Shown one piece after another: positions 1 to 64,000 of a stretch of DNA of 64,000 nt. Where the stretch lies: assembly GCF_025698545.1 (NCBI RefSeq), contig NC_068567.1, positions 58,037,371 through 58,101,370 of the forward strand, in the 5' to 3' direction. Position 1 is the stretch's first letter. Every line of letters begins with the position of its first letter. A model generated the notes under the pieces. The model searched no databases and was not told the origin of the DNA. It saw only the letters and a program-made list of their open reading frames with translations. The DNA comes from Gossypium raimondii (Eukaryota > Streptophyta > Magnoliopsida > Malvales > Malvaceae). Position numbers and translations under genes: made by a program.

Positions 1-3000
1 TGGAGAAAGCTGGGAAAGAATTCCATTAAGTGCTCAACTTCCTGGTGATATGGTCAGCTCTCTGTCTCTTTACATCATTGTACCAGCCATTTATGGCCTT
101 AACTTAAACTTGTTTTGCCCCATATTATGCATTTCAAGTAATGGGTACTTTGTTATCAGGCTGTCAGCAGTCGTTACATATCAATGTCATGATTTTTCAG
201 CTGAGACTGTTATTTTCAATCTATTTGCTAGGATTTGAAGATTGAACTCTTGAGTGTGCATGCGTGGGAATATATATGGCTATTCAAAAGATCAGTGATT
301 TAAATGACTGAGTTAAATGATCTGGGTTCTTGCAGGTATATATAAAAGCAACTGGTGAAAAGAGTGCAGAAATGGTGACTGACCAAGGAGCAATATATGT
401 TACATCAAACAGGGGCTATAACTGGAGAGCTGCTGTTCAAGAGACCGTCTCAGCTACTCTGAATAGGTGTGTATCTATTTAAAAAGAAGTTTAAGTGCAA
501 TGCTGTTTCAGATAAGCTTTATTGTAGAGGACTTTATGGTATGAACCAGTGGAAGAGAAGCTAGGTTTTGAAAAAATATATATTTCTTGTAAAAAATTAA
601 ATAAATAAGATCATTGCTTTCATGTTCATTTTTATGTTGATGTGCTCATTCAAGTTTACGATAGTATTATCATATCCCCTTTAGAATTCCAAAGAAGCAA
701 TGCACTACAGGAAGTCAACATGCCTTAAACAAATTGGATTGTCATGAAATTAAGTAGGCAATAGGCTCTTTCCTAGAAGAACTTCCATCAGATTATTAAT
801 TGTATGTAGGGGAGAATACTTACACTGCTCCGTTACTTCTGCAGAACAGTTTCTAGTGGTATTAGTGGGGCAAGTTATTACACCGGAACTTTTAACACTG
901 TGAACCGCTCTCCGGATGGACGATATGTGGCTGTCTCAAGCCGTGGTAACTTTTATCTTACATGGGAGCCTGGACAGGTATAACTCCTTCATGGTTATTT
1001 ACAGAGGATTCATGGGACTTGCCTCTCTTTTGAGATCTTTATACGGTCATGCTATACATATGCATGCAAAGAAACATAAAATATTATTGCTACATAGAGA
1101 AAAAAAAAAGTAATAGGAGAATGCTTCCTCATAACCAATATTATTAAACTTGAAACATATTGCTAGCAGTCATGCTTTTCTATGTTATCAGGCACATTAC
1201 AAAAACCATTGTGTCATCTTACTCGTCCCTCATGCATTAGTATTGATTCATCATTGATGAGATATGAGGCGTCATGCACTTAAGTATTTTCATTCTTAAT
1301 GATCTGCATGATCATGGTAGTGGACAACATTTTAGGAGCAGAAGAATTTGGTCTCTGTTTTGTAAATAATGATGTGTCTTGCTGCTAATTATTATTCTCA
1401 AGTTTTAATTAAGCAAATGCAGCATACTTAATGAGCACTTGATTCTACCATTTTCAGCCATTCTGGCAACCACATAATAGAGCAATTGCAAGAAGAATAC
1501 AGAACATGGGATGGAGGGCTGATGGTGGTCTTTGGCTTCTTGTCCGTGGAGGAGGGCTTTTTCTTAGCAAAGGCACAGGGGTAAGAAATGTGATATTTCC
1601 CCCATTGTTTAGTTTACACAGTTAAAATTATCCTGAAGAACTGTAATAATAAGATACAATTTCACAAGAACTTCTCGATTTATCTTAGGAAAAGCAGTTT
1701 TATATGAAAAAAAGTTATCAACTTCCAGAAGGCTGAAAACCTGGGAAAAATTAAACTAGTAAAAGAAGATAAGAATCAAGATTTCCATTCTTAATAGCTA
1801 TTTCCCATGTTAAAATGCGACTCTGACCGTTATACTAGGCTTAGAAAGAATGCAGAAGTGGGAAAAATGGAAAACATTGGTAATTATTGAATGTTTTCCA
1901 TATTAATTTTAATTAAAGACACTTAAAAAACTAGCATGCTTTTTTCCTAAAGGATGTAATTCCTAACTGCTGAATGCCTGATTTAATATCCCACCGAATC
2001 TGATGGACCAAAAGAATGAACCGCCATGACTTTCTGTCACAAATGTAATTGCTTGCTAACTTTTGCACCGCCCTTAGTAACAGAGTCTGAATACCTTCAT
2101 AAAACAAGCACCTATCGTCTTCTTTGGTTTAGGGTTTTTGAATTGCCACCAATCCCTACTTCTCCTGATTTCTTTGTTCATTTTAATTTCTGATGTTCCA
2201 GATATCTGAAGATTTTGAAGAAGTTCCTGTACAAAGTCGTGGCTTTGGCATTCTTGACGTTGGCTATCGATCAGAGGTAATTTTTAGATCATTAGCTATT
2301 TGGCAACAGTATTTTATCTAATTCTACTGCATGACTTCAAAGGAGACCTGGACGAGTGATTGCTGCATCCGTTTCCTGTCACTCATGTAAATCTAATGTA
2401 GAAACATGCCCATGCTTATTGGATATTATGCAAATCACATTTTGCATATATTATGCATATATGTGCACAGGTATACTGGCCTGTCCATTGATATGAAATT
2501 ACTGGTTTATCACATGATACCTGCATATCAAGATGATAGGATCATGTTGTATATCCATCTAGCAGATTACATGAATATCATTGTCCTGGAATATTGTTCC
2601 CATGGTGTGACCAATTTTTTTTTTAAGGTGCTTTCTATAGTGTTATAAGCTTCTTCTTTTTACCCTTCACACTTCTTTACTGCATACTAACCGGATTTTG
2701 ATTGCTCAGGAAGAGGCTTGGGCAGCAGGGGGCAGTGGGGTTTTGTTGAGAACTACCAATGGTGGGAAGAATTGGACCCGTGACAAGGCAGCTGATAATA
2801 TTGCTGCTAATCTATACTCAGTGAAGTGAGTCTAATCTTTACTAAAAGCTTGACTACTTTGGTTTTGTTATTTTGTTCTGAATGTGCATCATTTCACGGT
2901 TAACTTTCTATTGCCCTTATCATTAGTATCTGCTATGATCCTTTTGGTAGTTAATGTTGGCACTTTTTAACTTCATTTATCCTAGTAAACTTAATCCCAT

Positions 3001-4052
3001 GACCATGCGCGAGGCATTGATGAAGTCTAGCATATCTTCCTGAAAAGTAAACCTTCCCTGTATAAACAAAGCCAAAAGTACTGGGAATTCATCAGCTAGG
3101 CTTGAATTTTCTCTAGTTTGCCCTTCTCATCTGTTTTCTCTTATGTTGGTTATTTCAGTGTTTTTTTTTAAATGTAAGTAAACCTACTTTCTAACTTTAC
3201 CTAAAGTCAGCTTATGCCTTAACAGAGGCAAAGCAAAGAACTTTATGTGGGGGGATCAGGATAAAGATAATCAATTCTCAATTTTGGGGGTACCCAAATA
3301 GGTTTTCACCGTTTTAGAGTTAAATAATTGCTAAAAACCTAGGAAATCTGACCCAGTTTTAACTTCCAAACATCTTACTTGGATTTTTATGCACCTTACA
3401 TTGGTATGCTTAACTTTCTCTTAGTTTCTCCATATATTTGAAGGATCATACCTCCATACCCATGTCCGAATATATGTAGGACTGGTTTTTTTTTAATGAA
3501 AAATAAAGAGTCCAAATAACATTGATCAGCATTATTCTTAGATTAAGCTTACAGATTAAATGCCTACCTCGATTCATAGTCTTCAAACTGAATTACCATG
3601 AAAAGAAAATTTTTAAGTGGTCTTGTTAAGTATTAGATTTGCCCTGATCTTACGGTAAATTTGGGTCCCTTCACCTATTACCAGTTAGATTTAAGTTGAA
3701 TGCTTAACAAGGTTTCAGAACTCAAGTTTTATTGGTTGCTCTTCCTATCTAACCCTATGTGAGGTTGACGACCCCTAGTGAGGTTGTCCACGAGTAGGCC
3801 CACATCTGTTAAGTATTAGATTTCCTATGGTCTTATATTGAAGTTGGGATCAGTTGGTTTTATGTTGGATGCTCAACAAAATTGAAAAAGAGAGTAACAT
3901 CAATTGTCCAAAGCCAGTATTATTCCCTTAAATCTTTCAAGTTTCATATCTTTCAGTCCAATTAATATGTAAATCTTATATGCAGGTTTATTAATGACAA
4001 GAAGGGATTTGTGCTGGGTAATGACGGCGTCTTGCTCCGGTATCTTGGATAA
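1..4052 (+). CDS. HCF136: Photosystem II stability/assembly factor HCF136 (Ycf48 family), 3' part
   Basis: C-terminal 231 residues of HCF136, a lumenal thylakoid beta-propeller that binds newly made D1 and is needed to assemble the PSII reaction centre. Seven exons join in frame: 1-52, 336-466, 845-977, 1458-1580, 2202-2276, 2710-2825 and 3986-4052 (TAA). All introns are GT-AG. The translation carries recurring propeller phrases such as [62 protein letters not shown] and [14 protein letters not shown]. The family is about 400 residues long, so roughly the first 170, including the bipartite transit peptide, lie upstream of the window. Position 1 is the last base of a split codon or exon already in progress. 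The Arabidopsis homologue is At5g23120 from memory. No break is visible in the part seen. Confidence 0.95.
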
Positions 4053-5660
4053 AGCTATTATCCATTCATGGTAATCAATTGCAAATTCTATTTACATTTT
4101 AAACATGATTTTTGTTTTATCATTTCACAGTCTATGCATCACATATTCTAACAGCTCAACTAAATGTGTTTCCCCTGGAAAACAAAAATTCACAAGTTCA
4201 TGGTAAACTTTGGATTTAGCATCAAAATTAATGGTATTTGCATTTCATTTTCTGCAGATGTCCGACAATGCTTGCAATTTTGTATAGCTGATGTAAACTA
4301 CTTTCCTGGTGGTGATATTTGAGAGGGGAAAAAAATTCCATTAATGTGATTATGTTATTCCTTTGATTTTCTTTTTGGTCAATGTGATTATATATTTTAC
4401 TCTTCCATTAGGTTCCTGCAAATGTTTTGCTAAATGGAAAAGAAACAAAATGTTTATACCTGTCAAAGTGAAAATTCATATATGTGCATGGATATCAGTT
4501 TGTGATATAATCCTCTAAATTCATGAAATAGTTAATAAGAAAGTTAAACATACTCGTATAGATAACATGACTGTTAACAGTAAAAGTACCATAGAGGTTC
4601 ATGTATTAGGACTTAGATCGTATTTTACCCCGATTTATTAAAAAATAAACAAATTAGTCCTTGTACATTAAATCAAAAGTAAATTAAATTTTTCTATAAA
4701 AATTTATTTATTTGTATTGTTAAAAACTAAAATGCTTAATGGAACAACTAAATAATGGTACATGAAATGTCATGTATATGATGTTTTAATGTACTAAGGG
4801 TCAATTTTTAATGGTAAAAATTGATCAATTTACCGGGATTCTTATTATAAGAATTTTTATAATATTTTTATTCTCAAATTTTGAGCTTATTTTTAAGAGA
4901 AAAAAATCTTTTTAAGACGTAAAAATCTTCTCATATTCTTCGATGATTGTGGCAAGTTTTCAGACTACACACTGCCATCGGCGCATTAGTTTAGTCCTTG
5001 CTTTGACTAAAAAAGGCAATTTGGTTCTTTAATTTTTTCTTTTTTAGTCTGAACAATATCATATTTATTTTCTTAAGCATCTAACAACCCTTTGGTCCTA
5101 TTTTTTTTTTTTTTTAATTTCTAAGCTTGGTTGTCGTGTTCTAATGTTTACCATTTAATAATAAAAAATTTCCTTCGTTTGTTTCCGTTGTCCACCATGA
5201 GACCACTTTCCTAGTTGGTGAAAACATTGGGATTTGTTTGAAAAAAAAGTCAACAAAAAGCTGATTAGGAAACTGAGATAAAAGGTCAAAAGTTGAAAGA
5301 CTTTCAAACCCTAAATGTAAATGCTGTTAAAACATTATTGGTTGTTAGATAATTTATTTAATTATTGATTTATATTTAATTAACAAAATTTAAGTGATAA
5401 ATATAATTATGTTGTTTGGTAGAAATATATGTTGATATTTTTAATTTTTAATTTACTATTTTAATATTTTGTGTTTTTGAATTGTTTTGGATGAAAATTA
5501 AATATAGTAATTTTCATTTTATTTCAAATTATTTTTAAAAACATACAATTAACTTAACAAATTTAATGATAAGTAGTTACCTATTTATTTATCTTGTTCA
5601 CCACTTTTTCTTTAATTTATATTTAAATAAAAAGATTAATTCGGCACATTTGGAAGAATA
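4053..5660. other. Intergenic, AT-rich, 3' flank of HCF136
   Basis: No coding region is supported. The first 350 bases hold the probable HCF136 3' UTR, possibly with one more intron-like interval. 4560-4860 has the 'forward/backward' wording of a decayed MITE (rtcc-ttgtacat, later mirrored by ggtacatgaaatg), but I could not fix its ends. The rest is A/T runs. Confidence 0.5.
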
Positions 5661-5676
5661 AAAACATTTTCATCTT

Positions 5677-6070
5677 TCAAAGTCTTTCTTGAAATGTTGA
5701 TGTAGTTATCAAAATTTCTTTAAGTTGGGCAAAACAATTTACTTTTGTGGTGAATCCGAGTACATCCAAGCCTTTAAATAAGTCCGTTGTTCCTTTGACT
5801 AATTGTCTCGCATCCATACAATCACTTTCAATAATGACAAGCCTATAACCCTGTTGCCAAGCTTCTTCTAAACCCTCAACCAGTGCCCAAAGCTCTGACA
5901 CTAGTGCTGACGATCTCCCAATGCATCTGTTAAATCCTAAAATCCAAAAGTCATATGAGTCCCTGAGAACACCACTTATAGCAGCCTTGCCGGTTGTCCT
6001 CTCAACTACTCCATCCACATTCACTTTAACCTAACATCCGGGGGAAGACACCAACCACCCGTCTTATTGT
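5677..6070 (-). pseudogene. RNase H-like (RVT_3) domain fragment of a non-LTR retroelement type
   Basis: An open stretch of 115 codons reads as the plant RVT_3 RNase H fold. VNVDG near the start supplies the first acidic residue, ELWALVEGLEEAW the second, and VIIESDC the third. Just upstream the reading runs through a stop where the family normally has Trp (GC-stop-VKVNVDG), and no reverse transcriptase or zf-RVT domain is found nearby. It is therefore a fragment of a LINE-type element or a decayed RNase H-domain gene, not a working gene. Confidence 0.7.
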
Positions 6071-7250
6071 TTGAATGTTTGTTCCTCATACTCACAAATG
6101 CCACAGGAATGATCATTGGTCATTTGACTATTGCAACATTTTCTTTTAACAATTTCATTATAAGTTCTGATCATATCTATTCTTTTTGATACAATTCCTA
6201 GAACTAACTATAGCCCTTCCCCAACCCATAAATAGGAGGATAATGAGCTTCAACGCACTCAAATTCACTTCCTCTTGGAATAGACAACAATACCCATGCC
6301 AGTAGAGTTAAGATTCAATCGACAATCCCATTAGTCATCTTAAACACTTTAATCAATTCAAAATTATGAGGTGGGTTCAAGTAACAAGAGATCAAAGTCC
6401 CTTATTTTGGTACCCAACCATCTGTCCTAAAAATTATCAATTTTCATACCCTAACATAATGAGGCTCAAACAGGAAAACTTCTAAAACTCTCTTTACCAA
6501 TAAAATTCTGGTCATTCATTGGATATTCATTAAATGATAAATAATTTATCTTTAATATAATAATAGAAGAGATTATTATCTTATTTACTATTAGTAAAGT
6601 AAAAATGTTAAAATATACTTTAAATTTCTGTATTTTTTTGTATATTTAAAATTTAGTTATTTTAATTTCATTTTAATAAATTTAATCTCTTTACTTTTCA
6701 ATTAAAATGTAAGTCCAAATATTAACATTATTAAAATTATTTTATTAAATTTATATTCTTTACAACGTGATAATTTTAATTAGATGACTATTAACTCGAT
6801 ATTTTTATTTAAAATATCAAATCAATAAATTTAATTGTGTTAACAATTATATCTAAAATTAAAAATAAAAATATTACGTTTTTGAAAATAAAATACAAAA
6901 GTTAAATTTTAAATTAAAAATTATGTAAACTTATTTGACAAATATTTTAATGATTTTGACAGTTAGAGAAAATAATTACCCAAAACAGAATGGATAAATA
7001 AAATAAAATAAAATTAGAGCTAGTAAGTTTTCATGAAACGTGATAAAAATATACTATAAAAAATAAATTATTTAATTTATTATTATTATTTTTACTTTTG
7101 TGCGGTTGAGAAAAAAATAGTATAAGAGAAGACGACGAAAAAAAAAAATACTACCGACCGACAAAAAGGGATAGCCAAGCTGGCCAAAAAGGGAGGCTAG
7201 GTTACAGTGGGAGCATTCCTATAGTAACACGTATAACGCCAGCCAGTAAT
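6071..7250. other. Intergenic, AT-rich, with a dispersed repeat
   Basis: 6205-6320 shares wording with 26327-26750 (an 'accc-taaata-gaggataatg' block and a 'gagctaagactcaatcg'-like block), so both are copies of one dispersed repeat. 6530-7100 is very AT-rich with no coding potential. The last 150 bases approach the LysM gene leader. Confidence 0.45.
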
Positions 7251-7625
7251 TACAACTCTTTTAATTTCTTTATTTTTGCAGAAAATATTGAACGCGAGGA
7301 TCTTTGATCTTTCACCCATTGTTCCCTTTCATTTCCTTTTCACGATCCTTCCTTTCCCTTTAGATCTACGTTTCCTTATTTGAACCCAATTTTGTTCTCT
7401 TTTTACTACTTTCGAAAGTTTGGGTTTTTTTGGTTGCTTTGCTTTTTATTCATTTCGATTCCATTTGGATTCAATTCGATCGGGGGAAAATTCATTTGGA
7501 TTCTCTCTTTCGATACTCTAGACTTGTTAATTTTCGATTGAATCGGAAAAAAGAAGAAGAAACAAAGGTCGATTAGAGTGGATCGATGAAATTAGGGTAA
7601 AAAATTGGGGATTTTTGGGGGGATT

Positions 7626-10242
7626 ATGCAGATGGAAAGGGAGAGGCGGAATAGCATTGCGAATGGAGACTACAGTTGTTATACGAATGATAAATACAGT
7701 AGATTTTCCAATGATTACAGTGTTTCAGAGAATGAAAAGAATCAAAGCTTGCCCTCCTCTTCGTTACCCAGTGCCGGTTTTATCGAACATCCGGTTTCCC
7801 GGTTCGATACTCTTGCCGGTGTTGCAATCAAGTATGGTGTTGAGGTAACTATACTCATCCTTCTTTTAATAAGTTAGGGTTTTTTTCCTCCTTACAAGTG
7901 GACATGCTTGTATAATATGGGAAGTTAGTTGGGGAAATTGACCAATGTTAACGTAGAATTTACATCTATATTATTTACCGGAGTATACCATTATTGTCTA
8001 TGGTTTTTTGGAGTTATTGACAAATTGTTGTTATGGGTTTGAAATAATCAGGTAGCAGACATAAAAAAGATGAATGGTCTGGTTACTGATCTTCAAATGT
8101 TTGCTCTTAAGACGCTTCAGATCCCTTTACCAGGGCGGCATCCGCCATCACCTTGCTTGTCGAATGGTTCCGAAACGCCAGGGTATTATATCTTCTTTAA
8201 TGCTAATGCTATTTTTATTATCACTCGTATAATTTACTTAAAACTCCCTTAACTTCAGCGTTAAGATGGTTACTATACACATTTCCGTATTGGCACCTGC
8301 GTGTGTTAAGCTTCATAGTGTCTTCTTATGATTATGACTTGAGTTGTTAATTCTGGGTTTGCCTTCTTCAGACTATCGATGCACTTTTTATTTGTTTCAT
8401 CATACTTATAGCAAAGTTGTGAGATCCTTAAGTAATCATCTTGATGTTAAACGTAACTAAGTTCTTTCTCTTTATTACATCTTTGTAGTTTGGTCATTAA
8501 GAAATTGCCATTCTTGCTGTATTCTTAATGCATTGAGAACAAACTTTTACAAGGATTTATTTAATATTTTAATTCCAGCAATGTTTTTTTGTTCTTTAAG
8601 TTTTGAAGTTATTGACCTTCACATCAGGACTGATAATGAATGCTTACTCATCCAACATAACAGTCTTGTTTGAACAAACTGGAATTTGCATGTAAAGATT
8701 ACCATTCAAGTGTTAATTATATCATAGTAGTTGCTTTTTTGGAACATTCCTTATCTAAGCAGCGTTTCCTTTCCCTTAAGGATGCATATAGTTCTGGAGA
8801 GAAGATATTCTGAAGCCTATGACTTGCTATCTTATGCGAGGAACCATTTGTTACGTTTCAAGAATTGATCTCAAATCGAGTTTTAAGTGGTTTGGTGTTG
8901 GATGGCATTATTACTAGCATCCATGACCATTGAAAGTTTTCACTATTAGAAGTGGTAAATGGCATCAAACGGTATTATTTTTCACATGATGCTAATCATA
9001 ACATAGATAGCCATGAGCTACAAAGTGGTTGGAGGAGATTGTGACAACAGTTATCTTACAGCTGACTACTGGCCTGTAGTGGAAGCTGGCTTCCCGTGTG
9101 TAAATTAATCGAACTGCAGTTCTTCAGTTGATTTGCTGAATGCATGCTAGGAATCTTCATTTGTTGCTGCTTTGCTTGATATGATTTTTTTTCCGGGGAC
9201 AAGATTCTGAGATAGTAATGACCCTTTAGATTTAACACTTTAGGCCATACAAGAAATGTTATGCAAGAAGGCGGTTGTTCTTAAGAATTTGATAGTCAAT
9301 ATTTCAATGAGTTGTTAAAGTTCTTTCTAATTTCTATCACCTCTGAAATCCTGCAAGATGCATCTCTGATCTCTTTGGTTCTTAATTCTGATCTGTTCTT
9401 CTCAATTAAGCTCACTATGACAGACAACTCTTTGCAGACAAAGCAGTGCCAACCAGTCCCCAGGTCCAAATTTGCCTTCTGATTTGCGTGGCTCATTCCA
9501 GTCATTGAGACTGAAGACTCCTCCTCGAAGGGTCTCTCCAGCAATGAGCTCATTACAAGGTTATTATGGCCTTAAACCATCAGAAAAAAGTGTGGCATCT
9601 GAAGGTTTTGAGATGGCTGTATACAGGAAAGGAGAAGGTAATTATCTGGAGGATGGTCCATCACTTAAACTCTCCTCTGCTTCTGATTCACCTTTGAAGC
9701 TTCATCGGAAATGTAGAAGCGTGACTAACGGATTTTATGACGAGAATGGTGAAATTGCAGCAGACATCATATCTGCTGCAGAAGTCAAGGATGACCCTGA
9801 TAAATCAAATGACAAACTGATAAGAAGACGGCAGAAATCCGAGGCTGACTTTAATCCCCGTGCTCCTGAAAAGATATTGAAAGAGGATAACACCAGTAAT
9901 GGAGGATTTTCAACAATAACGGCAAAAGGCTTGGCTCAGAGATCCAAGGCAGCAACTCGCACTAATCCAGGAGCCGATGCCGAAGTATTTGGGTTCAACA
10001 CCACAGCAACAGGCCTCGGAGATGGTTATGTGGTCGATGGATTTACTGCAGTGAGGAAGTCATCAAGCACGTCGAGCTTACAAGACCAGGACAGTAGTAG
10101 CCTATCATCCCTATGGCCAACATCCAAATGGAATTTGAAGCCTGATCTACAAGCACTCTCAACGGTAAGCATTACAAAACCCATTTTTGATGGATTGCCA
10201 AAGCCAATATCTGCTCGTAAAAACAAAGCAGCACTTGATTAG
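7626..10242 (+). CDS. LysM domain-containing protein (At5g08200/At5g23130 type)
   Basis: Three exons, 7626-7844, 8052-8182 and 9438-10242 (TAG), give 384 residues. One LysM domain lies at about residues 54-99 (VSRFDTLAGVAIKYGVEVAD, then IKKMNGLVTD, then LQIPLPGRHPP). The exon 1/2 junction falls inside it. The remainder is long, polar, Ser-rich and probably disordered, and ends KPISARKNKAALD. No signal peptide or membrane segment is seen. That fits the cytosolic/nuclear plant LysM proteins rather than the chitin-binding LysM receptor kinases, and the function of this class is not established. I chose ATG 7626; a second ATG lies two codons on. An in-frame TTG upstream (7605) is not needed. The leader 7270-7560 is pyrimidine-rich. 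Confidence 0.9.
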
Positions 10243-12627
10243 CTCCCTTTTCCCTCGCCTGCATTGTGTTCCCCATTTACATATACCAAATTTTGACTGC
10301 AATTCATGAGGCCTCCATTGCTAGTTCTTCTTCGAGGGGTTTATACAGATACAAGAAAAGGACAATAAGAAAAAAAAATGAAGTCCATTGATACAACAGC
10401 TTCTCTTGTCGTAGTTAATATGAACTATATATATATATGTATGTAATTTGTGTAATATATTGCTCCACTTTTGACCCATTTTTCATTGTAGGGTGGTAAT
10501 GGTTGAACCAGTTCTGTTTCTCTGATATGTTTTAGACCATTTTACATTTTACTCTCCAATCATTGTGTTATGTTAAATTAAAATTTAATAATAAATAATG
10601 AATATTCATATGCATGCTTTTTGATATTTGGTCTTGAAAAAGAACGGTAATGATTGGACCAGGTTATGTATATAAAATAATAAAATAGATTAAAGTGAAC
10701 TCAAATGATTGGCTCTGTTTCATTACGCGATATCTCAGTTTCCCTTGTTCTGTGTCGGTGAGAGACTTGGGTTTGTCCTGAAATCACTTACAATTGCTTT
10801 GGAGTACACCAACGATGCTATTTGGTTATTTGTGGTTAAAAACTGATCCATGCTAAAGCAAATAATTATTTACATTTGGGTAAAGAAATGTTGTTGGTTT
10901 ATCCCAAAATGTCAACTGTCCGCTCTCTCTCTCGAGATTTTTCTTTTATTTCAATCAAATATATCTTTTATATTATTTACTATAGATTAAACATGGGTTT
11001 AGGGAGAGTAATAAGGTAAAAGATAATACATATGCAACTGCTCAATTATTGCTTGATGATTATTTTAAAATAACTTGGTCTAATCACATTGTACCAAAAA
11101 AATATGGAGAAGAGAAGATTGATTTTCTCAAACCTGAATTTCTCTTTTTTACACTTCTAACAAAACCCAACCCATGTGCAAACTTTTATTGAAGCAAATA
11201 GATCAAAGCCACTAAATCGAAACTACTCACAATGCATTGTTAGTATTAAAAGGGTAATTTAAAATGGATATAATATCTTTTTTTCAATCCCCATGTTAGA
11301 AACAATTAAGTCAATTTAAAATAATGGCGTTGTTGGTGTCATGGGATTAGAACCTAAATCTGGCAAACCATATAATTTTAGATTTTATTATTATTATTTT
11401 AAATATGCCTAAATTGGTTTAATTTTAGGCCACCGAAATATAACGGAAACAAACTCAAAAGATAAAGGAGGTTGAAAAAACTAAAAAGCTATAAGAAAGT
11501 AGCACACTCTCAAACATATTTTTTAGCTCAACAATAAAGTACAATGGAATATTACAAATCAAGGGAAGACCTCTATTTATAGTTAAGCTTTCCTAGATCT
11601 AACGACACTAATTGAATTACATTATTAGTTGAAAGTAGTGCCTATTTGTAAGATGAGATTCTTAAGGGATTTAAACTCTATACATTTTTATCCTTTATAT
11701 TTACAATAATCACGTTGATAACTCTAGTTATGCTAAAATGTTTCACTGGGCCACCAAAATTTAAGTAGATGGATTTTTTCATAAGTTGTACGAATCAGAC
11801 TAATTCAGGTGAATCAAATGAGCCTCATTTGATCAATTGACCTCCTTAGAATAATTTGTGTGCATTCATCATGAGATTTGATCTGCCGCTCGTGACATTA
11901 TGACTTGTCATTTCAATCAAACTCTTTTTCTTATTTTTTAACGTCCACCTAAGCTTGAAACAATAATTTTAAAGGTTGGTGTTTAAGTGTAACTCCTAAA
12001 GATCAAATAAAAAGTTTGTGGTGTAATGATAAAATGATAGTTTTAATAATTATTAGGTAGACTTAAAATTAATTTAAACTTGTAGGATTTGAATGATATT
12101 GGGAACAATTGTTTTTTTAAAACCTTCAATTTTATATGTTTACAATTATGTCCTTCCCTACCTTAACGTTTATATCTTGATCCTTAATTTGGATTTAAGT
12201 CATTCAATTTAGTCCCTTTCTTTAATTTAATTTGTTTTATTATTAAATTTCATTTGTATTTCATATAATTAATTTATGTTCTTGCATGCATATTGGACCA
12301 TTATATGATGTAGTTAATTTTATTTATATTTTTGCATGATTCGTGGTTTTTATATAATCATTCAGCAATATCCTATAATCAATAACAATAGGATCAAACA
12401 TCAAAATTTTCAAATTTATATTCTTAATACAGCTAATGATAGAGGTGGCGTCCACTTCAGTTGTTTAGTAAGGGAAAGGTCGTCGTGTTGCTTGGCAACC
12501 TTGTTGGCTGCAGTCCCGATGAAATGATGTGCACCTATCATCCAGTTTCCATTACAATCGCACTTGCACTTGCAACTCCAATATTCCCAATCAAGTTAAA
12601 AACTGAACCAACCTGCAGGGGAGGGTG
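10243..12627. other. Intergenic, 3' flank of LysM gene and unclassified repeat DNA
   Basis: 10243-10480 is the probable 3' UTR, with an (AT)n run near 10425-10440. From 10980 to 12600 I see no coding exon longer than chance. A CT repeat lies near 10921-10935. The stretch 11440-11900 reads like decayed retroelement DNA, but no domain could be named. Confidence 0.4.
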
Positions 12628-12635
12628 TTAATGAA

Positions 12636-12998
12636 TAGGAATGTTAAAATTTCGGTTAAAATTAAATTAATCAACCGAATCAATATAATTTGGTTGGTTA
12701 ATCGATTTAATTCGGTCAGAGGTTGGTTAATATATAATTTTTTAAAAATTCGGTTATCAATTAATTCAGTTCGAAATCGGGTAATTAACTGAATTAATCG
12801 AACTTAGTAATTAATAAAACAAATTATACGTAGTTTTAATTCAAATAATTCGGTCAAACGAACATTATCAATTTATTTATTTTTATATGTTTTTTACTTA
12901 TTTTAACAATAACAAAAATATAAACATATAAATTTCGGTTTGGTTAACGGTTAAAGGATTAAAAAGTTCGGTTAATTCTTAACCCAATCCAAGTATTT
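12636..12998 (-). mobile_element. hAT-like MITE rich in 'ATTCGGTTAA' words
   Basis: Begins taggaatgtt, a decayed form of the TAGGGGTGTT end common in plant hAT MITEs, followed by repeated cggttaa/ttaaccg words. It is the same family as 29830-30214 but in opposite orientation: that copy's right end, read on the minus strand, starts taggagtattc and passes through the same attcggtt and gaaatcgggtaattaactga blocks in the same order. The right boundary is approximate and no clear 8-bp duplication was found. Confidence 0.55.
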
Positions 12999-13094
12999 TC
13001 TTCATTTGTTAAATGGAACAAATATGCAAGACTGTAAAGGTGTGCTCTCTTCAATTACCTTTTCTCAGTAGCTAACTCTTCATAATGAGACTAA

Positions 13095-13735
13095 TCTTAT
13101 TGATGCTATAGAGTATTCCTTCACTCGTTTGGATATTACATATTTTGGAAATAATATGCACTCTCCTACAAAAACTCACTAGAATCTTCCGATACATGAA
13201 AAAAATTGCAGATTATGGCATATAAATCAATTGCCACTCTGAAAACATTCTTACAATATATGCAACTGCAAATTGGGTTGGGGACCTAAAAGATCGTGGT
13301 TCCATCACTAGCTATATTCTAGCGAATCTTCCATACTTGAAAACATTACAGATTATGACCTACGAGTCAATCGTTACTCTAAAAACATTTTTAGCATATA
13401 TACAGTTGTGGATTGGGTTAGGAACCCCATAGATCGTGCTTCCACCCTTGACTATATTCTCTTATTTGAGCATGCTAGCCAAATCCTCCCTTGAAGTTGA
13501 ATATAAGGTTGTTGGTGTCACTGCTACTAAAACACTTTGGGTGTTGCATCTCTTGTAAGAGCATCAAGTCCCTCTCTCTTCTACTCCTCAATTTTTTTGC
13601 GATATTCTTGAGGCCACATGTCGCTGTTAACACCCTATTCTGCATAGCAAGATGAAGCACCTCAAAATTGATCTTCACTATATCTAAAATCATGTTGAAC
13701 GAAAGACTTTTGAGGCCAATCAACCAATCAACCAG
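13095..13735 (+). pseudogene. Ty1/copia retrotransposon remnant (RT end/RNase H)
   Basis: Broken reading frames on the plus strand match the C-terminal copia polyprotein. In order: DAIEYS...FTRLDITYF (of the 'TRPDI' block), RIFRYMKKIADYG ('LRYLKGT-DYG'), YATANWVGDPKDRGSITSY ('DADWAGD--DRKSTSGY'), AKSSLEVEYKVVGVTATKTLW ('SRSSTEAEYKAL') and PILHSKMKHLKIDLHYI (the 'HARTKHIELDYH' block). Stops and frameshifts interrupt it throughout, and one segment is duplicated (13181-13320 repeated at 13322-13460). No LTRs were found. Confidence 0.75.
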
Positions 13736-14970
13736 CTAATACACTTACAAAAACCTTACGTATACTTTTCGTCAACTTCCCAAATTAGGTGTTATTTCAC
13801 AACCCTAAACTTTTTGTCCATCACTTTTATCTTCTTTTTATAATTCAAATTTATTTTTTAAACCTCATAGAGGCTTCCATTTAATTTCAATAGAAGGATG
13901 TTGATGATGTTTTAATATTGCTTGCCATTGCATGATATTTAACAGCAAGAGGAATAGCCTTTCGGACGATGGATTCCTTGCGGATAGGTTTATTGAATAT
14001 TAACCCATTCCCACCAAGCCAACTTCCCCTCAAAAGATAAACAAACACTAAGTACCAAGGAATGTTGGATGTTGGTGGTGAAGATTGATGCGTAACCAGT
14101 CGCTAAAGGGAACAGAGAAAGCATGCAGAACCCAGAAGGGTATTTGAAGCTATCCCAAAGATTCGTGGCATAATTGTAGTCCTTTAAATGATGTTCCAAG
14201 GTTTTTCAGGCTGAGTGTCGTAGAAAGAGCAAGGAAAGTGAAAAATGAGCACATCATCCACTCAACAAACAACACTTTAAAAACTTCATTAAGAAATACC
14301 AAAAATTCCCTCATAATGTCATCATTTTAATTTCAATGTGCAATTTGATATCCGAATATCTTGACCCAAACCGCATTTGAGCTCTTAAAAAAAGCATATT
14401 GAAATAAAAAAAATTTTGACATACCAAATTAAATGTTAAAACTAATTAATTGTGAAGAAAAACAATTCAAATATCAAATTAAAAGAACTAGAATACTAAA
14501 TTTAACATTGAAACCAAATTAAGCAAGTGCCAAGTAATATATTAACCTTCATGAACATTGCTCGATTAACAAAAATGAATTTTAAACCAACCAAAAGTTT
14601 AAAATTCTCTAAAATTAAAACAAAAATCAAACCTTTAGCAAAGGGTAGAAAAACAATCACTTAAATGTAAAGTAAAAATTCTGAACTTTTTTTTGTTTTG
14701 TTTTCTTCTCTTCTTTTAATTCATTCCACCTGCATGACTTGGTGCTGATTTCCTCTTTTCAGAGAAAAACACAGTGGAGATTATTAACAAGAGTTACTAA
14801 AACAAATTGAACTCAAAATTGCCAGTGAAACATTTGGTAACAGTTAGAAAACTGCAAAACATCAGAAGAAGAAACTAAGCAAATTTAACAAAATTCCATT
14901 ACAGTCTTGTAAGTTCAAACTACTCCATATAAAGTAAAGCAAACATAACAAGATACCATGAATAACATGT
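13736..14970. other. Intergenic, no supported gene
   Basis: A possible minus-strand reading at 13990-14199 has no recognisable domain. 14280-14650 is simple A-rich sequence. The last ~150 bases are the 3' UTR side of the eL42 gene. Confidence 0.4.
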
Positions 14971-15969
<999 letters not shown>

Positions 15970-16051
15970 GGCTGCGGCCGAAAAGCGAGAAGCTTCAGTT
16001 TTGATCCGGTGGTGGCAGCCAATTAACCTAACAAATATATTGATTTTGGAT

Positions 16052-16072
16052 TAGGGTTTGGATTTTGGGCTT
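16052..16072 (-). promoter_or_regulatory. telo-box and site II-like motif of the eL42 promoter
   Basis: Read on the minus strand, AAACCCTA (complement of 16052-16059) and AAGCCCA (complement of 16066-16072) lie 80-105 bases upstream of the start codon. This pairing is typical of plant ribosomal-protein promoters. Another AAACCCTA lies in the first intron near 15810. Confidence 0.55.
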
Positions 16073-16079
16073 AGAAACA

Positions 16080-17200
16080 AAAACAAAAATTGATTGCCAT
16101 GATCTAACCCAGAAAAATCTTTAGCAGCCCAATTAGTCTTCGACATATCCAAGAATTAGAAGCCCATCATCAATATTCAACCCTAGAATAAGTAAAATTT
16201 TACATGCAGACATTTTTACACGATTTTCTTCCTCAAATTTTGTTCACTTCATCGTACATTTTGATTCATCGATACAAATATAATCGGAGACGGATTCATT
16301 AAAGAAATTTATTCATATTTGTAAGCTTTGATTTTCAAAAAAGAATCTTAAAATAGGCGAATCCGAGTGTGGGCTAAGATCTACCATAACTATAAATTAA
16401 TACATGTAAACCGTAGCGCCAACCCATCCAAAATGAATGCCAATATTCCTACTAATCCATACCTAAATGTTTCATGTTTATCTTACTTGGTTTTCCACAA
16501 TTCCTTGGAAGGACGAAACTCCTTTAACCTTGAGGGAATAAATAATCCAAAATTAATTTAGATTCTATTTTTGTTAAATTAATAAGTTGTAATTAAATTA
16601 TGCCACAATTTGTATAAAAAACCATTCAATAAATATACTCAATAAAAATTTATGTAAAACCCAAATAGGTGCGAAGTCGAAAATATTTTAGGGCTGAAAT
16701 TAAATTTATGATAGTAAAAATGTAATTTTATCATTTTAATACCTTATATCTTTATAATTTTAAATGATTAAATCAAATTTTATCATTTTAGAGGTCAAAG
16801 TGTAATTTTACCATTACAAATTTTAAATTTTAATGGACCTGAATAAAAATTTTTCATTTTAGGAGGGTCGGGCCTGGATTTGCCATTGAACCCAAATAAT
16901 GCTTAGGTTAAAAGTTTGAAATTCAAATATAATCACGAATAATTTTTTATTCATTTATAAAAACAAAAGAAATAAATTTTTGATAATATCTTAACTGAAT
17001 TAGTTGAACCTAATTGATTCATAACAGCAACTCAATTAAACATTGTATTAAAGTGAAGATAAGTTGAACTAAACTAAACTAAATCAAATTTTTATTTTAA
17101 TTAGCTTTTATCATATAAGAAGAATTATTTTATTTCAAAATTAATGGAAACAACGGTCGAAATATTATTTATATATATATATGTGTGTGTGTGAAGGACT
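16080..17200. other. Intergenic, AT-rich
   Basis: No gene is supported. 16670-16870 contains 'taattttatcattttaa/agtgtaattttaccatt' wording typical of decayed plant repeats. A short (AT)n(GT)n run lies at 17170-17195. Confidence 0.4.
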
Positions 17201-17204
17201 ATAC

Positions 17205-17860
17205 ATTATCATGAACTTCTGCTAAGAGGTTGAATGATGTTGATCTTACTCTGAGCTTAAGAAGCCAAAATTCTTGAACACTGACTGTGCAAAGAGGATG
17301 AAGCTAATGGTAGAAAAATGCTTCATGAATGAGAAAAACATTAGGGAAACAAGCTTTCAGAAGCAAAGAATAGATGTAATTTTGAAGAGTTAAGGACTAT
17401 AATACACTATTTCTTGTGTCAAGCCTGATTCGAGGTCAGTAGTTCAGTTTTAATCTAGCCATCATCAGTAATCATCAGAAGCATTTTGGGGTAGATGAAC
17501 AGTATACACCAGATTATGACAAAGCTTACAGAGATCTTGATGAATGGTTTGTAAAAGACTTGGCCAGAAAGGCAATAGTTTAGGATAGCAGAGCTGGAGA
17601 CTACATATGTTGCGTTGCAAGCTAAAAGGGGAAGCTGCTAGAGCTGTTGGTTTGGTTCTAGTTGTTGCTAAGGATTGTCTTTGTGCTATTTTGGTGTTTG
17701 GTTGGTTTGATGAACTTTAGTTTGTATCTTGATTGGTCTATATTACACTTGGATGACTGATGCTTCTGCTTGTTTTATATTTTAATGTTATGATCTGATG
17801 ATATTCAGGGAGTTATGATTTTATTAGTTGATAATTAAAAAAAAAAAACTATCTTTGTAT
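17205..17860 (+). other. Unassigned gene-like segment, probably a decayed gene end
   Basis: Base composition is more balanced than the flanks, with short plausible peptides such as FGVDEQYTPDYDKAYRDL followed by DEWFVKDLARKAIV and a stop (about 17490-17582), then a G/T-rich tail like a 3' UTR. Stops interrupt every frame upstream. I do not recognise a family. It may be a decayed gene or retrocopy, and a non-coding RNA cannot be excluded. Confidence 0.3.
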
Positions 17861-17934
17861 CACTGATTTTATGTAATGAAGAGCGGTAAAACTAAAGAAT
17901 GTATTTTGGTAAAGAAGGAAACTTGATGATTTAG

Positions 17935-19045
17935 GCTCTATTTGTTTCACTGAAAATGGCTTCAGAAAAATGATTTACTTTTCTATAAAAGTTAATATTT
18001 TCTAGTGTTTGGATGAATCTGTGTAAAATATTTTATGTTGTTTGGATTTCTTGAAAATATTTCGTAAAAGTTGTTTTCAATAAAACAAACAAATATTTGA
18101 GATTTTATTATCTTTTCATTGTTTAATTGAATTTATTTCATAAAGTTTATTTATATTTTAATTAATCATGTTTTAGTTTTAATCAATCTTAATTTACTTA
18201 ACTAAACTTAATTGTTAATTTCAGTACATTAGGAATATAAATTTATATTTATAAATTTATGTTTAATTAAGTTGAAAGTGGTAAATATTTATTTTGAATA
18301 TTATTTGGATGAGTAAGTTGAAAATGATTTAATTTAATAAAATTGAAGTAAGGACCAAATAGTAAAATTGTAAAATTTTGAATTATAAGGGTTTGAGTAG
18401 TGAAATCTAAAACATTGATGTAGTAACTAAAGTATATGATTATGAAATATGAAAATTTGGAAAGTTGAGCATAAAATAGTAAAGTTTGAAACTAAATGGG
18501 TTAAATTGTAAAGATTTCAAAACTTGAGTTTTAGGACTAATTTACATTATTTGAGAACTTACAATTCTGAAAAATAGAACATGAAAGTTTAACTATTCAA
18601 AATCAAGGACTAATTTTTGGAAATTTTGACAAATTTAGTTGAAAGGACTAAATTATAAAATTTGGAAATTTTAGAAACTGGATTGTTTTGCAAATTTGTA
18701 CAAAACAAGGTTTAGGACTGAACTGTAGAATAAGAAAATCTATTTTGAGAAATTAAATTGTAGAATATTAAAATTTTGGATTTTAGGGACTAAATCTTTA
18801 AAAATATAAAATTAGAATATAAGGGACTGTTTTCTTCGACAGTAAAGAGAGTTTCCCCTTTATTACTCTGAAAGTTTCCCCTTTTTGTTTCTTCAACAAT
18901 GAAAACAGTGAACAGAGCCTTATCAGTTTGGAAAATGTCTTACGGAAAAATTTTTGATAATATATTTTCCTTAAAAAAGTCTTGATTTTACCCTTTTTAG
19001 AGAATAATTTCCTTTAGTAATTCATTTTCTATCGAACAAACACCG
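17935..19045. mobile_element. Candidate hAT-type MITE with 'GTTTGTTTCACTG'-like ends
   Basis: Left side ggctctatttgtttcactg followed by aaaatgg; the right side read on the minus strand is ggtgtttgttcgatagaaaa. The interior holds many 'gactaaattgtaaaa' words. The ends are similar, but I could not fix an 8-bp duplication. Related wording occurs at 46735-46890. Confidence 0.35.
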
Positions 19046-19625
19046 TAAAACAATGAAAATGTTTTACATAAAATATTTTACATGCAATATAATTATATTT
19101 TCATATTTAACAAACATGCAATTAAAGGTGTTTCTATTTATCTCACATTGTATCTTGGTATTAAGGGTTCATCACGTATAAGAACAAATATATAGATAAG
19201 ATCGGTGTTAGAGGCAGTAAAATTTATAATATAATATTAGCTCCTCAAAATACAAAATTCATACTTTAATCCTTTTAGAAATTAATAAAATTATATTTTA
19301 GTCCATTAAAAGAAAAAAGACTAGAGAAAATTTTGGCACCACCTCTAAATATAGAAAACCTAAAGCTCTAAAACGGGATAAACTCAAAATGTGTATAAGA
19401 ATCACATGGAACATCAACTTTGGTACCATATAAAGGGGGTATCAAATGAAGATATGAGCGAGCCACTAAGAGTTTCTGGGCCATTGTCCCTCTAAAACAG
19501 TAAAATTTTAATTTAAACCATTTATAATTTATAAAATTTTAAATTAATAACGACAAGACTACATTTTAACTCCTCAGAAAATGATAAAATTACAATTTAA
19601 TCCTTTAAAAATTATAAAGATATAG

Positions 19626-20719
19626 GGGTAATTTACCAATAAAAGCCCTTTTTTTCAAAATTTACCGAAATGGGCCAACTATTTAATTATTTACCAAAAT
19701 GGTCCATTTTCCGCGAAATCGCGTCCACGTCAGCGCGATGTCAGGGTACGCGCCAGGAAATCGCGTCCACGTCAGCGCGACTTGCTGACATGGACGGAAA
19801 TCGCGCCCTAGAGGACGCGATTTGCTGACGTGGCATGAACAATTTATGTTTTTTAGCTTGAAAAACTTTGAAAGGCCATAACTTTTGGCTCGGTTGTCCG
19901 ATTGATACAATTTTTTTTATTTCGAATAACTTTTCGAGATCTACGCGCTGAAAAACTGCTTAGAGATGAATAGGGACTAATTTGTAAAGTATAGTTTGTT
20001 AGTTACGAGTATAGGGACTAAAGTGTAATTATTTCAAAATTAGCATGAAATTTTTGTATTTAAGAATATTTGAATGTTGTGGAAGGATGAAATTGAATTT
20101 GAATTGAAAAACGAAGCTTAGATTTGAAAATATGACTATTTAGGTTTTAGGGACTAAATTGAATAAAATGGAAAATTTTAGGGAACTTCTCAAAAGTGGA
20201 ATGAGCTGACTTATACCTATAACAGGATGATATAAGACAATTCTGTAAAAAAATATCCGGTGTTTACTTCAAATGAATAAGGAAAATAATGATTTGAATG
20301 TTTCAAAATTCAATTTTAAACCGAAAAAATCAAAATTTAGGGGCAAAAAAAGATCTTTTTCAACGAAAACTGCGGCAAACCGCCTTCGGCTGTTTGTCAG
20401 CGCGTAGATGTCGAAAAGTTATTCGAAATAAAAAAATCGTCTCAATCAGACAATCGAGCGAAAAGTTATGGCCTTTCAAAGTTTTCCAATCTTAAAAACA
20501 TCAACTGTTCATCCACGTCAGCAAATCGCGTCCTCGTAGGCGCGATTTGTGTCCACATAAGCAAATCGCGCTGACGTGGACGCGATGTCCTGCCATGTAC
20601 CCTGACATCGCGCTGACGTGGACACGATTTCGCGGAAAATGGCCAATTCCGGTAAATAATAAAAAAATCAGCCCATTTCGGTAAATTTAAAAAAAAGGGC
20701 TTTTTCTGGTAAATTGCCC
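19626..20719. mobile_element. 1.1-kb foldback Mutator-like (MULE) non-autonomous element
   Basis: Flanked by a perfect 9-bp direct repeat AAGATATAG (19617-19625 and 20720-20728), the Mutator signature. The ends are inverted repeats: gggtaatttaccaat at the left and, on the minus strand, gggcaatttaccaga at the right. The arms stay recognisable for about 330 bases each (19626-19965; 20390-20719). Each arm has two copies of a CGCGTCCACGTCAGCGCGA-like block (left arm 19715-19738 and 19757-19780). No transposase is present. The end architecture (taatttacc, aaagccc, aaatgggcc, attatttacc, gtccacgtcagcgcg in that order) is the same as in the 10.4-kb MULE at 49970-60352. Confidence 0.88.
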
Positions 20720-20728
20720 AAGATATAG

Positions 20729-21780
20729 ACTATTAAAATAATAAAATTACATATTTATTATTGTAAAATAAAATTTAATTCGACCCCAATTTTTTTTCTA
20801 ATTTTAATATAAAATTTACTTGATGTATGATTTATTAGAGGAAAAAAGGAAACATAAAATAAAAAACAATGAAGTTGGTAACACCAAATCCATTGTTTTT
20901 GCATTAAAGTTTTGTAATAAAAAAAATGGATAAATTATTATTATCTGCGGATAAGTCATGAGAAAAGAAAAATAATAGTCAAATAAATTGAAAATTTAAA
21001 TAGATTCTTGGAGTATAGTTTTTTTTTTGTTTTGTTTTTTTAGTTATTTGTCTCTTAAATTCTCTCGCTAATGTTAGGTGAGGGAAAAGCAGACAACTGA
21101 AACTGACCGCCGATGTTTAAGCCACACAAGCTATTGTCTAAATCACCCTAGTAGTAATTAACTAAGTCCACGGCACGTGCTTCATGTCAATCACGTGATA
21201 TCCTCAACTGCCCAATTAAAAAAAAGGTACCAAATTTGAAGGGGAAAACAACTAAGGTGTTTAATTCTGCTCCCAGTCCCTATACTCTATACACTTTTGA
21301 AACTTAGCCCATTTACTTTTAATTCCATGAATTTAATCTCTCTACTTTTTTTTGGAGAGTTCCAGCATTACAAATACAATACAAGTATAATATTAAACCA
21401 ACTATAATATGGAATCAAATGCACAAAACCTACACATGGTATACACATATGATGGGACAGATACCCATAAATCGTAATTATACATAATGAGACTCGAACT
21501 TGGGTACTTAATTAAACTCGAATTGATAACATTGTTAATTGTCTTAAATTAAATTTGAATATGTGTAACCAATTTAACTTAAAATTCGATAAATTAAATT
21601 ACAAAATTTCAAAGAGTACATGGCTTGGTAGAATAAATTAAACCAAACTGAACTATGATTCTAGGATACATTAACCCTTTTTTCAGTTCTATTTTACACA
21701 AAATGGCCAACAGGTTCACTTTAGCAAAACACATATAGTTACATCTAACGTGCACATCGTAAATATAAAAAAATATTCCT
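20729..21780. other. Intergenic, AT-rich
   Basis: No coding region is supported. G-box-like CACGTG words occur at 21175 and 21192 (cggcacgtgc, atcacgtgat), too far from a gene start to assign. The last ~100 bases are the 3' side of the membrane-protein gene. Confidence 0.4.
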
Positions 21781-21791
21781 GTACAAAAGTT

Positions 21792-22740
21792 TCATAACCC
21801 AACCCTGTGATTCCTTTCCAACAATCCTTCCAACACTATTTTCTTTTTGTATTCTTTGGAATTCAAATCTGATTCATTTGAACTCGCCATAGATTCAATA
21901 TCGTTATCGTTATTAATGGTTCGATAACGAGACCGAAAATAAAACCAAGCCGAGGTACAAAGGATGGCACATAATCGACCCCAAACTAACATTATTACCA
22001 AAGTCACCATTATAATGGACAAACCCATGGCGGAGTCCAATTTTCCGACCACCCCATTGTTTTTCCGTTGGTGCTGTTTTGAATTGACCCGATCATGTTT
22101 CCGGGGATTCCCCACCCGTTGGTTGCCTTCTAGGACCGGTAACGAAACCGTGTGGGATAACTTGGACTGTGTTTTCGGGTTGATTTTGGGCTTGACTGTC
22201 GGTGAACCCGGCAGGCTTGAACCGGTTCTTGTCGGGTCCGAAAGTTTCTTGTTCCCGAGGAGAATATTCGGTTCAGGTCCCTGCAAAGCAGGAAAAACAA
22301 AAAAGGCTCAAAAAGTTGTAAGAGACGACATGGATCGCCTTTTTGCCTGCAACTGATGTAATTAAAGCTAAATTTAGCTTAAAAAAAAGCACCTCTTTAG
22401 GTCTCGTTCTCGAAGCTTGATTGGGGAACGAGAGTTGCGGATCAGGTTTTGAATTTTGACGTGAAGGGATAAGCTTGATATCCGATTTCTTCTTGCTCAG
22501 CTTCGACGATGTATGGCTTTCGCCGCCGGTGTCTGTCTTGTCGGAGTTATCGACGGGAACGGTTTTGGTCCGGGACTTCCCGGGTCTAAAACAAAGCATC
22601 GGGAAAGAGAGCGACGGTGTGTTTTTGCTACCGGTTTGGATGGGCTTTTTCGGTGGGGTTTTCTTGCATGAAAACCCAAAACAAGCTAGAAAGCGACTGG
22701 TTTTGTGGGTTTTCTTTTGGGGTTCCGCCATGGAAGACAT
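21792..22740 (-). CDS. Basic plant protein with one C-terminal membrane segment, function unknown
   Basis: Two exons, 22740-22393 and 22280-21792, joined by a GT-AG intron (gtgctt...tttgcag), give 278 residues. The N-terminal ~200 residues are Lys/Arg/Ser/Pro-rich and probably disordered (KKTPPKKPIQTGSK, PSLSFPMLCFRPGKSRTK). A hydrophobic segment at about 201-229 (GLSIIMVTLVIMLVW, then CAILCTSAWFYF) is followed by a short tail with an acidic patch (NNDNDIESMASSNESDLNSK). There is no signal peptide, so it may be tail-proximally anchored. I used the first ATG at 22740; ATGGCG at 22731 is in a better context and may be the true start. I suspect homology to an uncharacterised Arabidopsis transmembrane protein of the At5g23160 region, but cannot confirm it. 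The open frame, splice sites and coherent composition argue for a real gene. Confidence 0.75.
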
Positions 22741-23634
22741 AGAGGAGATGGAGTCGGCATGGAGGACTTTGAATACCCAAATGGAACGGTCTTGGCCCTC
22801 TCTCGCTATAACTAAATAAAACATTAATGGCTACTATTCTATTGTTTTTAATAAAATATTCAAATAAAAAATAAAATATATATTTAATAAATATGATTAG
22901 TTTAAGTTTATGATGAGAAATTTAGGTTTGATTTGGAAGAGAAGTGTTGGACTTAACCGTCGAAAGACGTAGTTCTTACACGTTTTCACCTTGTCCAAGC
23001 TTTCACCAATTCTACGTACTACTATTGCCAGCTTTCCATTCTGCACTAAAACAATTACAAATGCCATGTTGATTTTTTTAATAATACAAAATTTTAAAAT
23101 AATTATTATTTTATTGCCATCGATATCAACGAGCATAAAGTATTTAATATTCAGACAGCAGAATTTTTAAGTTTTAAGGATTCGGATAATTTTAAGATTG
23201 ATTATTACACTTAAGGGGTTCATAAGGCAGAATTTTATTTGGGGTTGAAATTAAATTTTAATAAAATTGTAATTTTATTTTTATTATTTTAAAATACTAA
23301 TAAAAGTTTTAAACCCCAAGGAATTTGTGAAATATATGTAGGAAGTTTTTGAGAAGTTCATTTCTTACCAAATTATAGGACGTAGCTTGTAAAAGTAAAA
23401 TGAAAATGTTGGTTAATTTCGTCATTGATTGCATATAATTCATGCATAAATTTCTTCTTAAATTATTTTAAATAATTAATTAGTTTGAGTTGAGTTCATG
23501 TGAAATAACCAATTCTAATTGGAGCTTAATTATAAATTTAATTTGTTTAAAATATTATAATTAGCTAAAATCTTAAAAAAATATCTTAAAAATATATTAA
23601 AAACAGTTATATTGAAAATTTTATAATATGTTTT
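22741..23634. other. Intergenic: promoter side of the membrane-protein gene, then AT-rich DNA
   Basis: About 100 bases next to 22740 could be 5' UTR/promoter. Beyond 22830 the sequence is AT-rich with no supported coding region. Confidence 0.4.
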
Positions 23635-24081
23635 GGTAAATTATAAAAATAGTCACTTTTATTTGCCTCAAATTACATTTTAGTTACTTACGTTTGAAAT
23701 GTTACGTTTTAGTCACTTACGTTATCATTTTGTTACAAAGTAGTCACTCTACCGTTAGGCTCCGTTACCTCCCTAGCGACGATCCTATGTGACAGTCCAA
23801 ATAGGTTTTAAATGTCAACTTGGATGTACTACATGGCAATCTAAATTAAATTTATTTAATTAAAACCTATTTCATCCCAACAAACTAGATATCCAAGTTG
23901 ACATTTAAAACCCATTTGGACTGTCACGTCGGACTGTCGTTAGAGAGGTAACGAAGTTTAAAGGTAGAGTGACCACTTTGTAACAAAACGATAACGTAAG
24001 TGACTAAAACATAACATTTCAAACATAAGTGACTAAAATGTAATCTGAGGCAAACAAAAATGACTATTTTTATAGTTTACC
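23635..24081. mobile_element. Foldback MITE (447 bp) beginning GGTAAA
   Basis: Nearly the whole element is one inverted repeat. The left reads ggtaaattataaaaatagtc, then ttagttacttacgtttgaaatg, then ttacaaagtagtcactctacc. The right side gives the same order on the minus strand (ggtaaactataaaaatagtc, cttatgtttgaaatg, ttacaaagtggtcactctacc). The centre (about 23840-23890) is a short unpaired AT-rich spacer. No convincing target duplication is visible. Confidence 0.75.
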
Positions 24082-24568
24082 CTATTTTCTTCACTTTTTA
24101 TTCATAATAAAATTTAAAAATAAGAGATCAAAGTTAAAAATTTGACCATGGAAAATCAAAATGTGATAAATTTAGTAAAAGGCTTAATTTGGGGTGTTTT
24201 CCCAATTTCAACTTTAATCCTCTTAAATATTAATAATTTAATTTAATTCCCATTAGTCTATTTGTTAAATAAAAAAATCCCAATGTTGGCTCCTCTTAAA
24301 AGTTCAAATTTTAATTTAATTCATTTTACTACAATTTTTTTTTTTTTTTGTACTTTAATCTCTATTTTACCTCAGTATCATCTCACTTTGTTGACGTACA
24401 TCAACAAACGTGAAAGTAGTAGTGAAGTTGAAGTTGTTCCCACGTCTATAAAGAGAGAGTGATGGCGATGAAATGCCTTTGGTTGCCAACAATTTTGCAA
24501 AGTATTTTCTTAAAATTAAAGGTAGGGAATAAATTATATTATGATGATTTTAAAAAAAGTATCGTTTT
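24082..24568. other. Intergenic, AT-rich
   Basis: No gene is supported; 'tttaatcctcttaaat' and 'ttcattttactaca' words suggest another decayed repeat. Confidence 0.35.
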
Positions 24569-24570
24569 TA

Positions 24571-25185
24571 GACATTAATAAAATAGTGCCGTATCATTAA
24601 ATTTTGAAAATAACAAAATATTATTATACACTCATCTATATCTAATATATTATTCAACTTAATTTAATTTTAATTAAATTACTTAAAATAATTAGTTTTT
24701 AAATTATAAACAAACATCTTTTATTCTTTTACAAATTTTAATCATTTTATTTTTTCCCGTAAGTTAATATTCTTTTTAATTTTGTGCAACCAATTTGAAA
24801 AAAAAAATAGAAATTTTTGTGCAATTTTTTTCATATCATTGACACATAATTTTGATAATTATTTTATCCCAAACCCTGAACCTCAAACCTCGAACCCTGA
24901 GGTGCAATGTTCAGGTTCGAGATTCAGGAGTTTGGAGTTATGGGCTAGGAGTTCAGAGTTTGGATTTAGGGTTTGAGGTTCTAGGTTTTGGGTTTAGAAT
25001 TTGAGGTTACCAAAATTATGAGTCAATGACATGAAAAAAATTGTTGAAATATCATTAAATAATTGGAAATAGATCATGAATGATGTGGTGAGAAGGGTCT
25101 ATAAAATAATTTCTCTATAGATGAGTGTATAATAACAATTTCATGTCTTTAAAATTTGATGATGTAGCAAAATTTTATTGATGTC
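24571..25185. mobile_element. MITE with TA flanks and a 'CCCTGAACCTC' palindromic core
   Basis: Left end gacattaataaaatagtg, right end on the minus strand gacatcaataaaattttg. Both are flanked by TA (24569-24570; 25186-25187). Inner arms also match: ttattatacactcatctat near 24623 and its complement atagatgagtgtataataa near 25115. The middle (24870-25010) is made of aaccctgaacctcaaacc-like words on one side and their complements on the other. It could be a Tc1/mariner-type MITE; the superfamily is uncertain. Confidence 0.6.
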
Positions 25186-25187
25186 TA

Positions 25188-25551
25188 CAAATCTTAGTTT
25201 ATAGGATCATCCTAATGTAAGCCATTCCTTACATAAATTTTTTCTTCTAATTTAATTACTTATACCTCTTTAATTAATTAAATATTATATATTTATAATT
25301 TTGACATATTAAAATGTGTTATAATCAACTTAAGATGTCTTGTATGCGTAGAATGTTTGTTTATATTGTGATTTGTATCTTATTTTGTTTTTAAAATTTA
25401 TTATTATTATATAATTATGTAAATGTTAAAAATATGAAATTTAATGCATAGTAGCTAGGTGCCTTTCCTCTTCCTTTAGAAGCCAATACCCATGTGATAG
25501 ATTATTAAGAGTGACCTAAATATGATACCAAAAACCATTACGATTTTACTT

Positions 25552-25608
<57 letters not shown>

Positions 25609-27543
25609 CATGAAGCTTTAAAGAAATTACAAGTCCACAAATAAATCTTGACTACAATAGTAAAACATGTTGAGGGAAGCTGATCCGCCACTCAATGGTG
25701 GAAGTATTGTATCTAAAGTGTTTACACTCGATTTTTTCATTAAATTTTTATCTCTTGGAAGAACCCTCAAGATGACATGCATGCCGATTAATCTATTTAA
25801 TTATCCATCCCATTTGAGTTAGGCGGATAAGAATTGAGTTGAAGGGTTGAATTAATTAAGCATTCTTTAGGTTCTAAAAATATTATTTTATTTTTAAAAA
25901 ATTGAAAAATAATGTTTAGTGAATAAAAATAAAAACAATCTTTTTTCAATAATGAAAACATGTTGGATATTTAATTTCCTATAATAAAAACATGAGAAAT
26001 AATATAACAATGGTTTTATACTTAAATGGATAATAGATTTGATATTTAAAATTGTTGAAGAAAATATTTTTCTCAGTTTGTACCAATGTCAATTATTTTA
26101 CTAGTTTTATAAAACATTTTTAATGAAAACAATGGAAAAAATATTTTAATTATTTTTAATTTTCACATATTTTTATTTGTATTTATATTTTTTAAAATTT
26201 TCAATTATCTTCAATATTTTTCATGTTAAAGAAAATGAAAATAAAATCTAAGGAAGCCTAAGCTTTTCACCAATCAATTTAAATGTATGAATTTTTGTTC
26301 TTTTTAATATAATGCTTAAAATTACCCATAGCTTCTCCCGAACCCTTAAATAAGAGGATAATGCGTTTGAACCCACCAGGCCCATTCTTGACATTTTTGG
26401 AGTTCTAGGCAAAACAATAAAATGGGGTTTTATGTTTCTTAAAAGTTGGAGAAAAATATTTTTAGGTCCCTTAAAACCTGGTAAAAATAATTTTTGGGCC
26501 CGTAAAAGCTAAAATAAAAATTTTTTTGGCCCATTGAAAGTTGATAATTTTTTTTGACCTTTAAAAGTTAAAAAATAATAACTTTTAGGCCTCTTAAAAA
26601 ACTGGAAAATAATAATATTTTGGACCCCTTTCAGCCTTAGGCCCTAGGCGGTCGCATCTCTAGATGACTCCAAAAGTCAAACCTGAAACTCACGTCCTCC
26701 TGCACTGACAACAATACCAATATCAGTCGAGCTAAGACTCAATCGGCGTATATATATGATAGTGTTAATATGGGGATTTTAAAAACAAATTCTTATATAG
26801 ATATCGTAAAATTTCTACAATTTTATTTTCTTTGAAACTTCTTTTTGTCTGAACTTATTTACATTTTCAGACATGTAATTATTTTATTTTGTAAAATATT
26901 ATGCATGATTAGTCAAGTCAAATGCGTGGGTTCATGAACTTCGTATGAAGATTACTAGTTGATTAATTAATAGAATATTTTTAATGTCAATATATCATGG
27001 TTGACAATTAAACAAATATTTGAAGTTTAAATATCTGACCCCAAGTTTAAAAAATAAAATTCTGACCCCAAAATCGTAAAAAAAAATTCAAAGTTTACAC
27101 ATGAAACTAAAATGTCCTAATTTTTCATTTAATTATTATTATTTATTTGGTAGAAAAATAATACATTTTAAATAAAATTTCAAAAGAAATATTAAAAATT
27201 TTAACACCCGTGAGTTTTTTACCTAAATATTATAAAACAAATTATTTACTAAAATAATATGAAATGAAAATTATTTTAGTAAATTTGATAGTATGTTAAA
27301 ATATAAAATCTTTCTCACTTTAAGATTTCAAATGGTCACCAATCATATAAAAATATATAAAAATTCAAGTTATTGTTCAAAATATAATATTTTGGTAAAT
27401 AATTTGAGACTCATATTGATTTAGTAAATAATAATTATTTTCATAATATTTTAATAAAAGTCCAATTCAATTTTTTATTTAAATAAAATCTAATATAATT
27501 ACCAAATATAAAAAGCTCATACTATTTTTTCATTTAAATTAAT
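25188..27543. other. Intergenic with dispersed repeats
   Basis: No gene is supported. 26327-26750 holds a second copy of the repeat seen near 6205, split by about 310 bases of 'ggcccnttaaaag' imperfect tandem units (26368-26680). The remainder is AT-rich. Confidence 0.4.
25558..25607. repeat. (AT)n microsatellite, about 50 bp
   Basis: Uninterrupted alternating A and T. Likely length-polymorphic; no function inferred. Confidence 0.97.
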
Positions 27544-27547
27544 TTAA

Positions 27548-27936
27548 GGCATAATGATTTATTTAACCCTCTAACTTTATAAAAAAAGAAATTCATTTTA
27601 GCCCTTCATCTAAATTTTTGCCTTTAAACTTACTATGCTTGTCCATGTACTCCAAAATGGATAGAAAAGTTAACAAGTTAACTTTGTTGACATGGCATGC
27701 TTGCCACGTCAGTGATTAATTAATTGTTAAAAATTTAAAAATATATAAAATAATTTTAAAAATAAAATTATTTAAATTGTTAAGAATTATAAAAGAAATA
27801 TTTTTAATATTTTAAAGGCATAATTAATTACTAATATGGTATACATTTAAATTTGTATTAATATAAATTCAATAAGTAAAAGTGATAAAAAATTAAAATA
27901 ATTTTTGTTTATAAAATTAAAAAAAATCATTATGCC
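27548..27936. mobile_element. MITE with GGCATAATGATTT inverted ends and TTAA flanks
   Basis: Left GGCATAATGATTT, right AAATCATTATGCC (reading 27924-27936), each flanked by TTAA (27544-27547; 27937-27940). The interior contains ttgacatggcatgcttgcc followed by acgtcagtg. TTAA duplication would suggest a piggyBac-like origin, but a 3-bp PIF/Harbinger duplication with shifted ends cannot be excluded. A related fragment (aaaggcataaaattttgacc) starts near 44620. Confidence 0.6.
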
Positions 27937-27940
27937 TTAA

Positions 27941-29139
27941 ATGACTTTCACACCACCAAAACTATGTGGCGATAACCATGATGATGGCATTGAAATTAGA
28001 AGCTGCGGGGTTTTATGGATAGTTGTTTGGGGCGGCTTAGGTTAGGCTCAGAAATGAATGAAATATTATATAGTTATGGATGTGTATAATGATGTAACAG
28101 TTTTGGCACCACCTCTTGTCCTTGTATCAGTTATGCAACTCCTTTTTGTTTGTCCCTTCCCATTTTCCAAACCCACTTCCTCCATCACCGGAAGCAATTA
28201 CAAATTAACCAACTCAATTTTACACCAAAACTCACTTTTTCTTAATTACAGATTTAAATAATAATAAAATATTTTAAGTCTTGTTTTGTTATTTAGAAGA
28301 ATATTATATAATAATTATTTTAATTAATTACCAATCAATATGGGATGATTTTTGGTTAAATTTTATAAAAATATTTATACTATATGTTTTTGTTGGATTT
28401 TATTTTTACTTTTAAAACATGCTATGATGTGGAATATACGCTTTAATATTTTCTATATGATTAGATATTTTCTTGCATATTTAAAAAGACAAAAAAATAA
28501 AGAGAGTAAAATATTTGCTCAATTCTAAATAAAAAACAAATCAAATCAAATTATTTAACAAAATTAGTATAAAAAATTGACCCTCATTTTGAAATGGTCA
28601 AATTTTTCTGTTAGTCCCCATATTTCCTATACTTTTATTTGATCAATTTTAATTCCTACACTTTTCAAATTGGTTAATTTTAGTCCCTATACTTTTTAAA
28701 ATTTTAAAATTTAGTCATGACCCAAACAGTAGCAATTAAATCCATTTGGTTAAATTCAATTACTACTCATGTATTATGTATATTCCATTTTCTCTAATTT
28801 GACCATTCTAAGTCCCTAAATTTTTCGATTTTTGAAATTTCAAGATTGACGCAAATGCCAGTCATTAATTCATCAAATAGAATTTTAGTGAGTAATATAT
28901 GTAAATAATAAGTTGACACAACATTACACGTATGATAATATATTTGGCACATCAAACTCTAGAAATAGAAAAGCTTAACTCGATAAATTTTACTAAAAAT
29001 TTTGATTAGGATTAAATTGAAACATGAAAATTTGATTTGGGGCCAATAACATGACATTACTATAACTAAAAAAAAAGATAGAATGAGAAAAAGGCAAATC
29101 CACATATGTTTGTAGTGTCGGATAAGAAAGTTTCCGACA
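27941..29139. other. Intergenic, no supported gene
   Basis: 28058-28261 is an open stretch without a recognisable domain. 28600-28720 has the 'tagtccctatactttt' wording common at the ends of plant MITEs/LTRs. I see nothing else. Confidence 0.4.
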
Positions 29140-29147
29140 CTTTGCAG

Positions 29148-29590
29148 TAGAGGTGCTCATGGGCCGGGCCCGGAAAAAAATTTCGGCCCGACCCGAAATA
29201 TGGGTCTAGAATTTTTGCCCAGGCCCGGCCCGGGAAAAAAATTCATAAGCCCGGGCCCGGCCCGGCCAGGCCTGTTTTTTAAATAAATACTAAAAATTTA
29301 TTTTAAAAATTAAAACAAAAATTTTAAAAAGTATTTAAAAAATATTTTAAAATTAAAAAAATTTAAAAGTATTTTAAAAATATTTTAAAATTAAAAAAAG
29401 TTTAAAAAAATATTTTAAAATTAAAAAAAAATAAAAATAAAATATTTATTATATTCGGGCCGGGCAGGACCAAAAAAGTGGTGCCCGAGGCCCGGCCCGT
29501 TTTTTTAATCGGGCATCGTTTTTTTGCCCAAGCCCATATTTCGGGTGAGCCATCGGGCCGGGCCGGGCCGCCCGGCCATGAGCACCTCTA
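29148..29590. mobile_element. GC-rich-ended hAT MITE (443 bp)
   Basis: Ends TAGAGGTGCTCATGGGCCGG and its inverted complement (CCGGCCATGAGCACCTCTA), with a perfect 8-bp direct repeat CTTTGCAG at 29140-29147 and 29591-29598, the hAT signature. The arms are unusually GC-rich (cgggcccgg words) around an AT-rich core of 'attttaaaattaaaaa' units. No coding region. A diverged relative may lie at about 46980-47450. Confidence 0.88.
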
Positions 29591-29829
29591 CTTTGCAGTG
29601 CTTTTGGAACAAATAAATCAAATTAGTATTACATCATATTAAATTTATTTTATTCGTAATAATGTGTCTTAATTTTGGACAATTCCTCGTAGGACCAAAA
29701 GAAGCCGCCAAGTAGAACTGCTCACAAAACAGCCATTTGATTTTCTTTTTTCTTGCCTAAATATTTTATTCATCATTTTATAAGTGGATATAAATTGATT
29801 AATTATCACGAGATTTAACCTAAGCTATT

Positions 29830-30214
29830 TTGGGTGTTTAAATGGTTAATTGAATTGATCTAATATTAATTGAATATTTTATTTTTTTAACTGTTAATCG
29901 AATAAATTAAAAAAAAATTAATTGAACCGAAATATTTCGGTTATTTAAGTTGGTTAACCAAAATTTATATGTTTTTTTTTGTTAAAACAAGTATAAGACC
30001 CGTGTAGCCTAATTAACCGAATTAACCGAATTAGTAATAGCCTAATACATATAATATATAATGTTACTTATTAAGTTCAGTTAATTACCCGATTTCGAAC
30101 TAAATTAACCGTTAATCAACCTCCGGCTGAACTAGATCAGTTAACCGATCGATTAACCAAATTAGACCGATTTAGTCGATTGATTCGGTTTTAACCGAAG
30201 TTTGAATACTCCTA
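29830..30214 (+). mobile_element. hAT-like MITE, second copy of the 12.6-kb family
   Basis: Left end ttgggtgttta, right end on the minus strand taggagtattca. Flanked by AAGCTATT (29822-29829) and AATCTATT (30215-30222), an 8-bp duplication matching at 7 of 8 positions. The interior is rich in ttaaccga words and matches 12636-12998 in inverted orientation. Confidence 0.7.
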
Positions 30215-30222
30215 AATCTATT

Positions 30223-31137
30223 AACGGAGTCCTTGAACTTTTTTTGTTGTTGTACCTAAATGAAGTCCCTGTAGTTTATTTGTATTACAAAATGAAATAT
30301 TGATTTGTATTAAGAGTTCTATTTCTGGATAACTTAAATGTTAAGGGCTTATTTGAATATAAATTCCTTATTTGGGTATAAGGACTTATCTAAAAAATGG
30401 AAAAATTCGATGACTTATTTAATATATTAGCTTGAATGATATAAAATTATTATAAACACGATCTTGAATGTTATAAAAATCTTATATATGCTATGCATAA
30501 GCTCTTCATTGAATTGCATATTAACTCAATTAGAAAAAGATTCTTTTTTGTACTAAATAAAAAAATATTATGAAAATGTTTTTATCTTTTCTATTTTTAT
30601 ATAAAATCTATAAAAATTATTTTAAATCCAAAGTTAAAAAAAAACTTACATAAAAGACTTGAACTTATAATATCATGACCTTCGAAGCCTCGACCTTACG
30701 AGGTTGATCTAAACCTATGTTAATATGAATTAAAAATTTTAATTAATTAAAAGAATTATTATATTTAATGATAACAAAATTTAAAGGGTTAGGGACTTAT
30801 TTAACTAAAAAAAATGGTATAAGGACTTGTTTGAATAAGGTAAATAATTTAAGGGGTATTTTTAGTAATGTTACTTCGTAAAAGAAAAATGAGAGTAAAA
30901 GCTTTGGGCCAATGACATAGCTGATCCATTCTTAATGGATCTGAAAAGCTATGGCGTTTGAATCTGAGTTGAAAACCCGTCCCCAACAAAGCACAAGCCT
31001 GCACCATGAGCCCCAAAATATTGGTAAAAGGAAGGACTTGCCCATTTTCTTCTTTCTTCAGCTATAGCGTCTCTGATCGAAAAACAAAGGGCATTAAACC
31101 ATTAAGTGGGAGTTTTGTTTTCAGCTAGCTTGCTCAA
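30223..31137. other. Intergenic, promoter side of the SETD9-like gene
   Basis: 30223-30880 is AT-rich with 'ggacttatttgaataa' repeat wording. The last ~200 bases before 31138 (from about 30900) are more balanced and probably contain the promoter and 5' UTR. Confidence 0.4.
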
Positions 31138-33073
31138 ATGGCTTTTCTTTTCAACAAATTCCAAGATGTAAGTTCCGTTTTTTTGTTTTTTCTTCTCGAT
31201 CATTTTTTTCATTTGTAAAATTAGGTAATGTTGATTCAAAGTTGCCCATTTTTCTATTGATATTCCAGGCTGTTAGAATCCTTGCAAAAAGCCCCACTTT
31301 TGCTAGGTACAGAAGGAAACTCCAATTTGAAGACGATATCAATCTCCTCTTCATGTATACCAGGTTTGATGATCTTCAATACCCACACTTCTTTTTTATC
31401 ATTCATTATCATTGCTTTAGTGTCTAATCCCTTTGACTTCTTTGATTGCTTGATATTGTTGCTTGTGCAATGTGTAGTTACAATCGTCTAGGAAAGAATG
31501 CCGATGAGGCCGATGCCGAGGAGATTATCGACATGGCTAGTAAGGCCTCTTTTACTGACCAACAAATGCAAGTGCAGGAAAATGTTCATTTTCAAATTAA
31601 AAACTTTTGCACTGTTATGGATGAAATCCTTCTTCCTGGCAGTGGTGAGTAAATTTCTAGTTTATTTTGTTTAATGAATCATCTATGGGATGTTTGGTAT
31701 ATTTAAATGTTTAAGCCCCTCAGCTTTCTTACTATATTGTTTGATTAAATTACATTGTCAAGGAAATTGGGGTTTCATTGTTTTTGTATTAGCTTGTCAT
31801 GGTCTACATCTTATTGTATTGCCAATTTAATGCGATCACTTTGGTTTTGGAACTTAAATGTGAATTAGTTTTAGGCCTTCGTTACTTGATTCGGTTGCTA
31901 TGGGATTTTTGGCTTGGCTGCCTTAACTGTGTTATGAGATTGGAGTGCATGCTCATAGAGGAACCATTTCTATGCTTTTTTACTTTGGAGATAAGATAAT
32001 TTTTATATGTGCAAAGTAATTACATTAAACATTGATGTACTTTAGCTATTTTGAAAAGATGGTTGCCTTTATATGTATGATAATATGGAGTATGGACAGT
32101 TTAACTGAACTTTATTTTGTTGCTAAACTTATCATAGATCTGTACGGGAATGAAATAAGTGCAAGAAGTAGTTGGAATATGGATCATTTGATCCATTGTT
32201 CGACTTTTTTTTTAGTCATATATGCTTTTTCTCTCTAGTTTTTACTTTGCATAAGTAATACACTAGAGATGAATGGAAGACCCTGCCTCTGATAATTTCT
32301 TTCTCAGTCCTAACTATTGGCGATTTTTCAGTGCAGCTGTTCCCATGACAAGACCAATAAAACGTGCTGAACTCTCACTGAGGTTGAAGGATTCCATTGG
32401 CTACTCGCTTGATGTCAAACCATCTCAAATACCCCACAATGAAGCCAGCCAAGGTTTGTATTTGAATGGTGAAGCTAATGTTGGTGCTGTAATTGCCATT
32501 TACCCTGGTGTTATATACACTCCATCTTATTACCGATATATTCCTGGATACCCTAGAGTTGATGCTCGAAACAGATATTTGATCACAAGATATGATGGGA
32601 TTGTCATCGATGCTCAACCTTGGGGATATGGGGGTGAAACACGTGAAATATGGGATAGCTCAACAATGCAAGATACGGGGCCCGACACGGATGAGACAAT
32701 GCTTGGTAAGGCTTTGGAAAACAATGCTTTGGAGTGTAGAAACCCTTTAGCGTTTGCCCATTTCGCCAATCACCCTACTGAAGAAACTGTGCCAAATGTG
32801 ATGGTTTGCCCTTATGACTTCCCACTGACTGAAAAAGACTTGAGAATTTATATTCCAAACATATCATTTGGTAATGCAGAAGAACAAAAAGTGAGGAGAT
32901 TAGGCAGCTCTTGGTTTAGAGGGAGTTCAAGAAATAGTTGGTTAGATGACTCGGACTCAGATGGTCCTGTTTTGAAGACTCTTGTTTTGGTGGCTACTAA
33001 AGCACTCTGTGATGAAGAAGTGCTGTTGCAAAGACCATTATGGTATTATTCTGTGGACAAAGACGAGGATTGA
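31138..33073 (+). CDS. SETD9: SETD9-like SET-domain protein
   Basis: Four exons, 31138-31167, 31269-31363, 31478-31644 and 32337-33073 (TGA), give 342 residues; reading frames join exactly with GT-AG introns. The last exon is long and holds the SET-like fold. Residues around [16 protein letters not shown] correspond to the start of [15 protein letters not shown] to the middle, [11 protein letters not shown] and [13 protein letters not shown] to the NH...PN block, and [19 protein letters not shown] then WYYS to the end. This layout matches the SETD9 (C5orf35) family, a poorly studied branch; methyltransferase activity and substrate are unknown. The protein starts [20 protein letters not shown], a short helix-rich N-terminal part. 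The exon 3/4 junction was chosen because only acceptor 32336|32337 keeps frame with the consensus donor at 31644|31645. Confidence 0.85.
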
Positions 33074-33905
33074 AAGAGATGGAGCTACATTCATAGAGCA
33101 AAGGTATTGACAACTAAAATTATGGCCAGTCAGTGTAGATTGTAACACACATGCTATGCATTCAGTTAGGATGAAATAGTCATGAAAGAAAATGAGGGAA
33201 ATAATCCTTTTTTTTGGTATACATTCAGACTGAAAATGACTGAGTTCAGACATTGAATGTAATAAAACTATGTTTCTTGTCATTGTTTTACATTGAATGA
33301 AACTCTGATCTTTTTGAGTGAAAGCTAATAATTAACTTATTGCATCAAGTGATGATTAGGGACTCATTTGGTACGAGTTTGAATACCCTTTACCTCTAAT
33401 GTTGCATAAAAAAAATCAATTTATTAAGGGTAACTATTTGTTCAATTATAAATTTATATGGTTTTTATATTTTTTTGCTATTATAAATGCTCCTCTTGCT
33501 TAAATATCTATTGTAGCATTAATTTAGTTCGATTGTTAATTAATTATTTAGAAAATATATTTTATTACTTATTTATTGTACTATACTTGTATTAATAAAA
33601 ATGTAAAGTTTTAATGTGAAAATGATATAATAATGTGATTATTAATACTTATAATAAAGGGTTAAATCATTCACTTAAAAAAAAAGGATAATACAATTAC
33701 AATAGAGTTAAAAAAAAATTCTAACCTTCTATCACAACTCATCAAAAAAAATGATCTAGTTGAGAATTAATCATACAATAGCTAACCCGGAATTACAACA
33801 ATCAAAGGCTCAAGAGAATGAATGAAGATTGATGGACACAAACCCTAAAAGTTAAACCAGAAGCCTTGGGCTTTCAACTTTTAGCCCTCATTATTCTTAA
33901 ATTAC
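33074..33905. other. Convergent 3' flanks of the SETD9-like gene and HEMC
   Basis: 3' UTRs face each other here. Polyadenylation-like aataaa occurs at 33259 on the plus strand. The middle (33350-33720) is AT-rich with no coding potential. Confidence 0.5.
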
Positions 33906-36303
<2,398 letters not shown>

Positions 36304-38347
36304 TGGAAGCTTGAGAATTCGATAGAAGGGAGGGAGAGAGGAGGAGGAGGAGAAGAAGAAGTTGAAAGCAAAAGGGAAAGATTGAATTGGCTTTGAAGGG
36401 ACTGTTGTTTGTTATTTGTCTGTTATATTAAAAGAAAAAAGAGTTGAGTTGAGTTGAGTTGGGTGAGAGCAGATACTGGATAGGATATTAGGATTACAAT
36501 GGTTTTGATCCCCTACGGCCGCCTATCCTAGCTTCGCCTAAGCTTAAAAATTAATCGATAAATTTAATCCTAAAATTTATATTTTTTTATCAATTTAATT
36601 TTCAACCTTTTAAAAATAGTCAAATTTAACATCAATTTTCAGAGAAAGTCAATTTAATGTTTTTAATGGTAATAATGACTAAAACATTAAATTTTTAAAC
36701 ATGACAACTCAGATTATAATCCACTTCTAATTTATGCTTTTTTTAGTTTTTTATTTGTAAATATTTTATAATTTTAAATTAATTATTGACGTGACATGTA
36801 AAACAAATAATATTATGTCAGCATGAAATAATATGTATTGTTATGAGGGTTGCAACGTCAAAATTATTATAAAAACATTTCAAACATCATTTCGTTAAAA
36901 GAAAAATAATTTGACTCTTTTTAAAGGTTAATAGTTAAATGTAGCTAAAAAACTAAGGGCCAAATTTTTAAAAAATTGTAAATGTTGAGAGCTAAATTTA
37001 TTATTATGCTAATATTAATTAATCTCCAAATTTCAATCCGTTTAAATTCGCTTTTATCTGAAGTCTCAATGAATCAATATCGTACTAAACAAATTTTTTG
37101 TTAAACTTTCACTTACACATTAAAGGTTAGATTGAAATGTATTTAAATTAATTGGATCAAATTTAAACAAATCTATATGGTCGTGTGGATGGTATGAATA
37201 TGATTCGATAAAAAAATTACTCTTAAATTATATTATCATTTCTTTAATACATCAAATTCAAATTGTAAACTAAAATCTAAACATGTTTCTTCTTCGATCT
37301 CTGATGTTGACAGCCAAATCAACTTAGATCCAAGGTATGTTCTTTTACTTGTCAATGGGTATTGATCCACTATACCAATCGTCGAATTATTGCTTAGAGC
37401 TACCTAGCCGAACTTTAAAAAAAAAAAACTTAATAGCCTAGTGACTTAAATAAAAACTTTCAAATAGTTTAGTGATTTAAATGAAAACTTTTGAATAATT
37501 TAGTGAATATTTTGTAACTTTTAAAAATTGAGTAACTAAAACGTAAATTAGTGACCTTGAGTGTAGTTTACCCTTTTTTGTTCGAAATGATATTTCATTG
37601 ATTTGTAAATTCGATGGTTGTTGAAATTAGACTGGTTGATCAAACTAGTTGAACCGGAACAAATCAGTATATTGATTTGAACAAAAGGTTGAACTGATTT
37701 TTGAATGAATCTATTGAACCAAATCAAAACCGTTGAATTGATTTAAAAAAAAATATTTTTAAACTTCCTATGATTTTTTAATAATTTATTTAATTAAAAT
37801 CAGATTGACCGATTGAACCAGTCAAACTAAGAATCGATGATCTAACTTATTCAACAATAAGTAGGATAATAATAATAAAATCTTAGTACAACAGAATAAA
37901 CACATAGAAAATAGAAAACAATGAAATGGTACGACCACTTATCCATATGATCTAATGAAAATTCGACACAACAAACACAAGCATCACAGAACCAAACCCC
38001 ATCATTAGGTGTTAGCCACCAAATCAAACATCGGGAACAATTGCATTAAATTTGTTATCGATAAACTAGTTTGTTTCAAAATATCTACGCACACTTAAAC
38101 AAATGTTGATTCCATCAACTCAATTGTGAACAAACTGGGTCTATTCAAACTTCAAGTTAACATTAGATTGATGGAGGGATTTGATTAGTATGATACTAAC
38201 ACTTTAGTTTAAAAATTAATTTAAAATATGGATCTTATATAATTGAATAAATCAATTTATTTAGTTGACTTGATGTTGACGACCAATAGTATGATGAAAC
38301 GTGACAATTTCACATTTAGTTATTTAGTAAAAAAATAGTTAAAAAAT
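36304..38347. other. Intergenic, promoter side of HEMC then repeat-derived DNA
   Basis: 36304-36480 is the probable HEMC promoter/5' UTR (GAGGAGGAGG tract, TTGAG repeats near 36442-36460). Beyond it the DNA is AT-rich; 37430-37575 ('tagtgacttaaat...gtagtttaccc') looks like one end of a foldback repeat related to 23635-24081. No gene is supported. Confidence 0.45.
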
Positions 38348-40751
38348 AAAAGTGTAATAACCAATTTATGCTCGGGCCCAACAACACAATTACACCCAGC
38401 CCAACAAGATTAAACCCAAACCCGAAGCCCAAATGCACAGGCCCAACTATCTAAACCTAGCCCAAAAAAATCAAATCAGAAACAACACTGTCAAACCCTA
38501 GGTGCGCCGCACCTAGGGGTTCCTAGCTTCTGGCGCCACATTCTGCCTCTGCCACCTCTGACATCACCCACCGCCACTTGCTCTGCCACCTGCCCACTTG
38601 CTCCGTCAAGACCTGCAAACATGAAAAAAATACGCAACAGCAGCACAAATAGCAGAGAAGCAATGATAAAAAAAAGAAGCAAATATGCATTTGGCTATAA
38701 AAGCCACAAATTCAATGTAATCTGGGGGGATTTTTTTGGAAAATAATAAAAGAAAATGGTTCAGAAAAAAGAGCAAAGATTCAAAGGTTGTTTTCTTATT
38801 TTTATTTTTGTTTTGTTTTTTTTATTATTTTTTTATTTTCGAAATATTAAATAACAAAAGAAAAAGGAAGTTTTTTTACCTTTTCGCCGTTCTTGAGTGC
38901 CCGGGGCTAAGGTCGATCGGAGAAAAAGAAGTTTTTAGACTCCCATTGCAGTGCAATGACACCGCGCCAATGGCCGACATGGCGGTGATGGTTTGATTCT
39001 GGCTAGTGCCCAGAGAGGGGGAGAGGAGCTGAGAGTGTTTTCTGAATTTTTTTTGAAGAATAAGGTAGAAAATGAATTTTTTAAAAACATTTGGACTTAT
39101 ATAGGTGTATAAAACGGCGCCGTTTTGGGGCATAGCTCCAGGCCCCAAAATGACGTCGTTTAGGGGGACGACCAGCATGTGACCCAACCCGGAGATCAGA
39201 TCTGCGTGTTTCCTTGCTAATGGGATATTTGCTCGGCGAGTCCTTCCACTTCTTTCTTGGTTTTCGATTTTGCCCTTTTTTTGTTTTTCTATTTTACCAC
39301 ATAATTTTAGTTCCCTTTCAATTTAGTCCTTCGTATGCTGACCCTCCAGTGAATGACGCATGTTCGGATTTGGGTTTTATTCCTATTTGGGCCTCGTTAA
39401 TTGTCACGCATATCATTTTGGTCCTTTTTCTCCTATTTGTTACTAATCTGCCCTAAAATTTTGTCTAGTTTCATTTTAATCCTCCGTTTGTTATTTTAAT
39501 TATTCTATTACTAAATTAATTATTTTAATATTTTTTGTAAATCGATTTTAGCCCAAATCGAACGAAGGGTTTCGGGACCACACATCCAGTCTCTGAAAAT
39601 ATTTTAATATTTTTATTCGTGTTTATTATGTGTGACTTTACATATGTGAAAGTTTCGTGAATTAATTTTATTGTTTAAGTGCTTAATTTGAGAAAAGGGC
39701 TTAATCGCGTAAAATAAAAATTTAGTGGTTAAATATGAAAGTGCCTAATTATTGTTGTCTTTTTAAATGAGAGGTTTAAAGGTGCAATAAGACCAAAAAT
39801 AAGATAGTGGGTGGCAATAGTCAACATTACCCTTATATTATATGTTTATTAAATTAATTAATAAAGGTTAAATAAGCAAAATAACAAATAAATAATATAT
39901 GTTATGTTAAAACATAAAAAAAATGGTCTTTTGATCATCTTTCATAGCCGAAATGAACAAAGAAGAAAACCATTAAAGCTTATTAGGGATTCGACACTTT
40001 TCTAGCTTGATTAAGGTATGAAATTGTTTCGGTTTTTGATAATTTTTATGTTTTTGAGATCGTTGCTTTGAATACTTCAAAATCCATGTATTAATTTTGT
40101 GAATTGTGGATGATTTTGGAATGTGCCATTGATGAATGTTTGAATTTTATGATGTTAGTAGGTGAAATATGAAATATATTTGTTAGATTAACATGTTTTG
40201 TTTTAGAATTTTTGGTGAAATTGAGTAATTAGGGTTAAATTGTGAAAATAAATTTTTAAGGGACTAAAATGCTAAATAAATTAATAATATGGAGTTTTAT
40301 GGACACTAGGAATATTCGGCCCTTAAGGAGTGTAGTCAAATTTTGTGTATTTTGAGTTTTGAGCAAAAAGGATTAAATTGTAAAAAGTGTGAAATGTTAG
40401 GGGAAAAATTGTAATTTACCCATTCATGTGTTTTTAGGCTAAATTGAATAGAATGGTGTTTAAATAAGCTTAATTTGAATATGTTTAGATCAAGAATTAA
40501 AGAAATCAGATTTGGATCGGGGAAAGACAAAAGTGGTTGAGTTGCCGATTTAGCAGCCGACGATATCCGAGGTAAATCAATAAGCATTTAAATGTTGAAC
40601 TAACTATGATATATATACAATTTTTTATGCATTGAAATGAATTATTTGAAGTCTTATAAGGTATGGCCGAATGTAATATTGTGAATTGAGTATATTCCGA
40701 GAATGATTTAATTTAGATGTGAATTATGTGAAAGACCGATTTTTTAAGTTC

Positions 40752-40915
40752 AGGCTTTATGCCTAGCAGGCTTTATGCCGGTGAATTATATCAGGCTTTA
40801 TGCCTAGCAAGCTCAGTGCCAGTGAATTATATCAGACCTTATGTCTAGCAGGCTTTGTGCCGGTGAAATGTATCGGGCTTTGTGCCTAGTAGGCTTTATG
40901 CCGGTGTTTTATACA
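40752..40915 (+). repeat. Imperfect tandem array of GGCTTTATGCC hairpin units in the nested LTR
   Basis: About four units of ~42 bases, each with two short stems (AGGC-tttat-GCCT then GGC-tttat-GCCGG) and a 'tgaattatat' spacer. One unit reads AGAC-cttat-GTCT, changed on both sides of the stem. Confidence 0.8.
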
Positions 40916-41267
40916 AGGCTCTATGTTCTACAAATCTTATGAGAGCAATAGTAAAAGCAAATAAATGTGTTACGAAAGATAAATAATTCAGGTATGTGAT
41001 AGCCATTTGCTTAATTGGTGACAAGGTAAGTTGATTATTTTAAGTTGTAATAGTTTCAAATGAAATATAGAGTATGAGTTAACCATTTGAGTATAAGCAT
41101 GTTTTGGCATAATGATTTATTGAATATTAGGCTTTACTAAATATTTATGTGTATTTGGCCATATGGTTTGTTTATATGGAAATACAATGTGATCTTTATT
41201 CAAGTGTTATATGGTACAAAATATTAGGATATTTGTTTTATTTAATTTAATGATGGAATAAGTATTA

Positions 41268-41268
<1 letters not shown>

Positions 41269-41306
<38 letters not shown>
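41269..41306. repeat. Compound (TA)n(TG)n microsatellite
   Basis: TA dinucleotides to about 41286, then TG dinucleotides to 41306; lies in the nested LTR. Confidence 0.95.
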
Positions 41307-41726
41307 AATTTTGCTTATGACTTATTAAGCTTTAATAGCTTAATGTGTGTTTGTATTTGTTTACCTCTGTTTTATAGATTTTGGAGTCGCGTTACGAGCT
41401 CGGGGATCGTCAGCATAGTCTATCACACTATCGACCGTCTTTGGTATTTTATAAATTATGAATTTGAACCTATGGCATGTGTAGTCTAGTTAATATGTTT
41501 AAGTTTGGGATATGTGAATATGAGCCATGCGAAAATGACTTACTCATTTTGGTTAAGCTTGGTTTTATGTTTTTGATCTATTTAGTATATGTATATGATG
41601 TTTAAGCTTATGCAAATTTCAGTTATATATATGGAAGTGTGATGTGTTTAGCATATTTGTTAATAGTTGTATAAATTAGTTATATTTAAGCCTATTTGAA
41701 AATAATATGTGTATTAGATGTATATG

Positions 41727-41753
41727 ATGTATTATGTATATGCTGCCCATTTG

Positions 41754-41795
<42 letters not shown>

Positions 41796-42050
41796 TGTTC
41801 AATTTTGGTGTAAAAATATTGCTCAATTTGGTATGTATATGCTGCCTAATTGTTGTATATCTATGCTGTTAAATTTTGGTGTAAAGTGGTGTTAAATTTG
41901 GTATATATATGTTGCCTATTTGCTGTATATATGCTGTTAAATTTTGGTGTAAAAGTGGTGTTAAATTTGGTATGTATATGCTGCCCATTTGTTATATATA
42001 AGCTGTCCAAATTTTGGTGTATAAATGTTGTTTAATTAATTTGGTATATA
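41727..42050. repeat. Imperfect ~85-bp tandem repeat with internal (TA)n
   Basis: Units contain 'tatgctgcc-atttgtt', 'gctgttaaattttggtgtaaa' and 'gtggtgttaaatttggtat'. Three to four copies are visible. An uninterrupted (TA)n lies at 41756-41794. Confidence 0.75.
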
Positions 42051-42432
42051 ATTGCTGTTCAAATTGATGTATAAGAGCTATCCAAACAAGGTAGATTATC
42101 TAAATTATAATATGTAATATAGTTAGTAAAATGAAATGAAATAAATGTGTACAAATAAATGTTTGGAAATGTTTTAAGAATTTGAATTATATCAAATTTT
42201 GATTAGGTAAATGATAATGATATGGTTGAATTTTGAAACATAGTTGGTATATGTAATTTGATTAACGATGCATGTTTGATTTTAATTAATTATGTGCTTA
42301 AATATATAAATATATATATTTATGGGAGGAAATTTTGTGGTTGAGTTAGTATAAAAAAAATTCGAGTTGGGTTTTGATCGGTAATGCCTCGTAACTCTAA
42401 TCCGGCGACGAACACGAGTCGGGTTGTTACAC

Positions 42433-42434
<2 letters not shown>

Positions 42435-42483
<49 letters not shown>
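42435..42483. repeat. (TTA)n microsatellite, about 49 bp
   Basis: Uninterrupted TTA triplets directly after the nested LTR's right end; the plus-strand reading gives a poly-Leu artefact. It is followed to about 42930 by a TATATACATAC-rich low-complexity tract. Confidence 0.95.
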
Positions 42484-44041
42484 CAGGTACTTATGTATAC
42501 CTTTTAATTCAAGTTTTATTATATATATACATATATTTTATAATATATATAAATACGCACATATTTTACAATTCGTACGTACATACATATACATCCTTTA
42601 TGTTTTATAATTTTAAAATTCATATGTACATACATAAGTTTTATAATATATATATACATATACATATATATATATTTTATAACTCATACATATACATACA
42701 TATATATGTCCTTTATATTTTATAACTTCAAATATATATATATATATATATGCTTACATTTTTATGATATATACATACGTACGTATTTCTAATTTTTATA
42801 AACATGTATATACACATACTTTTATATTTTTTATATTTCATAATTCTTATATACATATATATGTATATATACATACTTGTATATATTTTTATATTTTATA
42901 TTTTATATATATACATACATACATATATCTTTTTACATTTTATAATTTTATTCATTTTCTATTTACTTATTTATTTACGTTTTCATTAATATTTCATAAG
43001 AATGTTTTACTTTTATTTGCTTATATACTTGTTATTTTGTATGTTATTGATTTGCCTTTTTATTTTTCTTATTTTTGTTACTATTGCTCTTATTATTTTT
43101 ACACTATCGTATTCATTATTGTTTTGTTATGCATATCAACAATGTAATTTGTTTCTGCATTCTTTTTATCACAACATCGTGTTTCATTTATTCTAAATAA
43201 ATGACATTTCGTATATTGAGATTTGAAAGGTTGTACCCTAATTTACGGGGTTTCGACTTTCTCAATAAATCTAAATACACGAATTTTTTTAGCAAATTTT
43301 TATGATCTCGGGATTTAACAAAAGATCACGTTCCAACTTACGGGACATGATTTATTTTCTAAACCCGAGATAGTTGAATATCTTTTTAAATAAATAATTT
43401 TTTGGCATTTATTCACATATCGAGAATTCGATAAGTTGTGTCCTAACGCATTGGATATGACATGTTTTCTCGAGATGAGGATTTTTCTAAAAAATAATAA
43501 AGACAATATTCAATATTTGGAATTTTGAGAAATTGTGCCCTAATGCATTGGACTACGATTTCTTCATCTGACTTAAACAATTGAATATCCTTTTGAATTT
43601 TATTGCATGAGTTTTTTTTTTTATGACAAGCTCATTTTTTAGAATGTGAAATATCATGCCCTAACTCATTGGGTATGACATTTTCTCTCTCCGAAATGAA
43701 AGGGTCTTAACATGTAATTTGATTTATACAAGTTTTTTTTACAAGGATCGTATTTTGAATCTCTTCAAAGTTTTCAATTCTCGACACTAAGACACTAATT
43801 AATTAACTAGGTACCAATTTTGAGCGTTACGAGGGTGCTAATCCTTCCTCGTACGTAACCGACTCCCGAACCCGTTTTTCTGAATCTTGTAGACCAAAAT
43901 TGTTGTTTTAATAAATAATCACTTTTCGAGGGACCCAATCACACCTCATTAAAAGAAGATTGGTGGCACCTCCCATGTTCATTTTCATTTTCAAAATCTA
44001 AGTCGATCCCGTTTTATCAAAAAAATGGTGTTAACAAAAAG

Positions 44042-45703
44042 TATTTAAAATTTATAAATAAATAATAATTTTTGTCACGTGCCACCTTGCTTTTGGTCAT
44101 TATTGCCACATCAATCTATTTTAACAATGTTAATCAGGTACCTAGAAAACATATCAAGTTAATTTAATTTTTTCGAGTTTAGGTATAAGTTAGGTCCAAA
44201 AAACTTTAAATACCAAATAGATATAAATTGCAAAATTCAAATACTTCCATTTATATAGTAACCTTCTAACAAACAAATTTAGAAAACACTAACATAAACT
44301 AATGTTGGTTATTACATATTAGATTTTGTCCCACCTATTATAATTTTAGGAAAAAGTAAATATTTTATGCTAAATTTTTAAAAAATTATTCAATAAGAAA
44401 ACACTAACATAAACTTTAATTTTGATGTTATTAAATATGTGTTTCAACATTGCATTTGTAATTGTTTTCTTAAAGATGATATCAAAATATAAAGAAAAAT
44501 AAAAATTTCATTGTAATAATATTAATTATATTTTAAAAGAAATGATATTTTATAATTTCATAATGAATTGATGGTATAGTTAAAGATAAGTAAAGAGCTT
44601 AAATAAGATTATAGATAAAATAAAGGCATAAAATTTTGACCTTCCAACTTTATAAAAAATTATTTTAACTATCTATTTAATTTTTAACTGTTTTAACCTT
44701 AAATTTATCTTATTTTTAAATCACCCTAAATGCATAAAAATTAATATTTGTTGCTTTTTTATGTGATAGCATAAAAATTAAAATGAAAAACTAAAATGAG
44801 TTTTTTTAATGGTTGAATAATAAAGGAAAGATTGAACATCAAAGTAAAGGTATGTATTGGACTAATTCATTAAGGGCCAGTTCTTTATTGCTTAAAAAAA
44901 ATACTTCTAACTCTAAAAGCACTTTTGGAAGAAAGGCTGTGCAGAACAAGCTGCTTTTGACTGAAATTTTTAGCTTTTTAAGAAGTGCTTTTCAAAAGCA
45001 CTTCTTACAAGTAAAAGCTAAAAATTTTAGCTTTTTCTCTCCTAAAAGTACTTTTGATGCTTAATTACTTTTTCACCCCTCTAATAACATAGTACTTTCT
45101 TTTTTTTCTTGGTGCTTAATTACAAATGTGTTAAAATCATTAGTTAAAAATAAAAAAATTTATTAAAATACTAATTACAAATATTTAATGGTTATATTTA
45201 AATATTTAAAATATAGTTTATATATCCTAATTAAATTTTATAACTAATTAATATTTATTACTTAAAAATATTTAAAATTTATATTTCATATATTAAAATA
45301 TTAACAACAAATTATAATAATTTTTTATATTCTTACTAAAATATAATAATATTAACTAATTTAAATATTATTTAAATGCATATTTGTTAGTTGATAATAA
45401 TATGTCTAAAATGAACATTTTATTTCAAAAAATACTTTTTAACAATAATGCTAAACACTCAAATTTTAAACTAAACTTTTAAAAACATTTCTCAAAAGTA
45501 TTTTTCTACATCACTTTGGAATACTAGAGAAACTGTGTTGAGTAATAATTTCTCACTCTTTTATTCCAGAAAAACTAATACTAGGATAGCATTTCAATCA
45601 CACATACATACATCTCCAGAAGATAATAGAAACTATAAACAGAAAAAGGACTTGCAATGAAAAGGATTTTTATTACCAGTACTCTTCGCCATGGGAAACA
45701 AAA
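44042..45703. other. Intergenic with MITE-like fragments
   Basis: 44620-44760 resembles the end of the 27.5-kb MITE family. 44870-45060 carries paired 'aaaagcactt' and 'aagtgctttt' words (probable MITE with ends near 44870 and 45500, not fixed). No gene is supported apart from the NIC 3' flank near 45600-45703. Confidence 0.4.
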
Positions 45704-46306
45704 TTACTTCATTCCTTTCCCAAAAAGCCCCTGTTGAAGCCTCTTGCAGTCAACCAGGTACGCAAACCCGTAGGCCATGTTCTTCAAAGTAGCCTCGTAC
45801 ATCTCCGAATCCGACGGGGCCGTCGCATCCGTTGAGAAAAACACCCTATATCCTTTCACAAACGCCGCACGAGCCGTCGTTTCGCAGCACAGATTCGTCA
45901 TGACCCCCGTGATTATAACCTCCTCCACCTTTTTCTCCATCAGCATCTCATGTAGTCGCGTGTTCTCGAACGCGCTGTACGTGTTTTTCTCAACCACCTC
46001 GTCGGGTTTCGAAAGCCGTCCGATCTCGGGGATCAGTTCGGAATCAACGGTGCCGTCGAAGATGAGGTCGTTGTCCCACCACTCACCGAGCATGCCGTAG
46101 TCGGCGGGGGATTTGTGGCAGTGGCGAGTGAAGAAAATGGGGATGGAAGCTTCTCGGCAAAGGTTGATGGTGGTAATTGCGTTGCTGAGAATAGGTTTGG
46201 CCATGGAGGCAAAATAGTTTTGCATGTCGATCACTAACAAAGCGGTGGTTTTAGGGTTTGGATCTCGCTTTCTGATTTCGTATTTCTTGTACGAGGAAGA
46301 CGCCAT
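45704..46306 (-). CDS. NIC2: Nicotinamidase, NIC2/NIC3 type (isochorismatase fold)
   Basis: A single open exon of 200 residues. Nicotinamidase hydrolyses nicotinamide to nicotinate in the plant NAD salvage cycle, in the cytosol. The isochorismatase-fold triad is visible: Asp27 ([10 protein letters not shown]), Lys107 ([10 protein letters not shown]) and Cys140 ([16 protein letters not shown]), with the cis-peptide loop just before the Cys. [18 protein letters not shown] forms the lid/metal-side segment. Length matches Arabidopsis NIC2 and NIC3 (about 195-198 residues) and not NIC1 (about 244). The start is the first ATG after the TATA element at 46369-46375. No transit peptide. Activity on isochorismate or another small amide cannot be ruled out from sequence. 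Arabidopsis At5g23220/At5g23230 are the expected collinear homologues. Confidence 0.92.
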
Positions 46307-46368
46307 TGATTTTGGATTCTTGGCAAAATAATTGAAGCAGGGGAATATGACCCCGCTTAGCTGCTTGG

Positions 46369-46375
46369 TTTTATA
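46369..46375 (-). promoter_or_regulatory. TATA box of the nicotinamidase gene
   Basis: TATAAAA on the minus strand, 63-69 bases upstream of the ATG at 46306, which would leave a short 5' UTR of about 30-35 bases. Confidence 0.5.
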
Positions 46376-48215
46376 ATATTTTAATCATATTTAAAAATAA
46401 AACAATTTTCTATTTTTTTAAAAAAGTTATCATTTTACATATAGTCCGAGTTTAAAATATAAAAATTAGAATAAAATTTTATTATATCAAATTAACAAAC
46501 TGCTGTTTAACACGTGAAAAAATTATTTTAAAAATTTTAATGAGAAAATTTTAATTTTTTAATTAAATGATTAAAATGAAAATTTAATCCTAATTTAATA
46601 TGGTGTAGATAAGTATTATACCACATTTCAAATTTTCAAAGCCATTTATATAAAAAGAATTGGATAAATTATGACAAGGTTCATATGTCACCGTATTGTT
46701 GTATTCGACAGGACAGCCGTACCAGTGCATTATTTCACTTAAAACAAGTTCCGGAAAATAAAATTATTTTCTAAAAATTGATTTTTTAATGTTTGGATAG
46801 TATTTTGTAAAATATTTTTACCATTTGGTAAATTTTGTATGAAATAATTTTCAGAATTATTTTTAATGAAACAAACACAACCAATACTAATCTATAGAAT
46901 TTTAAGATTTAGATACCTTAAAACATTCATAGCAACTCATAACATATTTCAATAATGCTAACATAATCACTAATGTTGATAGATTGGTCTTCATTTGGCC
47001 AATTAGTACTATAGACCTGATCTTGGACTGAACTGGGTTGATGTAAAATTTTTAGCTCTTTTTTAAGGCTCAGGTTTAACCCGAAAAATGAGTTTAAAAT
47101 TTTGTCCAGATAAAAAATACTAAACACGAGCTTGACCCACTCGTATTAAATTTTATTTATATAAAAATAAATTTAAAAAATATAATACATCAAATATACT
47201 AAAAACATTAAAATAAAAACAAATGTTTCCCAACAAATTCAAAATACATTAAAAAAATCTTTATTTAGCCAACTTTGGGCTAGGTCCGAACAAAAAATCT
47301 TACCCAAAATTTGGCCCGTTTAAAAGACAAGCCTTATTTTTTTATTTAATCTCATTTGTCAGACTTATATTTTATTTTTGTCTAAATCCTCTCACTTTTC
47401 GGACGGACCTTCGGGCCTAAACGGGTGGCCCGACCCGTAATCAATTCTATACCTCCTTCACTAGTATAGATTTTATGAACTTTTTTCTCAAGTTGTAATT
47501 GCATTCTGCCAAGCCTTTGCTCTCAAGCATGTCCATTTCTTCCACCATTAGTTTCCAAGAACATGCTCATCCATTTACAAATCAATTAGATACCTACATC
47601 AACAAATCAAGTTGTAAAGATTAGGATTCAATATAAGAATATGGCTTTAGATCATCATGTGCATCGTTACAAATCCTATCACACTACTACTGATAATAAC
47701 AAATTTAGCTACCCTCATATATGTTATAAAGGTGAAGTGCCACTGCTAGTCAATGATCTTGCTACCCTGAAATAGCCTTATTGCAGTTGTAATGTGTAAG
47801 AGGAACTAGCTTTTAACAAAAGAATTCATGAATTATTCAAAAAGCTACATGATGACCTTACCTATTACTTGGAGCTCTCCTTTCGTCTAATCAAGGTGCC
47901 TTTTTTCCTCATTCAAATTCATATAATGGCCTTCTCTTGCATTTTTCAATTGGAATCCTAGTAGGTTCATGTTATACATCCATCTATGGAGTTATTTCAT
48001 CTCAAAATCAACTTATAGAAGACAATAGTAGAACAGCTAATAACTATAAACCAGATAATTTGCAACATCAATTTCATTACACAAAGGAAACTCATGTGTA
48101 ATCAAATCTGCATTAAACAAATATATTATCCAGTATCATCATTACACATATTTGAAAAATGCATTAATCATTACACATATGTGTAAGGTTGTGGACTAGT
48201 AAGGAAGAAAAGGAA
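46376..48215. other. Intergenic with MITE-like fragments
   Basis: 46735-46890 has 'cggaaaataaaattattttct/aatgtttggatag' wording shared with 17935-19045. 46980-47450 has mirrored 'gggcta-gtccgaac' and 'cgggcctaaacggg' words like a diverged copy of the 29148 hAT MITE. 47460-48200 shows no recognisable domain. Confidence 0.4.
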
Positions 48216-48921
48216 CTACTGAATTGATTGTAAGAGATCTAGAAGTTCAAGTGAAGTCAAATTACTCAAGCATAAACAGATGTTTCCTTGGAGATGGTTA
48301 TCATACAGGTTTAGATCCCTGATGGGAAGGCTATGGCAAAGGCATTTCGAAATAAAACCAGTTAAGTTGTTAGAAGACAAATCTAAGTAGTGAAGAGAAG
48401 GTAAATGCCTTCTTGCCCCAGCAGAAATCAGAAGCATCTTGTATGGCGTTGTAACCCAGGGTCTGCAGATGCTTGTGCTCTTGAAGCTTTGCACAGCAAT
48501 AAGTTAGTACACATAGGAGATGTTACGACTTACAGTTTCATGGAGTGTGGTGTTTAGTGCTTACTACGAGGTGAAGTGAATCCTTTAATGTTGTTCCCTG
48601 GAAGTTCAAGTTCTTTCAAGTCCTTAAACTGAGCAAACAGGGTAGCATTTGGATACCAATGTTCAAGCAAGCTTGGATCTCTTTAGTAGTGAAACATAAG
48701 TCTGCTGACACGAGTCGTGGACGCATAACATTCAACAGCCTCCCACTGGCAACAGTCTTCACTGTATCGGTTTGGGAAAGTGGTTTCTTCGGGGCTGTTT
48801 ATCGAAGCCTTGTTTTTGTAGAAGTGCAAACCTTTGTTTTTCCAAGCAGCCTTGGCAATTTAAGGCATATGCATAGAAGAAGCAAGAGGAAAAAGCACCT
48901 ATGGACAACAGTGATCTTCAT
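48216..48921 (-). pseudogene. Receptor-like protein (LRR-RLP) 5' fragment, broken
   Basis: Read on the minus strand from 48921: a signal-peptide-like start (MKITVVHRCFFLLLLLCICL), an LRRNT_2 cap (NCQGCLEKQRFALLQK, then SEDCCQWEAVECYASTTRVSRL) and leucine-rich repeats (FKDLKELELPGNNIKGF; LPSLHYLDLSSNNLTGFIS; IRDLNLYDNHLQGN; LTSLELLDL). These pieces lie in different frames, with frameshifts in the cap and stops after FHY and after TSPRSKH. No C-terminal LRRs, membrane segment or kinase follow, so it is a truncated pseudogene of the cell-surface LRR receptor-like protein class. Confidence 0.8.
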
Positions 48922-49960
48922 GATTGTGAGAATGAGATTGTTGAACATCCCAAGTAGGCACAACCTCTATTTATTAAGTGTAGCTACTTTATTTGCAAAA
49001 ACATTGAACTTTCAGTTGTCTGTGTCAGGCCTGTCTCCATGGAAACTACCTTTTTCCACACGTTCAAGGCAGAAAATAAGAGGGAATCGCTGAACCTGTG
49101 GTGTACAAATCCGCAACTCTACGGAGTTTATTGCAACGAAAAAGGACAAACGTAAAAGACTTGACCGAAGGAAATCCCAACGTTGTATCTCAGATTGTAT
49201 CATAATCAGAGGGGTCCATTTCCATAGAAGAAAGGGGTTTAACTTTTGACTTGGGAAGCTTTTTCCAAGGAATGGCAAAGGACACAACTTTTACTGCAAG
49301 TAAGACAAAAAATCTGTAAATGGAACACAAGTAGACTGCTTTCCAAATCTCGATTACTCACAAGTTTTCTGGTAAGGTTGAAAACAAGTTGGGGACATCA
49401 GTATGAACAAGTGCTCTGTTTTTGTTTATAACAATGATAATGTATTATAAATATTGGATGCAGCTGAGGTTTTTCCGGTGACGGCTCTTAAGGTGTCTTG
49501 GTAAAATGGAAAAATGAAAAGATCCCAAGGTCGTGAAGGTGAGGTTTTCATCCACCTATTCAATCAGTCTTTGCTGCGATTTCATTAGTTACAATTTATT
49601 ATAAATTTTCTTTTAAGACTAAATTGGCTTGTCATGCAGCAATATACCTACAATGGCTGAATCTTCAGTTTAACTGCGTTGAAGATGTTGTGCCACCCTG
49701 TTGGGGGCAAAACATGCCTCTCCATCAGTAATCTAAACTTGTCAAAGAACCGCTTTCCTAGATACAATAGCATGATTTTTTTATACTATCTTTTATTTAT
49801 CTAATAATTTTTACTTATTAAATTTTAATTCGGTTGACATTGACGTTGATAATATAAAACCATATGAGCTCCATTGACTTGAAACCTTTCATTTAAAGGT
49901 TGGAGAGAGTGTTATTCACTATTTGCATACTTTGATTCTTCCATAGTTGATAATTGGAGG
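48922..49960. other. Intergenic between the RLP fragment and the MULE
   Basis: Open frames of 60-90 codons on both strands around 49010-49430 lack any recognisable domain and may be leader or flank of the decayed RLP gene. 49440-49960 holds nothing I can name. Confidence 0.35.
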
Positions 49961-49969
49961 AAAAACAAA

Positions 49970-50208
49970 GACTAATTTACCTATAAAGGCCCATTTCCAA
50001 GTATATTAACAGAAATGGGCCAATTTCTGCATTATTTACCAGAAAGGATCGATTTTGGCAAAATGTGTCCACGTAAGAACGTTTTAGGGCGAAATTTCAG
50101 TAAAACGCACTCTTGGGGAAGCAATTTTACCATGTCAGCACAAAACGCACTGACGCGGACGCGCTTTGCTGACGTGGTAAAATCGCTCCCCTAGGGGCGC
50201 GTTTTACT
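49970..50208 (+). repeat. Left terminal inverted repeat of the MULE
   Basis: Pairs with 60101-60352. In order: taatttacc, aaaggcccatttccaagta, gaaatgggccaattt, attatttacc, cgattttggcaaaa, gtccacgta, cgttttaggg, gaaatttca, atgtcagcacaaaacgc, gctgacgtgg, cgctcccc. The right arm has about 15 extra bases from an additional gacgtggacgca block. Confidence 0.93.
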
Positions 50209-50272
50209 CCGTTTTTTCCCCAACGACTATTTAATTTTTTGACCGTTGGGGGGTCCAACGGTCCAAAAAAAA

Positions 50273-50280
50273 GTATAAAA
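50273..50280 (+). promoter_or_regulatory. TATA box of the MULE-borne PMD gene
   Basis: AGTATAAAAACCCC just inside the left inverted repeat, about 200 bases before the lost PMD start. A short direct repeat ('aaatttctc..aagctttc') follows in the presumed leader, 50335-50395. Confidence 0.5.
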
Positions 50281-50472
50281 ACCCCTCCTATTATTTCACA
50301 CAATATTTCTTCAAATTTTGGCCAAAAACTCTTAAATTTCTCGCTAAATTTCTCAAAGCTTTCAAATTTCTCCTTAAATTTCTCAAAGCTCTCATTAATT
50401 AATTATTTCCTTTTTTTTTATAAATTAGTATTATTATTTTATAATTTCAAAAATATTTGATCGTGTTAGCAA

Positions 50473-52443
50473 TAGCCGGGAAATTAATTTGTCTCGATCA
50501 TAAACATATCTCCGTCGAACAAATGAAAATGGTAATGGTTAATTTTAATTTTTGAATATTATTTAATAATTTTTTCATTTATGTAATTTTAATTAATTTG
50601 TATTTTATAATTTTTTATAACATTCTGTAGATCGGGTGTTACAATGTTATATTTGTAATATGTCTGGTCCTTCATCACCGTTGATAGAAATTTATTTGAG
50701 GGAAACGGGTTTTTGGCACGTGGCCACTATAGGCCGAGAGTGCAAGTCGAACTTGAAACTCATCAGCGCGTTAATAGAGAGGTGGAGACCCGAGACACAC
50801 ACATTTCATCTTTCACGCGGAGAGTGTACTATCACTTTGGAGGACATACAGTTACAATTAGGATTGCCGGTGGATGGGTTCGCACTCACCTAATCCATTC
50901 AATTTGCTGATTGGGGAGCCATATGCTACGATCTTTTGGGTGCGATTTCGGATAATATTTACAGAGGTCGGATCAAGATGGGTTGGTTACGAGACACATT
51001 CCCGGAGCCAGGGAATGATTCAACTGAAGTAGAAAGAATACGATATGCTCGGGCATACATCCTTGAGATGATTGGAGGTTATTTAATGTTGGACTTGTCA
51101 TGAAACCTCGTGCATCTGAGATGGCTACTAAAACTCGTTGATTTTAGAGCAGTTGGCGAATTTAGTTGGGGGTCTGCCATGTTGGCAACATTGTACCGGG
51201 AGATGTGTGGGGTGACTCTACCAAATAAAGCCAAAGTCGGAGGTTGTCTATCACTACTACAATCATGGGTGCGGTTTCACTTTCTATTTTTACGTCCTTG
51301 AGTGAATCACCCATATACATTCTCACTCATAACGAGGTAAAGTTTTTATTTGATTTTACAATTATTACATAGATTTAAAATAAAATTGTATGCTAAAAAT
51401 TTATTTAATTAGCTGGAACCATCCGACGAGTTATGTTGGAATACTTACCGCTTTTGAAGATATACAGCTTCTATTAGACCAACAGTCGGAAGCGCAAGTA
51501 AGTATTAAATAATATATATATATACATAAAATAGTCGTTTCATATTTAGTATTTAGTATTATGTATATAACTAATTTTCATCATGTTTATATAGTTTCAA
51601 TGGATACCATACAAGGATTCGATAATTCGGCAATAATTCCGAATGAATTTTTTCAAAATCTTAAAATTTAGCATGTTAAGGTCTCATTGGTCAACTATGC
51701 TATTGTCGAGATGCACCAAACAGATAGAGTGTTGCAACAATTTAGATTCCGAAAATCGATTTCGAAGCACTTGAGGTGCTCAATAAAGAGCATAAAATCT
51801 ACTTATGGCACAACGAATACGAATTGGCCGGTATTATTCTCGAAATATATCAAAATTTGGGAAAATTAGTATGATCATATACCTACTACGAATCGATCAT
51901 CGTTCCAGAGTTAGTGTGCACTCCAGATTACATGTCATAGTTTAGGATCCCTGACAAGCCATATTTGCTGCTGGAAAAACAGAGGTGTCGAGAAATCCGT
52001 GTCGAAAGAGAACGACAGGGCCCTTTAAATTCAATGAGAAATGATGACGACACGGGCCTATCGACAATGCCCACACAATCACCGGGCCCAATGCCTCAAC
52101 CGATGACACCCACACCACAGCCCCTTTAGATTATGCCAGATGCGTATCATAGCCCTTATATGTATCTTAACACTTATATGTTTCCTTTTCCCAGTCCTAT
52201 TCCAGGCTGGAATGCATGGCCCGGTGCATCTCTTTTCCCGATAACTCCGACTCAATCGATGATATATAGGCTACCGTCGTCGAAGGGATTACACGAGGCA
52301 TCGTTGGGGAGCTCATCTCATTACCATTCCTCATCGCCTTATGGGATTCAAACACCTCCGTCGTGGGTGATACAAACACCTTCAAATTCTTTATTCTATC
52401 AAGGTGGGTCATCCTCCCAACACCCACAACCGGAGCAACCATA
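50473..52443 (+). pseudogene. Plant mobile domain (PMD/MAIN-like) gene remnant inside the MULE
   Basis: Reads in pieces as a PMD protein. A short first exon (AGKLICLDHKHISVEQMKM) has ATA where ATG is expected. Then [38 protein letters not shown] and [18 protein letters not shown]; after a stop/frameshift, DWGAICYDLLGAI, MGWLRDTFPEP and YILEMIGGYLMLDLS-stop-NLVHLRWLLKL, SWGSAMLATLYREMCG; then a decayed WNHPTSYVG exon. Finally a Pro/Ser/Gln-rich tail with MFPFPSPIPGWNAWPGAS and YQGGSSSQHPQP. Stops occur in nearly every exon. PMD proteins (MAIN, MAIL1) act in genome stability/silencing in Arabidopsis and are known to be linked to transposons. This copy cannot make a full protein. Confidence 0.85.
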
Positions 52444-52839
52444 ACCCCGATCAGAGCAACCATAACCCCCGCCAAAAGCTGAACCAAAAAAGAATCCAGC
52501 TCGTAATCGTCGATCACCCCCATGTGGCATTGATTCCGACTGGCACATACATTGATTTTTTTAATATATTTGTACAAACTATTTTTATATTATTTCATTT
52601 AATAAAATAAAAGTTTTTTTAATATTTTAATAGTAAAATATTTTTATATTTTTAATAAAATAGAGGTTCTTTTGAATAAGGTAACAGAAATAATGCAATA
52701 TAGTTTCATTACAACAATTATCAACTATTTCGATTTGGACATGATTGAATTGTATGACCTGGGTTCCTACACCATCCGCACAACTTCTATTGATTCATTT
52801 TTTCCCGGATATTCATATTATTACGTATTCTACTCGAGC

Positions 52840-55800
52840 ATGGTCGACCTTTTAAACGATTTAAATGATTTAAACGAAGATTGGTAATGAGATGAGCCAC
52901 TTACGAAGTAAGCGATATAGACAGCCACTTACGTTCATCTAGGATCGGTGGAAATACATATCTCTACACATTGTACATGTATTCTATTTTGTCCACTTCC
53001 TCGACATATCTCATGGGATCCAAATGGAGATTCTAACAAGTTGCAGTTGCATGAGCACATGGATTACGAAGTGCGTTAAATATCCCACAGTCGCAAGTTT
53101 TATTTTTCAGGTGTACACAATATTGCCCACCGATAATACATTGGTTCGGTCTATCAAACTCCGTTACACGAAACCATAAATTGTCGTGATTATGACACAC
53201 TATGTGCATAGTATTGGCCCGCGCTTTCACCTTGTTAATTTCTTGCAATACCTTCTAGAACCATACATGGCTTCCCTGCATTTGGCCTTTATAACTCGCT
53301 GCTTACTTTGGAAATAATGCCGCCAAACAAAAATATATCTCTCGCACAATCGAGGTTATCGACAAATGACGTGTTCCTGTTAGAACAAAATTTATGCATT
53401 CAGTCAGGTTCGTGGTTATATAACCATATCGTAGGTCGCTGGCCTGTCATATGCTTGTGTCCACTGTTTGAAAGGTACATTACAGAGGTAGTCTGCGCTT
53501 TGATCGTTAACTGAACGCAAAATCCCCAACATATCATGAAAATGGTCTTTATTGATCTCGTACCCTACCAATATAAGTAGATAGCGAAAATTACATACTA
53601 CTATTCCTGTAACAGCCCAATTTTCAGTAGTGTCAGAACAATGATTTGAGATCACTAAATTCGATGAAAAAGTTAGAAATATTTTTGAATCAGTGAATTT
53701 TGTGATTTAAAAGAAATTATTAGGTAAATTGGGTCAAAAACGAGGTATCGAGACCTCGATATCATAAACTGAGTCGTAAATATTTTTATAAATATTTACA
53801 GAGTGTCAATAGGATAATATTAAAGTTTCGTTAAGAAATTTTAACGTTTCGATAGTTAATTATGAAAAGGATTAAATTGCAATAGGGATAAAAGTTTAAT
53901 TATAGATTAAAGAAAAGTTAAAAGGACCAAATAGGCAATTATGCCTTTTTCTAAAGTTGAGCCGGCATAAGTATAAAAATCTGAGATTTTTATGTGTTAA
54001 AAAAATATTATTATATTATAGTAATGATTATGTTTTTATATTATATTATTATTAATATATTATATTATATTTTATATATATATATCAAAAGAAAGAATAG
54101 AAATGAGAAAGAAAGAAACAGAGAGCAAAACGAAACAGAGAAGGGAGAAAGAAGAAAAAGAAAGAGAGCGACGGTTCAGGGGTTTCAAAACTTCTAAATT
54201 CAATTGGTAAGTTAATTTAGTCCCTTTTTCTTATGGTTTTGATATTTTTGGAATCCTAGAACAAAATACTACTTGATTTAAGTTGAAATTTTGGAAGTTA
54301 GTAAATTTTTAGATGTTGTTCATGTTGAATTAATTGATGAATTAGAGGTTAAAATGATTGAATTTTAAGTTAGAAGTTAGTAGAAGGTTGATTTGTAAAA
54401 TAAAACATAAGTTTTGAATTAATAGGGACTAAATTGAGAGAATTTCGAAATTAGGGATTTATGATGAAAATGAAGAATTAAAATGAGTATATAGTGAGAA
54501 TTAAGAGAGAATATGGAGTTAAATTAGGAAAAATAAAATTAGTATTGATAAGGGATTAAATTAGAGTTTATGTAAAGTTTAGGTATAAATGGAAATATTT
54601 TAATGGAATTGTGTATTAATAATTTTTAATTGTTTAATTACGTAGCTAATGTCGTGCAAGAGTCATTGTCCGAGAAATGAAAGGAGAAGGTGGACAAGGA
54701 TTGACTCGAGAGAAATTTCGGTTAGTATTACTATAATTCAAATTTAATTATTAATTGTTAAAATTTAAATTAATATACATGATAAGCAAATTGAGGTAAG
54801 AATCATGATTGAATTAAATGAAAATACGTATTGGTATTGAAATTATAAATAGCAATTGTTGAATTTTGAATAATATGTTTAGTAAATAAAAATAAGGTGA
54901 ATATTGATATTGAATTGTATGTGAATTGAATGGAAATTACTAGTGATATGATTTGAATTAAAAGAATTAATGTGATATTGAATTGTATGTTGATTGAAAA
55001 GTAATTAGTGATTTGAATTTCATTAAATAAATAAATAAATAAAATATAAAATATGAATTGAATAAAAGTGAATTAAAATATGAAAAGTGTGAATACATGA
55101 ATCAAGTATGATTACATGTGAATGTCGGAATATCTATTGGTAGATTAGAAAGTGGAAAGTAAATTTGAATTGAAATGTGATTATTGAATAGAAATTGAAA
55201 TGGTTTGAATTGAATTATTGAATTGAATGGAATATTGAAATTGGTGATTGATATGGATTTTATTAGAATTGAAATTGAGAATGTGGAGATTGATATGTGA
55301 AACCGATCTTCGAATCAATTATGGAATACTTAATATTGTTATGTGTCTTGCATTGAACTGTGAAAATCTCAAGCAATGAATTACTGCAATCTTGTGAAAC
55401 CGATTGGAATAATGAATTTATAATTGATACTGAACTAATATGGAAATTTTACTGGAAAGTAAATTAAATACCCTTTTAACTAGTCGGGCTAGTCGGATAT
55501 AGTTGGCATGCCATAGGATATGGAAGAGTACGGGTTATTGCCGACTTCATCGATCGTGCACTTATGTGCCGACTCATCATTATCATATCATTATTCGATT
55601 CGATACTTTGTGTGTCGAATATTATTATTATTCTTTATTCATGATTCAGCACTTTGTGTGTTGAATCTTTATCTTATTCTTATCACTATCCGTTCTTGTT
55701 CTTGATCGGTACTATGTACAGTATTAGGCACTATGTGCCGTATTGTGTGATTGGTTGGAATCTGTATCCGTCAAAGTCCGAGTCAAGTTAATAGGGTAAA

Positions 55801-58800
55801 TGAATAATTTTGATAATATAAATTTTATTGCATGATCTTGAATATGAATTGAAATAAGACATTAAATTGAGGTATTGAATGAAATGTATGAACCATGGGT
55901 TCAAGAAATAGATAATGATATAGTTCATGAAATAGTTTTGGTAGTATGAGATGATGTAAAAATATAAGCAAAGAGAAGCAAACTGAAATAGCCATTGTTG
56001 AGAAATGAGAAATGAAAAATGAAAAAAAATGATTTGAAATAGTGAAATAATATGTGAATTTAATTGAATACAAGTTATTGAAATTTATTTATGGATTTAA
56101 TGTATAAATTGAGTGTTAGAAGATTATAAGTGTAAATTGATTATAAATGAACGAATCGAACTGAAAAATAGTTGTTATTATTATTGTTGTTGAAACAAGT
56201 TGATTTAATATATTAAATGTTTATTAAAAGATTAAAAGTATAAATTGAATATAAATAGAAATGATAATGAATGAGTTGATAAATTGATTGGATTTGTATG
56301 AACTGGAATGAGTTATTAGAATGAGATGTGGAAAAATCTAATAAATTTTTTTATAGTGAAATAAGTTCTGAATACACTTAAATATAAGACTGAAATATTG
56401 CTTATTGTTATTAATGATCAAGTTGATTTAAAGTATGGGATAATTAATGAATAATTGTAGACATAAATTAAATGTATATAATTTATCCATTAATGTTATT
56501 AATTTGAATTATGGTAATACCACTGAGTATTCCCATACTCAGCGTACGGTTGTTTCCGTGCGCAGGTTAGTAGGAAGCCAGTGCTCGGTCCAGCATCCAG
56601 AGTAATCCCGACCTCAGAGAAATTTTGGTGATGTACTTTTGTTTTGATAATATGGCATGTACCTAAGTGATATATAGGTTAAGTATAAGAGTTTTGTGAT
56701 TGTGGTTTTAGAACGATGTTTAAATTGGTTATAAGTATGAAATGGAACTAATATGACATATTTGATTAAAGTATGCTATGTCTGTTATTTATTTGTGAAT
56801 TAGTTATAAGTTATCCAATATGTCCGGTAATACTCTATAACCCTGTTCCGGTGACGGTTTGGGGTTAGGGGGTGTTACAATTCCATTCAGAATAAATTGA
56901 ATATTACAAACGAAATTATATTAATAGAGATTAAATACCCATGTTGGTCACTTGTTGTCGTTTAGTGGTAGACTAATATTGCCCGTAGTAGTTGGATGCA
57001 ACGTGCCTTAGACAATACCAATGGTGTGTGTAATCCTATAGGCTTCCCTGTCGCTCAATTGGGACTAGTATTCCAATGTCCCGGTCCGATATAACGTAGA
57101 TATCAGGTTGGGGGCATACATGTCTTCTTAACCTAGAAAGAAAGAAATTCCAATCATCACCTGACTCCGTCAGTGTTATTGCAAGCTCAATTGGAAGGAT
57201 TCTCTCACTGCTACCTTGTGTCACAGCTAGCAATAGTTGATGGGTATATCTACCATACATAAAGGTACCATCAATTTATACCAATGGCTTGCAGTACACA
57301 AATGCGTCTCGACATTGCTTAAAGCTCCAGAACAAACGCTTTGACACTTGGCATCCACGGAGCAATCGATCATTGTAGTACGTAGAGACCGTTTCAAGGT
57401 CTATTATGCAACCTGAAACGCACCTCTCCAGCACCTGACACCACTGCCACACCTCATTATATGAAGCGTTTCACCCACTATACATCTTTTCCAATGCCTT
57501 CTACTTAGCTATCCAAGCCTTGCGGTAAGAGGGCGTGTACCTCAATTGGCTATGAATATTGGCAATTAAGATCGACACAGAAGTCTTGGGATCCGCCTTC
57601 AACATCGATAGTATTAATCTAACTATCATACCTGAATCCATCTTAGAATGATCTTGTGAAACACCTGTCAACGAAGTACGTTAAATAATGCAACATTAAG
57701 TAATAACGTTATTATTCAAAAACCCTAAACACCAGTGATACTGTACCGACAACACAAGTATGTGAACCTTTATACTTTTTTTATCTTCCATGAGCCTATC
57801 TTTTTCCTAAAAGAAGCTATAATTTTCCATGAACATGTATCATCTTGCACTGCACACTTGGCCTCGAACTTCTCGGATTTGGATTTAACCACGTTGTAGT
57901 TAACCTTGTGATTGATGCTATGTTATTTCAATGCACCAAGAAAACTATCCTTACTGGAAAACTCCTTACCAACTTCCAATTCACCCGAATCTAATGACGA
58001 ACTTGTACAGTCACGCCTTCTGTGTGGTAGATCTAGAAACTCCAACGCATCATTTACCGATATATCGATATTATACATGTGGGTTGGAGGCGAGTACACC
58101 TTGAATCGCAGATTTTCTTTATCTAAACCCTTTTCAACGTATTCAGGTTCGGATGGAACAGGCTTCGATTCAAAAAATAATACAACTTTTGCACCATCGA
58201 GGCCGGGCTCTCGAGGTGGATCCACATCGGACTCATCATCCAACTCAGCATCATTTGTAACGTATGAGGTCCCCTCGTCGGTGGACGTCGTAGAGAGTAC
58301 ATCATCCCTTCTTGTGGACGTTTTGTAATGTCCCCAATCAGATGTGGATTGCCAACCACTAGAAGTTGATGTCACTCCCGAATACGTATTTCCAGTATTG
58401 AACATCGATCCACCGATGTGTATGTCCTATCCACTAACTGAGTATTGTGTAGGAGTTGTGTATTTCATACTACCACCAAATACGGGAGCTTTCGTGTTTT
58501 GCCTCCCACTAACGGAGTGTCGGGTAGGGGTCGTGTATTCCTCTCGAACAGCAGTAGATGTTGAAGTCGCAAATGTTTCATTTGGCGATGAAAATTGTAC
58601 ATATAACTCATGATAGGGTGATCCACTAACGAGAAGAATCTGCACTATCGCCTCAAAGCTACGACCACATTTGATATCAAATGAGTCATATGTCACGAGA
58701 TCAATCGAAGCACAAAATCGATACTTAATAGAAGAAACCCTTATTGGCGTCGTTTCGAAGATTTTGCGCATAATTCTTTTACGAAAATTTGTCAAATTTA

Positions 58801-58918
58801 TAGTCTGGTTAAAAACCAGTCGCATTGTGTTCTCTGATAAAAAAACATCACCGTTCTCGGTGTCACGGACCTTACCATCGTAGTAAATAATAGCACTAAT
58901 ATGTTCACTTATCTTCAA
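52840..58918 (-). pseudogene. MURA-type MULE transposase, broken and interrupted by an LTR
   Basis: Minus-strand reading from 58918. The N-terminal PB1-like MuDR domain (MKISEHISAIIYYDGKV...) runs to SVSG at 58427, where TAG stands in frame. The frame continues to 57923 with an acidic linker and the start of the DNA-binding part (KDSFLGALK). Several stops follow, then the DDE core: IDGTFMYGRYTHQLLLAVTQ (first Asp) and VISDRDIGILVPIERQG (second Asp) at 57260-57036. After the LTR (53608-56879) it resumes as YEINKDHFHDMLGILRSVN, AEC-side sequence and a SWIM zinc finger CDCGIFNALRNPCAH near 53060, then LDPMRYVEEVDKIEYMYNV-stop-RYVFPPILDERKW. At least ten in-frame stops/frameshifts: no activity is possible. 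Confidence 0.9.
53608..56879. mobile_element. Solo LTR (3,272 bp) inserted in the MULE transposase
   Basis: Begins TGTAACAGCCC, ends GGGGGTGTTACA (TGTAACA/TGTTACA perfect inverted ends), with a perfect 5-bp duplication ATTCC at 53603-53607 and 56880-56884. No retroelement protein is encoded and no primer-binding/polypurine pair is inside, so it is one LTR left by recombination. Length and ends resemble Del/Tekay-type gypsy LTRs; that assignment is by style. 55490-55760 carries a row of short hairpins (GGCATGCC, GCAC-ttat-GTGC, GTAC-tat-GTAC, GGCAC-tat-GTGCC). Confidence 0.88.
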
Positions 58919-59012
58919 TTTTTATTCTGCTTAGCCTCTCTAATTTTTCTTACAATAACTTATGCAACCTGAGAATGAAATTTGACTCATTTATAGCCTA
59001 AGGCGAAACATG

Positions 59013-59790
59013 AACTACTGTAGAAAAATAGCTTCAACGTAGGAGCTTTTTTCATCAATTTTGCTGATAGTGCATCCTGCTTGAAGCGTTTTTGACACTA
59101 TTTGTTCATAACCGTCTTCTCAAAATTATTTTTTCAGGAACTACTGTAGAAAAATAGAGTCAACGTAGGAGCTTTTTTCATCAATTTTGCTGATAGTGCA
59201 TCCTGCTTGAAGCGTTTTTGACACTATTTGTTCATAACCGTCTTCTCAAAATTATTTTTTCAGGAACTACTGTAGAAAAAGAGCGTCAACGTAGGAGCTT
59301 TTTTCATCAATTTTGCTGACAGTGCATCCTGCTTGAAGCGTTTTTGACACTATTTGTTCATAACCGTCTTCTCAAAATTATTTTTTCAGGAACTACTGTA
59401 GAAAAAGAGCGTCCACGTGGAAGCTTTTTTCAGTAATTTTGCTGACAGTGCATCCTCCTTGAAGCTTTTTTGACACTATTTATTCAGAACTGTCTTCTCA
59501 AAATTATTTTTTCAAGAACTACTGTAGAAAAAGAGCGTCCACATGGGAGCTTTTTTCAGTAATTTTGCTGACAATGCATCCTGCTTGAAGCGTTTTTGAC
59601 ACTATTTGTTCAGAAACGTCTTTTCAAAATTATTTTTTCATGAACCACTGTAGAAAAAGAGCGTCCACGTGGGAGCTTTTTCCAGTAATTTTGCTGACAG
59701 TGCATCCTACTTGAAGCGTTTTTGACACTATTTGTTCAGAACCGTATTCTCAAAATTATTTTTTAGGAACTACTGTAGAAAAAAAAATAA
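59013..59790. repeat. 126-bp tandem repeat, six full copies and a partial
   Basis: AACTACTGTAGAAAAA recurs at 59013, 59139, 59265, 59391, 59517, 59643 (one base changed) and 59768, so spacing is 126 bases five times, then 125. Units also share gtgcatcctgcttgaagcg, gacactatttgttca and cttctcaaaattatttttt. Lies between the transposase start and the right inverted repeat. Confidence 0.95.
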
Positions 59791-59809
59791 AATCCTTCTT
59801 GTCAATAAT

Positions 59810-60060
59810 ATTTCCCTAAACCCTAAACCTAAACACAATATTATTTTTAAAAAAAACTATATCTTAATTTAATTAAATTTCTTAAAAACACTAAACCCTA
59901 ATTAAATTTATTTATTTAAAACCCTTAACCCTAATTTAATTAATTTTTTAAAAAGAATACTAAATCTTGATTTATTTTTTAAAATTCATAAAACCTAGAA
60001 CCCTCAATTATTTTAACAAAACCCTAACCCTAAAAACCCTAAACCAAAAAATCCTAGGGA
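59810..60060 (+). repeat. Telomere-like CCCTAAA/ACCCTAA interspersed tract
   Basis: Repeated but irregular ccctaaaccctaaacc, aaaccctaatt, ttaaccctaattt and aaccctaaccctaaaaacc words in AT-rich DNA. Not a true telomere; an internal low-complexity part of the MULE. Confidence 0.8.
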
Positions 60061-60100
60061 CTAAACATGCAAAAAGCTCTAACCTAAAAAAAAACACAAA

Positions 60101-60352
60101 GCAAAACGCACCCCTGGGGGAGCGATTTTGCCACGTTAGTAAAGCGCGTCCATGTCAGTGCGTCCACGTCAGCGCGTTTTGTGCTGACATGGCAAAATCA
60201 CTCCCTTAAGGGCACGTTTTGTTGAAATTTCACCCTAAAACACTCCTACGTGGACGAGTTTTGCCAAAATCGGCATTTTTCGGTAAATAATACAAAAATT
60301 GGCCCATTTCCATAAATATACTTGGAAATGGGCCTTTATAGGTAAATTAGTC
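60101..60352 (-). repeat. Right terminal inverted repeat of the MULE
   Basis: Complement of 49970-50208 with scattered substitutions and one extra block. Its outer end lies 312 bases from the start codon of the succinyl-CoA ligase gene. Confidence 0.93.
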
Positions 60353-60664
60353 TAATACAAAATTTCTTTTAAATATTTTTATTAAAAAATGCTATCTCCC
60401 CTTGGATCAACGAACCGGAGTTTAGGAACTTAGGTTGATAGCCCAATTTAGATCCAAAACATGGCCCATAAAAGTTCAAAAAAAAAAAAAAAGTAAAGGA
60501 AAAATAGTTTGCAAAGGAAAAGAAAATGGAAAAAAGGGGAAGCTGACCAAAATAGAGGGGGGCTTTGGCTTTTGTACGCAATAATTTGGTGGAGACTGCA
60601 TTTTTTTGGTATCTGCAGCGAAAGAGGCAAGGGGAGATCCGATACTGAATCAACAGCAACAGCA

Positions 60665-63983
<3,319 letters not shown>

Positions 63984-64000
63984 TAGGTTATGATTTGGCT

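Follow-up and report, generated by a model that had tools for sequence, protein, structure and literature searches.

In Arabidopsis the plant mobile domain (PMD) proteins MAIN and MAIL1 contribute to the silencing of transposons (PMC5418596, PMC9899485), yet related PMDs ride on transposons. The 64-kb stretch of plant DNA analysed here, which we call the window, contains one such case, a Mutator-like element (MULE) at 49970-60352 in which a PMD gene lies beside a MURA-type transposase gene, raising the question as to whether the PMD is a chance acquisition or a regular part of the transposon. The reading that we favour, with a probability of about 0.6, is that this is a dead copy from a family of two-gene MULEs, in which the transposase is accompanied by an antisense, tail-to-tail, MAIN/MAIL-like (PMD-C-like) PMD gene, and that the PMD frame was kept by purifying selection while the elements diverged.

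Architecture of the window copy

The features of the element are listed in Table 1. Its inverted ends (TIRs) are about 250 bp long, both start with GACTAATTTACC, and they are 79-85% complementary depending on the stretch (arms of 197 nt at 84% and 73 nt at 85%; 262 columns at 79% in a second alignment). We inspected target duplications at three copies: the window copy is flanked by an imperfect 9-bp duplication read by eye (aaaaacaaa / taatacaaa), the related element L016 has an exact one (9/9, GAAAGAAAC), and at L029 a 9-bp duplication was looked for and not found.

Table 1. Features of the PMD-carrying MULE, in window positions
Feature	Position	Strand	Basis
Left target-site duplication, imperfect (7/9 identical to 60353-60361)	49961..49969		Read by eye
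Left TIR	49970..50217	+	Inverted-repeat alignment; present at other copies
TATA-like string TATAAAAA upstream of PMD, weakly supported	50274..50284	+	String search
PMD (PF10536) pseudogene	50660..52555	+	Profile matches; exon boundaries deduced from GT..AG and open frames
MURA-type transposase pseudogene, split by insertion	52860..58921 (approximate limits)	-	MULE and SWIM domains
Nested solo-LTR-like insertion, 3272 bp	53608..56879		TG..CA ends, ATTCC duplication
About six tandem copies of a 126-bp unit, upstream of transposase	59009..59812		Repeat units also at other family copies
Right TIR	60091..60352	-	Inverted-repeat alignment
Right target-site duplication	60353..60361		Read by eye

Three of the four plus-strand pieces scanned match the PMD profile (7.9e-18, 1e-12 and 2.3e-4, the last below the cut-off), the piece at 50894-51103 giving no Pfam match. 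The gene can be drawn as three exons (50660-51336, 51413-51497 and 51595-52555), and it is dead: the frame of exon 1 is interrupted by three stops, and that of exon 3 by a frameshift as well as stops. A description of the PMD family as intronless, taken from long open frames, was dropped, the frame lengths disagreeing with the ORFs of L059.

Six minus-strand pieces of the transposase were scanned and two matched, PF10551 (MULE) at 57036-57275 with 1.2e-6, and PF04434 (SWIM) at 53033-53254 with 5.9e-4, just above its cut-off; the remaining four gave no Pfam match. The MuDR DNA-binding domain (DBD_Tnp_Mut) is found in the relatives L052 and L061 and SWIM also in L047, three other transposase pieces giving no domain match, and the three domains of a MURA are thus seen between the window copy (MULE, SWIM) and its relatives (DBD_Tnp_Mut). 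The window MURA is also dead, carrying stops, frameshifts and the nested insertion, which has no stop-to-stop frame longer than 98 aa inside and looks like a solo LTR.

Since the PMD is on the plus strand and MURA on the minus strand, the genes lie tail to tail, and the original prediction of long inverted ends enclosing such a pair is borne out by the TIRs and by Pfam matches on opposite strands. Its description of both copies here as dead holds for the two genes, each of which is broken, but no second PMD/MURA copy was found in the window by blastn, or by tblastx among matches listed to subject position 59013. The predicted TATA box of the PMD itself has a counterpart in the string at 50274, but is weakly supported: of 30 subfamily-A loci, just 8 carry the exact string TATAAA[AT]A within the 160 bases with which the upstream match opens.

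Two further observations concern the surroundings. Beyond the right end of the element, at a distance of about 310 bases, comes the start codon (ATG at 60665) of a gene encoding a CoA-binding domain (PF02629, 1.6e-4), presumably the succinate-CoA ligase alpha subunit, and a 1.09-kb element at 19626-20719 is the sole other related element seen in the window.

PMD and MURA are paired in the copies examined

The window's own genome (750.8 Mb, 281 contigs), which from its sequence looks like that of a diploid cotton or near relative, was searched from both sides of the pairing. A DNA query of TIR and PMD gave 1992 first-look candidates, of which the best 40 were scored, and 30 places, L001-L030, were retrieved, the window copy among them as L001. 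MURA lies behind the PMD, antisense to it as in the window, in 27 of the 30, as a fragment only in some (for example L016); L014 and L029 have a PMD between ends without MURA, and in L017 the PMD adjoins an inverted neighbouring element. Units of the 126-bp tandem repeat recur in L014, L015, L016 and L030, and in the inverted neighbour in L017. The MURA query gave 1440 candidates, of which again the best 40 were scored. Eight of these adjoin, by coordinates, PMD places from the first search (one being the window), and among the other 32 the first 12 in list order were probed over 700 bases where a PMD was expected; all 12 contain one, L070 holding only 131 bases of it. The PMD is therefore retained in 20 of 20 MURA places checked, out of 40 scored.

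These loci are the top-scoring places and not a random sample. Among the copies examined the pairing of PMD and MURA is the usual make-up, with the order unchanged in other elements that have these ends, and the counts from both searches reject a one-off capture of the PMD; relatives lacking it, the anticipated mark of such a capture, were not met with among the MURA places checked. Intact copies, which were also to be looked for, are found as far as exon 1, to which the result extends: copies with an open exon-1 PMD frame exist.

More distant relatives were recovered with the PF10536 profile (6035 first-look candidates, of which 117 were scored, yielding 200 matches; L031-L060 fetched). L031-L034 we take to be host PMD-B genes and L035 a host PMD-C gene, from their motifs and, for L031-L033 and L035, additionally from a tree; L034 contains stops. 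Subfamily B comprises 18 loci whose longest match to the window PMD is at 71-79%, 14 of them matching the window's ends and seven having MURA within the short flank. Further off are groups C (L055/L061 and L056), C2 (L047, L059 and L060), D (L040) and E (L057). L061, which extends L055, has a PMD with an open exon 1 on the plus strand and a MuDR DNA-binding domain on the minus strand, tail to tail, and L047 has PMD and SWIM domains on opposite strands. Translated MURA matches are present in L055 (4.8e-18), L056 (3.5e-7) and L060 (5.9e-5) and absent in L059; in groups D and E the short flank shows none. The pairing thus occurs in further diverged groups too. L061 on its own contains no long inverted repeat; a stretch upstream of its MURA matches, in inverted orientation, stretches upstream of the PMD in L047, L055 and L056 (65-103 columns, 74-79%), which is weak evidence for inverted ends.

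Selection on the PMD and its origin

To what extent the PMD has been maintained was examined over 226 codons of exon 1 in 30 A and 18 B copies, leaving out L040, the loci again being the best-scoring and not a random sample. Counting as near-fixed those differences that reach a frequency of at least 70% in each of the two subfamilies, we obtain a replacement-to-silent ratio of 37.5:51.5, compared with 210:72 for singletons within A, which portray decay after insertion (Fisher p 4e-8). With transversions only, the contrast is 18:15 versus 126:38 (p 0.016). As a control, the five other reading frames were treated alike; four are without the deficit, and the fifth, which mirrors the coding frame and has its third position in common with it, shows it. 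Variants common to at least four A copies give 93:51 (p 0.04 versus singletons), and with transversions only 5:0, which is not significant.

The dN/dS ratios (NG86, computed for rows whose frame is open over 200 aa or more) are below one as predicted. They are 0.11-0.14 for C versus C2 at dS 1.3-1.8, 0.23-0.40 for A versus B, and 0.14-0.18 for A versus D, where dS is near-saturated; inside groups they are 0.22-0.66 (B), 0.34 (A), 0.29 (C2) and 0.36 (C), and in most other between-group pairs silent sites are saturated and uninformative. On the evidence of these substitutions, the PMD frame was held by purifying selection while the elements diverged. Given that subfamilies A and B agree in MURA, in gene order and in having related ends, both genes were most likely present already in the ancestor common to the two, and the PMD was thus maintained while travelling on the element. 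The linkage counts, the open exon-1 copies and the low dN/dS all speak for a two-gene element and against random capture, as was first proposed from the window alone.

As to where the PMD came from, a split with 100/100 support sets the MULE PMDs and L035 apart from three PMD-B-type genes, and the MULE PMDs are nearer to MAIN/MAIL-type than to PMD-B-type host genes, a placement made with one PMD-C-type host gene; we assigned the host genes in the tree to B or C from their motifs. L035 is 32-43% identical to the MULE PMDs over the exon-1 region. With splice sites read by eye, A, C and L035 have one intron in common, located before (V/F)xW; the MULE PMDs of A and C also share one at R|W that is missing from L035, and L035 in turn has one after ..LLQ that is missing from A and C. 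Intron pattern and tree together would suit the capture of a genic PMD as DNA, once or twice. That host PMD genes were captured on two separate occasions, giving rise to the A/B/D and C/E groups, seems to us somewhat doubtful: the best tree does place the PMD-C-like host gene L035 beside C/E (90/84 support), but a single MULE PMD clade is left standing by the AU test (p 0.214), A and C have in common the R|W intron that L035 lacks, and L035 is a long branch and the sole host PMD-C gene examined. A single scan of viral contigs turned up nothing related to PMD exon 1, and solved structures gave no meaningful match to the PMD (best E 0.29).

Possible function and comparison with known systems

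What the PMD might do can be approached through its faint resemblance to DUF1985, marked in a figure legend (Fig. 5) of PMC5735166 as a domain of the VANC anti-silencing proteins. At E<=1, eight of nine PMD exon-1 proteins match DUF1985 (best 9.5e-5, weakest printed 0.091), and the six PMD rows listed all align residues 134-198 with model positions 74-140; the matches listed are all below the Pfam cut-off, the best reaching 22.8 bits versus 35.1. The PMD of L040 has no match, the host gene L035 does (0.0016), and no DUF1985 genes were found at threshold in the window's own genome with 150 of 389 candidates scored. The same source reports tandem repeats upstream of VANA21 in VANDAL21.

We suggest tentatively, at odds that we would put a little short of even, that the PMD would be a gene the element needs, one that most likely helps it to escape or reset host silencing as VANC does for VANDAL. 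The main alternative, which we think rather unlikely, is that it assists transposition itself, as mudrB does in MuDR, for example in integration or nuclear entry, and has no silencing role. The second gene of MuDR is apparently required for integration (PMC6446971), and linkage with MURA and selection fit a helper equally well; but Ty3/Gypsy retrotransposons, which use other enzymes, carry PMDs as well (PMC5418596), so that a transposase-specific role does not explain the PMDs found there, and the weak DUF1985 similarity points to VANC. It is on account of these two points, and of the tandem repeat upstream of MURA, that we lean towards anti-silencing. Against it, L035 matches DUF1985 though its Arabidopsis relatives act for silencing, L040 is without a match, the scores are weak, and none of the candidates scored in this genome matches DUF1985. 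That the PMD is a mere passenger, a host gene captured once and hitch-hiking as a transduplicate of no use to the element, is very improbable given purifying selection between the subfamilies and its retention in all 20 MURA places checked, even though MULEs are known to capture host gene pieces (PMC6446971) and elements with a PMD and no MURA exist (L014, L029), and separate A and B captures from a selected host gene are opposed by the related ends, MURA and gene order.

A stronger form of the anti-silencing reading, to which we give distinctly poor odds, is that the MULE PMD is a distant relative of VANC DUF1985 and does the same job, recognising the element's own tandem repeats upstream of MURA and lifting silencing. 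Tandem repeats upstream of a transposase are no proof of binding. If it were true, MULE anti-silencing factors and host MAIN/MAIL silencing factors would both belong to one ancient domain family, on opposing sides; a DUF1985 link, weak as it is, would tie together two transposon proteins that have been studied separately.

Both the architecture and the anti-silencing idea are already in print. Dupeyron 2019 (PMC6446971) lists the PMD as mostly antisense in MULEs of the MUDR group (group 50), as present in most members of MUDRAVI2 and often antisense, and half of VANDAL members as having a PMD and/or DUF. Compared by its tabulated features, the present family resembles MUDR and MUDRAVI2 as plant MULEs with a SWIM domain, TIRs of 30-320 bp, 9-10-bp target duplications and an antisense PMD, the TIRs and duplication of the window copy being of this type; those tables give the presence of the PMD, without copy number, linkage count or selection test. 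It is not a Pack-MULE, a piece of host gene between TIRs with no transposase, since MURA is present in the window and 27 of 30 loci, with L014 and L029 as exceptions. VANDAL with VANC is alike in being a MULE with a further protein gene and tandem repeats upstream of the transposase; VANC, however, carries DUF1985 (PMC5735166), whereas no second gene here matches that domain over the Pfam cut-off, and the function here is putative.

Host MAIN/MAIL-like (PMD-C) genes have the same domain, and L035 has one intron position in common with the MULE PMDs, differing in its own intron after ..LLQ and in lacking theirs at R|W. Ikeda 2017 (PMC5418596) likewise describes MULEs with a PMD-C, which that paper regards as a host gene taken up by the element, and speculates on anti-silencing, an idea that a 2021 review (PMC8616336) repeats; the PMD-C in Ikeda 2017 is fused to the transposase in grasses and Amborella, whereas here it is a separate antisense gene. 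Nicolau 2020 (PMC7156037) assigns mainly genic PMD-C to eudicots, a picture that this genome qualifies if the present PMDs count as PMD-C. Within the literature searched, none of three titles listed for PMD (or annotation names) with cotton concerns a MULE-borne PMD, one paper among 20 listed of 194 (PMC4591483) uses the annotation name 'phosphatase 7 long form', no paper treats DUF1985 together with the plant mobile domain, and only the 2021 review combines the plant mobile domain with transposase and purifying selection. What is new here is that the PMD belongs regularly to a transposon family and was kept by selection, with the sub-threshold DUF1985 match and the 126-bp tandem repeat upstream of MURA as new leads; a selected, transposon-borne PMD in a family with open exon-1 copies makes the published anti-silencing idea testable.

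Elements with PMD alone and the repeat upstream of MURA

At two of the loci of this genome that combine the inverted ends with a PMD gene (L014 and L029), PMD lies between the same ends as in the main element, without MURA, and these are probably internally deleted derivatives. Upstream of MURA, the main element contains a tandem repeat of about six 126-bp copies, which is also present in further copies of the element (L014, L015, L016, L030 and a neighbour in L017) and possibly serves as a binding region for the element's own protein.

Insertions and surroundings

The transposase gene of the main element is interrupted by a 3272-bp solo-LTR-like insertion, and elsewhere lies a 1094-bp MULE-like element whose ends are 73-76% similar to those of the main element. 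The main element (ending at 60352) lies upstream of a CoA-binding gene, presumably that of succinate-CoA ligase alpha, which starts about 310 bases beyond it; it thus sits on the promoter side of this gene, as is typical of MULEs.

Features in the window
Feature	Position	Flanking duplication
MULE-like element, ends akin to main element's	19626-20719	AAGATATAG (9 bp, exact; 19617-19625 and 20720-20728)
Solo-LTR-like insertion	53608-56879	ATTCC
126-bp tandem repeat	59009-59812	
CoA-binding gene (start)	60665	

Domain matches and introns of the PMD genes

Comparison of intron positions between the PMD gene of a diverged MULE (L061, 1590-1860) and a host PMD-C-like gene (L035, 2031-2620) shows one in common and two that differ. 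Sub-threshold matches to DUF7745 occur in four of nine PMD exon-1 members, and matches to DUF1985, the domain marked in the VANC anti-silencing proteins of VANDAL elements, in eight of nine exon-1 frames (including L061, 882-1601), likewise below threshold.
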